Shown here: positions 1 to 64,000 of the stretch, piece after piece
How the letters are laid out: each line of letters starts with the position of its first letter
How positions within the stretch are numbered: position 1 is the first letter of the stretch
Assembly: GCF_028561755.1 (NCBI RefSeq)
Contig: NZ_JAQQTD010000003.1
Location: 186,001 to 250,000, forward strand
DNA: 64,000 bases
DNA from: Altibacter sp. HG106
GTDB lineage: Bacteria; Bacteroidota; Bacteroidia; Flavobacteriales; Flavobacteriaceae
Reading direction: 5' to 3'
Program-made: the position numbers and the translations under genes
Notes under the pieces: model-generated
The model's input: the letters and a program-made list of their open reading frames with translations, nothing else
Database searches by the model: none
Told to the model about the DNA's origin: nothing

Positions 1-1
1 T

Positions 2-160
2 AAAAAATTTGGGATAGTTTACGTCCCCTTGTTTGTACGCGCCCTTCATCAATTGTTTGAATGGTACTGTTTCATCTGCATACCATACTGCTCCATTGCT
101 CCAAATCTTTCCATTGGAAATATAACAAAACTTGGGTATGGAGGTTTCCTTAAGACTCAT
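2..160 (-). CDS. Beta-ketoacyl synthase-like protein, N-terminal fragment (cut by window edge)
   Basis: An open frame starts with ATG at 160 and runs off the left edge, giving 53 residues that begin MSLKETSIPKF and contain a V(Y/W)YADET stretch and a final AYKQGDVNYPKFF. The phrase 'AY(K/R)xxxxxYPKFFKMD' is, as I recall, typical of the small ketosynthase-like proteins (chain-length-factor type) that sit beside ketosynthases in aryl polyene clusters. The start overlaps the end of the upstream ketosynthase gene by 11 bases, like the other junctions of this operon, so it is almost certainly the next gene of the transcription unit. The catalytic part lies outside the window, so whether it is an active condensing enzyme cannot be judged. 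Confidence 0.72.
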   Translation of the reverse strand, partial: MSLKETSIPKFCYISNGKIWSNGAVWYADETVPFKQLMKGAYKQGDVNYPKFF

Positions 161-1304
161 CTGCTAGCTGTTGAAATACCAATGCTGTGTTGCAGCCCCC
201 AAAACCGGACGCTGTTTTTAAAAACGTCTGCATTTTTTTAGGAGTAGTTTGTTCAATTACCGCGAGCGGTTTTGAAGTTCCCAGCTTTGCGAACCCTAAA
301 GATCGAAACAATGTATTTTTTTTGAGGGAATGCATCCCTGCGATGGTTTCCACCAAACTGGAGGCCCCTAAACTGTGACCAAGATATCCTTTCAAACTGT
401 GTAATGGAATCTCACTGAGTCCTGCCCTGTGAAAGGCAATACTCTCCATCTCATCATTGAAAACGGTGGCAGTTCCATGCGCCGAAATGAAACCCAGATC
501 TTCTGTCCTTATTTCTGCTTGCCGCATCGCTTTGGTGATGCTGCGGAATAAGCCTTCTCCGGTTCGCGACGGACCCGATATATGGTTGGCGTCATTGCAC
601 GAGGCTTCGCCGATCAATTCCACCGAGGTGCCGTTGGTTCGCTCCCTATCGGAAGTCACCAACACACAGGCGCCGGCCTCACCCAGAGTAATACCATCCC
701 GATCTTCAGAATAAGGCTTGCAAGGTTGAGCACTCATCGCCTGAAACGAGGTAAATCCACTTACGGTAAAAGGTGTCACCAGATCTCCGGCCACCACGAA
801 GACGTGATCGAATTTTTGTTGTTGAATGTAGCCTTTCGCGATCGCGAGCGCCAGTGCCCCGCTTACACAGGCATTAGAAAGCACTATAGGTTCAGTAGTA
901 AAGGAAAAAAAGTCGGAAACCGCACGCGCCATTTCAGTTAAATAGGCGCGACTCTTCGGAAAGGGATGTTCTGTATCCAGCACATCGATATTGCCTTTGG
1001 TCGTAGCAATGATGAGGCCTACCCGATCATTCAATTTCAGTTTTGAAGCCTTGATCACCGTATCTAAGCTGCAAATCAATATTTTTTCTAACCGAGTATA
1101 TTCTTTGGAAGGATGTAATTCCTGAAAGCTGGCCTCCAACATCGCTCTGTCGATCTGCGAGCTTACAAAAGGCGCAGTATGACGATCAAAATAGTTCGCC
1201 TGATGAATACCCGACTGCTCCTGCTGAATGGCTTCCACCGTCTTTTGGCTCCCCATACCGTACGCAGTGATCAACTCGTGATATGAAAGATACACCTTAC
1301 GCAT
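150..1304 (-). CDS. Beta-ketoacyl-ACP synthase (aryl polyene/flexirubin type)
   Basis: 384-residue thiolase-fold condensing enzyme predicted to extend an ACP-bound polyene chain by decarboxylative Claisen condensation with malonyl-ACP in the cytoplasm. The catalytic triad is visible: Cys146 in NACVSGA, His276 in SAHGTAT and His310 in YLGHSLGAS, with the C-terminal glycine-rich FGGCNTAL loop. It is shorter than FabF (about 410) and diverges from the other ketosynthase at 9245-10471, as the second ketosynthase in aryl-polyene clusters usually does. The ATG overlaps the thioesterase gene by 8 bases and its end overlaps the next ketosynthase, implying co-translation. It may act as a chain-extending partner or be specialised for the starter unit; the sequence cannot decide. 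Confidence 0.85.
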   Translation of the reverse strand: MRKVYLSYHELITAYGMGSQKTVEAIQQEQSGIHQANYFDRHTAPFVSSQIDRAMLEASFQELHPSKEYTRLEKILICSLDTVIKASKLKLNDRVGLIIATTKGNIDVLDTEHPFPKSRAYLTEMARAVSDFFSFTTEPIVLSNACVSGALALAIAKGYIQQQKFDHVFVVAGDLVTPFTVSGFTSFQAMSAQPCKPYSEDRDGITLGEAGACVLVTSDRERTNGTSVELIGEASCNDANHISGPSRTGEGLFRSITKAMRQAEIRTEDLGFISAHGTATVFNDEMESIAFHRAGLSEIPLHSLKGYLGHSLGASSLVETIAGMHSLKKNTLFRSLGFAKLGTSKPLAVIEQTTPKKMQTFLKTASGFGGCNTALVFQQLADES

Positions 1305-1722
1305 CCAACAATCCTACTTTTCGTTTCCAGGCTTTAAAAAATGGAGGAATGGTCAATGATAATTCTCCTTCTAAACTTACAAACACCTGTATGGTTTCTC
1401 CCGTACACACCAGCGCGCCTTCCGGATTAAATATCTCATATTTAAAGATCATCTTGGCCGCCGGAGAGTCCACATAAATCGTTTTAACGGTAGCAATATC
1501 CCCGTACCGCAACGGCAGTTTATGTTCGCTTTGCGACTTTACGATGGGCGTAGTGAACCCCTGATCTTTTTGGTCTAAATAAGAGATCCCGTGATGTCTT
1601 CCGAAGGCTTCGCGACCATCTTCAAAATACTGAATATAGTTTCCGTGCCATACAATGCCGAGGGGGTCTGTTTCTACAAATCGTACGCGAATTTCGTTGG
1701 TAAACGTTAGTTCCTTCTTCAT
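1297..1722 (-). CDS. Acyl-ACP/acyl-CoA thioesterase, 4-hydroxybenzoyl-CoA thioesterase (hotdog) family
   Basis: 141 residues with the 4HBT signature near the N-terminus: ETDPLGIVWHGNYIQYFE, in which Asp19 aligns with the catalytic aspartate of this family. It probably hydrolyses an acyl thioester, either releasing a chain or clearing mis-primed ACP in the polyene pathway. The open frame extends in frame to 2166, but the extra 148 residues are an unrelated shadow of the permease gene. ATG at 1722 follows the permease stop by 2 bases and gives the normal family length. Thioesterases of this family are routine members of aryl polyene clusters. Confidence 0.85.
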   Translation of the reverse strand: MKKELTFTNEIRVRFVETDPLGIVWHGNYIQYFEDGREAFGRHHGISYLDQKDQGFTTPIVKSQSEHKLPLRYGDIATVKTIYVDSPAAKMIFKYEIFNPEGALVCTGETIQVFVSLEGELSLTIPPFFKAWKRKVGLLDA

Positions 1723-1724
1723 AA

Positions 1725-3008
1725 TCAGATACGTTGTTGTTTTCGATGATATAGTATCGCAATTCCGGTCGTGAGGAGAAAAAATCCTATTAATAATCCA
1801 AGGTCCGGCAGCAATTGTTGCCATTCGGCTTGCCGCAAGAATACTTCGTAAAAAGCATTCAACCCCCAATTCATGGGCGATAGTTTCGAGAGCGCTTGCA
1901 TAAACGGAGGCATTACGAATACCGGCACCCAAACGCCGCCCAGCGCTGCTAGAATCACCACGAAGGTAGCGCCAAAAGGGGCCGCTTGTTCCTGCGTCTT
2001 TGCCAAGGTTCCTAACAAGAGGCCAAGCCCAATAGCCGCCAAGCCCGCACACAAAGCTACAAAGAACAATACGAACCATCGATCTCCTATTTCGAGTTGT
2101 GGTAGTCCTATTGAGGGAAACACAAACCGCCCAATTAGCACCATCAATAAAAATTGAATTAAGCAAACCAAAATGTAGACCATTGCTTTCCCTCCCAATA
2201 GCGTGGCGTAGGAGACGGGTGCCGCTTGCAACCGATCGAAAGTGCCCTGATTTTTTTCTTTCACCATATTAACTGATAACGGCACAATGATAAAAAAGAT
2301 GGCAAAAAGCGCCCAGGCCGGAACATTGTGTTGGGCCGAATTAAGGGTATGATCGCCCGCAGCAAAGGTTCCTCCTGCGGTTATTTCACGATAGGTAATA
2401 AATGGTGTTTCTGAAAACGATTGCTCTTGAGAAGTCTCTCCTTCATTTAACTCGTTATCGAAGGCTTGATAAATCATCTTGCTTTCTACTTGTGCGATCA
2501 ACTTATCGATCCCGTTTTTTACGGAGCTTTTGAATGCCTGTTGTGTCACAGGATCAAAGTATAGTTTGATTTCTTTGGAAGCACTGTCTTGAAAGTCGTT
2601 AATCGAATCCGTCGGTTCTTCCAGCCCAAAAGAGGCAAGTGTTGTTGCTACTTGTGCAGTTACTTTTTCTTCTAGCTCTTCAGAAAGGGCTTCCGGAATA
2701 ACCAGCGCCATCTTATAGTCACCTTGACGCACCAGCGTTGCTGCTACTTCTTCACTAGTTTCTTCGGAAATCACAAAAGCTTCCGAAGTGTTTAGTCCGT
2801 CCAGCACTTGTTGGGCAATCGGTCCCTTGTCTAAATCTACTATCAGTATCGGGATCTCTAATTGTGAAATGCTTTTGAAAGAACTGTCCTGGATCAGGGT
2901 AATGGTAATAACCAATACGAGGGGCATGACAAATAAGATGGCGAGTCCGCCCAAATCACGCCGTAACAACTGTGCTTCCTTTCTTGCTGCTGCCCAAAGT
3001 TTATGCAT
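1725..3008 (-). CDS. ABC-2 type transporter permease
   Basis: 427-residue membrane protein of the ABC-2 (DrrB/YhgE-like) family. A first membrane helix (about residues 20-39, GGLAILFVMPLVLVITITL) is followed by a roughly 200-residue extracytoplasmic domain, then five further hydrophobic helices between about 225 and the C-terminus. That layout is typical of exporters such as YbhR/YadH. It overlaps the ATPase gene by 8 bases, so the two should form one exporter. Inside a pigment operon the likely cargo is a pathway lipid or pigment intermediate, but the sequence does not show the substrate. It is distinct from the MMPL exporters seen in other aryl polyene clusters. Confidence 0.85.
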   Translation of the reverse strand: MHKLWAAARKEAQLLRRDLGGLAILFVMPLVLVITITLIQDSSFKSISQLEIPILIVDLDKGPIAQQVLDGLNTSEAFVISEETSEEVAATLVRQGDYKMALVIPEALSEELEEKVTAQVATTLASFGLEEPTDSINDFQDSASKEIKLYFDPVTQQAFKSSVKNGIDKLIAQVESKMIYQAFDNELNEGETSQEQSFSETPFITYREITAGGTFAAGDHTLNSAQHNVPAWALFAIFFIIVPLSVNMVKEKNQGTFDRLQAAPVSYATLLGGKAMVYILVCLIQFLLMVLIGRFVFPSIGLPQLEIGDRWFVLFFVALCAGLAAIGLGLLLGTLAKTQEQAAPFGATFVVILAALGGVWVPVFVMPPFMQALSKLSPMNWGLNAFYEVFLRQAEWQQLLPDLGLLIGFFLLTTGIAILYHRKQQRI

Positions 3009-3741
3009 AATCTCTTAGGGCTTTTCCGGTTTTGAGAAGGAATAAGGCCTCCAGGTTTGCTACCTTGGCTTTTTCAATGAGCTGTTTAGGTTTCCCTACG
3101 CACACCATTCGCCCCTGGTCCATAATGGCAATAGTAGAACAAAGGTCTTCGGCCTCATTGAGGTGGTGCGAGGTATAAACGAGCGTCGTTCCTGCCGCGT
3201 TAAGACTTCTAATTTTTTCGAGAATTACCTGCTTCGATTGCACGTCGACGCCTACGGTAGGTTCATCTAAAAACAATACATTCGGGCGATGAAGAATTCC
3301 TGCAATGAGGTTCACACGACGCTTCATTCCGCCAGAAAACGTTTGAATTCGTTTATCTGCAAATGGCGTGAGTCCTAACGACTCTAATTCTGAAGTAATT
3401 CTATCTCTTAAAACAGCTCCTGAGACCCCGTTCATACTTCCGAAGAATAGTAAATTCTCTCGTGCGGTGAGCGAAGGATACAGCGAGTATTCTTGCGGTA
3501 CCATCCCGATGTGTTGCTGCAAATCGCGTAAGGATCGAGAAGGCCGCTCTCCGGCGATTTCAAACCACCCTGATGTAGGTGTTAGTTGCGTACACAACAT
3601 GGAAATTAAGGTTGTCTTTCCGGCGCCATTGGGTCCTAGCAATCCGAATATTTCCTTCGGCTTTACCGTTATGTCAACCAATTGGACCGAAAATCGATCG
3701 GCACCTGCATATCGTTTGCTCAACCCCTCCGCCCGAATCAT
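3001..3741 (-). CDS. ABC transporter ATP-binding protein
   Basis: 246-residue nucleotide-binding subunit for the adjacent permease. All motifs are intact: Walker A GPNGAGKTT, Q-loop in VPQEYSLYPSLTARENL, signature FSGGMKRR, Walker B VLFLDEP followed by a D-loop, and the H-loop in YTSHHLNEAE. The frame continues upstream to 3933, but those 64 residues lie in the BtrH-like gene. ATG at 3741 makes a 4-base ATGA overlap with that gene and places the beta-strand before Walker A at the normal distance. It powers export of an unknown substrate from the pigment pathway. Confidence 0.9.
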   Translation of the reverse strand: MIRAEGLSKRYAGADRFSVQLVDITVKPKEIFGLLGPNGAGKTTLISMLCTQLTPTSGWFEIAGERPSRSLRDLQQHIGMVPQEYSLYPSLTARENLLFFGSMNGVSGAVLRDRITSELESLGLTPFADKRIQTFSGGMKRRVNLIAGILHRPNVLFLDEPTVGVDVQSKQVILEKIRSLNAAGTTLVYTSHHLNEAEDLCSTIAIMDQGRMVCVGKPKQLIEKAKVANLEALFLLKTGKALRDYA

Positions 3742-4742
3742 GGTAACGTTTTTTTCAATTTTTTGAAAAACACTTTCTCCTTTTCTGCGATGGCCTCCAA
3801 TTGCGTGGCAAGGGTGTCGTAAGCACCCTCGGCCGCCAGGCTGCTTCGATCTTTGTACACGCGGGACGCTTGTAGGGCAAAATCCCGCCATTGGTCGCCA
3901 ATTTGTGTCATTTCTTGCGACATGTCGCGCCATTCAGGTTTGTTGACCACGTCGGCGGCTTCCTGCAGAAATGCCGCGTAAATATACCGGAAGCCGCCGC
4001 CGCCAGTTCCTATTTCTTCTTGCATCCTTACAATTTGCCCCAGATAATGTTTAGCGCGTTTCGGTCCTTTTTTCTCAGGCCATGAACGCACTAGTTTTGC
4101 GATCGTTTTAATCCCCTTCACGCCAACATAGGGCACGGGTGCCAGCATATCGCGACAGGTGTGTTTGATTCCCTTTAAGATGGCAGGTTTCAAATCTATT
4201 GTTTCAGGCAGTCGGATTGGATAGTACATCTGCCCTTTTGGAGCAAAGGCTCCTTTGGCAAAACGCACCCGCTCGAGCTCTTCAGAAGTAAGCGTGGTTA
4301 CCTCCTCCATCACCGGGTCGCTGATGAGATAGTGGTCGTTATCCTTTCCGTAGACTACTAGATTATGGGCATTGAAATGAAAGCGATATTCTTCCGGAAA
4401 ATAGGTAAGATGATACACCCCAACTTGAAGCCCCACCGGATTGCTGTTGGCCAAATTGGCATCCAGTTGGGCTTGCGCTTTTTTTGGATTGCTGAATTTT
4501 TCGCGTTTAAAGGTGATTCCCACACGCTTTGCAAAGCGTTTAAAGATCATGCCCGGCATGGCGCGATAGGTGATGGCCGGAGCGTGATTAACTTTTAATA
4601 GAGGAATATAGCAAAACAATAGACCCGACCCTATGCCAAAAACCATGGGTTCGCTGAAGGGAATCCCGTGGTGACGCATTAAATTAGAAACGACGCCGTT
4701 TTCGCAATGTGCTGACTGTTTATGCGTAAATTCAATTTCCAC
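3738..4742 (-). CDS. BtrH N-terminal domain / DUF4872 protein, probable acyl transferase
   Basis: 334 residues. The N-terminal half resembles the BtrH domain, a papain-like fold that in butirosin synthesis moves an acyl chain from an ACP to an acceptor. Candidate catalytic residues are Cys13 in AHCENG, His126 in FNAHNLVVYG and Asp142 in YLISDP, the Cys-His-Asp order expected for the family. The C-terminal half (about 180-334) is helical and fits DUF4872. GTG at 4742 overlaps the preceding TAG stop by one base (TAGTG), supporting the GTG start. In this cluster it could join the polyene acyl chain to the dialkylresorcinol; that is inference from the family and context. Confidence 0.8.
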   Translation of the reverse strand: MEIEFTHKQSAHCENGVVSNLMRHHGIPFSEPMVFGIGSGLLFCYIPLLKVNHAPAITYRAMPGMIFKRFAKRVGITFKREKFSNPKKAQAQLDANLANSNPVGLQVGVYHLTYFPEEYRFHFNAHNLVVYGKDNDHYLISDPVMEEVTTLTSEELERVRFAKGAFAPKGQMYYPIRLPETIDLKPAILKGIKHTCRDMLAPVPYVGVKGIKTIAKLVRSWPEKKGPKRAKHYLGQIVRMQEEIGTGGGGFRYIYAAFLQEAADVVNKPEWRDMSQEMTQIGDQWRDFALQASRVYKDRSSLAAEGAYDTLATQLEAIAEKEKVFFKKLKKTLP

Positions 4743-5140
4743 TATTCGACCTGTTTTAATTCTGACACTGGAATTTGAAAGGCATCGGCATATTTCTGAA
4801 GCATCTTTTGGGAGAGCCTGCCAAATACCTTCGGCTTACAATGTCTTTTTACGCGCCATTTCCAGATACCGACATAGCTCGCTAAAATGGAATAGTCCAT
4901 TTTGTGCTTTTCCATATAGTAATAGATGGGACTACGTTCGCCTGCAATCACGGCCTTCCTGGCGGCAGCAACGCGTTCTTCGATCTCCTCCAAAGCATTA
5001 TTGAGCGCTATGGTTTTCGGTTCCCAACCAGAGCTTAGTTTGGTAGTATATTCTCCTTCTTCATTGACAGCATACGTCAATTCTTTATAGTTGGATTTCT
5101 CCAAACTACCGGGATCCTGTGGCACCTCATCCTTCTTCAT
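4742..5140 (-). CDS. Small conserved pigment-cluster protein of unknown function
   Basis: 132 residues, soluble, with no signal peptide. The N-terminal part is charged and repetitive in Glu/Lys. Residues 45-132 look helical, ending in a segment (IYYYMEKHKMDYSILASYVGIWKWRVKRH... then SQKMLQKYADAFQIPVSELKQ) that resembles a helix-turn-helix of the Cro/C1 type with a final 'A(D/E)xFxIPxxEL' helix. A regulatory or scaffolding role is possible, but I cannot assign a function. It is coupled on both sides: ATGA overlap with the upstream dehydratase and TAGTG overlap with the BtrH-like gene. Confidence 0.75.
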   Translation of the reverse strand: MKKDEVPQDPGSLEKSNYKELTYAVNEEGEYTTKLSSGWEPKTIALNNALEEIEERVAAARKAVIAGERSPIYYYMEKHKMDYSILASYVGIWKWRVKRHCKPKVFGRLSQKMLQKYADAFQIPVSELKQVE

Positions 5141-5586
5141 GGGGTTACTTCGTGAATGATAAAGTTAAGTGTTCCCTCTAAAAGCAAGGTGTCTTCATGG
5201 CTCACCGTACATTGTACCGTACTCACGGCAAAGGCCTCGGTTTGCATCGTATTAACCAGTTGGGCTTGCGTCACTATTTGCTGACCGACTTCGGGTAAGG
5301 CATGAATCTGAACCTTTTTTATGGCACTGATATAGCCTATCACCTTAGTTCGCTCTCCTTCGTAATCATCCTCCTCAAAAAATCGCTGCCCGATAATAGC
5401 CGAACAGCTTTGGGCTGCGTTTTCAATAAGTCCTGACTCAGCGAAGGTTCCGTTGGTCACAAAAAGCGTGTCTTCTCTAATGGTAAATGTGGTGGTGGCT
5501 TCTTCTTCGGAAATGGCGACCAATTGATGCACAAATAACATGGGGTCGCGATGCGGAAGAAAGTTCTTTATGTCAATATGTGGCAT
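5137..5586 (-). CDS. Hotdog-fold 3-hydroxyacyl-ACP dehydratase-like protein (second copy)
   Basis: 149 residues of the FabZ/ApeP-like hotdog family, expected to help remove water from 3-hydroxyacyl-ACP during polyene elongation. It shows FLPHRDPMLFV near the N-terminus and the long hotdog helix SGLIENAAQSCSA with a conserved Glu (residue 55). The His of the usual FabZ 'HFPGxPxxPG' motif is absent; the loop reads VTNGTFAES. A TTG four codons upstream (5598) overlaps the previous stop, but ATG at 5586 fits the family start better. It lies directly downstream of a second hotdog gene, and the pair may form a heteromeric dehydratase as reported for ApeI/ApeP. Confidence 0.82.
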   Translation of the reverse strand: MPHIDIKNFLPHRDPMLFVHQLVAISEEEATTTFTIREDTLFVTNGTFAESGLIENAAQSCSAIIGQRFFEEDDYEGERTKVIGYISAIKKVQIHALPEVGQQIVTQAQLVNTMQTEAFAVSTVQCTVSHEDTLLLEGTLNFIIHEVTP

Positions 5587-5594
5587 GGTAGATT

Positions 5595-6035
5595 TCAAGA
5601 GGAAGCGATCACGGTTTTCATTTCACTAGTGGCAATTAGCGTATCATCACAATACGTTTCAGCCTTTACCAAGGTAACCCCCATGATCTCATGTAGTACT
5701 TCAGCCGTCGTTCTCAATTCAGATGTCAGGGTTGGCAATTGGTGAATTTGAATATTCTTAATGGCCCCAATATAGCCCGTGGGAGCCGGTTGCTTTTTGA
5801 GATAATATTGATAGCCGGTATAGAGCGCTACGGTTTGAGCCATATGCTCAATGATTCCGGAGGCGTTCAAATAGGAATCTTCCGCAAAGAGGTTTGAAGC
5901 TTCAGGCGTGATCCCAGCGATCACCTTCCCTTCGGAAAAATGGTGAAAAGCATCCACCATTACCATCGGTGGGCGTTGTGGAATCAGCTCCGTGATTACA
6001 TTGGCTTCAGTGATGCTCTGCGATAATTGATTCAT
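5595..6035 (-). CDS. Hotdog-fold 3-hydroxyacyl-ACP dehydratase-like protein (first copy)
   Basis: 146-residue hotdog protein with LIPQRPPMVMVDAF at residues 18-30 and the central helix SGIIEHMAQTVAL carrying the conserved Glu63. Like its neighbour it lacks the canonical FabZ histidine (loop EDSYLNAS). It is expected to act in the dehydration step of polyene synthesis after FabG. The gene starts 1 base after the DarB-like gene stops and ends in a short overlap with the second hotdog gene. The two copies are clearly divergent paralogues rather than a recent duplication. Confidence 0.83.
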   Translation of the reverse strand: MNQLSQSITEANVITELIPQRPPMVMVDAFHHFSEGKVIAGITPEASNLFAEDSYLNASGIIEHMAQTVALYTGYQYYLKKQPAPTGYIGAIKNIQIHQLPTLTSELRTTAEVLHEIMGVTLVKAETYCDDTLIATSEMKTVIASS

Positions 6036-6036
6036 C

Positions 6037-7170
6037 TTAGGCTACGGTTAAATAGGCATAGGCATACGAAAAGCGCGCACTTTCAGGAACAGAAAGTAAA
6101 ATGCGATCGCCCTTTTTCAAAGACCCGGATCGCATGAGTTCATCCAACATAATAAAGATGGAGGCCGAACCTATGTTTCCCACCTTTTTCAAGTTCATAA
6201 ACCATTTGTCCCAACCTATTTCGACTCCTTGTTTTTTCATTTCCATATAGAGTCCCTCACGAAAATAATAGGAAGAAATATGCGGTAAATAATAGTCTAT
6301 GTCATTGGGGGTAATGCCGTGCTTGTCCATGGCTCTCTTGAGGCTGTTTACACCTTTAACCAAGATGTTCTGACCTAGCAAACGGGTATCTTGTTTGATG
6401 GCAAAGAGGGACATTTTACTCCACATATCGGCGGGGTATTCGCTCCACGATTTTAAGCTGCCATCTTCTTGTTTTTCACCTCCCGCGTACATACAGGCGT
6501 CCAACTCATGAGCGTATGAATACGCTTCCATCCATTCCATGCGCAGCGGAGTCTCCCCCTTAGGTTCGGACTGTAATAGGAATGCGCCGGCCCCGTCTGA
6601 CAGCATCCAGCGTAAAAACTCTTTATGAAAAGACAGCAAAGGCTGTTCTTCTAATTCTTTGAGATAGTTAATTTCTTCTTCGAACACATCCGATTGCATC
6701 CAGGAAGAGATACGTTCGGATCCGGTACAGACGGCGGTGTTTACCTGCCCCGATTTCACAGCCAAATAGCCATACTTTAGAGCATTCATTCCCGAACAGC
6801 AGGCTCCGGTGGGCGAGTTTACTTCAAAATCTCCTGCTTTTAATTCGCCGTGCACCATGGCGGCGTGAGACGGTAGAATTTGATCGGGACTTCCAGTTCC
6901 GCAGGAAAGGAGTTCAACATCTTCAATGGCGACGTGCTCATCCAAAAGACGGATAATCGCCTCTTTCGCTAACTGCGCGTTATTGTGGGTGCTATTTCCT
7001 TCGGAATCAATCGCGTAATAGCGCGTTTCAATTTTATTATTGCGCAATACGATTCGCCGGGCCTTTGAAGTTTGACCATCTATGTAGCCAAGCTTCTCTT
7101 CCATCATTTCATTATCTACAGGGGAATTGGGTAAAAAAGATGCTGTTTTATTAATATAAACGTCCTTCAT
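6037..7170 (-). CDS. darB: DarB-like ketosynthase III (dialkylresorcinol synthesis)
   Basis: 377-residue FabH-fold condensing enzyme. The triad is complete: Cys125 in GACCSGMN, His297 in LPHISSYY and Asn332 in GNIGSAS. In dialkylresorcinol pathways DarB condenses two fatty precursors, and DarA aromatises the product to the resorcinol that forms the alkyl half of flexirubin. ATG at 7170 overlaps the DarA stop (TGATG); a TTG one codon earlier is less likely. The immediate neighbourhood of the DarA gene makes the DarB assignment strong. Its length exceeds E. coli FabH (317), as expected for this subfamily. Confidence 0.88.
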   Translation of the reverse strand: MKDVYINKTASFLPNSPVDNEMMEEKLGYIDGQTSKARRIVLRNNKIETRYYAIDSEGNSTHNNAQLAKEAIIRLLDEHVAIEDVELLSCGTGSPDQILPSHAAMVHGELKAGDFEVNSPTGACCSGMNALKYGYLAVKSGQVNTAVCTGSERISSWMQSDVFEEEINYLKELEEQPLLSFHKEFLRWMLSDGAGAFLLQSEPKGETPLRMEWMEAYSYAHELDACMYAGGEKQEDGSLKSWSEYPADMWSKMSLFAIKQDTRLLGQNILVKGVNSLKRAMDKHGITPNDIDYYLPHISSYYFREGLYMEMKKQGVEIGWDKWFMNLKKVGNIGSASIFIMLDELMRSGSLKKGDRILLSVPESARFSYAYAYLTVA

Positions 7171-8096
7171 CAAATATGCTTTGTACTCACGGATGCGTAA
7201 TACCGTTTTTGGTTCTTAATACTACGGTATCTCGGAATATAAGAAATCAAAAATACAATAAAAACCACGGGGGCAATACCCCATATGGCAAATAACAAAT
7301 AATAATTGAAGAAAACCAACCATTTGTCTCTTTTCGGACTTCCGGGAGGGCCCTTTTTGGCAATGAGATGCGCCCATTTTCCAAAGAGGATGTTTGCTCG
7401 CTGATCGGCTAACACTAAAAAAGGTTTCACTTTTACTGCGCCCATTTGCACCAGCTTTGTCTGAAGGTTATCGTAGGAATCCTGCAACAATGCATTTCTG
7501 ATAACAGGTCCAAATCGGCTGGCGTTTTTAATATCATCTTCCGAAACGCCAGGTTTGGGAAAAATCCCCCATTTCTTGGTTTTCTTACCGCCAAACATCC
7601 AATGTACAATGGTAATGACGCTTATGTGATTGATATGACGATCTACCAACACAATATTCCCGACCCATCGGGCTTGCAGATGCGTTAAGGAGGTCTTTAG
7701 CTTTTCCTGCGCCTGTGTCCACATGTTTCGAGACCCATTGATTGTAATTACGGGTGTATCTCTAAGCAATCGCGCAGCCGCTTCAGAGGTGAGGAAGGAG
7801 GTGATGGGCAAAGAGGGTGTGAGATACCAAACCTGGTATCCCAGGAGCACTAAGTCGTATTCCTTTTCGAATACCGAGGGCGCAATAGGAGCCATCGGAA
7901 TGGTTTTTTGAAGAAAAGTTTCGGGAAAAACACCAAAAAAACTTTTTTTATCCCAAGGAAACGGAAAGGGTGTTTCCGGACGAATTTCGAGCCAGGTGAT
8001 TTGAACTGACTCACCTGCCAGCGTTTGCGTAATTTGTTCTAAAATTCGCCTCAGCTGTCCGGTTTGGGAATAATATACAACTAGTACCTCTTTCAT
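7170..8096 (-). CDS. darA: DarA-like dialkylresorcinol-condensing/aromatising enzyme
   Basis: 308 residues. The N-terminal part is flavodoxin-like: a beta-strand VLVVYYSQTGQLRR with the phosphate-binding loop, and a second strand YDLVLLGYQVWYLTPSLP. The C-terminus has one or two membrane helices (WLVFFNYYLLFAIWGIAPVVFIVFLISYIP, about 262-290). This combination, next to a FabH-like partner, is the DarA family, which converts the DarB cyclohexanedione-type product to a 2,5-dialkylresorcinol. It makes an ATGA overlap with the acyltransferase gene upstream. The flavodoxin fold suggests FMN use, not shown here. Confidence 0.88.
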   Translation of the reverse strand: MKEVLVVYYSQTGQLRRILEQITQTLAGESVQITWLEIRPETPFPFPWDKKSFFGVFPETFLQKTIPMAPIAPSVFEKEYDLVLLGYQVWYLTPSLPITSFLTSEAAARLLRDTPVITINGSRNMWTQAQEKLKTSLTHLQARWVGNIVLVDRHINHISVITIVHWMFGGKKTKKWGIFPKPGVSEDDIKNASRFGPVIRNALLQDSYDNLQTKLVQMGAVKVKPFLVLADQRANILFGKWAHLIAKKGPPGSPKRDKWLVFFNYYLLFAIWGIAPVVFIVFLISYIPRYRSIKNQKRYYASVSTKHI

Positions 8097-8980
8097 TCGG
8101 TTTCGTTTGCTTCCCAGAAATCAAAATAGTTAAACCATTGCAGTGGATATTTTTTAAGCATGGTTTCTACACTCGTTACGTACTTTTGAAGGAGTCCCTG
8201 TGCGTCTCGGTTTTTGACCGTCGTAGTACGGGCATAGAGGTGGTAATGCTTATTGGTTTCTTTCATTACGTAGACAAAAAGCACCGGACTTTTCAGGCGA
8301 GAGGCTAACTTAAAAGGGCCTGCCGGAAAATGTGCCGGTTGTCCCAAAAGGGATGCTGTTAAAAACTTGCTCCCTTGCTGATAACGGTCTCCCGTGAGAC
8401 AGACGAGTTCGCCTCTAGACAAGGCATTATTAATCTCAAAAATGTGTGACAAATCCTCTTTAATGGTAATAAATTTGTTTTTTGAAACCGAACCCACGCT
8501 CTCTAGGTAGGCTTTAATGTCTTCGCGTTCGGCGTCTGTGGCCACTAAATTAATTTGGGACATTGAGTCGATTTCACGGAAGAACACTTCCGCAATTTCA
8601 AAATTCCCAACATGGGCACTTAACAAGATACCGCCCTTTTTTTCGTTGAGAAGTTGTTTGATATTCTCTATTCCATCAAATTCGTAGGTAAAGCTATCAC
8701 GCATCCCGGAAGAAATAGCCACTTTATCAATGATTGTTTTTCCGAAGACCAAATAATTAGCATAGACCGAACGGACACTCTTCCAATAAGAAAATTGCTG
8801 TCGATGCCTCAAATAATAAAATATGGCTTTAGTGCTTTGTAGCGAGAAAAAACAGTAGTAAAGGGCCACAAAATAGAGAAGCCCATAGGCCGCACGCACC
8901 CCGAAGGTGCGAAGTAACCAAATGAATATTTTATACCCAAGAACGGTGCCCTTGGATTTACCCTCCCAGCGAGTCTCCAT
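8093..8980 (-). CDS. LpxL/HtrB-like lysophospholipid acyltransferase
   Basis: 295-residue membrane-anchored acyltransferase. One hydrophobic segment (about 28-45) is followed by the catalytic HX4E motif HVGNFE (His123, Glu128) and a DRYQQGS block that binds the acceptor in LpxL-type enzymes. Members in aryl polyene clusters are thought to attach the ACP-bound polyene to a lipid or phenolic anchor. Here it may acylate the dialkylresorcinol, competing as a candidate with the BtrH-like protein. Its start overlaps the ACP gene by 23 bases and its stop overlaps darA, so translation of the three genes is coupled. Confidence 0.85.
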   Translation of the reverse strand: METRWEGKSKGTVLGYKIFIWLLRTFGVRAAYGLLYFVALYYCFFSLQSTKAIFYYLRHRQQFSYWKSVRSVYANYLVFGKTIIDKVAISSGMRDSFTYEFDGIENIKQLLNEKKGGILLSAHVGNFEIAEVFFREIDSMSQINLVATDAEREDIKAYLESVGSVSKNKFITIKEDLSHIFEINNALSRGELVCLTGDRYQQGSKFLTASLLGQPAHFPAGPFKLASRLKSPVLFVYVMKETNKHYHLYARTTTVKNRDAQGLLQKYVTSVETMLKKYPLQWFNYFDFWEANETE

Positions 8981-9242
8981 TGGCTGCTACGGTAGAAGTA
9001 TTGCTGGTTCTGTTATAAATAAGATCATAAAAATCTTGAAGGGAATTCACTCCGATAAAGTCCTCTCCAACTAGCTTCACTCCAAAATTTTCTTCAATGG
9101 TCACCACCAGATCCACGAAATCCAAGCTATCTAGTTCTAACGTCTCTTTTAGGTTCGCCTCGGGAGCAATATCTCCTTCATCTACCTCAAATTCATCTAC
9201 TAGAAATTCGTTAATTTTTTCAACGATTGCCTCTTTGTTCAT
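8958..9242 (-). CDS. Acyl carrier protein of the pigment pathway
   Basis: 94 residues, acidic and helical. The phosphopantetheine attachment site is LELDSLDFVDL, with Ser39 as the modified residue. The length is slightly above that of housekeeping AcpP (about 78) because of a C-terminal tail (NRTSNTSTVAANGDSLGG) that is low in charge and probably disordered. It carries the growing polyene for the two ketosynthases, FabG, the hotdog pair and the acyltransferase, all in the same operon. The tail overlaps the start of the acyltransferase gene. Confidence 0.9.
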   Translation of the reverse strand: MNKEAIVEKINEFLVDEFEVDEGDIAPEANLKETLELDSLDFVDLVVTIEENFGVKLVGEDFIGVNSLQDFYDLIYNRTSNTSTVAANGDSLGG

Positions 9243-9244
9243 AC

Positions 9245-10471
9245 CTAATCTATCCTTTTTACTATCAGTGCTGAATTCGTTCCTCCAAACCCGAAGGAAT
9301 TGGACAAAAATACATCAATTTTTTTATTTAACGTTTTTTTAACTAGGTTTAATTCAGCCGCACTTTCATCGGGTTCTTCGATGTTGATGTTAGGCGCCAG
9401 AAATTCATTTTGCATCATCAACATAGAGTAAATAACTTCACTGGCACCGGCCATCCAGCATTCATGACCCGTCATTGATTTTGTTGAGCTCACGTAGGGT
9501 TTGTGAGATCCAAAAACCGAAGCAATGGCCTTAGCTTCATTGGCATCGCCCACTGGAGTGGAAGTAGCATGCGCATTTACGTAATCCACTTTTTCTGGCG
9601 CCAATTGAGCCTGTTCCAGCGCTTTCTTCATGGCAGTGCTAGGTCCGTCTACATTAGGCGTAGAAATATGCTCTCCATTGCTGGAAAAACCGTACCCTAT
9701 AATCTCTGCCAATATGGGCGCCCCGCGTTTCACGGCCGCTTCATAACTCTCAATGATCAAGGTGGCCGCACCGCCACTAGGCACCAAACCGTCTCGAGCC
9801 GCGTCAAAAGGCCGAGAGGCTTTGGTAGGATCCTCTGTATTCATCGAAAACACCCCTAAGCCATCAAAACTTCCCATAGCCAGTTCATTGATCTCCTGGG
9901 CTCCTCCGCAAATGACGCAATCCTGCAAACCGGCTTTGATGAGTTGATACCCCATACCTATTGCATGCGACCCACTGGCGCAGGCTGCACTCACCGTAAA
10001 ATTAATTCCGGTGAGGCGAAAAATGGTCGATAGATTCATAGTCACAGTAGAGTTCATGGCTTTAAAAATGGCGCCAGACCCTACCAAAGTGGTATCCTTC
10101 TTTTCTCGAATTTTATCTACCGACTCGATTACCGATTTAGCGGTACTGTCATTTCCGTAGATCACTCCCACCTCATTCGAATCGAGAAAATCTTGATCGA
10201 TCTTGGCATTTTGAAGCGCTTCTTTAGTTGCCACGTAAGCATACGCCGCTTCCTCCCCTAGGCTTACTCGTTGTCTGCGGGAAAGATCGGCCTTCAGGTT
10301 AGGCATTTCCACCATTCCTGTAAGACACGAACGATAGCCAAACGCTTTTCGTTTTTCATCAAATTGAATACCCGAACGCCCTGCAAATAGCGATTCTTTG
10401 ACTTCTGCCAAATTCAAGCCGATGCAGGAATAAATTCCCATTCCGGTAATGACCACTCGTCGTTCTTTCAT
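9245..10471 (-). CDS. Beta-ketoacyl-ACP synthase, KAS II (FabF) type
   Basis: 408-residue condensing enzyme with the complete FabF set: Cys164 in SAACASGSHA, His301 in NAHATSTPVGD, Lys331 and His336 in KSMTGHECWMAGASE, and the FGGTNSAL C-terminal loop. Its length and motifs match housekeeping FabF, but its position between fabG and ACP in the pigment operon points to polyene chain extension. It starts 4 bases after the fabG gene and ends 2 bases before the ACP. It is probably the main elongating ketosynthase of the cluster. Confidence 0.9.
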   Translation of the reverse strand: MKERRVVITGMGIYSCIGLNLAEVKESLFAGRSGIQFDEKRKAFGYRSCLTGMVEMPNLKADLSRRQRVSLGEEAAYAYVATKEALQNAKIDQDFLDSNEVGVIYGNDSTAKSVIESVDKIREKKDTTLVGSGAIFKAMNSTVTMNLSTIFRLTGINFTVSAACASGSHAIGMGYQLIKAGLQDCVICGGAQEINELAMGSFDGLGVFSMNTEDPTKASRPFDAARDGLVPSGGAATLIIESYEAAVKRGAPILAEIIGYGFSSNGEHISTPNVDGPSTAMKKALEQAQLAPEKVDYVNAHATSTPVGDANEAKAIASVFGSHKPYVSSTKSMTGHECWMAGASEVIYSMLMMQNEFLAPNINIEEPDESAAELNLVKKTLNKKIDVFLSNSFGFGGTNSALIVKRID

Positions 10472-10475
10472 GTTC

Positions 10476-11231
10476 TTACGAATAAATTCCGCCGTTCATA
10501 TTAATAACTTCTCCTGTAATGTACGAAGCCTTTTCTGAAACCAAAAATGATACCAAATGCGCTACTTCTTCAGCCGTTCCGAAGCGCTGCATAGGGATCA
10601 TTCGTTTTAATTCTTTCTCATCGAGCTCGTCGGTCATGTCGGTACTAATGAACCCGGGCGCGACGGCATTTACCGTGATATTGCGTTTGGCTACTTCTTG
10701 TGCCAAGGCTTTCGTGGCTCCTATAATGCCCGCCTTTGCCGCTGAATAGTTGGTTTGTCCTGGGGTACCCTTGAGTCCGGAAACCGAAACCATATTAACA
10801 ATTCGACCGTATTTGTTGACCAGCATCTTTTGCATAAGGGTGTGGGTTACATTGAAGAACCCCCCCAGACTGGTATCGAGAACGCTGTGCCAATCTTCCG
10901 GTTTCATCCACATAAAGAGCCCGTCCTTGGTAATCCCGGCATTATTGACAATCACCTCGATAACCGCATCAGGATGTGCCTCAAGCCAATTATCAAGGGC
11001 TTGCGCAACGTTTTCAGCATCGCTCACATTAAAACCAAGAATTTCTCCCGACCCTCCCTGTTCTTTCACAGCCTCCAACGTTTCGTTCGCGGCGGCTTCA
11101 TTGCGGTTGTAATTAATGAGGATATGGTAATCGGTATCCTGCGCTAGTTGGATACAGATGGCGCGACCAATGCCTCGAGACCCCCCGGTTACCAACGCGT
11201 ATTTCACCGTTTTCTTTTGCTTTTTCTCCAT
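10476..11231 (-). CDS. fabG: 3-oxoacyl-ACP reductase (FabG family), pigment operon
   Basis: 251-residue classical short-chain dehydrogenase. The NADP-binding motif TGGSRGIG is at residues 15-22, NNAGI at 96-100, and the catalytic Ser149, Tyr162 and Lys166 lie in VSVSG and YSAAKAG. It should reduce the ketone formed by the ketosynthases before dehydration. This is the first gene of the uninterrupted minus-strand operon. The 154 bases upstream contain no exact TAnnTTTG box that I could find, so its promoter remains unassigned. A separate housekeeping fabG is expected elsewhere in the genome. Confidence 0.9.
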   Translation of the reverse strand: MEKKQKKTVKYALVTGGSRGIGRAICIQLAQDTDYHILINYNRNEAAANETLEAVKEQGGSGEILGFNVSDAENVAQALDNWLEAHPDAVIEVIVNNAGITKDGLFMWMKPEDWHSVLDTSLGGFFNVTHTLMQKMLVNKYGRIVNMVSVSGLKGTPGQTNYSAAKAGIIGATKALAQEVAKRNITVNAVAPGFISTDMTDELDEKELKRMIPMQRFGTAEEVAHLVSFLVSEKASYITGEVINMNGGIYS

Positions 11232-11385
11232 ACTTTCATTTCGAATTCATGATTTTTCTATTTTCTGAATGTCAACTGCGCCGCTGCGATTACTCTCGCT
11301 GCTAAATCACCCTTTTTCCTAAACAAAGGATTTTGAATCCAACACCCTTACAACCCTGGCAATTAGTAGCATGTAAACGCCCAAA

Positions 11386-12513
11386 CTATTCTGAAAACAA
11401 TTCGGCATTTTGATACCAAACACCTCCTAGTGGGTTTCCATTCTCATCTAAAAACCCCCATTCCTTTTCGTATTTCACCCGTGCAAGACCATCGATAAAG
11501 CCTTTTTGATTATCCTTCTGAAACATAGAAAATCCACCGGCCGTAATATCGTATTGCGCCGGAATCACCATCTTTCCTTCCTTATTGATAAAACCCCAAC
11601 GCTTTTTTTCTTTTACCGGTGCTAAGCCGTTATCTGCAAAAGTTTCGGCGTCTCGGTACACAAAATCGATCACCTGATTTCCTTCAGTGTCAATATACCC
11701 CCATTTTTTATCACGATAGACGGGAGCCAGGCCATTATTGAAGGCGCGTACTTTATCGAAAGTCGGCGGAATCACCCAATTTCCTTCCGCATCGATAAAG
11801 CCAACCTTCTTATCGCTGCGGGCGTAGGTTAGTTTGGAGCCCTCGTGAAAGTCCCAAATCTTATCGACCCCTGCAATAATGTTAAAATCATTTCCGTTGA
11901 GTAACCCAAAGGAATCCCCCTTGCGCGCCCATATAGCCTGATCGCTATAATCTCCTATTTCGTCGTATTCTACGGGAACTATTACTTTTCCTTTCACATC
12001 GATCATACCCCATCGATCGTTATTTCGAACACGGGCATGCCCAGAGACGAAAGGTTTAATGACATCGTAAGTGGGTTCAAGCACCACTTCGCCCCTGGTA
12101 TTTATGAGTCCGATTTTCTTTTCTATTCGGTAGAACGCTACACCATCCTCAAAATCGTAAAATTTCTCTTGAACCGGCGTTTGGAGTATGGTTCCTGAAG
12201 GATCAATATAGTTCCATTGATCATCTTTCAGCACGAGTGCGTAGCCCGACTGAAAAGATTTTACGCGATCGTAGGTTGGCTGAATAGCCCATGCTCCTTC
12301 TTTATCAATAAACCCCCATTTCTTATCGCTCATAGCAGGAGCGAGGCCTTCCGAAAAACTATCCGCTTTCTCGTATTGGGGAGCGATAACCATGTCCCCT
12401 TCGCGATTAATAAAGCCGAAACGATCGTCATGGCGAACCATGGCAAGTTCCTGAGCAAGGCTGCCGAAGATTCCAAATAATAGGGCTGCTCCTAAAAATA
12501 GTGTTGTTTTCAT
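11386..12513 (-). CDS. Secreted WG-repeat protein
   Basis: 375 residues with a signal peptide (residues 1-20, hydrophobic to SLAQ) followed by about eleven WG repeats of the form 'KWGFIDKEGxxVIxPxYDxVxxF', each 30-35 residues. Such repeats form extracellular or periplasmic all-beta structures of unknown binding function, common in Bacteroidota. It lies 72 bases downstream of the ammonia-lyase gene on the same strand and could be co-transcribed with it. No direct link to pigment chemistry is visible. Repeat quality falls off at the C-terminus (KGFIDGLARVKYEKEWGFLDENG). Confidence 0.85.
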   Translation of the reverse strand: MKTTLFLGAALLFGIFGSLAQELAMVRHDDRFGFINREGDMVIAPQYEKADSFSEGLAPAMSDKKWGFIDKEGAWAIQPTYDRVKSFQSGYALVLKDDQWNYIDPSGTILQTPVQEKFYDFEDGVAFYRIEKKIGLINTRGEVVLEPTYDVIKPFVSGHARVRNNDRWGMIDVKGKVIVPVEYDEIGDYSDQAIWARKGDSFGLLNGNDFNIIAGVDKIWDFHEGSKLTYARSDKKVGFIDAEGNWVIPPTFDKVRAFNNGLAPVYRDKKWGYIDTEGNQVIDFVYRDAETFADNGLAPVKEKKRWGFINKEGKMVIPAQYDITAGGFSMFQKDNQKGFIDGLARVKYEKEWGFLDENGNPLGGVWYQNAELFSE

Positions 12514-12585
12514 AATAGTATTGTATGGTTAGTTAGTTGTTCGCTGAAACGGATAAAATATACTTAAAATTTTGGGGACTTCCTT

Positions 12586-14112
12586 TTATATTTCAGTGTC
12601 TTGAATCAATCGTTTCACTTTTTTCAAATAGGGATACATGACAATATCCTCTGAAAAAACCGGAACGAGCGCTCGAATATCGTCGTATAACGCTTTCGTT
12701 TTAGAGGAAACCTTAGATTGTAGCTCTAAACACTCAATGGCCTGAACTACAGTAATAAGCTCAATGGACAGTACTTCAAAAGCATTATCAATCACCTTCT
12801 TTGTGGTTAACGCCGCATTGGTTCCCATACTAACAATATCCTGATTGTCATTGTTATTAGGAATACTGTGAATATACATGGGGTTCGACAGCATTTGATT
12901 CTCGGCGGTGGTAGACGTGGCCGTAAATTGCACCCCCTGCATTCCGAAGTTCAAGCCCAAGGTTCCTAAATTGACAAAAGGTGGTAAAATGTCATTGAGT
13001 TTAGAGTTCAAAAGGTAGTTTAACTGTCGTTCTGAGAGCATACTAAGCTTGGTTACAGCAATTTTAAGCTTGTCCATTTCGATGGAAACATAATCACCGT
13101 GGAAGTTTCCGCCGTGATACACCTGCTTTTTGTGCACATCTACAATAGGATTATCGTTGGCCGAATTGACCTCTTCAATTAAAATTCGCTCTACAGTTCG
13201 CAGCGTATCCAATACAGGGCCCAGCACTTGAGGGACACATCGAAGGGAATAGTATTCTTGCACTTTCTCTTCGAACACCTCTACCTCTCCTTCGTTCTTG
13301 TACAAATGATGTTCGCGTTTTCGTGTCAGCTGACTATCGGTTAAATGGGCGCGCATTCGTTCGGCAATGTCACGCTGACCCATATGTTTTTTAGATTGAT
13401 TTAGCGGTTCTGACAAGTGATCATCATAGGCCTGCACGATCTCGTTAATTGCAGAGGAAGAGGCTACCATCCAATGCAGCAAACGACGTGTGTACATTGT
13501 ATTCACAATACCAATGCCCGTCATCACCGAAGTACCATTCATCAAGGCCAATCCTTCACGCAACGCCACCTCAATAGGCGCGATACCCTCCTCTTTAAAC
13601 ACCTCCGCCGTAGGTCTTCGAACGCCTTTGTGAAAAACTTCTCCTTCCCCTATAAGGACCAGGGCCATATGTGCCAATTGCACTAAATCCCCACTGGCAC
13701 CCACACCACCGTGTTCAAATACCAAAGGGATAATATCTTTATTTAGTAAGGTGGCCATTAGTTCGATGGCTGACGGATGAATTCCCGAATGCCCTAGACT
13801 CAACGTATTGAGTCGCGCTAGCATCGCAGCTTTCACATAAGTTATCGGGATAGGGTTTCCACTTCCTGAAGAATGACTGCGGATCAAATTGTATTGTAAT
13901 TGAATTCTTTCGGCGTGAGGCACCTTGTATTGCGCCATAGGACCAAACCCGGTATTGACACCGTAGATCACTTTATTTTCTGAAAAATCCTTCAAAAAAT
14001 GAAAGCTTTCTGTCACCTTCTCGATGATCTTCTCATCAATCGAAATGGGCGATTCTTTAATAACAACTTGGTAAAAATCTTTGAGCGTAAGTTCTCCTTC
14101 AATATGGTGCAT
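12586..14112 (-). CDS. Tyrosine ammonia-lyase (HAL/PAL/TAL family)
   Basis: 508 residues. The MIO-forming Ala139-Ser140-Gly141 lies in GGVGASGDLVQ and the catalytic Tyr50 loop reads VIYGVNTGFG. The substrate-selectivity site reads IRSHSSG, and the whole chain, as I recall that sequence, closely parallels the characterised Flavobacterium johnsoniae TAL, including GTSVMTGIGIV and YHGGNFHGDY. It should deaminate L-tyrosine to p-coumarate, the flexirubin starter. ATG at 14112 is preferred to the frame start at 14220, because the first 36 residues there would run through the divergent promoter. No CoA or ACP ligase for the coumarate is in the window. Confidence 0.9.
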   Translation of the reverse strand: MHHIEGELTLKDFYQVVIKESPISIDEKIIEKVTESFHFLKDFSENKVIYGVNTGFGPMAQYKVPHAERIQLQYNLIRSHSSGSGNPIPITYVKAAMLARLNTLSLGHSGIHPSAIELMATLLNKDIIPLVFEHGGVGASGDLVQLAHMALVLIGEGEVFHKGVRRPTAEVFKEEGIAPIEVALREGLALMNGTSVMTGIGIVNTMYTRRLLHWMVASSSAINEIVQAYDDHLSEPLNQSKKHMGQRDIAERMRAHLTDSQLTRKREHHLYKNEGEVEVFEEKVQEYYSLRCVPQVLGPVLDTLRTVERILIEEVNSANDNPIVDVHKKQVYHGGNFHGDYVSIEMDKLKIAVTKLSMLSERQLNYLLNSKLNDILPPFVNLGTLGLNFGMQGVQFTATSTTAENQMLSNPMYIHSIPNNNDNQDIVSMGTNAALTTKKVIDNAFEVLSIELITVVQAIECLELQSKVSSKTKALYDDIRALVPVFSEDIVMYPYLKKVKRLIQDTEI

Positions 14113-14171
14113 CTTCAAAAAACGGTTTTTGGATGGCGCAAAATAAAAAATAATATAGGTTCTTTGAAGTG

Positions 14172-14179
14172 CAAATGTA
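14172..14179 (-). promoter_or_regulatory. -7 box of ammonia-lyase promoter
   Basis: TACATTTG on the minus strand matches the Bacteroidota -7 consensus TAnnTTTG exactly, about 60 bases before the ATG at 14112. No clear TTG was found at the -33 distance. Confidence 0.55.
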
Positions 14180-14197
14180 GAATAAATAAAGTATCTA

Positions 14198-14205
14198 TAT
14201 CTTTG
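14198..14205 (+). promoter_or_regulatory. -7 box of the halogenase-like gene promoter
   Basis: TATCTTTG on the plus strand is an exact TAnnTTTG box ending 13 bases before the ATG at 14219, so the 5' leader would be only a few bases. With the opposed box at 14172 it forms a compact divergent promoter that could co-regulate starter synthesis and ring modification. Confidence 0.55.
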
Positions 14206-14218
14206 CAGTACTGGCACC

Positions 14219-15463
14219 ATGAAAAAAACAGAAGTAGATGTATTGATTATCGGAGCCGGACCATCCGGTTCTGTAGCAGCGGCTTACCTGCATCAACAAG
14301 GATGCAAGGTGAAGGTTGTGGAGAAGAATTCTTTCCCTCGCTTTGTTATTGGGGAGAGCTTACTACCGCGTTGTATGGACCACTTTCAGGAAGTGGGATT
14401 GCTCGAACCCCTAAAAGATTTTGGGTTCGAAGAAAAACACGGAGCGCGATTTATGAAGAATGGAAATGTGTGTCATTTTGACTTCAGCAAAAAACACACA
14501 GACGGTTGGAATTGGACTTGGCAGGTGCCTCGCGCCGATTTTGATAAAGTGCTCACAGATACACTGCAAGAAAGAGGCGTGGATATTGCGTTTCAGCAAG
14601 AAGTAATTGCGGTATCTTTTGATGAAGACGGAGCTTCCCAAACCCAAGTAAAGGATGCTAACGGACAGGTGCAGGAAATTAGCGCACGTCACATCATTGA
14701 CTCTAGCGGATACGGAAGAGTACTTCCACGTCTTCTCGGCTTGGAAAAACCCTCTTCGCTGTCGGTGCATTCTTCTATGTTTACCCATGTAGTCGATACC
14801 AATAGACCTGCGGGAAAAGAAGGAACACTAATCACATTCGACGTGGTACGAGACGATTCGTGGATCTGGGTCATTCCATTTTCCAACGGCATCACCAGTC
14901 TTGGCTTTGTAGGCCCTACAGCATATTTAGAGTCATTAGACGGAAGTCCGGAAGAGCGCTGGAAAACACTATTGGAGCACTCAAGCTATTATGCCGATCG
15001 CTTTAGAGATACCCCTCCGCTTTTTGGACCCTACGAAATAAAGAATTATTCCAAGGCGGTCACAAAACTCTACGGAAAAGGCTTCGTATTAACCGGCAAT
15101 AGCGCAGAGTTTTTAGACCCGGTGTTTTCTTCGGGGGTTACCTTCGCTACAGAATCGGCGTTGCGCGCAGCAACACTGGTAGCACACGAATTGAAAGGAG
15201 AAAGAGTAGATTGGGAAAATGACTATCGCAAATATATCGAGAAAGGCGTGGGTGTTTTTAGAACCTATGTCAAAGAATGGTATACCGGAAATCTTCAGAA
15301 GATCTTCTTCCATGAAAAAGAAAATCCCGTTATCAAGCAACAAATTTGTGCCGTCTTAGCAGGATATGTCTGGGACGATACGAATCCGTTTGTGAAAAAC
15401 CACCATCGGTTGGTAAAAACTGTGGCACATATCGTGGACCTAGAAACAACGCAAGCCACGTAG
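14219..15463 (+). CDS. Flavin-dependent halogenase-like FAD monooxygenase
   Basis: 414-residue FAD enzyme. It has the dinucleotide motif GAGPSG (13-18), GESLLP (45-50), the halogenase-type Lys73 in EEKHGARF (K-x-G-x-x-F) and the WxWxIP motif WIWVIP at 215-220. A second FAD segment, TGNSAEFLDPVFSSGV, lies near 286. WxWxIP is thought to restrict monooxygenase activity in flavin halogenases, and flexirubins are often ring-chlorinated. It may therefore chlorinate or hydroxylate the coumaroyl head. It is divergent from the ammonia-lyase gene with back-to-back promoters. It could instead be a related reductase of the same superfamily; no halide specificity can be read from sequence. Confidence 0.82.
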   Translation: MKKTEVDVLIIGAGPSGSVAAAYLHQQGCKVKVVEKNSFPRFVIGESLLPRCMDHFQEVGLLEPLKDFGFEEKHGARFMKNGNVCHFDFSKKHTDGWNWTWQVPRADFDKVLTDTLQERGVDIAFQQEVIAVSFDEDGASQTQVKDANGQVQEISARHIIDSSGYGRVLPRLLGLEKPSSLSVHSSMFTHVVDTNRPAGKEGTLITFDVVRDDSWIWVIPFSNGITSLGFVGPTAYLESLDGSPEERWKTLLEHSSYYADRFRDTPPLFGPYEIKNYSKAVTKLYGKGFVLTGNSAEFLDPVFSSGVTFATESALRAATLVAHELKGERVDWENDYRKYIEKGVGVFRTYVKEWYTGNLQKIFFHEKENPVIKQQICAVLAGYVWDDTNPFVKNHHRLVKTVAHIVDLETTQAT

Positions 15464-15482
15464 CGAAAACCACATTAGCAAA

Positions 15483-15514
15483 AAACCCCGAAACCAGTAG
15501 CGGTTTCGGGGTTT
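15483..15514. terminator. Bidirectional terminator between convergent genes
   Basis: AAACCCCGAAACC and GGTTTCGGGGTTT form a perfect 13-bp stem with a 6-base loop. It sits between the convergent halogenase-like gene and the small secreted protein gene, with A and T runs on both sides. Confidence 0.9.
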
Positions 15515-15535
15515 ATTATTTGTAAAGCAATTTAC

Positions 15536-16144
15536 TTAGAATCCTTTCTTACGAATTAATTTGCCCACCGATTTACCGGTCTTAGCATATCCTTCTCCAA
15601 TACGATCTTCGTTACTGAATGTACCTCCGAAGCGGTTTCCGGGCGCATTTTTCGCAGAAATTTCGAGGAGTACATTTGAACGATTCCCACTTTCAACAAA
15701 CTTCAAATTAGTGCTTAATTTGGCTGGTTGTCGCATTACCGCGGCATTCCATCCCGGGTATACCCAAACGGTTTCCACCAACAATGTGATTTGAGCATCT
15801 GCTAGATCTTCTCCAAAATATAGCCCCTCGTCTTCTTCTAAATACCGATTCATAAGCTCTAAAAACTTTGGCTCATAAATAAGATCTCGACTTCCGATCC
15901 ACTTTTTTTCCCAGGTTTTTCCTGAACCCCTTGTTTTTTCTTCCAGTTCCGCAGAACGTTCTGCCATATACTCTTCATTACTTCGATTGTCTTTGTAGAG
16001 GGTCATATTATCGTAGATAAACTCTACATTGATCTGATCTAATCCTTCAAAGAAATCAAAATCGCCTTGTTCTACTTTTAATTTTTGTGAAATTACCATC
16101 TGAGATACCATGATGGCTGCAATAAGTAATAGTCCTTTTTTCAT
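15536..16144 (-). CDS. Secreted protein of unknown function
   Basis: 202 residues with a signal peptide (MKKGLLLIAAIMVSQMVISQ). The mature part is mixed alpha/beta with a charged block (NEEYMAERSAELEEKTRGSGKTW), a central YPGWNAAVMRQPAKL and a C-terminal GKSVGKLIRKKGF. I do not recognise a domain. ATG at 16144 is chosen because it begins the signal peptide; an upstream in-frame ATG at 16177 would add 11 residues that spoil it. The gene converges on the pigment halogenase gene across a shared terminator. It may be a periplasmic or surface protein. Confidence 0.75.
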   Translation of the reverse strand: MKKGLLLIAAIMVSQMVISQKLKVEQGDFDFFEGLDQINVEFIYDNMTLYKDNRSNEEYMAERSAELEEKTRGSGKTWEKKWIGSRDLIYEPKFLELMNRYLEEDEGLYFGEDLADAQITLLVETVWVYPGWNAAVMRQPAKLSTNLKFVESGNRSNVLLEISAKNAPGNRFGGTFSNEDRIGEGYAKTGKSVGKLIRKKGF

Positions 16145-16256
16145 CTGAGTTTTGGTTAATACGTGAGCTACAAACATAGCAATTATTCAGAAAAAGAACT
16201 TTTCATCACTGGCATCACAACAAATAGGAAGAATAAAAATTGAAGAAACAATGGGA

Positions 16257-17414
16257 TTATTGGTATTCGTTAATACCATATAATAGCTGTTTTAACTTGC
16301 TGCCATTGAGCCCCACAGGCTTGTACGCGGTATTAAACTTTTTAATAGCAACATGGATGTTGTCCTTCATTTCATGATATTGAGTAGGTATTCTATCACT
16401 ACACTGAGACTCATTTTCATAACTATCTAACATGATCCAAAATTTTTCATAGAACTTTTCCCCCTGCGCTATGAACGCATTGTATTGAGCGATGAATTGT
16501 ACCAGGCGATCAATTGGAAATTGGAGATTGATCTGTTGAATTCGAATAGCGTACTGATTTTCGTTCGCTTCAATGGCAGCCCCCAAAGTATCAAGGTATT
16601 TCTGAAGGTTCCGGGTAATGCTATCCCAGTCGTCTTCGTCTCGGCAATTTTTCAAATTGTTCTCATACCCAATAGGCTTGGTATACGCCGAAAAAAGCTC
16701 TTCAAGATCTGCAATGATATCCTCGTTCCCATGTTGCAGAAAGGCGGTTTCAAAATAGATGGTATTGAGGTCGTTGTGCATTTGGAGCGTAAAATCTACA
16801 ATGCATTCGATATCATTCAGGCTATTTTCCTTTTCTTCTTTTGAAGCACTGGGCTGAACAAAAAGCGATACCATCGAATGAATTACCGAAGTGTAAATGT
16901 TATTTCCCAATAATGTTGAGAGGTCAAAACCAGTCCGCTTATCTTTCCTATCTGACCATTGCTGAAGTGTTGTGACAAAGGCTGGATACTGATTAGGATT
17001 GCTCATAGAGTGGATATCTTTCAGTGTTTGAACAGAAGAAAAATGGTGGTCTAACGATAATGTTTTTTCATACAAATGATTGATGATTTGCAACCCTTTA
17101 ATGTAGCGCACCTTAGCAATTTCGGTATAGGCCATTTGACGACTTATTTCAAGTAATTCGGAAAGGGAATCCTTCGCAATTAATAGTGACACCTTTTCAG
17201 ATACAATTTTTGTTTTCCGAAGAGATCCCTTTGTTTTGGAAAGCGCTACGCGTAGCGTATTTTGCTTTTGTTGGTAAGCCAAACGAACCTCATCGATGGA
17301 GCGATCTAACTCCTCTAATAGTTGTATGACCACTTCGTCGTAGGTACCGTCATGGCAATACGCAGGCAGGGTAGTGAATAAAATCAATAGGAATGTGAAA
17401 CAACGGTGTAGCAT
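16257..17414 (-). CDS. Secreted helical protein of unknown function
   Basis: 385 residues with a signal peptide ending near AYCHDG. The rest is strongly helical, with long amphipathic stretches (QLLEELDRSIDEVRLAYQQ, LRVALSKTKGSLRKTK) and a few cysteines (CIVDF, NCRDED, SQCSDR). No known domain was recognised. It follows the small secreted gene at 17416-17847 by a 1-base gap, so the two form an operon, probably exporting related envelope proteins. There is no lipobox. Confidence 0.75.
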   Translation of the reverse strand: MLHRCFTFLLILFTTLPAYCHDGTYDEVVIQLLEELDRSIDEVRLAYQQKQNTLRVALSKTKGSLRKTKIVSEKVSLLIAKDSLSELLEISRQMAYTEIAKVRYIKGLQIINHLYEKTLSLDHHFSSVQTLKDIHSMSNPNQYPAFVTTLQQWSDRKDKRTGFDLSTLLGNNIYTSVIHSMVSLFVQPSASKEEKENSLNDIECIVDFTLQMHNDLNTIYFETAFLQHGNEDIIADLEELFSAYTKPIGYENNLKNCRDEDDWDSITRNLQKYLDTLGAAIEANENQYAIRIQQINLQFPIDRLVQFIAQYNAFIAQGEKFYEKFWIMLDSYENESQCSDRIPTQYHEMKDNIHVAIKKFNTAYKPVGLNGSKLKQLLYGINEYQ

Positions 17415-17415
17415 A

Positions 17416-17847
17416 TTATTCTATGGTTAGTTCGATTTTGTATCGATCGCCCTCTCTACGGGCAATATACCGACCCCTTTTAACGGTAATCGGGTCTACT
17501 TTGTCTAAGGCGTTTTGTATCTCTGGAGGCAATTCATACGCGGCTGGAAAAGTAATGTACAGCGGGGATTGTATGGGTAAAGCGCTCTTATCTATGCCAA
17601 ATAGCTTCACATGATTGGCGTTCGTTAGGGAAGCAAGCGGTAGTTCCCAAACCAACCGATTAGCAGACACCAACTGAATGAATCCGTTGCCAGAAGTGTA
17701 GGATTTCTCCATTGCACAAAGACCCTGTTTTCCATCACAATGGAATCCATTGAATGTTGCTTTAATTTGAACTTTTTCTTGCGCGGTTGCTGTTACAATT
17801 ACGCTGAAGCATACTAAGAGAACAACACAGTAAATGACTCGTTTCAT
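17416..17847 (-). CDS. Small secreted protein, FGIDK family
   Basis: 143 residues with a signal peptide (to VTATAQ). The mature protein contains an internal Cys pair (GFHCDGKQGLCAM) and a segment VKLFGIDKSALPIQSPLYITFP. The 'FGIDKxxL...P(L/I)xIxF' core recurs in the protein at 21854-22330, so the two look like diverged paralogues. Function unknown; a small beta-rich periplasmic protein is plausible. It is the promoter-proximal gene of a two-gene operon. Confidence 0.75.
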   Translation of the reverse strand: MKRVIYCVVLLVCFSVIVTATAQEKVQIKATFNGFHCDGKQGLCAMEKSYTSGNGFIQLVSANRLVWELPLASLTNANHVKLFGIDKSALPIQSPLYITFPAAYELPPEIQNALDKVDPITVKRGRYIARREGDRYKIELTIE

Positions 17848-18380
17848 AAGTGTCTTATTCGGGGAGTCATTTGAAGAATTGAAAAGAAAAACGACGCTCG
17901 TTTTTTTATTCTTGATGGTATTTCTAGCGCTGGAAACGACTGTTTTTAGACGTGATGTCTTTTTCAGGTTAGAGAGTACGTCTGGTGGAATTATTTCATT
18001 GCAATCGTTTCAACAACCTAAATATCAGCTTTTTAAATATATTAATCAAGCGCACACACTCGGTATTCATAAATACCGACCGCTAAAGCGATCTGTTTTC
18101 AGCAACGAAAAATCGCTCGTTTTTGAAGGGCTTGAAATTTTAACAATTGCCCTGTCCACAGTCTTAAGAATTGAAAGTGTCCCCTCAAAAGAATTGGTAT
18201 TCCCTATCACGCCTGTCCTTCCGAAGATTTTTCTTTTTTTCAAAAAAATCCTCGACCCCGACATATTAAGAAGTGTTAATAAAACTGTTAAAAAACATCT
18301 GTCCCTTTAAGAGAAATCTTCATTAAAATACGTGAAATTTATCCTCCATTCAGAAGTTTTCTAATTACAATTTTTGGGGT
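17848..18380. other. 533-base divergent intergenic region before nrdB
   Basis: No convincing gene is present; the longest plus-strand frame (17834-18310) overlaps the neighbouring start and has low-complexity content. The region is AT-rich. It holds a perfect 8-bp inverted repeat (18060-18079, TCGGTATT-CATA-AATACCGA) that could be an operator, and the 12-base sequence CCTAAATATCAG (18017-18028), which also occurs upstream of the paralogous secreted gene at 22535-22546. I saw no clear NrdR box. Confidence 0.5.
18060..18079. promoter_or_regulatory. Inverted repeat upstream of nrdB, possible operator
   Basis: Arms TCGGTATT and AATACCGA pair perfectly around a 4-base centre, with no T-run after it, so an operator is likelier than a terminator. 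It lies 300 bases before nrdB and 213 bases before the start of the divergent secreted gene. Confidence 0.35.
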
Positions 18381-19649
18381 ATGAAGTACATAATTAAAAG
18401 AGATTTTAGCAAGAAACCTTTTCAGTTAGAGAAGATTACAGAAGCTATTTTAAAGGCGATGACCGCCCAAGGCAAAGGAAGTCGCGATGCGGCACAAGAC
18501 GTTTCGCTGGCAGTGTATCAAACACTTATGGAGCGACAGGAAGTAGATGAAAATTACATCCCTACGATCGAAGAAGTGCAGGATATCGTAGAGACCAAAC
18601 TCATGGAAGGAAAATTCCCGGAAGTGGCAAAGGCCTACATCCTGTATCGGAATAAGCGCGCACTGGAACGCAAAAGCGATATTTTCGAAAAACGCATTAA
18701 TCTCAAACCCTACGAATATCCACAATTGTATGAATATGTTCCGGCCATTCGCCATTCGTATTGGATTCATACCGAATTCAATTTTACAAGCGATATTCAA
18801 GATTTTAAATCACGCCTCAATGATGTAGAACGCAGCGCGATCACCAACGCGATGTTGGCCATCTCTCAAATTGAAATCGCTGTAAAAACCTTTTGGGGCG
18901 ATTTGTATCATCGCATGCCCAAGCCCGAAATAGGCTCGGTGGGTGCTACCTTTGCGGAAAGTGAAGTGCGACATGCCGATGCGTACTCACATTTGCTTGA
19001 AGTCTTAGGATTGAACGAAGAATTTAAAGAGCTCAAAAAGAAACCTGTTATCATGAAGCGGGTTCAGTATTTGGAAAGCGCCTTGAAAAATGCGAAGAGT
19101 GACGACAATCAGCAGTATGCCGAAAGTATTTTATTGTTTTCGCTATTCATCGAGCACGTTTCCCTATTCTCCCAGTTCTTAATTATCATGGCGTTCAACA
19201 AGCATAAAAACATGTTGAAAGGGGTTTCAAATGTGGTGGAAGCAACGTCGAAAGAAGAACAGATTCATGGGGATTTTGGTATTGACCTTATCAAAATTTT
19301 GAAAGAAGAGAACGAAGAATGGTTCACACCAGAATACCATAAGATGATTCAAGACATGTGCTATCAAGCCTTCGACGCAGAGCGCGATCTAGTGGATTGG
19401 ATCTTTGAAGCAGGGGAACTCGACTTTCTTCCAAAAGAAGTAGTCAACGAATTCCTTAAAAATCGATTCAATAATTCTCTTGAGAGCATTGGAATCGAGA
19501 AGATCTTCAATGTGGACAACGCTATTTTAGCAAAAACAGAATGGTTTGATGACGAAATCATTGGAACCAAACACGGCGATTTCTTCGTGAAACGCTCCAT
19601 CAACTACAGCAAAAGAACACAAAGTATAACCAGCGACGACCTTTTTTAA
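18381..19649 (+). CDS. nrdB: Ribonucleotide reductase class I small subunit with N-terminal ATP-cone
   Basis: 422 residues, about 80-90 longer than a plain NrdB. Residues 3-92 are an ATP-cone (YIIKRDFSKKPFQLEKITEAI ... VAKAYILYRNKR), normally found on NrdA. Metal ligands of the ferritin-like domain are visible: Glu165 (likely), Glu195 and His198 in SEVRHAD, Glu258 in LFIEHV, and Glu293/His296 in EEQIHGD. Tyr202 sits at the position of the E. coli radical tyrosine (four after His198). This architecture is known from Leeuwenhoekiella blandensis, where dATP acts through the small subunit. It generates the radical for NrdA, encoded one base downstream, to make dNDPs. Confidence 0.93.
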   Translation: MKYIIKRDFSKKPFQLEKITEAILKAMTAQGKGSRDAAQDVSLAVYQTLMERQEVDENYIPTIEEVQDIVETKLMEGKFPEVAKAYILYRNKRALERKSDIFEKRINLKPYEYPQLYEYVPAIRHSYWIHTEFNFTSDIQDFKSRLNDVERSAITNAMLAISQIEIAVKTFWGDLYHRMPKPEIGSVGATFAESEVRHADAYSHLLEVLGLNEEFKELKKKPVIMKRVQYLESALKNAKSDDNQQYAESILLFSLFIEHVSLFSQFLIIMAFNKHKNMLKGVSNVVEATSKEEQIHGDFGIDLIKILKEENEEWFTPEYHKMIQDMCYQAFDAERDLVDWIFEAGELDFLPKEVVNEFLKNRFNNSLESIGIEKIFNVDNAILAKTEWFDDEIIGTKHGDFFVKRSINYSKRTQSITSDDLF

Positions 19650-19650
19650 T

Positions 19651-21441
19651 ATGCAAGACTCACACCAAAAAACACAACAGGCCCAAACGACCCAGAAACC
19701 CAATCAGAACTTGGTAAACGCCCGAAAAGAAACCTTAAAAGAGGTTGAGAATAAAGGGAAAACCGGATCTTTTGAATGGCTCAACAAAAACAGTCGAAAA
19801 TTTCTTGCGGCCGGGTATCTTTCTCCCGGCGTAAGTGCAGAACAACGCATCCGAGAGATCGCAGATCGCGCCGAGGAAATCCTAAAGATTCCTGGGTATT
19901 CTGATAAGTTCTACAATTACATGTCTGAAGGTTACTTTTCGTTAGCCTCTCCCGTGTGGTCTAACTTCGGAAAACAACGCGGACTGCCAATTAGCTGTTT
20001 CGGATCGCATATTGACGACGACATCGGAAATATTCTCTACACGCAATCTGAGGTGGGAATGATGTCGAAACTAGGGGGTGGAACCTCTGGGTTTTTTGGA
20101 AAGATTCGACACCGGGGCGCTCCTATCAAGAATAATGGGGAAGCTTCCGGAGCAGTCCATATTATGCGCTTGTTCGAATCAATGGTCGATGTGGTAAGTC
20201 AGGGATCTGTACGTCGTGGACGATTTTCACCCTACCTTCCCATTGAGCACGCAGACATCATGGAGTTCTTAGAAATCGGAACCGAAGGAAATCCAATTCA
20301 GGAGTTGACACACGGTGTTACCGTGAGCAACGAGTGGATGGAAGAAATGATCGCTGGCGATGTGGATAAACGTACCATTTGGGCTAAGGTACTACAGAGT
20401 CGTGGTGAAATGGGGTATCCTTATATCTTCTTTAACGACAATGCGAATAAAGCTGCGGCTGATGTTTACAAAGACAAAAACCTACCCATCTACGCGAGTA
20501 ATTTGTGTACCGAAATCATGCTTCCATCGAATCATGACTGGTCCTTTGTTTGCGTCCTTTCTAGCGTAAACGTGCGATACTACGACAAGTGGAAAGACAC
20601 CGATGCCGTTGAAACCATGGTGTTCTTTTTGGATGCGGTGATTACCGAGTTTTTAGAAAAATTGGAGGGGTATCGCGACTCATCCGACCGAGAAGACCAA
20701 CAAACCTTCTTGTTTATGGAGCGGGCGTACAACTTTGCCAAGGAAAACCGTGCTTTAGGATTAGGAGTATTGGGCTGGCATTCTTTACTTCAGTCGAAAC
20801 GTCTGCCCTTTAACAGTCAAAAAGCCTACGATTTAAACAGCGAGATCTTCAGAGAAATCAAGGAGCGCTCGTACAAAGCTTCCGAAGAGCTTGCTGATCT
20901 TTTTGGGGAACCAGAAGTATTGAAAGGGTACGGACGTCGCAACGCAACCTTGAATGCCGTGGCCCCTACAACCTCTTCCGCATTTATTCTCGGACAAGTT
21001 TCTCAGGGGATTGAACCCATTTGGTCTAACATTTACGTGAAAGACATCGCAAAAATTAAAACCACAATCAAGAATCCCTTCTTAATAGAATTGCTACAGG
21101 AAAAAGGAATGGATACGCCTGAGGTTTGGAAGGATATTCGAAACATGGATGGGTCGGTACAACATCTTGATTTCCTCACGGAAGAAGAAAAAGAAGTGTT
21201 CAAGACCTATTCTGAAATCGATCAAATGGATATCATTTATCAGGCCGCTAACCGTCAAAATCACATTGATCAGGGGCAATCGCTAAATATTATCGTGCAT
21301 CCTGATATGCCAACGAAAGAGATCAATAAAATACACGTAACGGCCTGGAAACTAGGGTTAAAATCCTTGTACTATCAACACAGTATGAACGCTGCACAAA
21401 AATTCAAACAAAAGAAAGATTGTGCAAGTTGTGAAGCATAA
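19651..21441 (+). CDS. nrdA: Ribonucleoside-diphosphate reductase large subunit lacking the ATP-cone
   Basis: 596 residues, much shorter than E. coli NrdA (761) because the ATP-cone is absent. Active-site residues are present: Cys116 in LPISCFGS and Cys301 in FVCVLSSVN as the redox pair, and Asn284, Cys286, Glu288 in SNLCTEI as the radical site. The radical-relay tyrosine pair is in SLYYQHSM, and the C-terminal shuttle cysteines are at 591 and 594. It reduces ribonucleotides with the radical from NrdB. Since the ATP-cone sits on NrdB, overall activity control must come from that subunit; the specificity site should still be in NrdA. Confidence 0.93.
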   Translation: MQDSHQKTQQAQTTQKPNQNLVNARKETLKEVENKGKTGSFEWLNKNSRKFLAAGYLSPGVSAEQRIREIADRAEEILKIPGYSDKFYNYMSEGYFSLASPVWSNFGKQRGLPISCFGSHIDDDIGNILYTQSEVGMMSKLGGGTSGFFGKIRHRGAPIKNNGEASGAVHIMRLFESMVDVVSQGSVRRGRFSPYLPIEHADIMEFLEIGTEGNPIQELTHGVTVSNEWMEEMIAGDVDKRTIWAKVLQSRGEMGYPYIFFNDNANKAAADVYKDKNLPIYASNLCTEIMLPSNHDWSFVCVLSSVNVRYYDKWKDTDAVETMVFFLDAVITEFLEKLEGYRDSSDREDQQTFLFMERAYNFAKENRALGLGVLGWHSLLQSKRLPFNSQKAYDLNSEIFREIKERSYKASEELADLFGEPEVLKGYGRRNATLNAVAPTTSSAFILGQVSQGIEPIWSNIYVKDIAKIKTTIKNPFLIELLQEKGMDTPEVWKDIRNMDGSVQHLDFLTEEEKEVFKTYSEIDQMDIIYQAANRQNHIDQGQSLNIIVHPDMPTKEINKIHVTAWKLGLKSLYYQHSMNAAQKFKQKKDCASCEA

Positions 21442-21466
21442 GGCCTTGCTACAATAATATTCGTCT

Positions 21467-21495
21467 AAAACACTCGTCTCTGGCGAGTGTTTTTT
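21467..21495 (+). terminator. Terminator after nrdA
   Basis: CACTCG and CGAGTG form the stem core, extended by AAAA/TTTT and followed by a 7-base T-run. It lies 26 bases after the nrdA stop. Confidence 0.85.
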
Positions 21496-21521
21496 TATTT
21501 CCATCAGTAGACTACTCCACG

Positions 21522-21797
21522 CTAACGTACGCGAGCGCTTCTTTTTCTTAGGTAGAGGAAGTAATAACAACCCACTGCCCCTATAGCAATCAAGAGTAAC
21601 CCCATGACGCCATAAAGCGAAAACCCGTGCGTCCCAATATTGGTTTCAAAATAACCATGACTGTAAGTAACTTCGCTAATTTGCTCGGTGTTCATACTGT
21701 ATGCCAACGCATACCAAAGCACATTGAGTAATAAGAGTCCAATAAGCGCCAATGATAAACAGAGTGCTACGCGTAATGAAAGTTGTACGAGTTTCAT
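21522..21797 (-). CDS. Small two-helix membrane protein of unknown function
   Basis: 91 residues with two predicted membrane helices (about 10-34 and 61-82) and an Arg/Lys-rich C-terminus (LRKRSARVR), which suggests a cytoplasmic tail. The loop between them (NTEQISEVTYSHGYFETNIGTHG) is hydrophilic. It does not resemble a family I know. It converges on nrdA across the terminator and lies 56 bases after the secreted gene upstream, so it may share that transcript. Confidence 0.6.
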   Translation of the reverse strand: MKLVQLSLRVALCLSLALIGLLLLNVLWYALAYSMNTEQISEVTYSHGYFETNIGTHGFSLYGVMGLLLIAIGAVGCYYFLYLRKRSARVR

Positions 21798-21853
21798 AGT
21801 AGTTATGTATTATGGCCGGGTCAAATGTGTACCACACTAGACCCGACCGATTA

Positions 21854-22330
21854 TTATTCCATATCGCCCGTGGCACAATTACAATCCCATGAAATGGTGT
21901 AATTCCCATCGGTAGAATCGTAATGCACTTCGATGCAACAATAGGCAGCCGCTATACAGATCCAGCCGAAGCATCGTTGCTGTGATACGGCTTGAAGTGA
22001 AGTTGTAACGGGTTCATTATCGCCATAGGCGAAATGAATAGGAGTGCCTAAATAGACACCATCTAACTTGTTCTTATCAATCCCAAATTCAATCTTCTTA
22101 CCATTCTTTTTAAAAACGGAATAAAACACCTTTCCATTTCTATCGGTGCTTCGAACTTTGATATACTTCCCCTGGGAAAGCTTCTCAAAATTAAAGGTTA
22201 CTTGATCGGTGATCGGCGTTACAACGGTGCCGTGCATGGCATCGGTCACGATAATTTTTCTTCCTTGCTGCGCATGCATTGGTACTATTACCAATAACAG
22301 TACGGCCCAAAGTGTTACTACATTTTTCAT
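21854..22330 (-). CDS. Small secreted cysteine-rich protein, FGIDK family
   Basis: 158 residues with a signal peptide (to PMHAQQ). The central KIEFGIDKNKLDGVYLGTPIHF resembles the same core in the protein at 17416-17847. The C-terminal 45 residues carry six cysteines (QRCFGWICIAAAYCCIE ... WDCNC), suggesting disulfides or metal binding. I do not assign a function. Regions upstream of both paralogues share the 12-base CCTAAATATCAG. The protein is probably periplasmic, because no lipobox is seen. Confidence 0.7.
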   Translation of the reverse strand: MKNVVTLWAVLLLVIVPMHAQQGRKIIVTDAMHGTVVTPITDQVTFNFEKLSQGKYIKVRSTDRNGKVFYSVFKKNGKKIEFGIDKNKLDGVYLGTPIHFAYGDNEPVTTSLQAVSQQRCFGWICIAAAYCCIEVHYDSTDGNYTISWDCNCATGDME

Positions 22331-22845
22331 AATGATGATTTTCGAATTACCTACTCTTTCGCTTTTCGGTTTCCGCGAACGTTTTTAAGGTGGTCAACCC
22401 TTTCTACGGAAACCCAATTTGCGAAGCAGACCCACATGAAGAATAGAAAGTGTAAGCACTTTTAAGCATCTCAATGTCTGGCAGAGTTTTCGTAGCGCAA
22501 ACAGGGGAGCAGCATGTTTCGAAACATTTAACACCCTAAATATCAGTCTTTTCTAACCTTTAAACAATCTAAAGATGTCTTTATTTATGAAATTCGAGTC
22601 GGAATTACAATCCGTAACCGCTACCATTACCCTGTTTTTTAGGAGGGTGCTTGAAAGAGAGCCGCAGTACTGTCACCCTGCGATGCAGTCAACAGGAATA
22701 AGCCATTGGAGAGAAAGAATGTTGCCTTGATGCATCATTGACCCGTTACTTGCACTGCATTCGTAATGATCGCGCTCTACAGAGTAACCTAAAAATAGGC
22801 TTATAAAAAAACCCTGAGCAAATGCTCAGGGTTTCATCCTTTTAG
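22331..22845. other. 515-base intergenic region between secreted gene and tRNA-Gln
   Basis: No gene could be supported on either strand. The right end holds the tRNA terminator (22805-22833). The middle (22620-22800) is less AT-rich than the rest and has short self-complementary stretches, but I could not build a convincing RNA structure. It also contains the CCTAAATATCAG 12-mer (22535-22546). Confidence 0.5.
22805..22833 (-). terminator. Terminator of tRNA-Gln
   Basis: ACCCTGAGCA and TGCTCAGGGT are perfect inverted repeats 13 bases beyond the tRNA 3' end on the minus strand, followed by seven Ts in the transcript. Confidence 0.85.
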
Positions 22846-22918
22846 TTGGCCCACTAGGGCTCGAACCTAGACTCTTCTGGACCAAAACCAGACGTGTTGC
22901 CAGTTACACCATGGGCCA
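22846..22918 (-). tRNA. tRNA-Gln (anticodon UUG)
   Basis: On the minus strand the sequence folds as a cloverleaf. The acceptor stem is TGGCCCA/TGGGCCA with discriminator A. The anticodon arm TCTGG-loop-CCAGA has loop TTTTGGT, giving anticodon TTG. The T arm is CTAGG-TTCGAGC-CCTAG. CCA is not encoded. It is 73 nucleotides and has its own promoter and terminator, so it is transcribed as a single unit. Confidence 0.93.
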
Positions 22919-22935
22919 ATACCAGAATGCGGATG

Positions 22936-22965
22936 CAAATTTAATAGAAACTTTTTCTTGCACAA
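22936..22965 (-). promoter_or_regulatory. tRNA-Gln promoter
   Basis: On the minus strand TTG (22963-22965), 19 bases, then TAAATTTG (22936-22943) matches the Bacteroidota consensus TTG-N17-23-TAnnTTTG exactly and places the start a few bases before the mature tRNA. Confidence 0.75.
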
Positions 22966-23095
22966 ACAATTTTACTCAAAAAACATCGCATTTCGAGCGA
23001 TAATTCTGAAAATAAACCTCCAGCCCATACGTTAGTAGTATTTTAGCTATGGGGGAACTTTTTTAATTAGTACATTCGCCCTACCAAAACAATGC

Positions 23096-26000
23096 ATGCC
23101 TATGGGGTCTTTTCAGTACAAAAAATGGAATCAAATCTTAGGATGGGGCGTCTTTGCAATCGCCTTACTAACCTACTGGCTTACTGTAGAACCCACAGCC
23201 AGTTTTTGGGATGCCGGTGAATATATTGCAACCTCATCAAACTTAGAGGTAGCGCACCCTCCCGGCGCTCCGCTCTATCAATTATTAGGGGCCTTTTTCT
23301 CTATCTTTGCTCTAGAACCTACCCAAGTAGCGCTTACCATCAACCTAATGTCGGTGTTCGCCAGTGCCTTTACCATTCTATTTATGTTCTGGTCGATGAC
23401 CATCCTTCTTACCGAAGTCATTGGTCTTCACAAACCCATTAAACCGAATACGGCAAAGGCAATCTTAGGGAGTGCTGCCGTTGCGGCCCTGGCCTTCACT
23501 TTTACCGATAGTTTCTGGTTTAGCGCTGTGGAAGCCGAAGTATACGCATCGGCCGCTTGTGTGCTGTCTATACTATTCTATTGCGGCCTCCGTTGGCAAC
23601 GGGAAATGAACACCCAACGCGGCAATCGATGGCTCATTCTCATTGCCTTTATTGTAGGACTTTCCTTCGGAATTCACTTTATGGGGCTGCTAACGATTCC
23701 GGCTATTGGACTGTTATACTACTTCAAAAATTACAAGACCATTACCCTTAAGAACTTTATTGTCGCCAATGTTGTAAGCGTTGCAGTATTGCTCTTTATT
23801 TTCAAGCTTCTGTTACCGATGACCTTAAAGTTTTTTAGTGCTTCGGAATTATTCTTTGTAAACAGTATCGGCTTACCATTTAATTCTGGAACCATCATCG
23901 CCGGACTTTTCTTTATTGCCTTGTTTTATTTTGGACTAAACTATACGCGCAAAAAGAACCACGTCCGACTCAACACCGGAATCCTTTGTGTCCTTTTTAT
24001 TTTTATTGGGTTCTCCAGCTGGATAATGTTGCCGGTTCGAGCGAACGCCGGAGTGGTCATTAATGAGAATAACCCCAACAACGCACGCGAGCTTCTGGCC
24101 TATTACAATCGGGAACAATATCCCGAAACCCATTTATTCTACGGGCCACAATTCACGGAAATCTATGCCGGACTCGACCGAGACAATCCGTACACAGACG
24201 ACGAGCCTAAATACGAAAAAGATGAAGCGCTGGGTAAATACGTGATCGTAAATGACTTTAAAAATTCCGGGCAAAATTTTGACGATGCGCATAAAGTGTT
24301 TCTCCCCAGAATGTGGAGCGCCGAACACGTGGAAAACTATTTAGAATACACCGACGGACTCGAATTCACTATCAAACGCGAGTATCGTGGCGAACAGCGT
24401 CTCGTTGACGAAGTCACTCAATTTAAACGCGCGTTTCAAGAAGGACTCGTAGATAGTGAAGATTACAATATTTTCTTGCAAAATTTCGGGCAATTTTTAG
24501 ATGTCGAACCGCCTTCCTTTGGGGATAACATCGCGTTTATGTTCCAACATCAGTTCAGTTATATGTATTGGCGGTATTTCATGTGGAACTTTACTGGCAG
24601 ACAGAACGATGTACAAGGACGAGGTAGTATTCTCAACGGAAACTGGCTGAGTGGCATCGACTTTATCGACAAATTACGATTGGGCACACAGGAGAATTTA
24701 CCTTCAGATATTGAAGGCAACAAAGCCCGGAACACCTATTATTTTCTCCCACTAATCCTAGGTATATTAGGACTGGTATTTCATTTCAGAAATGATAAAA
24801 AAACCTTCTGGGTGCTGTTCGTTTTCTTCTTGTTTACCGGAATCGCGCTTAAAATATACCTGAATGAACGCCCATTCGAACCCCGGGAACGTGATTATGC
24901 GGTAGTAGGATCTTTCTACGTATTTGCCATGTGGATAGGTTTTGGGGTCTATGCGCTCTATGAGCTCGCCAAAGAATATATGAAACCCAAAGTGGCGCTT
25001 CCTGTTATTCTCGCTATTACTACCCTGGCGGCACCGGTACTTTTGGCCACACAAAATTGGGACGATCACGATCGATCGAACCGATATACAGCGAATAGCA
25101 TGGGTAAAATGTATCTTGATTCTTGCGATGAAGACGCCATTCTCTTTACCATTGGAGATAACGACACCTTTGCGCTTTGGTATGCCCAGAATATTGAAGG
25201 CTACCGGCAGGATGTGCGTGTCGTAAACACCAGTTTATTCCAAACGGCCTGGTATATTGATGACATGAAGAAAAAGGCGTTTGACAGCGATCCTATTCCT
25301 TCACAATTAACCCATGACAAGTATTCCTTCGGAACTCGAGAGTATATTGTGTTTCAACCTACGCAGCAAGATACCATCGATATCAAGACCTGGATGAATT
25401 GGGTAGCTAGCGACAATCCGGCCACCAAGGTAGAATTGAACAGTGGTCGATTTGCCAATACCTTTCCATCGAAAACTATTCGTGTTCCCGTTGATAAAGA
25501 AGCGGTATTGCGCAACGGTATCGTAGCTCAAAAGGATGCCGATAAAATTGTGCCCTATATTGATATCAAATTGTCAGGGGATGTGCTTTATAAAAGCAGC
25601 ATGATGATGCTCGACATTATTGCTAACAACAATTGGGAGCGTCCTATTCATTTTAGTGGTGGAAGTTTTGGGGATGATGATTACATCTGGATGAAGGACT
25701 ACTTACAGCTTCAGGGAACTACCTATAAGCTGGTGCCTATCAAAACTCCGGTGGACCCTAGAAACCCATTTGATATGGGCCGAATTGACAGCGATACGAT
25801 GTACGACATTGTGATGAATTGGGACTGGGGCAATAGCGGCAGTGATGATATTTATCACGATACCGAAACCCGCCGAAACGGAATTACCTATCGAAGTCAC
25901 TTGGCTCGATTAGCAGAAACTCTGATGAATGAAGGAAAGAATGAAAAGGCCGAAAAAGTGTTGGATCTCGGTATGGAAAAGATGCCGGTAAAATACTTCG

Positions 26001-26395
26001 AGTATTATTCGCTTCTAGAGCCTTTTGTTTTGGGCTATTATGAGCTAGGAAAGCCAGAGAAAGCCCGGGCCATTTATGAAGAGGTGACTACGATTTTCCA
26101 AGAGCATCTAACCTACTACAGCGGCATGAAAGTAAAACGACAATATCCTATCGCCGAAGAAATCATCAGTGATATGGAACGTTATCGCAGCCTTGTGGAC
26201 ATTGCTATTGTATACGACGAAGAAACCTTCGCACGGGCAGAAGCCGCTGCATTCAATGATTATCTTAAGCTATTCCGTCATTTCTACCAACCTAACGAAA
26301 CCCTGGATGTAGATTCTCGACTGAATGCTGAAGATTCATTACCGATGCTTCCGGACACCGTTGTAGAAGATGGTACCGACGTTCGAATGGAGTAA
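23096..26395 (+). CDS. DUF2723 membrane protein, TMEM260-like GT-C fold, with C-terminal TPR
   Basis: 1099 residues. The N-terminal 350 contain about 9-10 membrane helices. An early loop SFWDAGEYIATS (Asp39, Glu42) resembles the catalytic acidic loop of GT-C glycosyltransferases. A long extracytoplasmic part follows, with more helices at about 545-655 and tetratricopeptide-like repeats near 935-1000 (LAETLMNEGKNEKAEKVLDLGMEKMP). Eukaryotic TMEM260, with the same domain, is a protein O-mannosyltransferase, so transfer of sugar from a lipid carrier to envelope proteins is plausible. It is followed 10 bases later by a polysaccharide deacetylase. The bacterial substrate is unknown. Confidence 0.85.
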   Translation: MPMGSFQYKKWNQILGWGVFAIALLTYWLTVEPTASFWDAGEYIATSSNLEVAHPPGAPLYQLLGAFFSIFALEPTQVALTINLMSVFASAFTILFMFWSMTILLTEVIGLHKPIKPNTAKAILGSAAVAALAFTFTDSFWFSAVEAEVYASAACVLSILFYCGLRWQREMNTQRGNRWLILIAFIVGLSFGIHFMGLLTIPAIGLLYYFKNYKTITLKNFIVANVVSVAVLLFIFKLLLPMTLKFFSASELFFVNSIGLPFNSGTIIAGLFFIALFYFGLNYTRKKNHVRLNTGILCVLFIFIGFSSWIMLPVRANAGVVINENNPNNARELLAYYNREQYPETHLFYGPQFTEIYAGLDRDNPYTDDEPKYEKDEALGKYVIVNDFKNSGQNFDDAHKVFLPRMWSAEHVENYLEYTDGLEFTIKREYRGEQRLVDEVTQFKRAFQEGLVDSEDYNIFLQNFGQFLDVEPPSFGDNIAFMFQHQFSYMYWRYFMWNFTGRQNDVQGRGSILNGNWLSGIDFIDKLRLGTQENLPSDIEGNKARNTYYFLPLILGILGLVFHFRNDKKTFWVLFVFFLFTGIALKIYLNERPFEPRERDYAVVGSFYVFAMWIGFGVYALYELAKEYMKPKVALPVILAITTLAAPVLLATQNWDDHDRSNRYTANSMGKMYLDSCDEDAILFTIGDNDTFALWYAQNIEGYRQDVRVVNTSLFQTAWYIDDMKKKAFDSDPIPSQLTHDKYSFGTREYIVFQPTQQDTIDIKTWMNWVASDNPATKVELNSGRFANTFPSKTIRVPVDKEAVLRNGIVAQKDADKIVPYIDIKLSGDVLYKSSMMMLDIIANNNWERPIHFSGGSFGDDDYIWMKDYLQLQGTTYKLVPIKTPVDPRNPFDMGRIDSDTMYDIVMNWDWGNSGSDDIYHDTETRRNGITYRSHLARLAETLMNEGKNEKAEKVLDLGMEKMPVKYFEYYSLLEPFVLGYYELGKPEKARAIYEEVTTIFQEHLTYYSGMKVKRQYPIAEEIISDMERYRSLVDIAIVYDEETFARAEAAAFNDYLKLFRHFYQPNETLDVDSRLNAEDSLPMLPDTVVEDGTDVRME

Positions 26396-26405
26396 GTAAA
26401 GACTC

Positions 26406-27047
26406 ATGTGGAAACCTGTTACCGTTCCGAATCTTCTTCAGAAGGCATATCCGAAGCGAAGATGGTCCATTCCGAATGTGTCGAATCACATATTTCTTAC
26501 GTTCGATGACGGTCCCATTCCAGAGCTTACCCCCTGGGTACTCGAACAATTGCATCGCTTTGAAGCCAAAGCCACCTTTTTTTGCATAGGCGACAATGTA
26601 GCAAAACATCCAAAAATCGCGCAACAACTCCTGAAAGAAGGACATGCTATTGGCAATCATACGCAACATCACCTCAACGGTTGGAAAACTTCCCGAACTT
26701 CATATCAAAAGGAGGTCACCGATTGTGAACAAACGATGCTGAATGTCCTTCAAGAGAAACCAAAGTACTTTAGACCGCCTTACGGAAAGATGACCTCCTC
26801 GCAAGCGCGGGCTGTTTTAGCTAAGGGATATGATATTGTCATGTGGAGTATTCTTAGCTATGATTATGACATGACGGTTTCCGAAGAAGCATGCTTACAA
26901 AATGTATTGAACCACATGGTACCGGGAAGCGTTATTGTGTTTCACGACAGCTTAAAGGCAGAAAAGAAGCTCCGGTTTGTGCTTCCTAAGGTGTTGGAAC
27001 AGATTCGAGAAAAAGGATGGAAAGCCGTTTCGTTATCGAGCGTATGA
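26406..27047 (+). CDS. Polysaccharide deacetylase (NodB homology domain)
   Basis: 213 residues of the CE4 family. The metal-binding triad is present: Asp34/Asp35 in LTFDDGP and His85/His89 in IGNHTQHH. Later motifs FRPPYG and a C-terminal MVPGSVIVFHDS complete the NodB fold. It removes acetyl groups from N-acetylated glycans. There is no signal peptide, so it may act in the cytoplasm or at a membrane face. It is likely co-transcribed with the DUF2723 gene (10-base gap). Confidence 0.9.
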   Translation: MWKPVTVPNLLQKAYPKRRWSIPNVSNHIFLTFDDGPIPELTPWVLEQLHRFEAKATFFCIGDNVAKHPKIAQQLLKEGHAIGNHTQHHLNGWKTSRTSYQKEVTDCEQTMLNVLQEKPKYFRPPYGKMTSSQARAVLAKGYDIVMWSILSYDYDMTVSEEACLQNVLNHMVPGSVIVFHDSLKAEKKLRFVLPKVLEQIREKGWKAVSLSSV

Positions 27048-27052
27048 GCGCC

Positions 27053-27349
27053 TTAGATATATTCCTGAACCAGACTGATAAGAGTGTTGGCATCCTGCTC
27101 TCCACTCTGGCGCCATTTCATTTCGCCATTCTTATAAATCATGAGTGTTGGCAATCCTTTGACACGAAGTGCTTCCGCCAACTCTGAGTTCTTATCGACG
27201 TCGATCTTGATCACCCGAGCCTTATCTCCCAGCTCGGCTGCAACATCCCGAAGCACGGCATGCATTTCCTTACACGCGTCATCCATTTCGGTATAAAAAT
27301 CGAGAAGTACGGGGACGTTGGTTTCAATGAGTTCACCAAATTTTGACAT
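27053..27349 (-). CDS. Thioredoxin-like protein without the CxxC motif
   Basis: 98 residues with the full thioredoxin fold, including the cis-proline loop VKGLPTLMIYKNG. The active site reads EMDDACK where thioredoxin has the WCGPCK motif. The nucleophilic first Cys is replaced by Asp23 while the second is kept as Cys26. Standard dithiol-disulfide exchange is not possible, so a structural, chaperone or monothiol role is more likely. It converges on the deacetylase gene with a 5-base gap. There is no signal peptide, so it should be cytoplasmic. Confidence 0.85.
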   Translation of the reverse strand: MSKFGELIETNVPVLLDFYTEMDDACKEMHAVLRDVAAELGDKARVIKIDVDKNSELAEALRVKGLPTLMIYKNGEMKWRQSGEQDANTLISLVQEYI

Positions 27350-27392
27350 ACATTCTTATCTTCAGTTCTACAAATATAACATTTCCGATGAA

Positions 27393-28622
27393 TTAAGCCT
27401 TGGCAGCCCGCTTTTTAAGCGTGATGACCGTTACCTCCGGCCAAATTCCCACACGCCCCGGATATCCTAAAAATCCAAAACCTCTATTCACATGAATATA
27501 CCTGCCCAGATCTTCATACATCCCCGCCCAATTCTCGTAGCGATACTTTACGGGGCTCCACTTTATCAGTCCCGGAATTTCGATACCAAATTGCATTCCA
27601 TGGGTATGCCCGCTAAGGGTGAGTTGAATATTTTTTTCACTAGACTTTACTTCCTCCTGCCAATGCGATGGGTCGTGACTCATCAAAATTTTAAAGTCGG
27701 AGGTCGCTACGCCTTCACAAGCTTTTGACAAATCACCTGCTTTTTTGAACCCTCCGGCGCCCCAATTTTCAACACCAACCAGCGCAATGGATTCATTGTT
27801 TCGAGTGATCATTCGATGTTCGTTTAGCAATAAGTCCCACCCCATCTCACCTTGTAGTGCTTTTAAGCGCGCTAAGTTGTTTTCCTTTTCTTCGGAAGAG
27901 CTCCAGTCGACATAGTCGCCATAATCATGATTTCCTAAGACAGAAAAAACACCATCTTTCGCTCGCAGGGAACCAAATAATTCTTTCCAGCGATCCATTT
28001 CGCTCGCCAAATTATTGACCAAATCTCCGGTGAACAAAATAGCATCGCTTTGTTGTTCATTGATCAAGCTGATACCGTAGCGTACTTTTTCTTCATTGTC
28101 GAAACTCCCACTGTGCACATCACTAATCTGAGTGATCGTATAGCCGTCAAAAGCGTCCGGCAGGTCATCAAACACAAGCGTATGTCGCAACACCTGATAC
28201 TGATATTTTCCGCGCCACATTCCGTAGAGCAACGATAGAAATGGAACGGCAGCCACACCCAGGGCCACGCCACTTAGAAATTTTCTTCGGGAGGGAAGGT
28301 GAAACCCTTCGGCATTGCCTCCAATTTTGTTGAAGGCCGCTACAAAGATTCGCACAATGTCTTCGGCAAACATAAATCCTATCAGCAAGAGCTTCGGTAC
28401 AAAAATGGCCAAAAACACACCAAATGCATACATGCGAAAGGGCGTCATCGTACGAGAAGAACCACCACCGTAACTGAGCTGATAGATAAACATCCCCAGT
28501 AAGCCCACAGAAATAGCAATGTACAATACATTCAACCAAGGTTGTCGCACAAATGTCCTAAAGGCTTGAAAAGCATAGATGTCTACAAGGATGTAGATAA
28601 TAATGAAGATAATCCAGCGCAT
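27393..28622 (-). CDS. Membrane-anchored metallophosphoesterase (YkuE-like)
   Basis: 409 residues. Three to four membrane helices occupy the first 135 residues, and the calcineurin-like domain follows. Metal-binding motifs are present in order: ISDVHSGS, FTGDLVN, LGNHDYGDY, SHDPSHW and SGHTHGMQFG. The family includes phosphodiesterases and UDP-diacylglucosamine hydrolases; the extracytoplasmic location here suggests a lipid or nucleotide phosphate substrate. It lies 43 bases from the thioredoxin-like gene on the same strand and may precede it in an operon. Confidence 0.9.
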   Translation of the reverse strand: MRWIIFIIIYILVDIYAFQAFRTFVRQPWLNVLYIAISVGLLGMFIYQLSYGGGSSRTMTPFRMYAFGVFLAIFVPKLLLIGFMFAEDIVRIFVAAFNKIGGNAEGFHLPSRRKFLSGVALGVAAVPFLSLLYGMWRGKYQYQVLRHTLVFDDLPDAFDGYTITQISDVHSGSFDNEEKVRYGISLINEQQSDAILFTGDLVNNLASEMDRWKELFGSLRAKDGVFSVLGNHDYGDYVDWSSSEEKENNLARLKALQGEMGWDLLLNEHRMITRNNESIALVGVENWGAGGFKKAGDLSKACEGVATSDFKILMSHDPSHWQEEVKSSEKNIQLTLSGHTHGMQFGIEIPGLIKWSPVKYRYENWAGMYEDLGRYIHVNRGFGFLGYPGRVGIWPEVTVITLKKRAAKA

Positions 28623-28724
28623 GGTACCGAAATTGGAGCTTAAAAATACTAGCTTTTAAAAAGTTGCTAGTCTAAAATCCCGTTTTTAACGCTATTTTGT
28701 ATCTTTTTACCGTCAAACCATTCC

Positions 28725-31661
28725 ATGCAACAACTCCTTGTTTTTCTTTTCGCTGGACTTCTGCTGAGCTGTTCTAATAAGGAAGCAACTATGCCTGCTC
28801 AAAAGGATGCGCCGCTTACTTCCTATGTAAATCCCTTTATCGGAACAGGCGGACACGGACATACCTATCCAGGAGCAACGCTCCCCTTTGGAATGATGCA
28901 GTTGAGTCCCGATACGCGTTTGGATGGTTGGGACGGGTGCAGCGGCTATCACTATTCTGATGCGTACATTTACGGTTTTTCGCATACCCACCTCAGCGGC
29001 ACCGGGGTGAGTGATTACGGGGATGTGTTGCTGATGCCTACCGACACCTTGCTTTTTCACAATGGCGCCGATGGTTCTCCGGGCTATCGCGCCCATTTTC
29101 AGCACACAAATGAATATGCAAGTCCAGGGTATTACAAGGTGTTGCTCGACAGCACACAAATAGAGGTTGCACTTACGGTAACACGACGAGCCGGAATGCA
29201 TCATTATCAGTATCCTTCTTCGGAAAACCAGTTTTTGATATTGGATCTGGAGCATCGCGACAAGCTATTGGATTACGACATAACGAAACTCAATGATCGT
29301 GAATTTCAAGGCTATCGTCATTCCGAAGCCTGGGCTATCGACCAACGCTTGTATTTCTATATGAAATTTTCGCACCCAACGAAACAACCCACCTATTTTC
29401 ACCGTGGTACCGATCGACGGAACCGGATGCTTGGCGTTGAATTTGTGAATCCAAAGAACGAACCGGTCTACGTTACTGTGGGAATTTCTGCAGTCGATGA
29501 AGCCGGAGCCAGACGCAATGCAGAAACCGAAATTGGTGACACATCGTTTGAAACGATTAGAAAAGCGGCCGAGAGTATCTGGGAGCAACAATTAGCAAAA
29601 ATTGTTATTGAAAGCCCTTCGGAATCCTACAAAACCAACTTTTATACAGCGCTCTACCATACGATGCTAGCACCCAATGTATATCAGGATGTCGATGGTC
29701 GCTATCGCGGTATGGATCTCGAAATTCATAAAGCCACAGATTTTGAATATTATACGGTTTTTTCGCTCTGGGATACCTATCGCGCTACCCACCCTTTATA
29801 CACCCTCATTGAACAAGAGCGCACCACCGATTTTATCAATACGATGCTGGCAAAATACGACGAAGGTGGAATCTTGCCTATTTGGGATCTCGCCGGAAAT
29901 TACACAGGCTGCATGATTGGGTATCACGGCGTGTCCGTTATTGCCGATGCGTATCTCAAGGGGATTGACGGATTTAATGCTGAAAAAGCCTTTGCTGCAA
30001 TGAAGCATAGCGCCATGCAAGCGCATTTAGGCTTGGCATCCTATAAAGAACACGGATATATTCCCATAGAAGAAGAAAGCGAGAGCGTTTCCAAAACATT
30101 GGAGTACGCCTACGACGATTGGACTATCGCTCAAATGGCAAAGGTCCTAGGAAAGGAAAAAGAAGCCAAACATTTTTTAGGGCGTGCGCAATCCTACAAA
30201 AACGTCTTTAATCCCAAAACCGGTTTTATGCAAGGACGCTTCCGCAATCAATGGTTCGGGCCCTTCGACCCCTACGAGGTAAATTTTAATTATACGGAAG
30301 CCAATGCTTGGCAATATAGCCTGTATGTGCCACACGATCTTTCAGGACTTATTTCTTTAATGGGAGGAAAAGAAGCCTTCACATCGCATTTGGATAGGTT
30401 ATTTAGTGCAAAGAACGAAACTTCGGGCAGAGAGCAGGCCGATATCACCGGACTCATCGGGCAATATGCCCATGGCAATGAGCCCAGTCATCATATGGCC
30501 TACTTGTACAACTTTGTAAATGAGCCTGCCGCCACACAACGATTGGTGAGAGAAATCCTTACCACCTTATACCACGACCAACCTGATGGGATTTCCGGGA
30601 ATGAAGACTGCGGACAAATGAGTGCCTGGTATGTTTTTAGCAGTCTTGGTTTTTACCCGGTAACACCGGGAGCTAACCAGTATATCATTGGGAGTCCGTT
30701 GTTCCCCAAAGCAACACTTCAGCTGGAAAATGGAAACACCTTCACGGTTATCGCTGAAAATAATTCTGAAGAGAACCCCTTTATACAATCGGCTACTCTC
30801 AATGGTGAACCTTTAGAACGTTCGTATATATATCACAGTGAACTTATGGCAGGAGGCGTGCTTACCTTCCGAATGGGAAACACTCCCAGTTCCTGGGCAA
30901 ACGATGATGCTGCCCTTCCGAAGACCGAAATTACAGACTCTCAGATGGTACCCGTTCCGTTTATTGCTTCGGGAGAAACCGTGTTTAAGACGCCTACGGA
31001 AATAACACTAGGAGTTGTTGACACAGAAACCGATATCTTTTTCCGACTCGATGATGCTCCCTTTCGTCGTTATGAAGGCCCTATTTCGCTTTCGGAAAGC
31101 GCTATGCTGCAAACGTATGCTAGCAATACAAGAGGAAACTCCAGTGATACGATTACCACCCAATTTATGAAACTAGACCCCAATCGAAGTATTACGCTGG
31201 GAACTCAATACGCCAATCAATACAATGCCGGAGGCAAAGATGCCTTGATCGACGGACACAAAGGGGCACGTGATTTTAGAACCGGGGCGTGGCAGGGGTA
31301 TCAAGATACCGATGTTGTGGCCGTGGTAGATCTGGGTAGTATTCGTGAGATCGATAGTATCAAAGTAGGTTTTTTACAAGACCAACGCAGTTGGATCTTT
31401 CTTCCTACGGAAGTACAATGCTACGTATCCACGCAATCGAACCGATATTACAAGAATCTTCCCACACACTATTTTGAAGCAGCCAAACCTTCCGAAGCCA
31501 TCAAAATAAACACAGCCGGGTTTAACATGCAAGGGTATAGCGCTCGTTATGTGAAAATAGTCGCTAAAAACCTAGGGGCTGTTCCCGACTGGCATCTGGG
31601 TGCTCCATACCAAGGGAAGGCATGGATATTTATAGACGAAATTGAAATTGAAACACCATGA
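28725..31661 (+). CDS. GH92 alpha-mannosidase lipoprotein with C-terminal discoidin-type domain
   Basis: 978 residues. A lipobox (LLLSC, Cys16) makes this a surface or periplasmic lipoprotein. The GH92 core includes SYVNPFIGTGGHGHTYPGA (33-51), NEDCGQMSAWYVFSSLGFYPV (about 625-645) and GNEPSHHMAYLYN. This family cleaves alpha-mannose from N-glycans and related glycans with calcium-dependent inverting chemistry. After about residue 745 there is a chitobiase/FN3-like segment, then a carbohydrate-binding F5/8-type domain to the end. It overlaps the next gene by 4 bases (ATGA), suggesting coordinated glycoprotein degradation. Confidence 0.9.
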   Translation: MQQLLVFLFAGLLLSCSNKEATMPAQKDAPLTSYVNPFIGTGGHGHTYPGATLPFGMMQLSPDTRLDGWDGCSGYHYSDAYIYGFSHTHLSGTGVSDYGDVLLMPTDTLLFHNGADGSPGYRAHFQHTNEYASPGYYKVLLDSTQIEVALTVTRRAGMHHYQYPSSENQFLILDLEHRDKLLDYDITKLNDREFQGYRHSEAWAIDQRLYFYMKFSHPTKQPTYFHRGTDRRNRMLGVEFVNPKNEPVYVTVGISAVDEAGARRNAETEIGDTSFETIRKAAESIWEQQLAKIVIESPSESYKTNFYTALYHTMLAPNVYQDVDGRYRGMDLEIHKATDFEYYTVFSLWDTYRATHPLYTLIEQERTTDFINTMLAKYDEGGILPIWDLAGNYTGCMIGYHGVSVIADAYLKGIDGFNAEKAFAAMKHSAMQAHLGLASYKEHGYIPIEEESESVSKTLEYAYDDWTIAQMAKVLGKEKEAKHFLGRAQSYKNVFNPKTGFMQGRFRNQWFGPFDPYEVNFNYTEANAWQYSLYVPHDLSGLISLMGGKEAFTSHLDRLFSAKNETSGREQADITGLIGQYAHGNEPSHHMAYLYNFVNEPAATQRLVREILTTLYHDQPDGISGNEDCGQMSAWYVFSSLGFYPVTPGANQYIIGSPLFPKATLQLENGNTFTVIAENNSEENPFIQSATLNGEPLERSYIYHSELMAGGVLTFRMGNTPSSWANDDAALPKTEITDSQMVPVPFIASGETVFKTPTEITLGVVDTETDIFFRLDDAPFRRYEGPISLSESAMLQTYASNTRGNSSDTITTQFMKLDPNRSITLGTQYANQYNAGGKDALIDGHKGARDFRTGAWQGYQDTDVVAVVDLGSIREIDSIKVGFLQDQRSWIFLPTEVQCYVSTQSNRYYKNLPTHYFEAAKPSEAIKINTAGFNMQGYSARYVKIVAKNLGAVPDWHLGAPYQGKAWIFIDEIEIETP

Positions 31662-32668
31662 AAAGACGAGATTTCTTACACGCCACTTCACTTACCGGGA
31701 TAGCGGTAGCTAGTGGAACCGCCCTGTTAAGTTGCGAAAATAGGGAGACCGAAGCAGAAGCTTCGGTAGCAAATGCGGAAGCCTCCTTCAAAATCACCCC
31801 CATTGCCATTGCTACCTGGAATGTGCCCGACGCGGTTGGAAAGGCCTGGGAGATTCTTTCCGATGGAGGAAAGGCGCTAGATGCTATCGAGCAAGGTTGC
31901 CGGGTCGAAGAGGCCAATGCAGAAGGGCAAAGTGTGGGAATTGGCGGATTGCCTGATCGGGATGGTAATGTAACGCTGGACGCTTGCATAATGAATTCCG
32001 AAGGCGATTATGGTGCGGTGGTATATCTTCAAAATATCAAACATCCCATATCCGTAGCGCGCAAAGTGATGGAAGAAACGCCCCATGTGCTAATGGCGGG
32101 AAAAGGGGCCGAACAATTTGCTGTATCTCTGGGGTTCGAAAAAGAAAACCTTCTTACCGAAGCGTCGAGAAAAGCTTGGGAAGAATGGAAGGTTACTTCA
32201 GAATATAAACCCGTGATTAACATTGAGAATCACGATACCATTGGAATGCTCGCTATGGATGCTGCCGGGAATATTTCAGGGGGCTGTACCACCAGCGGGC
32301 TCGCTTATAAGATGGCGGGACGCGTAGGAGACTCTCCAATAATTGGTTCCGGATTATTTATTGATAATGAAGTAGGGGGCGCTACCGCAACCGGTATGGG
32401 AGAAGAAGTCCTCAAAACGGTAGGCAGTTTTCTTATTGTGGAATTGATGCGCCAGGGAATGAGCCCTCAAAAAGCCTGTGAAGAAGCAATTGGCAGAATT
32501 GTTTCCAAGAATAAAGAACGGTTGGGCGATTTTCAGGTTGCTTATATCGCTATGAACAAGAAGGGTGAAACTGGCTCCTATGCCATCCACCCGGGTTTTT
32601 CTGTAACCAGAGCAACGGAAGAAGAAATCACCAACACAAATTCAAAACACTATATTTCAGATAATTAG
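31658..32668 (+). CDS. Glycosylasparaginase (N4-(beta-N-acetylglucosaminyl)-L-asparaginase), Tat lipoprotein
   Basis: 336 residues of the Ntn-hydrolase family. The precursor is expected to self-cleave before Thr194 in NHDTIGM, exposing the nucleophile; the same HDTIGM site is used by the Elizabethkingia (Flavobacterium) meningosepticum enzyme. It cuts the GlcNAc-Asn bond after glycan trimming. Residues 1-26 (MKRRDF...ALLSC) combine a twin-arginine motif with a lipobox. The GGCTTSG and GDSPIIGSG motifs of the substrate pocket are present. The 4-base overlap with the GH92 gene indicates one N-glycan degradation unit. Confidence 0.92.
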   Translation: MKRRDFLHATSLTGIAVASGTALLSCENRETEAEASVANAEASFKITPIAIATWNVPDAVGKAWEILSDGGKALDAIEQGCRVEEANAEGQSVGIGGLPDRDGNVTLDACIMNSEGDYGAVVYLQNIKHPISVARKVMEETPHVLMAGKGAEQFAVSLGFEKENLLTEASRKAWEEWKVTSEYKPVINIENHDTIGMLAMDAAGNISGGCTTSGLAYKMAGRVGDSPIIGSGLFIDNEVGGATATGMGEEVLKTVGSFLIVELMRQGMSPQKACEEAIGRIVSKNKERLGDFQVAYIAMNKKGETGSYAIHPGFSVTRATEEEITNTNSKHYISDN

Positions 32669-32671
32669 AAC

Positions 32672-32696
32672 AAATACGTACAAACACGTATTTTTT
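32672..32696 (+). terminator. Terminator after glycosylasparaginase gene
   Basis: AAATACGT-ACAAAC-ACGTATTT is a perfect 8-bp stem followed by a short T-run, placed 4 bases after the stop codon. Confidence 0.75.
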
Positions 32697-32737
32697 GCTA
32701 TTTCCGTCTTTTTTAAAAAGCATACCATAATTTTTAT

Positions 32738-32832
32738 TAGCTTTGTGCTACATAAGTAGGTTGACACGCCTATAGGTGGGTCAATCAAATTTGGGGCGAA
32801 AAGTCATCACATCCGTGGTGGCTTTTCTTTTT
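32738..32832 (+). ncRNA. Candidate small RNA with own promoter and terminator
   Basis: A TAGCTTTG box (32738-32745) fits TAnnTTTG, and a strong Rho-independent terminator ends at 32832, giving a transcript of about 80 nucleotides starting near 32752. The predicted RNA contains two hairpins. Hairpin 1 (32761-32784) has TTGAC pairing with GTCAA plus an inner CC/GG stem. Hairpin 2 is the terminator (32798-32832). There is no frame of useful length. No -33 TTG was found, so the promoter is partial evidence. An attenuated leader of the surface-protein gene is the alternative, but that gene has its own box at 32915-32922. Confidence 0.4.
32798..32832 (+). terminator. Terminator hairpin upstream of surface-protein gene
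   Basis: GAAAAG-T-CATCAC, loop ATCC, GTGGTG-G-CTTTTC form a 13-bp stem with two wobble positions, followed by TTTTT. Confidence 0.8.
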
Positions 32833-32895
32833 CTATTACGCTGAAATACCGCTCGCCCGTTTCTCCCATTATAAAATGTATGAAATCATAGAGGT

Positions 32896-32922
32896 TTGGG
32901 AACAGGAAGGGTTCTATTTTTG
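32896..32922 (+). promoter_or_regulatory. Promoter of S74 surface-protein gene
   Basis: TTG (32896-32898), 16 bases, TATTTTTG (32915-32922). The box is an exact TAnnTTTG; the spacing is one base short of the usual 17-23. It lies 67 bases before the chosen ATG and overlaps an upstream TTG that would otherwise open the frame. Confidence 0.5.
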
Positions 32923-32988
32923 AAATCCCGAATCTGTTACCTACTACTTGCCTACTTAGCTGTGGTTTTTTTAACAACGCTATTACTT

Positions 32989-35900
32989 ATGAAGGCAATT
33001 TACACCCTAGCATTTCTCTTTCTATATTCAACCTCATTCCTCATCGCACAGGTGGGCATCGGAAACACCAATCCAAATGCACAATTGGATATTTCGGCTA
33101 CCGACGTGTCAAATCCTGCGAATACAGACGGACTCTTAATTCCGCGTATCGATGAATTTCCTGCGACTAACCCCACTGCAGCTCAAGATGGCATGCTGGT
33201 ATTCATTACCGGAAACGGAGCCCCTTCCGAAGGATTCTACTATTGGGACAACGGTACGAGTAGCTGGATAGTACTTTCTGGTACTACCAGTGATGCAGAT
33301 TGGTTTGAGGAAGGAACTACTAATCCTGCCACTTCCATTACAGATAACATCGTTACCCAAGGAAATGTGTCTATAGGAACTAACTTAAATGGAGTTTCCA
33401 ATACGAAACTGAATATCGCGAATGATATTGCCGTAAACACAAACGCCTTACGCATCGCCCCTGAGGGAACCAATACTCCCGGAGGAACAGTGTATGGAAT
33501 ATACAATCAGGATCTTGGAATAACGCCCAGCGGACATTTAAACTATCGGGGAATTTACAATCGAATGTCAACTACACACATTGGTAGCACCTACGGGCTT
33601 CACAACGAGTTTTTTAATAATGGAGGAGCCGAGTATGGTGTTCTCAACGAGTTTAACAGTACGCAAGGTGCCGTTGGGTTTCGGAATGAATTTACAGGAA
33701 CAAATGGCACTTCATCTACTTTTACCGGACTTGAAAATCGATTTCTATCCGCAGATACACATGAAGGGGTAATCTACGGGGTTTTAAACACCCTTTTTTC
33801 CGAAGGAAATGGAATTCGATACGGAACGAAAACTAATATTCGCGGAAGCGGAGTGGGAAATAAATACGGTTCACACGTATTGATAGACCCTACGGCAAAC
33901 GGCACCCATTATGGATACTATGCTGAAGTAGAAAACAGCACGGGTTACGCTGGGTATTTCATTGGACGCGCTTCCTTCGGAACCGATCCCTCCACGGGGC
34001 GTTATCTACTTCCTGCCACCGACGGTACCGCCGGACAAGTTATGACCACCGATGGCGCCGGAAATATCACCTTCGCTACTCTAAGTCCATCTGGTGGCAC
34101 CTTAGATGAAGCCTACGATTTTGGAGGCGCCGGACTGGGCCGAACGATTACCGCAGATAATGGCGCTGTTGCTATTGAAGGCGATGGCGGACTGCGCGTG
34201 GAAAGTACTTCTGAAACGAACATGCTCCGCGTGGACGGCACCAGCGATGCCGTGGGTATTGGAGAAGCCAGCCCTGTGAGTCCGTTGCACGTCGGAAAAA
34301 CCACAAATTTCGATCTTAGCTATGCCAACACAGGACAGGATGGTTTGTATGTGGATGGGGGAAGCGGCGGCGGACTCAATAGTTGGGGCGGATCCATAGG
34401 GTTTGGCCCTAATGCTGTAGTACGCAAAGGGCAACGTAAGGCCGCCATCGCAGCCATTCAAACCGCGGGTGATGAAGACTTATTGGGACTTGCTTTTTAC
34501 GTTCATGGTAACGCTATTAACCAATCGCCCATGGTAGAAGGTATGCGTTTGAATCATGCCCGACAGCTCGGAATTAACAACAACGATCCGGATGCGACCT
34601 TAGATGTGGTAGGAACCCTGCAATTTGTAGATGGCAATGAAGCGGCGGGGTATGTATTAGCTTCTGATGCGAATGGAAATGCTAGCTGGACCGATCCAGC
34701 AACCATTACGCCGGAAGATGCCGATTGGTACGTGTCCAGCACCACTTCTTCGCCTACAAGTATTGCACAGAATATTTATACGGAGGGGAACGTAGCCATC
34801 GACGATGGAACATTGAGCATCGTTACGGATAATACAAACGCAGTGGACGTAGACCTTACAGGAACTGCTACGCGCGTAGGTATGAACATGACCTTAACGG
34901 GAAGTACTCCAACAACCGGCATCTCCTCGTTTATCAACAATAGAGATGAAATGAATATTTCCCAAAACTTTACGGGTATTTATCAAAATTTTGCCGGGTC
35001 GATGACGTCCGGAAGAACACTTAAAGGCATGCGAAACTGGTTTCAAGCGGGTTCTAATTATCAGGGTACCATCGTGGGAATCGAGAATGATATTGATAGC
35101 AATAATAATGGGGTACAATACGCTGTCTTCAATATGCTTTCCGGAACGGGAACAGGCGACAAGTACGGTAGTTATAACACCATTACCAACACGGCGGGAG
35201 GCACGCATTATGGAGTATACAGTAACGTTTTGAAAACAGGTAGCTACGCTGGTTATTTTCTTGGAAATGTCGCTATTGGTACCGTAAGCGGAAACACCTA
35301 CACCTTGCCTTCAACTCGGGGAAGTAATGGGCAAATTATGCAAACGGACGGCAGCGGTAACGTTAGTTGGGTGACATCCCCTACGACGGAAAGCACCACA
35401 GCGAGCAACGGGGTAACGGAAACGGGGAATGATATTCAATTAGGAGGAGCCCTTACACAAGATACGACCATTGATCAAGGCAACTTTGATATAGAATACG
35501 ACCTCACCGGAACAGCTAATTTTGCCATTTACGATAATGGGGCCGATGCCTTCTTCGTACGAAACACAGGCAATGTTGGTATCGGCACAAGTGCTCCCGT
35601 CCTTCGATTAGACGTTCGCGAGGACAGAAACACTTCAGCCACCGCATCACAAATCCAAAAAACCGATAACACTTCGGCAATAACTACGGCACTATCTGTT
35701 TCGAAGCAAAGCAACGGAACCGGAACTTCCAGAGGTATTGATATGCTCCTTTCGGGTTCTGGAACCGGTACTCGTTATGGCACTAATATTACGTTCTCCA
35801 GCACGGGTAATGCTGCCGAATACGCCTTCTATTCGGCCTTTGCCGGAAATACAAATGGTAGTAAACGCGGACTCAACAATTACTTCAACAATGGAGGAAC

Positions 35901-37143
35901 GGGAAGTAATTATGGCGTATTTTCAAGGTTTAGTACTAATGTTTCCGCAGCTCAGTTTGGTGTTTACAACGACTTTACCGGCTCTTCTGGAAGTTACTAC
36001 GGAGTACAAAATGACATGGGTGGCGCTACCGTAAATCCAGCGACGGGACTCGACAACATTTTGGACGGAACCGGAACCGGAACCAAAACAGGTGTGAGCA
36101 ACTTCTTTGACGGAAGTAATGGAAATTCGAATGCCTATTTTGGACTCGACAACAATTTTAACGATACTGGTAACGGAATTAGGTATGGGTCTCGAAGTCT
36201 AATGAACGGCAATGGAAATGGAAATCACTACGGGATGTATAATGCGCTAACGGGAACAGGCTCAGGAGCCAAATATGGAACCTTCAATATCATTAATGTA
36301 GGCGCGGGAGGAACTCATTTTGGAACCTATAATAACGTAAATACCGCAAATGGCTGGGCCGGATATTTTGTGGGTAAAAACTATATTTCAGATCGATTAA
36401 GCATAGGAGAAACAGATAATTCAGATGCTGCTATAAGCATCCTTAAAAATAGCGGAGCTAATTATTCTCACTTGGAATTACGACAACTTTCAGCCAATGG
36501 TGGATCCCGAATTCGTTTTAAAAACAATGCGGAGACCGATCACGAATGGGTGGTGTTTAGTCGTGCCGATGATACCGATAGTGATAGTAGGTTCAACGTG
36601 TTTTATACCACCGTGGGTAATGTCATCGTCGCGACTGGTGATGGAAATGTGGGAATTGGAAGAACCCCAACCACCAACACCTTCGAAGTGGAGGGCACGG
36701 CCTCTAAGGCAACTGCAGGAACATGGGCTGGTAATAGTGACCGGCGCTTAAAAAAGAAGATTGAAACCATTGCTTCTTCCGAAGCCTTAGAAAAATTGTT
36801 GCAATTGCGAGGGGTTTCCTATGAATGGAACGATCAAAAAACGGGCATTGAACGCCCTGAGGGCATCCAATACGGGTTTATAGCACAGGAATTAATGGAG
36901 GTTTTTCCGGAAAAAGTTTCCGAAGACGCTCAAGGGTATTATCAAACAGCCTATGGCGATTACGATCCGCTCTTTGTGCAGGCCATCAAGGAACTAAATC
37001 AAAAGATTTCGGACTTGGAAACACAAAATGAAAACCTCAAAAAGCAGCTAAAATCGTATGAAACGCTCGAGGCTCGGTTATCTGCACTGGAAGCGCAAAA
37101 CAAAGATTCTAAGGAACCGGCACTGCCCACTGCAGAAAAATAG
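32989..37143 (+). CDS. Giant secreted surface protein with C-terminal S74 intramolecular chaperone
   Basis: 1384 residues. A signal peptide is followed by QVGIGNTNPNAQLDISAT, typical of flavobacterial surface proteins. Three large modules (from about 102, 577 and 870) each contain repeated YG.xxx / YAGYF blocks and G-rich LPATDGTAGQ-type linkers. The C-terminus (about 1249-1340) is an S74 chaperone domain starting NSDRRLKKKIE; Ser1250 is the expected autocleavage residue. A final coiled coil (1340-1384) would trimerise. ATG at 32989 starts a signal peptide and lies downstream of the promoter box, so the earlier TTG at 32896 is rejected. It is probably a trimeric fibre on the cell surface. Confidence 0.85.
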   Translation: MKAIYTLAFLFLYSTSFLIAQVGIGNTNPNAQLDISATDVSNPANTDGLLIPRIDEFPATNPTAAQDGMLVFITGNGAPSEGFYYWDNGTSSWIVLSGTTSDADWFEEGTTNPATSITDNIVTQGNVSIGTNLNGVSNTKLNIANDIAVNTNALRIAPEGTNTPGGTVYGIYNQDLGITPSGHLNYRGIYNRMSTTHIGSTYGLHNEFFNNGGAEYGVLNEFNSTQGAVGFRNEFTGTNGTSSTFTGLENRFLSADTHEGVIYGVLNTLFSEGNGIRYGTKTNIRGSGVGNKYGSHVLIDPTANGTHYGYYAEVENSTGYAGYFIGRASFGTDPSTGRYLLPATDGTAGQVMTTDGAGNITFATLSPSGGTLDEAYDFGGAGLGRTITADNGAVAIEGDGGLRVESTSETNMLRVDGTSDAVGIGEASPVSPLHVGKTTNFDLSYANTGQDGLYVDGGSGGGLNSWGGSIGFGPNAVVRKGQRKAAIAAIQTAGDEDLLGLAFYVHGNAINQSPMVEGMRLNHARQLGINNNDPDATLDVVGTLQFVDGNEAAGYVLASDANGNASWTDPATITPEDADWYVSSTTSSPTSIAQNIYTEGNVAIDDGTLSIVTDNTNAVDVDLTGTATRVGMNMTLTGSTPTTGISSFINNRDEMNISQNFTGIYQNFAGSMTSGRTLKGMRNWFQAGSNYQGTIVGIENDIDSNNNGVQYAVFNMLSGTGTGDKYGSYNTITNTAGGTHYGVYSNVLKTGSYAGYFLGNVAIGTVSGNTYTLPSTRGSNGQIMQTDGSGNVSWVTSPTTESTTASNGVTETGNDIQLGGALTQDTTIDQGNFDIEYDLTGTANFAIYDNGADAFFVRNTGNVGIGTSAPVLRLDVREDRNTSATASQIQKTDNTSAITTALSVSKQSNGTGTSRGIDMLLSGSGTGTRYGTNITFSSTGNAAEYAFYSAFAGNTNGSKRGLNNYFNNGGTGSNYGVFSRFSTNVSAAQFGVYNDFTGSSGSYYGVQNDMGGATVNPATGLDNILDGTGTGTKTGVSNFFDGSNGNSNAYFGLDNNFNDTGNGIRYGSRSLMNGNGNGNHYGMYNALTGTGSGAKYGTFNIINVGAGGTHFGTYNNVNTANGWAGYFVGKNYISDRLSIGETDNSDAAISILKNSGANYSHLELRQLSANGGSRIRFKNNAETDHEWVVFSRADDTDSDSRFNVFYTTVGNVIVATGDGNVGIGRTPTTNTFEVEGTASKATAGTWAGNSDRRLKKKIETIASSEALEKLLQLRGVSYEWNDQKTGIERPEGIQYGFIAQELMEVFPEKVSEDAQGYYQTAYGDYDPLFVQAIKELNQKISDLETQNENLKKQLKSYETLEARLSALEAQNKDSKEPALPTAEK

Positions 37144-37184
37144 AGAGCAAGAACCCCAGAATATATAACTGATAACGCAGCGGG

Positions 37185-37219
37185 TAAAGGATGTCCATTT
37201 GATGTCCTTTATTTTTTTC
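37185..37219 (+). terminator. Terminator after S74 surface-protein gene
   Basis: TAAAGGA pairs with TCCTTTA across a 13-base loop, followed by seven Ts. It ends 25 bases before the kinase start, so part of the kinase leader overlaps the tail. Confidence 0.65.
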
Positions 37220-37244
37220 TATTTTTAGTGGAAATTCACTGAAG

Positions 37245-38990
37245 TTGAAACACATATTAGCCCTCCTACTCTGTGCACTCATTTATCCGGTCCAAGCGCA
37301 GCATTCCAAAGATGCTGTCGCCCCGCGTCTTCAACAACTCATCGATAGAGCCTGGGAGTATACCTTAGAAAGTAACGACAGCTCGCTTCTGCTTTCACGA
37401 CAGGCACTAGACATAGCAAAAGAAAATAACGATCCTTTAGGACAAGTGATGGCGATGGAATCCATTGGGTTATATCACGAGATCGTAACGGGTAATATCG
37501 AAAAGGCGAGTCAATTTTATTTTGATGCCATTGCGCTATGTGAGGCAGAGGAACTCGCGTATATCGCCTCCGTATTTCATTCGCTCGGAATTATGTTTCA
37601 TACGACCGACAATTATCAAAATGCGAAAGAATATTACCTAAAATCATTAGAACAAGCAGAAAAGTTTAAGGATTCTGTCTTGATCAAAAAGTGTCTTATC
37701 AATTTAGGATCGGTACATTCCTCTTTAGAGGATTTCGCTTCCGCGGAAAATTATATGAAACATAGTCTGACGCTGCCAGTTCAACCTGAAATGGACTATG
37801 CCACCTTGGGCAATCTAGGCTATCTCTACGTAAAACAGGAGCGGTTTCCGGAAGCCATTTCGGTGTTACATCGGGCCACTGAAGAAACCCCAGACAATCC
37901 CGACCCCGATCTCAACTTATACTTTTTACTACACGCAAAGACACAGGCGAAAGATTCATCGAATATGAATATTCCGTTAGCGCGGGCTAAGGAGGCGGTT
38001 CGAAGCGGAAATTATGGATTGCGGGACCAAAGTTTGCTGCTGCGAAATATAGCCGATTACCTTGCCTTCACCGGAAATTATCAGGAGGCCTTGCAGTATC
38101 GTGATCAATATATTTCGGTTTTTGAAGAGATCAAAGAAAAACAGCGTGACAATGTGGTGTTGGAATTAGAAACCAAATACGAAACGGAAAAAAAAGATGC
38201 GCAACTCAAACTATTAGCACTCGAAAATCAACAAGCAAAGCAGCAACGGCAACGGTATTTATTTCTGGCAATTGCAGGGGTCGTGATCGCCGGACTTATT
38301 GGCTTTTTCCTTTTTAAAAATAAGCGAAAAAACAGACAGCTCGCGCGGCAAAAGAAGCTGCTGGAAGCGACCATTGATGAAAAGAATGTATTGCTCAAAG
38401 AAACGCATCACCGTGTAAAAAACAGTTTTCAAATGGTGTCTTCCCTCCTTTATCTTCAAGCCGAAAACGTACAGGACCGAGAAGGACAATTGGCATTGCA
38501 AGAAGCCCAAAACAGGGTGCGCAGCATGGTGCTTATTCATCAAAAATTGTACAGCAAAGAGCAGTTGGTGGGAATCGATGCTTCAGAATACATCATCGAC
38601 CTCATTACAGACATACTCGAGAGTCATGAAAATGAACCTGCTTCCATTGAGGTTTCCGCAGAAATAGCTCCCTTGCTCCTGTCTGTTGAAACCATCACCC
38701 CATTGGGGCTCATTATTAACGAATTACTCACCAATGTCGTTAAGCATGCCTTTCCGAAGAATCAGTCGGTACGCACCTTAGAAGTGCGCCTGAAAAAAAA
38801 CAACCAGATACTTTTGTTAACGGTTCGCGACAATGGATTAGGGATGCCGTCTAACATTCAGGAAAGTTCCTTCGGAATCCAACTGATCCGATCGCTGGCA
38901 AAAAAATTACACGGATCGCTTCGTTACAAACCAAACGAACCTCAAGGAACGATCGCCCAATTGGAAATTCACCGATTTGAAGAACTTTGA
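37245..38990 (+). CDS. TPR sensor histidine kinase, HisKA_2 family (TTG start)
   Basis: 581 residues. A signal peptide (to PVQAQ) is followed by about six tetratricopeptide repeats (30-300, extracytoplasmic), one membrane helix (about 335-357) and a cytoplasmic kinase. The HisKA_2 motif ETHHRVKNSFQMVSSLL carries the phosphorylated His at 388 or 389. The HATPase domain shows NELLTNVVKHAF (N box), DNGLGMP (G1) and SSFGIQLI. The start must be TTG (37245): it opens the signal peptide and no ATG or GTG does. It is followed 91 bases later by a LytTR regulator, its likely partner. Confidence 0.88.
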   Translation: MKHILALLLCALIYPVQAQHSKDAVAPRLQQLIDRAWEYTLESNDSSLLLSRQALDIAKENNDPLGQVMAMESIGLYHEIVTGNIEKASQFYFDAIALCEAEELAYIASVFHSLGIMFHTTDNYQNAKEYYLKSLEQAEKFKDSVLIKKCLINLGSVHSSLEDFASAENYMKHSLTLPVQPEMDYATLGNLGYLYVKQERFPEAISVLHRATEETPDNPDPDLNLYFLLHAKTQAKDSSNMNIPLARAKEAVRSGNYGLRDQSLLLRNIADYLAFTGNYQEALQYRDQYISVFEEIKEKQRDNVVLELETKYETEKKDAQLKLLALENQQAKQQRQRYLFLAIAGVVIAGLIGFFLFKNKRKNRQLARQKKLLEATIDEKNVLLKETHHRVKNSFQMVSSLLYLQAENVQDREGQLALQEAQNRVRSMVLIHQKLYSKEQLVGIDASEYIIDLITDILESHENEPASIEVSAEIAPLLLSVETITPLGLIINELLTNVVKHAFPKNQSVRTLEVRLKKNNQILLLTVRDNGLGMPSNIQESSFGIQLIRSLAKKLHGSLRYKPNEPQGTIAQLEIHRFEEL

Positions 38991-39081
38991 GTTACTAAAA
39001 ATATGGTAGGCGTCACTAAATATATTGGTGTCTTCTGATGTTCTGAACTACCTTACTCAAGATTCCGTACCTTCGTTACAA

Positions 39082-39765
39082 ATGAAATCCTTACGCCTTG
39101 TTATAATAGAAGATGAGCCCTTGATTGTCGCCACTATTGATACCGCACTAAGAAAGCAGGGACATAGGGTACTGGGGGACGCCGACAGCTACGAGGGTGC
39201 TTTAATGCTGATTGAACGCACACAACCCGATCTTGTTTTGGTGGATATTCAATTGGAAGGTAGTAAGGACGGAATTGATTTGGCGTGCGCCTTGGATGAA
39301 CGAAAACAACCGTATTTATTTCTCACCTCTCAAACCGACCCACAGACCATCAATCGGGTGAAAAGCACTCAACCTTTGGGGTTTATCGTCAAGCCTTTCA
39401 CCGAAAGTGGCTTGCGAAGTAACATTGAACTCGCATGGCACGACTACGCCACTCGCAACGTAGAATTTCTACTGATAAAGAGCGAGGGCGTGCTGCATAA
39501 GATAGATCAGGCGAGCATCACCTATTTAAAAGCCTTCGACAACTATTGTTATGTGTATACCCCTATCCAACGCTACCTGGTGCCGCATACGCTTAAAGCC
39601 GTTTCTGCCAAGCTCAACCCCCAACACTTTTTAAAATCGCACCGCTCGTATGTGGTCAATCTTCGGAAGGTTTCAGAAGTTCACAACAATACATTGGTCG
39701 TCCAGCAAGAATCCCTTCCTATGAGTCGGCGTCACAAAGATGCCATCAAAAAAAAACTCGGATAA
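39082..39765 (+). CDS. LytTR-family response regulator
   Basis: 227 residues: a receiver domain (1-120, phospho-acceptor Asp55 in LVLVDIQLEG, Lys104 in IVKPF) and a LytTR DNA-binding domain (about 130-227, FLLIKSEGVLHKI, FLKSHRSYVVNL). It should bind DNA as a dimer when phosphorylated by the upstream kinase. ATG at 39082 is chosen over TTG at 39025 because the residues before it do not belong to the receiver fold. It lies between the kinase and a second surface protein, so surface-adhesin control is possible. LytTR sites were not mapped. Confidence 0.87.
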   Translation: MKSLRLVIIEDEPLIVATIDTALRKQGHRVLGDADSYEGALMLIERTQPDLVLVDIQLEGSKDGIDLACALDERKQPYLFLTSQTDPQTINRVKSTQPLGFIVKPFTESGLRSNIELAWHDYATRNVEFLLIKSEGVLHKIDQASITYLKAFDNYCYVYTPIQRYLVPHTLKAVSAKLNPQHFLKSHRSYVVNLRKVSEVHNNTLVVQQESLPMSRRHKDAIKKKLG

Positions 39766-39925
39766 CCTCCTGCGTAACACCTGTCGTACCATTCCCTAAA
39801 AAAATAGGGGGCTTTACTAAATTTAATTTCCGAAGAAACCTACAAAAGGTACTTTTCCGCCACCTTCTTTTTTTGCCTCCCAATCACAGCCAATAACCTA
39901 CTTACAGGTATTAAAAGTTTGATTT

Positions 39926-41170
39926 ATGAAACATGTTTGGTCTCTACTGCTGTTCATCATTTGCACTTCTCTACAAGCACAAGTAGGTATTAACACTACC
40001 GCGCCCGACCCTAGTGCGATGCTGGACATCACAGCTATTGATAAAGGAGTATTGATTCCACGTATGACGGAAGCACAAAAAAATGCCATTGGATCTCCAG
40101 CTATCGGCTTGTTGGTGTTTCAAACGGATGGCAGCGATATTGGATTTCATTATTTCAACGGAAGCAGTTGGGATTATCTGGCCGCCAATACGGCGCAAGA
40201 AATCGATGATTTGTCGGATGGAATCTATCAAAACTTATCGCTCTATTTGGGGGATACCGCGGCTCCCGCAATCGATGGGTCAGAAGACTCAAACATTGGC
40301 GTTGGACCTTTCGTTTTTCGTAGGTTAACGAACGGCAGTAATAACATTTCTATAGGAATCTTAGGCAATGAATTTTTGACCACCGGAGATGATAATATTA
40401 ATATTGGAAATTACGGTTTGGAAAGAGTTCGTACCGGGAGTAACAATATCGCCATCGGAAATCGTACCGGCATGAATATGGATTTTACCTCCTCAGGAAA
40501 TATTTTGATCGGTAATGAAGCCGGTAATGGTGACTTCTCGATTCAAAACCGATTGTATATAGAGAATTCGGATGCCGGCCCCAATAGTGCTTTACTATAT
40601 GGAGAGTTCGACAACGATCTCCTTCGCGTTAACGGAACGCTGGAGGTGAATAATGAACTACAAGTAGGAAGTTATACTTTTCCCACATCAGATGGAGCGA
40701 CTGGGGAAGTATTAACCACTGACGGTTCGGGTAATGTGTTTTGGAATACGGCTACGAGCACTCCAACTCCTTCGGTAGTGCGAGCTGATATGAGCACGAA
40801 TCACACCGTAGCGGTATCGACCATAACCAAAATAAATTTTGACACCGACGTTATTGACACCAATAATGATTTCAACACGAGTAGCGAACGATTCATTGCT
40901 TCCCAAACGGGATTGTATCAAATCGCTGCCAATATTACCATCTCAGGAACGGGAACATATGTTGTAATTATTGCTAAAAATGGAGCCCCTCCGGGAAACA
41001 CCCTGGCACAAAAGGCGTGTGAAGTGGTTACCACAGAAACTGTTTCCTTCTCAACAGTGGAATCTTTAAACCCCAATGATTATATAGAACTCTATATTTT
41101 TGCAAATGACCCCGCAACAATTTTGGCATTGAGTGTTGCCTCCCAATTTATGGTGTATAAAATCGATTAA
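39926..41170 (+). CDS. Secreted surface protein with YadA-like head repeats and C1q-like domain
   Basis: 414 residues. The signal peptide and QVGINTTAPDPSAMLDITA lead-in match the giant S74 protein. Residues 105-200 contain imperfect repeats of 'G(N/D)xNI(x)IG' (GSNNISIG, GDDNINIG, GSNNIAIG, GNILIG), a trimeric head pattern. The linker LPTSDGATGEVLTTDGSGN resembles the S74-protein linker. The C-terminal 130 residues are a C1q/TNF-like jelly roll (TKINFDTDVIDTNNDFNTSSERFIASQTGLYQIAANI). It is likely a trimeric surface adhesin or binder. It is preceded by a 160-base region with a short CCCTA/TAGGG hairpin (39794-39809). Confidence 0.83.
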   Translation: MKHVWSLLLFIICTSLQAQVGINTTAPDPSAMLDITAIDKGVLIPRMTEAQKNAIGSPAIGLLVFQTDGSDIGFHYFNGSSWDYLAANTAQEIDDLSDGIYQNLSLYLGDTAAPAIDGSEDSNIGVGPFVFRRLTNGSNNISIGILGNEFLTTGDDNINIGNYGLERVRTGSNNIAIGNRTGMNMDFTSSGNILIGNEAGNGDFSIQNRLYIENSDAGPNSALLYGEFDNDLLRVNGTLEVNNELQVGSYTFPTSDGATGEVLTTDGSGNVFWNTATSTPTPSVVRADMSTNHTVAVSTITKINFDTDVIDTNNDFNTSSERFIASQTGLYQIAANITISGTGTYVVIIAKNGAPPGNTLAQKACEVVTTETVSFSTVESLNPNDYIELYIFANDPATILALSVASQFMVYKID

Positions 41171-41254
41171 AATGCAATGAATGAAATTGAAAATCTATGT
41201 TTTCATATAGTTTTATATAGCTCATTTTCAATAAATTGATTTTCAAACTAACCA

Positions 41255-41872
41255 ATGTCAATTATGAAAAATCATCTCAAAGCAATTACGGCTCTTCTCT
41301 TCTGTTGCATAGCAATACTCTCCTGCAAGGATGAGACTTCTGGCGATTATGCAAAAGCTGTCTCTACCGCCGACACTTCTCTTTCAAAAGAAAAAAGCAT
41401 TGAGCGCGGGGAATATTTATCACGTGTTATAGGATGCGACCATTGCCATACCCCTAAAAAAATGACCCCGCAGGGCCCTGTGCCTGATATGGACAAATGG
41501 ATGATGGGATTTCCGGCAGACGCCACGCTACCTGAAATAGTTCCCGAAGCCGTGGGACCCGGAAAATGGATCTTGATGCACGGTGATCTTACCGCCGCCG
41601 TTGGACCGTGGGGCGTGAGTTTTGGCGCAAACCTCACCCCGGCAGATACGGGAATTGGTTCGTGGAGCTTTGAACAGTTCAAAACGGCTATGACCAAAGG
41701 GAAGTATAAAGGCATGGAAAATAGCCGACCCCTCATGCCCCCCATGCCATGGCAATCGTATAAGGAAATGCCGGAAGAAGATCTTAAGGCCATATACAAC
41801 TATTTAATGTCTTTAGAACCCATCGAGAATGTGGTGCCTTCTTACATTCCCCCAGATAGATTAGAGCAATAA
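41255..41872 (+). CDS. Lipoprotein c-type cytochrome
   Basis: 205 residues with a lipobox (LSC, Cys24) and one haem site, CDHCH (61-65), in the order Cys61-Cys64-His65. A Met-rich region (SRPLMPPMPW) offers the axial methionine. Length is larger than a single cytochrome c domain (about 100) because of an insertion (70-125). It should be an envelope electron carrier; the partner oxidoreductase is not in the window. ATG at 41264 is an equally possible start. The gene is followed by a strong terminator and looks monocistronic. Confidence 0.88.
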   Translation: MSIMKNHLKAITALLFCCIAILSCKDETSGDYAKAVSTADTSLSKEKSIERGEYLSRVIGCDHCHTPKKMTPQGPVPDMDKWMMGFPADATLPEIVPEAVGPGKWILMHGDLTAAVGPWGVSFGANLTPADTGIGSWSFEQFKTAMTKGKYKGMENSRPLMPPMPWQSYKEMPEEDLKAIYNYLMSLEPIENVVPSYIPPDRLEQ

Positions 41873-41895
41873 CGTTTTATTTGTGGTTCGTATCG

Positions 41896-41938
41896 CTATC
41901 TCGTCTCTTTCTTCGGAAAAAGTCGAGATAGTTTTTTT
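41896..41938 (+). terminator. Terminator after cytochrome gene
   Basis: CTATCTCG pairs with CGAGATAG across a loop that itself contains a TTCG-capped mini-stem, followed by seven Ts. Confidence 0.85.
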
Positions 41939-41969
41939 AGGAAAATTCCGTTTTTTCTACCCTTCTTGC

Positions 41970-41977
41970 TACCTTTG
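41970..41977 (+). promoter_or_regulatory. -7 box of polA promoter
   Basis: TACCTTTG matches TAnnTTTG exactly, 22 bases before the ATG at 42000. No TTG was found in the -33 position. Confidence 0.5.
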
Positions 41978-41999
41978 AGGGAACTCATAATTCCTTCCA

Positions 42000-44837
42000 A
42001 TGGCCGATCAAAAACGACTTTTTCTTCTCGATGCCTATGCGCTTATTTTCCGTGGGTATTACGCATTGATTAAAAATCCTAGAATAAACTCTAAAGGACA
42101 AGATACCTCAGCCATCATGGGGTTTATGAATTCCCTTTTCGATGTCATTCGTCGCGAAAAGCCAGATCATCTGGCCGTGTGTTTTGACAAGGATGGAAGC
42201 GCCGTGCGTACGGAACTTTTTGAAGACTATAAAGCCAATCGTGATGAGACTCCGGATGTTATAAGACAATCCATCCCCATCATTCAGGACCTCCTCAAAG
42301 CGATGCATATTCCGTGTATTGAAATAAGTGGTATGGAGGCCGACGATATCATAGGAACCTTAGCCAAACAAGCCGAAAAGGAGAATTACCAGGTATTCAT
42401 GGTGACACCCGATAAAGATTTTGGACAACTGGTTTCAGAAAATATCTTTATGTATCGCCCCGCTCGGATGGGCAATGCCATTGAGATCTGGGGCATTCCG
42501 GAAGTACAAAAACGATTTGGGGTAGAGCATCCGGAACAGGTGATCGATTACCTGGGAATGATGGGCGATGCCAGTGATAACATTCCAGGCCTACCGGGCG
42601 TTGGCGACAAAACGGCTAAAAAATTCATAGCGCAATTCGGTTCTATGGAGGGGCTGCTCGAGAATACCGACCAGCTCAAAGGAAAAATGAAGGAAAAAGT
42701 GATTGAGAATGCGGAGCTAGGCCGACTCTCAAAAAAACTTGCTACCATTTTCACCGATTGTGATGTAACCTTTGATGCCAAAGATTTTGAACTCTCGCAA
42801 CCCGATGCGCAAAAAGTACAAGAGATCTTCGAAGAATTAGAGTTTAGACGATTGCGCGATCAATTCTTAAAACTGTTTTCGGAAGAGGCTGCTTCGGAAG
42901 AAACGACGAAAGTAGGCACAACAGAAACCGCAAAAAAGGTTTCGAAAACCGCCGGTAGCGGTCAGTTTTCTCTTTTTGGGGGAGACGGTGACGCTTCCGA
43001 AGACATTCAGAAATACAATTCCCGAAATACTATAAAAGACGTATCACACTTCTATCAAACCATTCAGCCGGGAATGGGACTCAAGTTATTCCTCAAGCAA
43101 TTACTTCAGCAAAAAAGCGTTTGTTTCGACACCGAAACCACAGGATTGAACCCGCTTACGGCAGAATTGGTAGGAATTGCCTTTTCCTGGGAGGCCGGAA
43201 AAGGGTTTTACCTTCCCTTTCCAGAAAACTTTGATGAGGCAAAGGAGCTTATCCAACAATTGATGCCCTTCTTCGAGCATGAGGCTATTGAAAAGATTGG
43301 TCAGAATTTAAAATACGACATAAAAGTGTTGCATAAATACGGTGTGACCGTTCGTGGAAAGCTATTTGATACCATGTTGGCGCATTACCTTATCAATCCC
43401 GATATGCGACACAACATGGACGTGCTGGCGGAGACCTACCTCAACTACACTCCGGTTTCTATTGAAAGTTTGATCGGAAAAAAAGGTAAGAACCAAAAAT
43501 CCATGCGCGATGTACCGGTGGAAGAACAAACAGAATATGCCGTAGAAGATGCCGATGTAACGCTTCAGCTAAAAGAACATTTTGAAAAGGAATTGGGCGA
43601 AGCGAACACTCAGAAATTATTTGATGACATCGAAGTGCCGCTTTTGAGGGTTCTAGCGGCTATGGAGTTAGAGGGTATTCAACTCGATGAACCTTTTCTG
43701 AAGGAACTTTCCGAAGCACTCGATAAAGACATACAACGTCTGGAAAAAGAAGTGTATCAAGAGGCCGGAGAAGAATTTAATATTGGTTCTCCCAAACAAT
43801 TAGGCGAAATTCTCTTCGGAAAAATGAAGCTGGTTGATAAGCCTAAGAAAACAAAAACAGGACAATATTCTACCGCTGAAGACGTCTTATCCTACCTTGC
43901 AAAAGATCATAAGATTATTCGGGATGTTTTAGAGTATCGCGGACTTACAAAATTGAAAAGTACCTATGTGGACGCACTTCCTAGTCAGGTGGAAGAAAAA
44001 ACCGGACGGGTACATACCGATTATATGCAAACGGTTGCAGCAACAGGACGTCTAAGCAGTAACAACCCAAACTTACAGAACATTCCTATTCGTACCGAAC
44101 GCGGTCGCGAAGTGCGAAAGGCGTTCGTCCCTAGGAATGATGACTATGTGTTGATGGCCGCCGATTATTCGCAAATCGAATTGCGCATTATCGCTGCTCT
44201 GAGCGAAGAGGAAACCATGATCGAAGCCTTTAAGAATGGGGAAGATATCCACGCGTCTACGGCAGCCAAGGTATTTAACGTGCCCATCGACGAAGTAACG
44301 CGCGAGCAACGTAGCAATGCGAAAACGGTAAACTTCGGAATTATCTATGGAGTGTCGGCCTTTGGGTTGAGCAATCAAACAGACCTCTCGAGAAGTGAGT
44401 CTAAGGAATTGATCGAAACCTATTATAAAACCTACCCGAAATTGCGAAACTACATGAGCGAGCAAGTAGATTACGCGCGTGAGAACGGTTATGTGCAAAC
44501 AGTATTAGGCAGACGGCGCTACCTAAACGGCATTAACGGCAGTAATGCCGTTGTGCGCGGTGCGGCAGAGCGCAACGCGGTGAATGCGCCCATTCAAGGT
44601 AGCGCCGCCGACATCATAAAGATCGCGATGATCAATATCCATAAAAATCTTTCTGAAGGAAATTACCGATCAAAAATGCTATTACAGGTACACGATGAAT
44701 TAGTTTTTGATGTTCACAAAGAGGAATTAGAAGCCATTAAAAAACTTGTAAAAAGTGAAATGGAACAAGCCTATAAGTTGTCAGTACCTTTAGATGTGGA
44801 AATTGGCGTGGGTCAAAACTGGCTCGAAGCCCATTAA
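42000..44837 (+). CDS. polA: DNA polymerase I
   Basis: 945 residues with all three activities. The 5'-3' nuclease is at 1-290. The 3'-5' exonuclease shows FDTETTG (Asp377/Glu379). The polymerase motif A is DYSQIELRI (Asp722) and motif C is VHDELVFDV. It fills gaps in repair and removes RNA primers. The intact DTE motif means proofreading is retained, unlike Taq polymerase. It converges on the DUF5916 gene with a 2-base gap and no terminator between. Confidence 0.96.
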   Translation: MADQKRLFLLDAYALIFRGYYALIKNPRINSKGQDTSAIMGFMNSLFDVIRREKPDHLAVCFDKDGSAVRTELFEDYKANRDETPDVIRQSIPIIQDLLKAMHIPCIEISGMEADDIIGTLAKQAEKENYQVFMVTPDKDFGQLVSENIFMYRPARMGNAIEIWGIPEVQKRFGVEHPEQVIDYLGMMGDASDNIPGLPGVGDKTAKKFIAQFGSMEGLLENTDQLKGKMKEKVIENAELGRLSKKLATIFTDCDVTFDAKDFELSQPDAQKVQEIFEELEFRRLRDQFLKLFSEEAASEETTKVGTTETAKKVSKTAGSGQFSLFGGDGDASEDIQKYNSRNTIKDVSHFYQTIQPGMGLKLFLKQLLQQKSVCFDTETTGLNPLTAELVGIAFSWEAGKGFYLPFPENFDEAKELIQQLMPFFEHEAIEKIGQNLKYDIKVLHKYGVTVRGKLFDTMLAHYLINPDMRHNMDVLAETYLNYTPVSIESLIGKKGKNQKSMRDVPVEEQTEYAVEDADVTLQLKEHFEKELGEANTQKLFDDIEVPLLRVLAAMELEGIQLDEPFLKELSEALDKDIQRLEKEVYQEAGEEFNIGSPKQLGEILFGKMKLVDKPKKTKTGQYSTAEDVLSYLAKDHKIIRDVLEYRGLTKLKSTYVDALPSQVEEKTGRVHTDYMQTVAATGRLSSNNPNLQNIPIRTERGREVRKAFVPRNDDYVLMAADYSQIELRIIAALSEEETMIEAFKNGEDIHASTAAKVFNVPIDEVTREQRSNAKTVNFGIIYGVSAFGLSNQTDLSRSESKELIETYYKTYPKLRNYMSEQVDYARENGYVQTVLGRRRYLNGINGSNAVVRGAAERNAVNAPIQGSAADIIKIAMINIHKNLSEGNYRSKMLLQVHDELVFDVHKEELEAIKKLVKSEMEQAYKLSVPLDVEIGVGQNWLEAH

Positions 44838-44839
44838 AT

Positions 44840-47467
44840 TTACAGTACAAAGCGATAAGTGGCTTTCAGTAAGAAGGTATTTCTTGGTTGTTGTCGCAAC
44901 AGCTGATTGTCGATAATGGTTCCGAAATCATTCGTAGGGTCTCCAATTCCGTTAATTCCTTGAGACCAGACCAAGAAAATCTCAGATCCGGGAATATACT
45001 CCCACCGAAGTACCAAATTCGATCGAAACTGAACAAAAGCAAAATCGGGATCACCAAAACTATAATCTTTGGTGCCATCGCTATCTTCATCTACATTGTA
45101 TTGCCCGTTTTCAAATGAAATTTGATTAGAGTCGTACCAAGTCACGCGTTCATTTAAATCTTTTGCCGTGGCATTGTTCACGTAATTAAAATTGGTGTAC
45201 TTGGCGTTAAAGATGAAAGGCTGTCCATAATACTGAATCGTAAGATTAGGGTTAATATTAAAATTCACCCGTAGTGTCGTACTCAAGCTTTCATTATCAA
45301 TTTCCCCCAGAATGTAACGGGGCGTTCCATTAAAGCTGCTTTCGGTGACGTACTGTGTTTTGTTGGGGTTTTGTTCGAACTCATTAATAAGGGATAAGCT
45401 TAAGGAATTAAGCGGTTGATAGAAAAAGCGTAAGACATATCTTCGGAAGGAGAAGTTGTTCTGTTTTGCATCAGAATGGACATAGCCAGCATGCATGCTG
45501 AATTTCTTCCGACTATCCGTTCCGGAGAATAGGAAAAAGAAATTCTCTTCATTCCAACGCCAGCGGGGCCCGCCTCGAAGCACGGTATTGGAATAAATTC
45601 TGGGTTTATGAGAAGCACCCGCTTCTGTCCACCAGTTATTCTTCCAGTTAATATACCCATTAATCTCATACTGCATGCGGTTGTAATTCCCTTGAAAATC
45701 ATAGGATGAAAATTGATTGAACCCCACGTTGGCTTGCCGATACCAGGAGGTTGATTGATTCCAAAAGTGGCGAATGTTGGCATACTGCCGTATGTCGTCT
45801 GCCTGGCGTAGAAAGCCAATATCGTTCAATTCCAGTTCTGGTGAACGCCAGTTTCCTCCCAGGTTGTAGCGCCAGTTCCCAACCGCTCCTTTTCCAATTT
45901 CAAAGCGACCTCCGGTTCCGGTAAGTTGCGTTCGGTTAGGGTCTACTTCCACATGATCGGCATCCGTTCGTTGAAACAAATGAGTTATGGAAGTTTGCGT
46001 ACGTGCAATGGCTTCGGCACTGCCGCGAACATTACTGAGAACAGCGCTTCCTTCGACATAATATTTACGCTCTTTCCAATTGTGTTTAAAGTCGATTCCG
46101 CCGGAATACGCATGAGAATGTAAAAACGATAAATTAGGATCCATTCTGCGAACTGTTCCGGTGAAAATTCCGCCTACATAACTATTTCTGTCGTTAAAAT
46201 CCTTCTGAACTCTGGCAACGGCGTAATTGGTAAGTGGCTCTACCAGTTCCTGCCGTTCTGTGCCAACGGTATCAATAACATCAGCAAATTCGCGATCTGT
46301 GACACTTTCTAAGACACCTACCGTCCAGCCATCCTGAGTCTTTCCGCTAAACTTGGCTGCTCCAAGAATTGTAGTATTATTCGGTTGATCCACAAAGGCA
46401 ATATTTGGTCCAATAGCCTGTCCTTGGGGACTGCGACCAATTCTTCGTGAAAAAAACAAATTGTCTTGATTTCCAGCAAAGGAAAAGTCGAATACACTTT
46501 TATTCTCTACAAAAAAAGGTCTCCGCTCCTGAAAGAAGATCTCAAAGCCATCTAGGGCGACCGCTCCCGGGTCGGCATCTACCTGTCCAAAATCAGGGTT
46601 AATAGTAAGATCCACCGTTAGATCATTGGTAATCCCAATTTTGGCGTCCAGTCCTCCTGTGAGTCGCGAATCGTTTCCATCTTCAAAAGGGTTGCCCGGT
46701 TGCTCCTTATAGGTGTCGAGTTGCCCTACAACATATGGTTGAATTTCCAATTGCTTTTGTGGTTTCAAGCCCTTCAACCCCCTTAATTCTCCGAATTCAC
46801 TTACCCAACCCGGCGGATTGGCAGGAAGCGGTTGCCACGTAGAGCGTTCTTCATTGTTGAAATATCGGCGTGTCGATTGAATGCCCCACACTTGCTCTTC
46901 GTCGTTTCCAAACCGCAGCTGACTCAGTGGAATTCTAATTTCTGCTGTCCATCCTTCAGAATCTACCTGAGTATCGGTATACCATATTGGGTTCCAACTA
47001 CTGTCGAAGTTGCCATTATTCGAAATAAACTCATCTCCTTTAACACCGGAAGCAGAGATGGTAAAAGAAAAACCGGTACGATCATCCCCATAACTATCTA
47101 TATTGATTTCTACCCAATCGCCGGGAAAATCATCCCGTCTTCCCATGCGTTGTTCAATGGTTTCCGGATCCTTTTGATAACATTTGAACGCCACGTAAAG
47201 ATTCTTATCATCGTACACGATTTTCATCTTGGTCTGTTCCGTAGGAGGTGTACCGTTATCGGGTTGAAATTCCACGTAATCGGAGGTCCATGCTACCGCA
47301 TTCCAAGCTTCATCATCTAAATTCCCATCGATCTTAATGGGCGTTTGATTTTGTACGGAAGTTGTTGTGTAAGAACGTCTTGGTATCGTATTTTCTGTGG
47401 TTTGAGCGAAGTTGATGGTGGTGAGAAAGAAAAAACCTATCAACACGGTTTGTGATTGAGATAGCAT
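44840..47467 (-). CDS. Outer-membrane protein: CBM9-like domain plus DUF5916 barrel
   Basis: 875 residues. The signal peptide (to NFAQTTENT) is followed by a CBM9-like beta-sandwich (40-240: PIKIDGNLDDEAWNAVAW, LYVAFKCYQKDP, GWTAEIRIPLSQL). From about 255 the chain is DUF5916, rich in alternating beta-strands typical of an outer-membrane barrel, ending in aromatic FLLKATYRFVL. Such proteins are common in Bacteroidota and may take up or bind glycans, but no substrate is known. No SusC/SusD partner is adjacent. It shares a divergent upstream region with the rplM promoter. Confidence 0.85.
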   Translation of the reverse strand: MLSQSQTVLIGFFFLTTINFAQTTENTIPRRSYTTTSVQNQTPIKIDGNLDDEAWNAVAWTSDYVEFQPDNGTPPTEQTKMKIVYDDKNLYVAFKCYQKDPETIEQRMGRRDDFPGDWVEINIDSYGDDRTGFSFTISASGVKGDEFISNNGNFDSSWNPIWYTDTQVDSEGWTAEIRIPLSQLRFGNDEEQVWGIQSTRRYFNNEERSTWQPLPANPPGWVSEFGELRGLKGLKPQKQLEIQPYVVGQLDTYKEQPGNPFEDGNDSRLTGGLDAKIGITNDLTVDLTINPDFGQVDADPGAVALDGFEIFFQERRPFFVENKSVFDFSFAGNQDNLFFSRRIGRSPQGQAIGPNIAFVDQPNNTTILGAAKFSGKTQDGWTVGVLESVTDREFADVIDTVGTERQELVEPLTNYAVARVQKDFNDRNSYVGGIFTGTVRRMDPNLSFLHSHAYSGGIDFKHNWKERKYYVEGSAVLSNVRGSAEAIARTQTSITHLFQRTDADHVEVDPNRTQLTGTGGRFEIGKGAVGNWRYNLGGNWRSPELELNDIGFLRQADDIRQYANIRHFWNQSTSWYRQANVGFNQFSSYDFQGNYNRMQYEINGYINWKNNWWTEAGASHKPRIYSNTVLRGGPRWRWNEENFFFLFSGTDSRKKFSMHAGYVHSDAKQNNFSFRRYVLRFFYQPLNSLSLSLINEFEQNPNKTQYVTESSFNGTPRYILGEIDNESLSTTLRVNFNINPNLTIQYYGQPFIFNAKYTNFNYVNNATAKDLNERVTWYDSNQISFENGQYNVDEDSDGTKDYSFGDPDFAFVQFRSNLVLRWEYIPGSEIFLVWSQGINGIGDPTNDFGTIIDNQLLRQQPRNTFLLKATYRFVL

Positions 47468-47633
47468 AGGATTGGTTAGATTGACTGATGAATAGACCTT
47501 TAAAACGGTGCAATGTGACAGATTCGTCTAGGTTTTAAGATTTTTTTAACAGTTCTAGGGTTCAGTTCCCGCATCTCACAAAACAGAATTACGCCTTGCT
47601 CAAAAGGAATGTAAACTATTTATAGCCCTTAAC

Positions 47634-47663
47634 TTGTAATTCAAATATTTAGTTGTAAATTTG
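47634..47663 (+). promoter_or_regulatory. rplM promoter
   Basis: TTG (47634-47636), 19 bases, TAAATTTG (47656-47663) is a perfect Bacteroidota promoter, 57 bases upstream of rplM. The leader contains a small CCCT/AGGG hairpin (47667-47679). Confidence 0.8.
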
Positions 47664-47720
47664 CAGCCCTTTTTGAGGGAAAAATAACAATGAGTATTAA
47701 CTATTAGGACAAAAAACTAA

Positions 47721-48176
47721 ATGGACACATTAAGTTACAAAACAGTATCCGCTAACAAAGAGACCGTTACTAAAGAATGGTTGTTGGTAGATGCGGACGG
47801 GCAAACATTGGGTCGTCTTGCGAGCGAAGTCGCTAAGTTTCTTCGCGGAAAACACAAGCCATATTTCACGCCACACGTAGATTGTGGAGACAATGTGATT
47901 GTGATCAATGCAGAAAAAATTCAACTTACCGGTAAGAAATGGCAGGATAAGACCTATATCCGTCACACCGGGTATCCTGGCGGTCAGCGTAGTCTGAGCG
48001 CAGAAGAATTGAAGTCGAAACACCCAGAGCGGGTAATCGAGAAAGCCGTAAAGGGCATGCTTCCGAAGAATCGTCTGGGAGCTGATCTTTTTAGAAACTT
48101 GAAAGTGTATGCTGGTGCAGAACACGGTCAAGAAGCACAAAAACCTAAAAAAATTAACCTCAACGACATCAAGTAA
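47721..48176 (+). CDS. rplM: 50S ribosomal protein L13
   Basis: 151 residues, the usual length. Signature [18 protein letters not shown] and the [10 protein letters not shown] motif mark L13, an early-assembly protein of the large subunit. It is followed by rpsI with a TAATG overlap at 48174-48178, the standard L13-S9 pair, so the two proteins should be made at equal rates. Its own strong promoter lies 57 bases upstream. Confidence 0.97.
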
Positions 48177-48562
48177 TGGATACCATACACAAAATCGGAA
48201 GAAGAAAAACAGCCGTAGCACGCGTGTATGTTTCTGAAGGAAAAGGAAACATCACTATCAACCGTCGTGAATTAGATAACTACTTCACCACGCCAACGCT
48301 ACGTTATAAAGTACAACAACCTTTAATGCTTACCGAAAATGAAAAGTCGTTTGACATTTCAGTAAACGTATTTGGCGGAGGTATTACAGGACAAGCAGAG
48401 GCAATTCGCCTGGCACTTTCTCGTGCGATGTGCGAATTGAACGAGGAAAACCGAGGGATCTTAAAACCCGAAGGATTGCTAACGCGTGACCCACGAATGG
48501 TAGAGCGTAAGAAATTCGGACAGAAGAAAGCTCGTAAGAAATTCCAGTTCTCTAAACGTTAA
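48176..48562 (+). CDS. rpsI: 30S ribosomal protein S9
   Basis: 128 residues with the N-terminal KIGRRKTAVARV, the central VFGGGITGQAEAIRLALSRAM and the basic C-terminal KFGQKKARKKFQFSKR that reaches the P-site tRNA. The start codon overlaps the rplM stop (TAATG). A long GAATTCC...GGAATTC hairpin follows 10 bases after the stop and separates this pair from rpsB. Confidence 0.97.
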   Translation: MDTIHKIGRRKTAVARVYVSEGKGNITINRRELDNYFTTPTLRYKVQQPLMLTENEKSFDISVNVFGGGITGQAEAIRLALSRAMCELNEENRGILKPEGLLTRDPRMVERKKFGQKKARKKFQFSKR

Positions 48563-48572
48563 TTATTTTTTC

Positions 48573-48604
48573 GAATTCCTTGGAACTTTGGTTCCAGGGA
48601 ATTC
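48573..48604 (+). terminator. Hairpin after rpsI
   Basis: GAATTCC-T-TGGAAC-TTTG-GTTCCA-G-GGAATTC gives 13 paired bases with one T/G wobble. The T-run is weak (TATTTCG), so termination may be partial. Confidence 0.6.
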
Positions 48605-48644
48605 TATTTCGTTCATATTTTATTTTTAATCAAGCTGTTATTCT

Positions 48645-48706
48645 GTCGCAAGGCAGAAAGTTAGTTTAGCATCTAAACCTGAATCCAACATTGGAGAGGT
48701 TGCGAC
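48645..48706 (+). promoter_or_regulatory. Structured rpsB leader, candidate S2 autoregulatory RNA
   Basis: GTCGCAA (48645-48651) and TTGCGAC (48700-48706) form a perfect outer 7-bp stem. Two inner hairpins lie between: GTTTAG-CAT-CTAAAC (48664-48678) and TCCA-ACAT-TGGA (48684-48695). This gives a three-way junction 29 bases upstream of the rpsB ATG. Ribosomal protein S2 represses its own operon in other bacteria by binding its leader, so the same role is a reasonable inference. Confidence 0.45.
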
Positions 48707-48735
48707 TACTTTACAGAACGTAAACTATTACAAAA

Positions 48736-49614
48736 ATGGCAAACAAAGAAGTCAAAGAATTACTTGACGCAGGGGTGCATTTTGGACACCTCACTCGCAA
48801 ATGGAATCCGAACATGGCCCCATATATCTACATGGAGCGCAACGGGATCCACATTATCAACTTGTACAAAACAGCGGCGAAGCTGGAAGAAGCGAACGAA
48901 GCGCTTAAAAAAATCGCTTCTAGTGGCCGTAAAGTACTTTTTGTGGCAACTAAAAAGCAAGCAAAAGACATCGTTTCAGAACATGCTAAGAACGCCAATA
49001 TGCCCTACATCACAGAGCGTTGGCCAGGAGGTATGTTAACCAACTTCGTTACCATCCGTAAGGCGGTAAAGAAAATGGCTTCTATTGACCGCATGAAGCA
49101 AGATGGAACCTTCGACACGCTTTCTAAGAAAGAACGCCTTCAAGTAAGTCGTCTTCGCGCAAAATTAGAAAAGAACTTAGGGTCCATTAGCGACATGAGC
49201 CGTCTACCAGGCGCTTTGTTTATCGTGGATACTACACGTGAGCATATCGCTGTAAAAGAAGCGCAGAAATTGAACATTCCAATATTCGCTATGGTGGATA
49301 CGAATAGTGATCCTCGTGAGATCGACTACGCTATTCCATCTAATGATGATGCGTCTAAATCTATCGAAAAGATCATCGGAAGTGTTTCCGGAGCGATCAT
49401 AGAAGGATTGCAAGAACGCAAGGCTGGAAAATCTGAAGACAGTGGCGATGAGGAGAAAAAAGCACCGAAAAAATCAGCGCGTAAGAAAGTAACGGCTGCT
49501 GAAGTTCCTTCTAAAGATGCTGAAGACAAGAAGGCTATGAAAGAAGCTAAGAAGCCTGTGAAGTTGGAGTCTAAAAAAGAGACTTTAGAAAAAGCAACCA
49601 ACGAAGAAGAGTAA
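48736..49614 (+). CDS. rpsB: 30S ribosomal protein S2 with charged C-terminal extension
   Basis: 292 residues; the core (1-230) has VKELLDAGVHFGHLTRKWNPNM and DTNSDPREIDYAIPSNDDA, the S2 signatures. Beyond about 235 there is a Lys/Ala/Glu-rich tail (EEKKAPKKSARKKVT ... KATNEEE), probably disordered. S2 recruits S1 and mRNA to the small subunit. It is followed by tsf after a hairpin (49638-49684), the conserved rpsB-tsf order. The leader is structured. Confidence 0.95.
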   Translation: MANKEVKELLDAGVHFGHLTRKWNPNMAPYIYMERNGIHIINLYKTAAKLEEANEALKKIASSGRKVLFVATKKQAKDIVSEHAKNANMPYITERWPGGMLTNFVTIRKAVKKMASIDRMKQDGTFDTLSKKERLQVSRLRAKLEKNLGSISDMSRLPGALFIVDTTREHIAVKEAQKLNIPIFAMVDTNSDPREIDYAIPSNDDASKSIEKIIGSVSGAIIEGLQERKAGKSEDSGDEEKKAPKKSARKKVTAAEVPSKDAEDKKAMKEAKKPVKLESKKETLEKATNEEE

Positions 49615-49637
49615 ACATAACAATCACTTAATATGAC

Positions 49638-49684
49638 AAAGTCGTTCTATGTGTTTCTTTGCGAAATTCCTGGAACGACTTTTT
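49638..49684 (+). terminator. Hairpin between rpsB and tsf
   Basis: AAAGTCGTTC and GAACGACTTT are a perfect 10-bp stem around a 25-base loop, with only two further Ts. The large loop suggests a partial terminator or processing site that lowers tsf relative to rpsB. Confidence 0.55.
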
Positions 49685-49710
49685 CTACTAATATTTAAAA
49701 ACAAAAAGCA

Positions 49711-50535
49711 ATGGCAAAAATAACCGCTGCAGAAGTTAATAAACTAAGAAAATCTACCGGTGCCGGTATGATGGACTGTAAAAAAGCATTGGTCGAAGCG
49801 GATGGTGACTTCGATAAAGCAATTGAAATTCTACGTAAAAAAGGACAAAAAGTAGCTGCTAAGCGTGCCGATCGCGATTCTAGCGAAGGAGCCGCTATCG
49901 CAACCGTGAATGACGATGCCAACAAAGGTGTCATCATTTCTTTAAATTGTGAAACCGACTTCGTAGCGAAAAACGACGATTTCGTTTCGCTAGCACATGA
50001 TTTAGCGGGAATTGCTCTTGAAGCAGGATCTAAAGATGCGTTTCTTGCCGCAAACTATAAAGGTATGACCGTTCAGGAAAAATTGACGGAACAAACCGGA
50101 GTTATCGGTGAGAAGATTGAAATTGGAGCTTTTGAAACCTTAGAAGCTCCCTTCGTAGGATCTTACATCCACGCCGGAAATAAGATCGCAGTACTTACCG
50201 GTCTTTCTAAAAGCGTAGACGGTGCTGCCGACGTTGCTAAAGATGTGGCCATGCAAGCGGCTGCTATGAATCCGATTGCCCTTAACGAAGAAGGTGTTGA
50301 CGCCTCGGTGGTTGAAAAGGAAATCGAAATCGCTAAAGACCAATTGCGCCAAGAAGGAAAGCCTGAAGAAATGTTGGACAACATCGCTAAAGGAAAACTA
50401 AAGCGCTTCTTTAAGGATAACACCTTGGTAAATCAAGCTTTTATTAAAGACAACAAACAATCGGTATCCGAATATGTGGCTACCCTTGGAAAAGATGTAG
50501 AAGTAGTTGGATTCAAACGCGTAGCGATTGAGTAA
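49711..50535 (+). CDS. tsf: Elongation factor Ts
   Basis: 274 residues: an N-terminal UBA-like domain (1-55, VNKLRKSTGAGMMDCKKALVEA) and the core with TDFVAKNDDF that inserts into EF-Tu. It catalyses GDP/GTP exchange on EF-Tu. The gene is the last of the rpsB-tsf unit, closed by a strong terminator 15 bases after the stop. Confidence 0.97.
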   Translation: MAKITAAEVNKLRKSTGAGMMDCKKALVEADGDFDKAIEILRKKGQKVAAKRADRDSSEGAAIATVNDDANKGVIISLNCETDFVAKNDDFVSLAHDLAGIALEAGSKDAFLAANYKGMTVQEKLTEQTGVIGEKIEIGAFETLEAPFVGSYIHAGNKIAVLTGLSKSVDGAADVAKDVAMQAAAMNPIALNEEGVDASVVEKEIEIAKDQLRQEGKPEEMLDNIAKGKLKRFFKDNTLVNQAFIKDNKQSVSEYVATLGKDVEVVGFKRVAIE

Positions 50536-50550
50536 ATGACCTTCTAAAAA

Positions 50551-50584
50551 CTAAAAAAGCCCGCTAATTAGCGGGCTTTTTTAG
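50551..50584. terminator. Bidirectional terminator between tsf and spondin gene
   Basis: CTAAAAAAGCCCGCTAA and its exact inverse TTAGCGGGCTTTTTTAG form a perfect 17-bp palindrome with A and T runs on both sides, serving both convergent genes. Confidence 0.9.
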
Positions 50585-50601
50585 TTTCATTGGTCGCGTG
50601 A

Positions 50602-51306
50602 CTACAGATCGTTTCGTTCAAATCGAAGCGTACCAATCACAGCACCTACTCCTCCACCAAGTGGAGCTGATTCAATAAGTCGTATAGGATCCTGTGGCGT
50701 TGTTGGCATATCACTAGAATCATATGTTGTACCACTATCGGTTCCGGCATCATAGGCCACAACATTAACCGTTAACTCATCATATAAAGAATTGGTACTT
50801 TCAATCATACTTACGGTGTTAATTCCTACGAACCAATCCGGACTGGGAAGTAAGGAGGAAACAAAGCTTATCGCCGTATGATCTGGATCAATAGTTACGG
50901 TAACACTTTGTGCGGTGGTAGGTCCCTCGCTCTGAGGATATGTTGACACCAAGAAATCTACGGAGTCTTCATCTCCAGACATTCGTAAATCAGACACCAA
51001 ATCAGACGATTCTCCTTCTTCCGCAAAAACACGAAGTGCATCGCTCGCAAGTGTTCCCGGCTGAAATATCGCTTTATCCTCACCGTGAACCGCCAAAACC
51101 ATTCCACTAAACATAGGATTGCTTGGGTAATCATCTGGGAATGCGGTATCAGTGAAATTCGGAGTAAATGTTACCAAATAGGTAGCTTGAATATTTTGCA
51201 TTCCATCTCCATCGCCACCAGTATTCGGAGTGTCATCATCATTAGAACAGGAAACTGCGCATCCCATGAATGCCAATAGTAAAGTTGTCTTTAAAATCTT
51301 TTTCAT
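50602..51306 (-). CDS. Spondin-domain lipoprotein
   Basis: 234 residues with a lipobox (AVSC, Cys20) followed by an Asp-rich linker (SNDDDTPNTGGDGDG). The rest is a spondin_N domain, recognisable by ATYLVTFTPNFTDTAFP and the LLPSPDWFVGINTVS motif. Bacteroidota carry such lipoproteins with unknown ligands, probably at the cell surface. ATG at 51306 is chosen because it begins the signal peptide; an upstream start at 51345 adds 13 residues without signal character. It is convergent with tsf and divergent from pyrH. Confidence 0.88.
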   Translation of the reverse strand: MKKILKTTLLLAFMGCAVSCSNDDDTPNTGGDGDGMQNIQATYLVTFTPNFTDTAFPDDYPSNPMFSGMVLAVHGEDKAIFQPGTLASDALRVFAEEGESSDLVSDLRMSGDEDSVDFLVSTYPQSEGPTTAQSVTVTIDPDHTAISFVSSLLPSPDWFVGINTVSMIESTNSLYDELTVNVVAYDAGTDSGTTYDSSDMPTTPQDPIRLIESAPLGGGVGAVIGTLRFERNDL

Positions 51307-51379
51307 AATACGTTTTTTGTAAGGAATAAAAATAAAAGTTCTCAAGGAAATAACGGAAGTATAGTCGAAAAATTACCTT

Positions 51380-51387
51380 TATATTTG
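51380..51387 (+). promoter_or_regulatory. -7 box of pyrH promoter
   Basis: TATATTTG is an exact TAnnTTTG box 16 bases before the ATG at 51404. No TTG lies at the expected -33 distance. Confidence 0.5.
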
Positions 51388-51403
51388 CAGAAAATGGCAC
51401 CTT

Positions 51404-52111
51404 ATGCAATACAATAGAATCTTATTGAAGCTCTCCGGAGAAGCCCTAATGGGATCTCGAAGCTACGGAATAGACCCTGAAAGGCTTCACGACTATGCAA
51501 GTGAGATAAAACAGATTACAGATCGTGGAGTTGAAGTCGCTATCGTCATTGGAGGTGGAAATATTTTTCGAGGTGTCGCGGGGGCTAGTAAAGGGATGGA
51601 TCGCGTTCAAGGGGACCATATGGGAATGCTCGCCACGGTGATCAACGGCTTGGCCTTGCAAAGTGCTTTAGAAGATTCTGGCATCCAGGTGCGGCTGCAA
51701 AGCGCCATCAAGATCAATGAAGTGGCAGAACCCTTCATCCGAAGAAAAGCCATTAGGCACTTGGAAAAAGGGCGTGTAGTGATCTTTGGAGGAGGAACCG
51801 GCAACCCCTATTTTACAACCGATTCTGCCGCTGTTCTTCGTGCCATCGAGATCGATGCCGATGTGATTCTGAAAGGCACACGCGTAGATGGTATTTATTC
51901 TAGCGATCCGGAAAAAGATAAGGGTGCTACTAAATTTGACTTTATCAGTTTCGACGACGTGCTGAGCAAGGGGTTAAAAGTAATGGATACCACTGCCTTT
52001 ACGCTAAGTCAGGAAAATAGATTACCCATTATTGTCTTCGATATGAACACCAAAGGAAATCTTCTGAAGGTGGTTTCCGGAGAGAAAATTGGTACCAAAG
52101 TAAATTTGTAA
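51404..52111 (+). CDS. pyrH: UMP kinase (uridylate kinase)
   Basis: 235 residues of the amino acid kinase fold. Motifs [39 protein letters not shown] and the C-terminal [11 protein letters not shown] are all present. It phosphorylates UMP to UDP for nucleic acid and envelope synthesis. It is 103 bases upstream of frr, a common gene pair, so they may form one operon. Confidence 0.96.
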
Positions 52112-52214
52112 CTTAGCGTAAACGATTAGGCATTCTTTTTGTAATATTTTTGAATGGGTCGTCCCAGAAATACGGGAAGACAAAACGAAAGAACCTTTAG
52201 ATTAACAACATACT

Positions 52215-52769
52215 ATGGAAGAAGAAATAGCACTTATAATTGATGGTACGCGCGAAGCGATGGATAATGCCATCAAGCATTTGGAAAAGCAATTGGTGAA
52301 CATCCGTGCCGGAAAGGCATCCCCTTCAATGGTGAGTAGTGTGAAAGTAGATTACTACGGAACGCCAACTCCGCTGAATCAGGTGGCTAACGTGAATACC
52401 CCCGACGGCATGACGATCTCGATTCAACCCTGGGAAAAATCTTTAATTCCCGATATTGAACGAGGCATTCAAATTGCCAATTTAGGGTTCAATCCACAGA
52501 ATAATGGAGAAAGCGTTATTATTAATGTGCCTCCACTAACGGAAGAGCGAAGAAAAGAATTGGTGAAACAAGCCAAAGCAGAAGCCGAAGAAGCAAAAAT
52601 AGGCGTACGTAATGATCGCAAAACGGCAAATCAAGATATTAAAGAATTGGAAGCTTCAGATGATATGAAGAAAAATCTGGAGATTGATATTCAAGAAATG
52701 ACCGATAAACACATTGCTCGTATAGACGCCATTCTGGAAGCAAAAGAAAAAGAGATCATGAAGGTCTAA
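52215..52769 (+). CDS. frr: Ribosome recycling factor
   Basis: 184 residues, the standard length. The three-helix bundle and the small domain are recognisable from NIRAGKASPSMVSSVKVDYYGTPTPLNQVA and PPLTEERRKELVKQAK. It splits the post-termination ribosome with EF-G. A strong terminator follows 15 bases after the stop and ends the pyrH-frr unit. Confidence 0.97.
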   Translation: MEEEIALIIDGTREAMDNAIKHLEKQLVNIRAGKASPSMVSSVKVDYYGTPTPLNQVANVNTPDGMTISIQPWEKSLIPDIERGIQIANLGFNPQNNGESVIINVPPLTEERRKELVKQAKAEAEEAKIGVRNDRKTANQDIKELEASDDMKKNLEIDIQEMTDKHIARIDAILEAKEKEIMKV

Positions 52770-52784
52770 ACATAATATATCCTT

Positions 52785-52813
52785 AAAGAGAGCGGCTTCT
52801 AGCCGCTTTCTTT
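52785..52813 (+). terminator. Terminator after frr
   Basis: AAAGAGAGCGGC pairs with GCCGCTTTCTTT (one G-T wobble) around loop TTCTA. Confidence 0.85.
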
Positions 52814-52814
52814 A

Positions 52815-52822
52815 TACCTTTA
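52815..52822 (+). promoter_or_regulatory. -7 box of DUF5686 barrel gene
   Basis: TACCTTTA matches TAnnTTTG at 7 of 8 bases, directly after the frr terminator and 23 bases before the ATG. No TTG at -33. Confidence 0.4.
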
Positions 52823-52845
52823 CCCAAACTACCATAGCCATTCGA

Positions 52846-54111
52846 ATGCGTCCCCTTTTACTTGTTCTTTGTTGTTTCGCATCAAGCATGCTCTGGGCGC
52901 AGGAACCAGCGATACAAATCGCTGAAGACAGCACAAACACACAGACACCAAAAAAAGAGAGTCCATTTAACACAGGCTTCTTTCCCATCAGTTTCTTCGA
53001 TGTAGACCTGCGTTATCTTGTTAAATACAATAACTATGAAGGCTTACGATTAGGAGTAGGTGGTGTTACCAACGAAAAGCTTTCAGATCATTTCAAATTT
53101 GGAGGTCATTTTGCCTACGGCTTCAAAGACGATGACATCAAGTTTAGTCTTGGCGGAAGTGTTCGCGTTCGCAAAGAATCTAACACCTGGATCAACCTGT
53201 ATTATATCGATGACATTCGGGAAATAGGATCTTTTGCGTATTTAACCGACGCCAGAGTGTACTCGGTGTTCGAGCCCCGTTTGGTGAATGTCACCCAATT
53301 TTATAAGCATCGTACCTGGCAAACCAATGTGCAACACGAATTTACACCACGAATTTTATCGGAATTGCGCTTCGGGCGGAGCCGCATTGAAAACATTGAA
53401 AATTACATTTTTCTGAATGACGGCGGTATCTTCAGAAATTACGAACTTTCAGAAGTAACCGCCTCGATCCGAATCAGTCCGAAACGCGATTTTTTTACAA
53501 GAGAAGACGGTCTAGTGGAATATTTTGATGGGTTTCCGAAGATTAGCGCGCAGGTGACTCAGGGTATTAAAGGTATTACCGGTAGCGATTTTAATTACAC
53601 CAAGCTGGGTCTGAAGCTAGATTATTATGTGAAACGCACGAACCTCACCTCGACCAACTTCTTGTTAGAAGGGGATATTGCCTTTGGTGACACACCACTC
53701 ACCCATTTATTTCACGCCTACCCCAATAGTCCCACTAAAGACGAGATCCTACAACGTTTCTCGGTCGCGGGCCGCCGAAGTTTCGAAACCATGTATTTTG
53801 GAGAGTTTTTTTCAGATCGACTCGCCACCTTACAAATTAAGCACAGCCTTCGCCGCTTCAACATTTCAGAGCGCTTTCGACCCGAACTGGTGTTCATTAC
53901 CCGTCATGCCTGGGGCGACCTCAATAATCCCGAACAGCATCTGGGGATTCCATTTAATACGCTAGAAGAATTTTATTCAGAATCAGGTTTCGAACTCAAT
54001 AAACTGCTATTTGGTTTCGGACTCAGTTTTGCGTATCGCTATGGGTATTATCACTTACCTGACCTTGAAGATAATATCTCTTTCAAATTTACCTTCTATC
54101 TAAAATTATAA
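52846..54111 (+). CDS. Outer-membrane barrel, DUF5686 C-terminal type (short form)
   Basis: 421 residues. The signal peptide ends at MLWAQ. A linker (SFFDVDLRYLVKYNNYEGLRLGVGG) leads into alternating beta-strands throughout, ending FKFTFYLKL with a C-terminal Leu, typical of an outer-membrane barrel. The full DUF5686 family protein is over 800 residues with an N-terminal carboxypeptidase-regulatory-like domain; here that domain is absent, making a short form. Function unknown. It precedes an MMPL transporter by 63 bases. Confidence 0.75.
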   Translation: MRPLLLVLCCFASSMLWAQEPAIQIAEDSTNTQTPKKESPFNTGFFPISFFDVDLRYLVKYNNYEGLRLGVGGVTNEKLSDHFKFGGHFAYGFKDDDIKFSLGGSVRVRKESNTWINLYYIDDIREIGSFAYLTDARVYSVFEPRLVNVTQFYKHRTWQTNVQHEFTPRILSELRFGRSRIENIENYIFLNDGGIFRNYELSEVTASIRISPKRDFFTREDGLVEYFDGFPKISAQVTQGIKGITGSDFNYTKLGLKLDYYVKRTNLTSTNFLLEGDIAFGDTPLTHLFHAYPNSPTKDEILQRFSVAGRRSFETMYFGEFFSDRLATLQIKHSLRRFNISERFRPELVFITRHAWGDLNNPEQHLGIPFNTLEEFYSESGFELNKLLFGFGLSFAYRYGYYHLPDLEDNISFKFTFYLKL

Positions 54112-54145
54112 GTTGCTTAGCATCCGTTTACCGAAACGGAATTAG

Positions 54146-54153
54146 TACCTTTG
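54146..54153 (+). promoter_or_regulatory. -7 box of MMPL transporter promoter
   Basis: TACCTTTG is an exact TAnnTTTG box that includes the TTG at 54151, which would otherwise open the transporter frame. No TTG at 19-23 bases upstream, so the assignment is moderate. Confidence 0.5.
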
Positions 54154-54174
54154 CCCCGCCTTAAGGAACTGGTT

Positions 54175-56574
54175 GTGGAGAAGCTTTTTAGTATTGGTTT
54201 TTGGAGTGTCGTGGCACGGTTTATTCTTCGGAATAGAACGTTGATATTGGTAGCTATCGCTGCCTGTACGGTTTTTATGGCCCTCCAGTGGAAACACATG
54301 CGGTTTACCTACACAGAGGCAAATCTTCTGCCCGATGATCACGAAATCAACCTTGAATACGAACGATTTTTGAATACGTTCGGAGAAGAAGGAAATTTAA
54401 TTGTGTTGGGCGTTAAAGACAGTTTACTGTTCACACCAAAAAACTTTACGGCCTGGAACGAACTGAGCGCCTCCCTGAACACCTATGATGAAGTAGATCT
54501 AACGCTCTCGCTGGGGAATCTTCAGAAACTTCAGAAGCGCCAAGACACCGCCGCATTCGAACTGACACCTATTGCAAGCGACAGTATTTGGACCGACAAG
54601 GGTCTGGAAAAGTTTCAGCAGGAGCTCTTTTACAAAATGCCCTTTTATGAAGGCCTGGTCTATAGCCCCAGTAAAAAAGCCGTGCGTACCGCGGTCTATT
54701 TGAAAAAGGATATTGTTAATACGCCCGCACGAAAAGATTTTATTGTCTCGACACTGATCCCCGAAATTGAGGCGTTTGAAGCAGCAACTGGTATCGAAGT
54801 TCGTACCAGTGGTATGCCCTATATTCGAACCCTCAATTCTCAAAATATTATCGACGAAATTGGATGGTTTATCGGGGCCGCCTTGGCCGTTACTTCGTTG
54901 ATTTTCTTCTTTTTCTTTCGTTCAGTAAGAGCGACCTTGATTTCGATGGTTACCGTTATCATTGGAGTGATGTGGTCCTTCGGAATTTTAGGACTGCTAC
55001 ACTACGAGATTACGGTTCTTACAGCGCTCATTCCGCCGCTCATTATTGTTATTGGAATTCCCAACTGTATTTTCCTGATCAACAAATACCAGCAAGAGAT
55101 CAAGCAACACGGAAACCAAGCGAAATCACTGCAACGCGTGATCGCCAAAGTGGGAAATGCTACCTTGATGACCAACGTAACCACGGCTTCCGGGTTTGCC
55201 ACCTTTATTCTTACTAACAGTAAGCTATTATCGGAATTTGGTATTGTAGCTTCCATCAATATTTTGGTTATTTTCTTGTTGAGCCTGTTCATCATTCCGA
55301 TTGTCTATAGCTACATGGCAATTCCGAAGTACAAACACCTAAAACACCTCAATAAGCGTTGGATCGGCAGTTTTGTGGATTGGATGGAGAAAATGGTAAA
55401 AGAGCATCGCGTGGCCATTTATGCCGTTTCCGTGCTCTTGTTAAGCGCCGGTATTATTGGCATTTACAACATTAAAATATCGGGGAGTATCATTGAAGAC
55501 ATGCCCAAAAAGAAGCCGTTCTTTAAAGATATCACCTTCTTTGAACAGGAATTTGAAGGAATAATGCCGCTCGAGATTCTCGTGGACACAAAACGGAAGA
55601 AGGGCGTTATGAAACTTGCTACCTTGAAACGCATGGAATCGCTTCAGACGTATCTGGAGGAATTACCCGAGTTTTCAAAATCGATTTCCATTGTTAATCT
55701 GGTGAAGTTTTCAAAGCAAGCCTACTACAACAACAATCCTGAATACTATCAGTTGCCGAACAGTCAGGACCGCACCTTTATCCTTTCGTATGCCAAGGGG
55801 AGCGCACAAGACACCAACCTCCTTCAAAGTTATGTAGATACCACCGGACAGTACGCCCGCATGACTACCTTTATGAAGGATACCGGAACCGAGCGCTTCG
55901 ACCGAATCGAAGAGGATCTTACCGCAGAAATTAACAAGATTTTTCCTCCCGATCGCTACGATGTTTCCGTGACGGGCAAAGCGCTGGTGTTCCAAAAAGG
56001 AACGAAATATTTGGTGAATAACCTGGTCCTTTCCTTATCACTTGCGGTGCTGCTTATCGCCCTATTCATGGCCTGGATGTTTCGAAGTTTTCGAATGATT
56101 TTGGTGTCGCTTATTCCAAACTTGCTACCCCTTATCATTACAGCAGGATTGATGGGCTTTTTGGGCGTTCCCATTAAGCCGTCCACGATTTTGGTGTTTA
56201 GCATCGCCTTTGGGATCTCGGTAGATGATACTATTCACTTCCTCGCAAAGTATCGGCAAGAGCTTATTAGCAATAAGTGGCGTATTAAAAAATCGGTTTA
56301 TGCAGCCCTACGAGAAACTGGGGTTAGTATGTTCTATACTTCCATTGTGCTGTTTTTTGGTTTTTCCGTATTCACTATTTCCAGTTTTGGGGGTACCGTC
56401 GCCTTAGGAGCCTTGGTTTCGGCCACCCTGCTCTTTGCCATGTTGGCCAATCTATTACTTCTTCCTTCGTTGTTACTATCGTTGGAGCGAAGTATCGCTA
56501 ACAAAGAGACGCTGCGTAAACCAGCGCTTCAAATCCTACCGGGAAAAGAAGAGGAAGAAGACGGAGATTCTTAG
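54175..56574 (+). CDS. RND/MMPL-family transporter with sterol-sensing-type domains
   Basis: About 799 residues. Twelve membrane helices in the RND arrangement: one, a large periplasmic domain (60-220), five, a second periplasmic domain (425-610), then six. The TM4-like segment contains DDTIHF (Asp in helix, possible proton relay). Members in Bacteroidota export lipids or hopanoids and similar compounds. GTG at 54175 is chosen because the earlier TTG at 54151 lies inside the promoter -7 box. No adaptor or TolC gene is adjacent, so it may act alone like MmpL. Confidence 0.85.
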   Translation: MEKLFSIGFWSVVARFILRNRTLILVAIAACTVFMALQWKHMRFTYTEANLLPDDHEINLEYERFLNTFGEEGNLIVLGVKDSLLFTPKNFTAWNELSASLNTYDEVDLTLSLGNLQKLQKRQDTAAFELTPIASDSIWTDKGLEKFQQELFYKMPFYEGLVYSPSKKAVRTAVYLKKDIVNTPARKDFIVSTLIPEIEAFEAATGIEVRTSGMPYIRTLNSQNIIDEIGWFIGAALAVTSLIFFFFFRSVRATLISMVTVIIGVMWSFGILGLLHYEITVLTALIPPLIIVIGIPNCIFLINKYQQEIKQHGNQAKSLQRVIAKVGNATLMTNVTTASGFATFILTNSKLLSEFGIVASINILVIFLLSLFIIPIVYSYMAIPKYKHLKHLNKRWIGSFVDWMEKMVKEHRVAIYAVSVLLLSAGIIGIYNIKISGSIIEDMPKKKPFFKDITFFEQEFEGIMPLEILVDTKRKKGVMKLATLKRMESLQTYLEELPEFSKSISIVNLVKFSKQAYYNNNPEYYQLPNSQDRTFILSYAKGSAQDTNLLQSYVDTTGQYARMTTFMKDTGTERFDRIEEDLTAEINKIFPPDRYDVSVTGKALVFQKGTKYLVNNLVLSLSLAVLLIALFMAWMFRSFRMILVSLIPNLLPLIITAGLMGFLGVPIKPSTILVFSIAFGISVDDTIHFLAKYRQELISNKWRIKKSVYAALRETGVSMFYTSIVLFFGFSVFTISSFGGTVALGALVSATLLFAMLANLLLLPSLLLSLERSIANKETLRKPALQILPGKEEEEDGDS

Positions 56575-56636
56575 AATCCATACATTTTATTTGCAGCATA
56601 AAAAAAGTATCTTTACCCCTCTAAAATTGTATGGTA

Positions 56637-58079
56637 ATGAACTATCAGGATATCGCCACCTTATTGCAGAGTGACCCTTCCTTAATCGAAGTTAATGTAA
56701 GAGGATGGGTACGCTCCTTCCGAAGCAACCGATTTATTGCGTTAAATGACGGCTCGACGTTACACAATCTTCAATGCGTTGTAGACTATGATAATTTTGA
56801 GGAAGCGCTTCTGAAAAAAATAACCACAGGCGCTGCTATCGCCGTCACTGGTGTGTTGGTAGAAAGCCAAGGAAGCGGACAAGCAGTAGAAATCCAGGTT
56901 TCATCGCTTGAGGTGCTGGGAGTAGCTGATCCTGAAGAAGTGAAGAAAACCATTTTATCGCCCAAGCGACATAGCCTGGAGAAATTACGGGAACAGGCAC
57001 ATTTGCGGGTGCGAACCAACACCTTCGGTGCCGTGATGCGCATGCGCTCAAAATTATCGTTTGCGGTACATGAATACTTTCAGAAGAACGGATTTTATTA
57101 TATGCACACGCCCATTATTACCGGCAGTGATGCAGAAGGTGCAGGAGAAATGTTTCGGGTTTCTAATCTAAGCCTCGAAAACCCGCCAACGACCGAAGAT
57201 GGAGACATCGATTTCAAAAAGGATTTCTTCGGAAAGGAAACCAATCTTACCGTAAGTGGACAACTGGAGGCCGAAACCTTTGCCATGGGACTGGGAAAAG
57301 TGTATACATTCGGACCTACATTTCGGGCAGAAAACTCGAATACTTCGCGTCACCTGGCGGAATTCTGGATGATCGAGCCAGAAGTAGCCTTCTACGATCT
57401 GGCGGACAATATGGATCTGGCCGAAGATTTTATAAAATACGTGTTGCGGTACGTTCTAGAACATTGTGCCGACGATTTAGAGTTTTTAGAAAACCGACTG
57501 CTTCAAGAAGAAAAATCGAAACCGCAAAACGAACGAAGTGAGATGACCTTGCGGGAAAAACTACACTTTGTGGTAGACAATAACTTTAAACGCGTGAGCT
57601 ACACGGAAGCCATTGATATTTTAAAAAATAGCAAGCCCAACAAAAAGAAGAAATTCAAGTACCCCATTGATGCCTGGGGAGCCGATCTGCAAAGTGAACA
57701 CGAACGTTTCTTGGTAGAAAAACATTTCAAATGTCCCGTGATTCTATTTGATTATCCCGCGACCATTAAGGCTTTTTATATGCGCTTGAATGAAGACGAA
57801 AAGACCGTTCGTGCCATGGATGTCTTATTCCCAGGAATCGGCGAAATTGTGGGAGGCTCGCAACGAGAAGAACGTTACGACGTGCTTAAATCGAAGATGG
57901 AGCAAATGGATATTCCAGAAGAAGAACTGTGGTGGTATTTAGAACTGCGCAAGTTTGGTACTGCCGTTCATAGTGGTTTTGGCCTTGGTTTTGAGCGTCT
58001 GGTACAGTTTGCTACGGGCATGGGTAATATCCGTGACGTGATCCCTTATCCACGTACACCAGGGAACGCAGAATTCTAG
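56637..58079 (+). CDS. asnS: Asparaginyl-tRNA synthetase
   Basis: 480 residues, class IIb. The anticodon-binding OB fold is N-terminal ([20 protein letters not shown]), and class II motifs 2 ([21 protein letters not shown]) and 3 ([27 protein letters not shown]) are present. It charges tRNA-Asn for translation. An in-frame ATG two codons earlier (56631) cannot be excluded. A T-rich terminator hairpin follows at 58105. Confidence 0.96.
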
Positions 58080-58104
58080 AATTAATAAATCATAAGCTTA
58101 TATT

Positions 58105-58141
58105 AAATCGCCTTGCTTTCTGCGGAAACTAGGCGGTTTTT
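58105..58141 (+). terminator. Terminator after asnS
   Basis: AAATCGCCT pairs with AGGCGGTTT (one T-G wobble) with a 17-base loop, followed by Ts. Confidence 0.75.
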
Positions 58142-58173
58142 GTTACATTTATAGCTACGGAATACGCGTCATT

Positions 58174-59628
58174 ATGCTCAAACAACAACTTAATTTTAAG
58201 CTCTCTCAGAAGCTCTCGCCGCAGCAAATTCAGTTGATGAAACTGATCCAATTGCCGACGCAAGCATTCGAACAGCGTATTTCCCAGGAATTAGAAGAAA
58301 ACCCGGCTTTAGAAAAGGGAAAGGAAGAAAAAGATTCGTTAGACGATGATTTTGATAATACCGATGATTACGAGCAAGATTCGGAAGTGATCGAAACCGA
58401 AATCGACGTTGACGAATATTTGAGTGATGACGAGATTCCAAGTTATAAGTTAGCCGCCAATAACTATAGTTCCGACGACGAGGACAAGCAAATACCTTAC
58501 GCTTCAGGGGTTTCCTTTAATCAACACTTATTAAAACAACTTAACACCTATCGCTTGAGTGAAGAGGAAGAAGAGATCGCTCGCTTTCTGGTAGGGAGTA
58601 TTGATGAAAGTGGTTACATCCGGCGGGACCTTCAAGACATTGTGGACGATCTTGCTTTCACGCAAAATGTATATACTTCCGAAGAAAAAATTGAAGAAGT
58701 CTTACGCACGGTGCATGATCTGGATCCTGCCGGAGTGGGTGCCCGAAACTTGCAAGAATGCCTGCGCTTACAACTTGAACGAAAGCGCGAGACGCCTGCG
58801 GTTTCTCTTGCTATGGACATAATCAATGATGCTTTTGACCACTTTACCAAAAAACATTACAAAAAGCTCCTTTCAAAATTCGACATAACGGAAGATGAAT
58901 TGCGAAACGCCATTCATGAAGTTGAAGGACTCAACCCAAAACCAGGAGGAACATATTCGGGAAATACGCGCATGGTAGAACACGTGGTGCCCGATTTTGC
59001 CATTAAAATAGAAGACGGGGAATTACAATTGACGCTCAACGGAAGAAACGCACCCGAGTTGCATGTTTCCAGAGAATACACCAATATGCTGAAAGGGTAC
59101 AAAGCGGCGAAAGAGCGCTCAAAATCACAGAAAGATGCGGTGCTCTTTATCAAGCAGAAGTTGGATGCTGCGAAATGGTTTATAGATGCTATCAAACAAC
59201 GACAACAAACTCTTTGGGTCACCATGAACGCCATCATGCAACATCAGTATGAATACTTCATGACGGGAGATGAGCGAAAATTGAAACCAATGATCTTAAA
59301 GGACATCGCAGATACCATTCATATGGATGTATCTACCGTGTCACGAGTTGCCAATAGTAAATATGTGGATACACCCTACGGAACGAAGCTTATCAAGGAG
59401 TTTTTCAGCGAATCAATGAAGAACGATCAGGGAGAAGATGTTTCTACACGCGAGATCAAAAAGATCCTAGAAATTACGGTTTCCGAAGAAAACAAAAAGA
59501 AACCGCTCACTGATGATAAATTGGCCAAGATACTGAAGGATAAAGGTTATCCCATCGCCCGCCGAACGGTTGCCAAGTACCGAGAACAGCTCGATATCCC
59601 TGTCGCCAGACTTCGCAAAGAAATTTAA
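58174..59628 (+). CDS. rpoN: RNA polymerase sigma-54 factor
   Basis: 484 residues: region I, rich in Gln and Leu (LNFKLSQKLSPQQIQLMKLIQLPTQAF), an acidic region II (Asp/Glu stretch 55-85), the core-binding region and the C-terminal RpoN box ARRTVAKYRE (462-471). It directs polymerase to -24/-12 promoters that need an AAA+ activator. No activator gene is in the window. The last base of its stop is the first base of the next start codon (TAATG). Confidence 0.96.
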   Translation: MLKQQLNFKLSQKLSPQQIQLMKLIQLPTQAFEQRISQELEENPALEKGKEEKDSLDDDFDNTDDYEQDSEVIETEIDVDEYLSDDEIPSYKLAANNYSSDDEDKQIPYASGVSFNQHLLKQLNTYRLSEEEEEIARFLVGSIDESGYIRRDLQDIVDDLAFTQNVYTSEEKIEEVLRTVHDLDPAGVGARNLQECLRLQLERKRETPAVSLAMDIINDAFDHFTKKHYKKLLSKFDITEDELRNAIHEVEGLNPKPGGTYSGNTRMVEHVVPDFAIKIEDGELQLTLNGRNAPELHVSREYTNMLKGYKAAKERSKSQKDAVLFIKQKLDAAKWFIDAIKQRQQTLWVTMNAIMQHQYEYFMTGDERKLKPMILKDIADTIHMDVSTVSRVANSKYVDTPYGTKLIKEFFSESMKNDQGEDVSTREIKKILEITVSEENKKKPLTDDKLAKILKDKGYPIARRTVAKYREQLDIPVARLRKEI

Positions 59629-60233
59629 TGAACCTTTTGTTACGCGCATCCAGTTATGTTTTTCATCCCTTGCTGATGCCGTTGCTGGGAACCTTACTTT
59701 ATTTCGGCATGACCCCTCGATATGTAGAGTGGGAAGTGGTACAAGCCAAGGCCTTCGCGGTGGCAATTATTACCATTTTTATTCCGATTGTTAGCTTTTT
59801 TTTACTGAAGAACATGGGGGTCGTAGACTCCATTCATCTACGAATGGCGAAAGAACGGAAGGTCCCGTTAATGATACAATGTCTTCTCTTGCTTCTCATC
59901 ATCAAATTGGTCTTTGATCCTTATGAAACGCCGGAACTCAATTATTTCTTTGTGGGCATACTGTTCTCGGCGATGACAGCCCTGGTCATGGTCTTCTTTT
60001 CGATTAAAGTCAGTTTACATCAAATGGGGATCGCTGGAATTACCATGTTCCTCATCGCGTTGAGCATTCACTTTAAAATCAATATGCTGTTGTGGATTGC
60101 CTTGTTTTTTCTACTGAATGGTTTGGTCGCCACGGCCCGACTGCATGCCGGTGCCCACACGTATCAGGAGTTGAGTGTTGGATTTTGTATCGGACTCCTA
60201 CCACAGCTCATATTGCTTAATTTCTGGTTATAG
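59628..60233 (+). CDS. Degenerate PAP2-superfamily membrane protein
   Basis: 201 residues with five or six membrane helices. Traces of the PAP2 motifs remain: motif 2 as SLHQMG (His131) and motif 3 as ARLHAGAHTYQE (Arg171, His177, Glu181 in place of Asp). Motif 1 (KxxxxxxRP) is reduced to a weak KERKVP. It may have lost phosphatase activity or act on an unusual lipid phosphate. Translational coupling to rpoN (TAATG) is clear, though no functional link is known. Its end overlaps the convergent barrel gene by 6 bases. Confidence 0.75.
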   Translation: MNLLLRASSYVFHPLLMPLLGTLLYFGMTPRYVEWEVVQAKAFAVAIITIFIPIVSFFLLKNMGVVDSIHLRMAKERKVPLMIQCLLLLLIIKLVFDPYETPELNYFFVGILFSAMTALVMVFFSIKVSLHQMGIAGITMFLIALSIHFKINMLLWIALFFLLNGLVATARLHAGAHTYQELSVGFCIGLLPQLILLNFWL

Positions 60234-60953
60234 GATATAGAATATAATTCCCAAGCGAAGGGTTCGGAAGGCTACGGAAGCACCAGAAGCTACCTGTGCG
60301 TCTTCAAAAAACGGAGTGATTTGATAGTACGCTCGAATATTAAACGTGCTATAGCCAAAGCTCAGTGTAGCGCCAATGTGAAAGGGATTGAATTCGGGGA
60401 TGTCGGTTTGAACAACATCGTTTCCGGGTTGCATAAAGCGTGCCTTGTACCAATAGGTATAGCCCAACTTAATACCCCCATAAATGCGCCAAAATTTAAA
60501 GGATTTTGACGTGGAAGTGCGCCAACGGAACTCTATAGGCATCTCTACAGTAGCCGTACTAAAACGGTTAAAGTCGTAGGGAATCTCATTTTCATCTACT
60601 ACCTGAAAGATCGTATTCTCATTTTGATCTTCTCCGATAAATAAATTTTGGCCGTAGCGATTGAATGAGACTCCGGCGCCCACGGCAAGTGCTACATTGC
60701 GACGTTGGTTGAGTGGCATATCGCGTAAATACCCGAAATTGATCCCACCTGAGAGGCCTCGTAAGTTAACATTGGAAGGTACATTCAAAATTAGATTGTA
60801 GGTCGCAGAAAAGTAAAATTGATCTTCTCGGTATAAGGAATCCCTTTCTGCTATTGGAATGACATCCTCATCTTCCTCCTCTTGTGCCGAACAAAAAAAA
60901 GGCACTAATAGGAAAAGAGTACTCAACAACCATATGAGTTTGTACTTCTGCAT
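60228..60953 (-). CDS. Outer-membrane beta-barrel protein (PorT-like family)
   Basis: 241 residues. Signal peptide ends near FFCSAQ, then an acidic linker (EEEDEDVIPIAERD). The rest is built of amphipathic beta-strands (FYFSATYNLILNVP, GGINFGYLRD, GGIKLGYTYWY, LSFGYSTFNIRAYYQI) ending FRTLRLGIIFYIL, a small barrel of the PorT/OmpA-like type. ATG at 60953 is chosen because it starts the signal peptide; the frame upstream runs through a terminator at 60991. Function unknown; PorT is needed for type IX secretion in relatives, but this protein cannot be equated with it from sequence alone. Confidence 0.8.
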   Translation of the reverse strand: MQKYKLIWLLSTLFLLVPFFCSAQEEEDEDVIPIAERDSLYREDQFYFSATYNLILNVPSNVNLRGLSGGINFGYLRDMPLNQRRNVALAVGAGVSFNRYGQNLFIGEDQNENTIFQVVDENEIPYDFNRFSTATVEMPIEFRWRTSTSKSFKFWRIYGGIKLGYTYWYKARFMQPGNDVVQTDIPEFNPFHIGATLSFGYSTFNIRAYYQITPFFEDAQVASGASVAFRTLRLGIIFYIL

Positions 60954-60990
60954 AGGATAAAGATAACGGGAAAATATAAAATACGTGTAT

Positions 60991-61024
60991 AAAAAAACGC
61001 CTTGAAAAATCAAGGCGTTTTTTT
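60991..61024. terminator. Terminator after the ExbB/ExbD operon
   Basis: AAAAAACGCCTTGA and TCAAGGCGTTTTTT are perfect 14-base inverted repeats around a short A-loop, serving as terminator for the minus-strand ExbD operon. Confidence 0.9.
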
Positions 61025-61038
61025 GTGCAATGAATGTA

Positions 61039-61512
61039 TTAATTCTCTAACTGATTACCTGGTGAGGTAATGTAAATTATCTTCAACATGTTCAAATCTC
61101 GTAGTTCTTGTTTGATATCCGAAACCAAACCTGTGTTGGTTTCGTTATCTACTTTTAGTGCTACCATTACCTTATCTTGAAGTTCCGGGCGCAATTGCGC
61201 ACGAAGTTCGTTCAAAGCAAATTTGATATTGTCGATATCGGTGTACTTATCACCTATTTGGATTTTTCCTTCGGTACCGTATTTATCTTGATACTGAGAG
61301 CTAGGCTTCCCGGCATAAATAAAGATAGAACGGTCTTTTTTCAGCTTTTCTACCTGATCTCCTTTCGGTAATTCCTGCTGAACTAGTAAATTGTTCTCAC
61401 GCAGTACCGTTACCACCATGAAGAAGAACAAAAGCATGAATACGATATCGGGCAACGATGCCGTTGAAATCGCTGGAAGTTCTCCGCTTTTTTTCTTTTT
61501 AAATTTTGACAT
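61039..61512 (-). CDS. ExbD/TolR biopolymer transport protein (second copy)
   Basis: 157 residues with one membrane helix (about 18-42) carrying the pore aspartate Asp22 in SLPDIVFMLLFFF. The periplasmic domain (45-157) is a TolR-like fold. It joins ExbB to use proton motive force to energise TonB-type outer-membrane transport or TolA-like envelope work. It is the last gene of a four-gene operon (exbB, 142 aa protein, exbD, exbD). Two non-identical ExbDs suggest a hetero-complex, frequent in Bacteroidota. Confidence 0.92.
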   Translation of the reverse strand: MSKFKKKKSGELPAISTASLPDIVFMLLFFFMVVTVLRENNLLVQQELPKGDQVEKLKKDRSIFIYAGKPSSQYQDKYGTEGKIQIGDKYTDIDNIKFALNELRAQLRPELQDKVMVALKVDNETNTGLVSDIKQELRDLNMLKIIYITSPGNQLEN

Positions 61513-61531
61513 AGTCTAATTTATATAAAGG

Positions 61532-62158
61532 TTATTCGCCCCGTTTTTTGGGTTCTGCTTCAGAGAGCTTCAACGGAATCATCTGCTGAACACTTTCCAG
61601 TTTTTCCTGAATGTCTTCGGCTTTCGATCCTGAGATTTCTCCTTCATCGATCGCGCGTTTCATCTCAGTAAATTTCCATCCGTACATCCGTTGGGCTTCA
61701 CGGTCTCGTAAGAAATTATAAGCCGCCACCAGTTCGTTCTGAACCGCAATGTACATTTCATAAGAGGTAAGTCGGTCGTTTTGAACCGAAATCACCGCTT
61801 TATTAGGATTATCTGAAGACTCTGGAGAACGAGCTCCTTTACAGAAAGCACAATACTCTGCCGTACCGGAAGGCGCGCCACCGTTGTCGATAAAATCGAT
61901 GGCTGCTTGACGCAAGTCTTTCAACTCCATCAATTCTTCTTCCACAAGGAGTTGATCATCCTTGTTCACGTTTACGATGAACAAGTTTTTCTCTTTTATG
62001 ATAACATCCTCATCATTGGGAGGTTCAGGGGGAGGCAATTGTCTCGCGATTCCTTTGTCCTTCTCTATCGTGGTGGTTACCAAGAAAAAGATAAGGAGCA
62101 GAAACGCGATGTCTGCCATAGATCCTGCATTTACTTCAGGTGTTGATCGTCTAGCCAT
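61532..62158 (-). CDS. ExbD/TolR biopolymer transport protein with a CxxC insertion (first copy)
   Basis: 208 residues. The membrane helix carries Asp16 in SMADIAFLLLIFF. The periplasmic part is larger than in the neighbour and has an insertion with CAFC (Cys103, Cys106), a possible disulfide or metal site. A C-terminal helix (LEKLESVQQMI) resembles a coil that could contact TonB or a second ExbD. The gene starts 2 bases after the 142 aa gene. This unusual insertion is conserved enough in shape to suggest a role, but I cannot say what. Confidence 0.88.
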   Translation of the reverse strand: MARRSTPEVNAGSMADIAFLLLIFFLVTTTIEKDKGIARQLPPPEPPNDEDVIIKEKNLFIVNVNKDDQLLVEEELMELKDLRQAAIDFIDNGGAPSGTAEYCAFCKGARSPESSDNPNKAVISVQNDRLTSYEMYIAVQNELVAAYNFLRDREAQRMYGWKFTEMKRAIDEGEISGSKAEDIQEKLESVQQMIPLKLSEAEPKKRGE

Positions 62159-62160
62159 TC

Positions 62161-62589
62161 TTATCGAGTTGTCATTTTCTTAATTCCGCTAAATACCATC
62201 GCTCCAATAGCCAAAATGGCTAGGATGTAGAAAGTATACAAGCCGGTTCCTACCCATTTCGAACCACTCGCAGAAAGCATTCCGCCTTCACGAAGTTCGG
62301 TTTCCACTCCGTCTGCAAGGACGTAAGCGATTACCACAATGAGTGCAAAGGCGCCCACAGACATCAAGGTTTTCTTGAGATCGCCTGCGAATATTCCTTT
62401 GAGTACAAATACAACCACAAAGAGTAACACGAGAGCAAAAATAACGTACGCCACGTACATAATCCCGTCAACCCCTTCACCGGTTGCTTTTATTGCCTCA
62501 TCTCCTTTGGCGATGATCATTCCGAGGAAAATAACCCCAGCAACGCCAAGCAGAAGTGCAACTATTTTTAAAATTTTATGCAAAGCCAT
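62161..62589 (-). CDS. Four-helix membrane protein in ExbB/ExbD operon
   Basis: 142 residues with four predicted membrane helices (8-26, 42-64, 74-92, 115-135). No signal peptide or known domain. Proteins like this are regularly found between exbB and exbD in Bacteroidota and may be part of the motor complex. It sits 27 bases after exbB and 2 bases before exbD, so it is translationally linked. Function unknown. Confidence 0.8.
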   Translation of the reverse strand: MALHKILKIVALLLGVAGVIFLGMIIAKGDEAIKATGEGVDGIMYVAYVIFALVLLFVVVFVLKGIFAGDLKKTLMSVGAFALIVVIAYVLADGVETELREGGMLSASGSKWVGTGLYTFYILAILAIGAMVFSGIKKMTTR

Positions 62590-62616
62590 AGTAATGGTGT
62601 GTTTTAGGGGTTACTG

Positions 62617-63420
62617 TTACTTTTTGTTTTTGTAATCTACCAACATATCAATTAATGTTATAGAAGCATCTTCCATACTGTTTACAATACTATCGATTTT
62701 CGCGATAATGTAGTTGTAGAAGATCTGAAGGATGATCGCAACAATAAGACCAAATACTGTAGTTAACAGTGCTACTTTAATACCCCCTGCTACTAACGAA
62801 GGGTTCATATCACCGGCAGCTTCAATCTTATCGAACGCCAAAATCATACCAATTACCGTACCCATGAAACCAAGCATCGGTGCTAATGCGATAAACAATG
62901 AAATCCAAGAAACGTTCTTTTCGAGTTGTCCCATTTGAACCCCTCCGTAAGCTACTACCGCTTTCTCTGCAGCTTCAATGCTTTCATCGGCGCGATCCAG
63001 CCCTTGATAGTAGATAGAGGCAACAGGACCTTTGGTGTTTCTACACACTTCTTTCGCAGCTTCAATACCACCGCTATTCAAAGCATCTTCCACATTTTCC
63101 GCTAGTTTACGGGTATTTGTGGTAGAAAGGTTAAGGTAAATAATTCGTTCGATAGCAATTGCTAGTCCAAGAATTAAACACAGTAATACGATACCCATAA
63201 ATCCTGGACCCCCTTCGATGAAACGTTGTTTCAGCGCTTGGTGAAAGCCTGGATTATCATCGCCGCTGGCAGCCTCTTCATCCTGAATAATTGAAACGGT
63301 TGCCGCTGTAGACAACGATTGAACGTTGGTTGGCATTGTTTGGGTAGTAGTTGCGTTTGCGTTTAAAGTGCCTGCAAATACCATTGCGGCCATTGCCATA
63401 ATAGAAAATAATTTTTTCAT
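62617..63420 (-). CDS. ExbB/TolQ proton channel protein with signal peptide
   Basis: 267 residues. An N-terminal signal-like segment (1-24, ending ANATTTQ) precedes a linker and three membrane helices: about 76-97, 170-192, 210-235. The conserved region AEKAVVAYGGVQMGQLEKNVSWISLFIALAPMLGFMGTVIGMILAF is the MotA/TolQ/ExbB core with the LGxxGTVxGM motif. It forms the pentameric proton channel that ExbD plugs. It is the first gene of the operon and has a promoter at 63457-63488. The signal peptide is longer than in E. coli ExbB. Confidence 0.93.
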   Translation of the reverse strand: MKKLFSIMAMAAMVFAGTLNANATTTQTMPTNVQSLSTAATVSIIQDEEAASGDDNPGFHQALKQRFIEGGPGFMGIVLLCLILGLAIAIERIIYLNLSTTNTRKLAENVEDALNSGGIEAAKEVCRNTKGPVASIYYQGLDRADESIEAAEKAVVAYGGVQMGQLEKNVSWISLFIALAPMLGFMGTVIGMILAFDKIEAAGDMNPSLVAGGIKVALLTTVFGLIVAIILQIFYNYIIAKIDSIVNSMEDASITLIDMLVDYKNKK

Positions 63421-63456
63421 TGCTATCGACTTAAAAGTTTGTTTTAGTTAAAGGTT

Positions 63457-63488
63457 TAAAGATATAAAATTATTTGGTTAATCTGCAA
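63457..63488 (-). promoter_or_regulatory. ExbB operon promoter
   Basis: On the minus strand TTG (63486-63488), 21 bases, TATCTTTA (63457-63464). The -7 box differs from TAnnTTTG only at the last base, and the spacing is normal. Confidence 0.6.
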
Positions 63489-64000
63489 CATTAAATTATT
63501 ACAGACTTAGTAAATACTTAGGTTTCAGCGATGTTTTCGATCCGCTTTATTCGCATTAATTTTGAGATTCTGAAGACTCATTTCACTAAGAAAACCCAAA
63601 ACAAGGGCTGCTAAGATATAAATTATATAAAAGTGTCCTAGGGAATTTACAGTAAATTAAAATTGGATGCTTGCATTTATCAGTTAAGAAGGTATTCCCG
63701 ATAAACATTTTCCACAAATCATGGTTTTAATGCTTAAATCCAAAGCATCTTTCTTCGTTTTTTCTTGACAATGACTCAAAATCAATGCGTTTCATTTTTT
63801 CCGAAGATCATATCCCAAGATCCCCCGGCAAATGTCCCGGTATTACCTCTAGGGGGAGCTGTCAACACTAATTGCTTCGCAATTATCAAAAACTCGAAAC
63901 CCAAAATGGGCAAGAAACCTTTACAGGATTACCTCGCTTCGCTCGGTGATCCCAGGGTGAGGGACTGTCAACCAAATCACTACGCGATTTAAAAAAGCCC
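63489..64000. other. Intergenic region at the right edge
   Basis: No gene could be supported; a 75-codon frame at 63765-63992 has no family features. AT-rich from 63489 to 63760, then a cluster of palindromes (63859-63990). The final AAAAAAGCCC may be the left arm of a terminator cut by the window edge. Confidence 0.5.
63859..63990. repeat. Cluster of three small palindromes with repeated CTGTCAAC
   Basis: Three hairpins lie within 120 bases: TAATTGC-TTC-GCAATTA (63869-63885), GGATTACC...GGTGATCC (63926-63952, one wobble) with a GC-TTC-GC centre, and AAATCAC-TAC-GCGATTT (63874+100 to 63990, one mismatch). CTGTCAAC precedes the first and third, 106 bases apart. This looks like a degenerate intergenic palindromic element. 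Confidence 0.5.

Follow-up and report, generated by a model that had tools for sequence, protein, structure and literature searches.

A halogenase-family protein of flexirubin gene clusters is a candidate for chlorinating the pigment's aromatic ring

We analyzed a stretch of 64,000 nucleotides from Altibacter sp. HG106 (the window), which encodes a 414-amino-acid flavoprotein next to genes for flexirubin biosynthesis. This protein is almost certainly a halogenase-family member of the flexirubin pathway. The best reading is that chlorination of the flexirubin ring is the natural job of the enzyme, which we call FlxK. A first-pass annotation of the window had already proposed a flexirubin ring halogenase. 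Its assignments to the family and the pathway hold up; chlorination itself is fairly likely, and the chlorine-free pigment of Chitinophaga pinensis, which has an orthologue, counts against it.

Flexirubins are widespread pigments of the Bacteroidota that serve as taxonomic characters, and chemical work has established that they can be chlorinated. No enzyme for this chlorination is named in the literature that we surveyed, which included some papers in part; older papers and PMC11187115 ('flexirubin' and 'halogenase') lie outside that survey.

Motifs, profiles, and predicted fold

The gene is intact and contains an FAD-binding motif and three halogenase motifs (conservation is given for the 69 orthologues described below):

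14219..15463, + strand: FAD-dependent halogenase-family enzyme (FlxK orthologue), intact ORF of 414 amino acids, identified from Pfam, HMMER, and an AlphaFold model with its fold matches
14252..14269, + strand: FAD-binding Rossmann motif GAGPSG (GxGxxG), codons 12-17; G12, G14, and G17 invariant in 69/69
14435..14452, + strand: KHGARF, codons 73-78; K73 aligned with the halogenase lysine; K73, G75, A76, and F78 invariant in 69/69
14861..14878, + strand: WIWVIP (WxWxIP), codons 215-220; W215, W217, I219, and P220 invariant in 69/69
15110..15136, + strand: FLDPVFSSG (FxxPxxSxG), codons 298-306; F298, L299, D300, P301, F303, S304, S305, and G306 invariant in 69/69

KHGARF (with K73) and WIWVIP lie where the first-pass annotation had placed them, and FLDPVFSSG adds a third motif. 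The window has 96 stop-to-stop frames that span 100 amino acids or more; KxGxxF occurs in five of them, WxWxIP in one, and FxxPxxSxG in one. Only the frame of ORF 14219-15463 has all three, so chance is excluded. We take the lysine that aligns with K73 to be catalytic in known halogenases, and the motif names are likewise those that we take to be in use.

To assess conservation, we reduced 78 matches to 71 distinct sequences and dropped two with under 45% identity (L082 and L083), leaving 69 orthologues, the window protein included, at 49-100% identity. The motif residues are among 84 positions that never vary. The only invariant lysines are K36, K73, and K373. A C-terminal block (around 376-385) is also invariant and is proper to the flexirubin group, as compared with PltA, Mpy16, Bmp2, and ChlB4. 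HMMER aligns K73 with a lysine of CndH (KRGGTF), PltA (KFGAAW), FasV (KYGGSL), ChlB4, and Bmp2, and in PltA, Bmp2, and ChlB4 both halogenase motifs align as well. None of the three motifs is present in an FAD-dependent paralogue from the window's own genome (L002) or in L083, a reductase-like homologue from another genome.

L082 (2685-6207; G042:C13, Flavobacteriaceae) carries a second halogenase-like gene, with 109 bits to Trp_halogenase and the motifs KPGVKF, WIWAIP, and FLDPIFSSG. Its neighbours are an acyl-CoA dehydrogenase and an ORF with the look of an AMP-ligase on visual inspection, an arrangement that resembles a PltF/E/A-type pyrrole unit.

The best Pfam match of the window protein is Trp_halogenase (PF04820; E = 4.4e-25, 88.9 bits, cut-off 21). 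The best NCBIfam match is the model for CmlS, at 154 bits, far under its cut-off of 900, so the protein is not CmlS. Among the best 25 of 73 matching NCBIfam models, none covers this protein with a score over its own cut-off. We rejected a flavoprotein maturase of the QhpG/LodB type (QhpG 101 bits, cut-off 240; LodB 97 bits, cut-off 400) and membership in the geranylgeranyl reductase superfamily (TIGR02032, 106 bits, cut-off 158.8).

With the single sequence as a query, phmmer finds 3nix as the closest protein of known structure, followed by CndH, FasV, Bmp2, ChlB4, Mpy16, PltA, and CmlS. We also built a profile and a structural model from a 60-row alignment (A1: 59 of the 69 orthologues plus L082). 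3nix scores 626 bits against the profile; CndH, PltA, ChlB4, FasV, Mpy16, and CmlS score 216-234 (202-234 with Bmp2); RadH scores 156; and the tetracycline halogenase and PltM score 95-96. The best non-halogenase is a reductase (3oz2, 72 bits). Tryptophan halogenases reach at most 47 bits, under 3oz2, so the kinship is only with the variant B halogenases (the CndH/PltA type).

The AlphaFold model (60 sequences, modelled without FAD) has a pLDDT of 92.8 and a pTM of 0.92. In a fold search, 3nix is first (Z = 59.9), and ranks 2-10 are all halogenases (Z = 45.2-36.7), including PltA, ChlB4, Mpy16, Bmp2, FasV, CndH, RadH, and CmlS. The best monooxygenase folds are PHBH-type hydroxylases, with Z scores of 35.2 and less, below all of the halogenases. 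Foldseek gives the same first group. Motifs, profile scores, and fold ranking thus bear out the proposed family. The fold, the motifs, and the alignments do not by themselves prove halogenation, and the earlier warning that this family has non-halogenating relatives was fair: according to PMC7876137, the monooxygenase QhpG is structurally closest to the halogenase CmlS.

The closest known protein, 3NIX from Cytophaga hutchinsonii, is 49% identical over 404 aligned residues (rmsd 1.1). It was deposited by structural genomics merely as a 'flavoprotein/dehydrogenase', with its function unassigned. By sequence it appears to be an orthologue of the window protein, which suggests a likely function for a solved structure. 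The pyrrolyl carrier-protein halogenases PltA, Mpy16, and Bmp2, together with ChlB4, are more distant (Z = 44-45 over 385-403 residues, 23-25% identity), and their substrates differ from flexirubin's. CndH, the chondrochloren halogenase (3E1T; 234 profile bits, 28% identity), and FasV (8ZOP; 220 profile bits, 25% identity) also have different products.

The flexirubin cluster

The flexirubin context that the first-pass annotation had described is confirmed by NCBIfam, as FlxA, FlxB, DarB, DarH, FlxY, and LolB2 all score above their cut-offs. The window, together with the preceding 20 kb, also has genes for ketosynthases (KS), DH, acyltransferase, ABC, LolA, and MMPL proteins. The genes of interest are:

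12586..14112, - strand: flxA, tyrosine ammonia-lyase, for the 4-coumarate starter (NF053541, 881 bits, cut-off 700); start set at 14112 rather than at the longest-ORF start, 14220
11386..12513, - strand: WG-repeat protein between flxA and flxB (Pfam PF14903)
10476..11231, - strand: flxB, ketoreductase (NF053542, 424 bits, cut-off 340)
9245..10471, - strand: FlxC-type ketosynthase; 65-92% identity in the mapped clusters that have it, 31% in L079
8958..9242, - strand: acyl carrier protein (ACP), recognized by eye (LDSLD) in the ORF sequence; position conserved
8093..8980, - strand: LpxL-like acyltransferase
7170..8096, - strand: DarA-like (weak flavodoxin match), presumably DarA, as it adjoins DarB
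6037..7173, - strand: DarB, dialkylresorcinol ketosynthase (NF053539, 647 bits, cut-off 550)
3738..4742, - strand: DarH, BtrH-related acyltransferase (NF053550, 518 bits, cut-off 300)

The WG-repeat protein is present in all nine of the mapped loci with flxA and the halogenase head-to-head (L003-L010 and L012), with two copies in L003. In the 20 kb before the window (L047:7619-9157), the cluster encodes another FAD enzyme, a CrtD/carotenoid-isomerase-type protein that is conserved in C. pinensis and could act on the polyene. Elsewhere in the window (18381-21441), the small subunit of a ribonucleotide reductase has an N-terminal ATP-cone and is followed immediately by a short large subunit (NrdE-prime).

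The orthologue occurs only with FlxA in three genome samples

We searched three samples of genomes for FlxK and FlxA. (The samples overlap in part and their member genomes are related, so Fisher values overstate independence.) Among 199 Flavobacteriaceae, the orthologue is present in 45 and FlxA is above its cut-off in 45, and these are the same genomes. (Some match at E = 0.001 is found in 96 of the 199; the orthologues score at least 518 bits and the next match scores 103.) Across the phylum, 30 of 375 genomes have the orthologue (at least 441 bits, with four candidates scored per genome and G372 dropped at 77 bits) and 32 have FlxA. The two with FlxA only are G294 and G426, and scoring every candidate in them confirmed that they lack the orthologue. 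In the family of G560, the orthologue is in 19 of 70 genomes (at least 441 bits, plus one split copy and one partial copy) and FlxA is in 23; G603, G622, G623, and G630 have FlxA only. No genome in any of the three samples has the orthologue without FlxA. Within these samples, the orthologue is strictly tied to the flexirubin pathway.

In searches for the orthologue alone, it was found in 59 of 60 genomes from the genus of G574 (which includes C. pinensis, G684) and, with five candidates per genome, in 138 of 358 genomes from the genus of G127. In a search for FlxA alone, a control genome, Bacteroides ihuae, passed the cut-off.

Orthologues in most of the sampled FlxA genomes (45/45, 30/32, and 19/23) are odd for an optional decoration, and this counts against a simple chlorinase. 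An alternative is that FlxK, although of the halogenase type, has a core role in assembling the aryl polyene, either without halogenating or by halogenating transiently (a cryptic step); we think this fairly unlikely. A more specific proposal, which we consider unlikely, is that FlxK serves polyene synthesis as a core redox or structural component, with a halogenase fold that never halogenates or does so only transiently and a mature pigment that is free of halogen. G426 bears on this in two ways. It has the only mapped FlxA cluster with the full set of polyene genes and no orthologue. But it does have that full set, along with a methyltransferase, and no orthologue at E = 0.001 anywhere in the genome. 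This gene content suggests that the pathway can probably do without FlxK, and it makes G426 a natural strain with the polyene genes and no copy. Also, KS/KR/DH, TAL, and DarA/B already account for the chemistry of the polyene, the ring, and the resorcinol, and one would not expect K73 and WxWxIP to be invariant in an enzyme with a core role.

We also considered whether FlxK is an optional gene that is freely lost, which was not borne out, as a compact cluster is seen in four (G294, G603, G623, and G630) of the six genomes that have FlxA but no orthologue. In the stretches read, these clusters have no matches for ACP, LpxL, TE, or Lol/MMPL proteins and no close FlxC-type ketosynthase (31% identity in G294). 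(The cluster in G603 is seen in part, as the contig ends inside it, and G622 is outside the mapped set.) The compact clusters in L079, L116, L117, and L118 (which covers part of its cluster) perhaps make a different aryl-polyene product.

C. pinensis and the chemistry of the pigment

In C. pinensis, an intact orthologue (50% identical to the window protein) lies inside the flexirubin cluster, next to a methyltransferase. The gene order is FlxA, FlxB, KS, ACP, acyltransferase, DH, (gap), TE, KS, methyltransferase, halogenase, small conserved ORF, (gap), KS, KS, deacetylase, LolA, LolB, DH, GT2, MMPL, CrtD-like, C45, (gap), FlxY. If these are given letters from A to Y and each gap is counted as one gene, the ketosynthases are at C, I, N, and O, the small ORF is at L, and DH is at F and S. 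In the excerpted text of PMC3992019, the ketosynthases are at C, I, L, N, and O and DH is at F and S. Because the lettering agrees with the published text, we infer from gene position that FlxJ is the methyltransferase and FlxK the halogenase.

In Flavobacterium johnsoniae UW101 (G828, 1252130-1253365), the orthologue is 56% identical to the window protein, has intact motifs, and is head-to-head with flxA in the flexirubin cluster. We found no match to the methyltransferase in the 40 kb that was read. FlxK is a precise candidate for the chlorinase in this tractable strain.

According to the same excerpts, the known variations of the flexirubin polyene ring are chlorination and methylation (PMC3992019). 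In the published account, the main flexirubin of C. pinensis, from LB with 5 g/l NaCl, is C43H54O4, with no chlorine and with one methyl group derived from methionine. Feeding with d4-tyrosine gave M+3, so one of the four ring deuteriums was lost and the ring is substituted at the methyl position only.

The first-pass annotation had named pigment without chlorine as evidence against its proposal, and for one orthologue, that of C. pinensis, this is in effect what the formula shows. The intact flxK and the chlorine-free pigment of C. pinensis imply that chlorination is minor or conditional, or that the enzyme does something else, such as the core role considered above. Why the pathway retains this enzyme when its main pigment is unchlorinated is a puzzle. 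A minor chlorination route would reconcile the gene with the chemistry. In C. filiformis, 5-chloroflexirubin has been reported as a minor pigment.

The methyltransferase partner and a possible hydroxylase

The query in our methyltransferase searches was the G426 gene, a member of the Methyltransf_2 (O-methyltransferase) type. Among genomes of the G560 family, the orthologue and the methyltransferase are adjacent, on the same strand, and at most 411 bp apart in 17 of the 18 genomes that have both of them and FlxA. (In the exception, G579, they are on different contigs.) In L109 and L112, the pair lies among other polyene genes, with flxA distant or on another contig. In C. pinensis, too, the methyltransferase is next to the halogenase, whereas the window's genome has no such gene at E = 1e-40. 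The orthologue occurs without the methyltransferase in 21 of the 45 Flavobacteriaceae, including the window's genome, and in G560. We rejected a trade-off between the two genes: among the FlxA genomes of the family of G560, 18 have both, one has the halogenase only, none has the methyltransferase only, and four have neither. (Another member of that family, G627, has the methyltransferase with neither FlxA nor the orthologue, on a 7.2-kb contig that breaks off just behind the methyltransferase.)

The pairing raises the prospect that FlxK is an aromatic hydroxylase, so that hydroxylation and then methylation by the adjacent enzyme would yield a methoxy ring. FlxK shares its overall fold with PHBH-type hydroxylases (Z of about 35), QhpG illustrates that the wider family can oxygenate, and the methyltransferase of G426 is of the O-methyltransferase type. 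We nevertheless find a hydroxylase distinctly improbable. The four oxygens of C43H54O4 are taken by the phenol, the ester, and the resorcinol hydroxyls, so no hydroxylase is needed, and the methyl group from methionine goes with the loss of a single ring deuterium. The two genes are also separable, as the methyltransferase is without the orthologue in G426 and the reverse also occurs, and WxWxIP and K73 are marks of halogenases.

Proposed mechanism

Returning to chlorination, we infer that FlxK, as an FAD-dependent enzyme of variant B (the CndH/PltA type), halogenates with chloride, and likewise the site and the timing given here. The steps follow the general chemistry of flavin halogenases. 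A separate flavin reductase would supply FADH2, which would react with O2. Chloride would attack the resulting flavin hydroperoxide to give hypochlorous acid, which would travel down a tunnel to Lys73. In other halogenases, the corresponding lysine lies about 10 A from the flavin. The oxidant held there would then chlorinate the ring carbon next to the phenol hydroxyl of a 4-coumaroyl or longer polyenoyl chain. During this step the substrate is probably tethered through a thioester to the acyl carrier protein of the cluster, and the ACP at 8958..9242 is a possible carrier. The reaction would yield the chlorinated flexirubins already described by chemists.

Alternatively, FlxK could be a true halogenase with another substrate, such as the ring of the dialkylresorcinol, tyrosine or coumarate in the free form, or some other metabolite. 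The halogenase marks fit this as well, resorcinols are reactive, and the substrate is not readable from the sequence. But in the excerpts from PMC3992019 the known chlorination sits on the polyene ring, and the gene is beside flxA or between polyene genes, even in C. pinensis, where the DAR genes are away from the cluster that holds flxK. We consider another substrate very improbable.

A similar role has been proposed for the halogenases of xanthomonadin-type clusters, which act in a sister class of pigments; we liken them to FlxK by role, not by sequence. According to PMC3691225, a halogenase gene is found in the aryl-polyene clusters of Xanthomonas, whose pigments are brominated, and Lysobacter lacks both the gene and the bromination. 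Azoarcus breaks the rule that the presence of a halogenase follows bromination: its arcA is termed a halogenase, but the published description of arcuflavin is of a nonbrominated pigment.

Divergent layout and promoters

The divergent arrangement with the starter-forming lyase, which the first-pass annotation had pointed out, is real and conserved. In the window, the two start codons are separated by:

14113..14218, no strand: divergent intergenic region, 106 bp, with one TAnnTTTG box towards the halogenase (14198-14205, +) and one towards flxA (14172-14179, -)

The head-to-head layout is kept in 42 of the 45 Flavobacteriaceae, with the ends of the matches 108-233 bp apart. In the exceptions, the halogenase is about 32 kb away (G157), 1.1 Mb away (G023), or on another contig (G084).

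We take TAnnTTTG to be the Bacteroidota-type -7 box. We looked for it in 48 intergenic regions, hand-picked from the 69 loci by leaving out those that are not head-to-head and some close relatives. A box that faces flxA is present in 43 of the 48, at 51-87 nt from the flxA start (3.8 expected), and a box that faces the halogenase is present in 15, at scattered positions (5.4 expected). (Expected counts are from single-base shuffles, which do not keep dinucleotides.) The promoter facing flxA is well conserved, and the one facing the halogenase is weakly conserved.

Outside the Flavobacteriaceae, the Chitinophagaceae bacterium LY-5 (L010) has a layout like theirs, head-to-head with a WG-repeat protein and no methyltransferase, which is possibly due to horizontal transfer.
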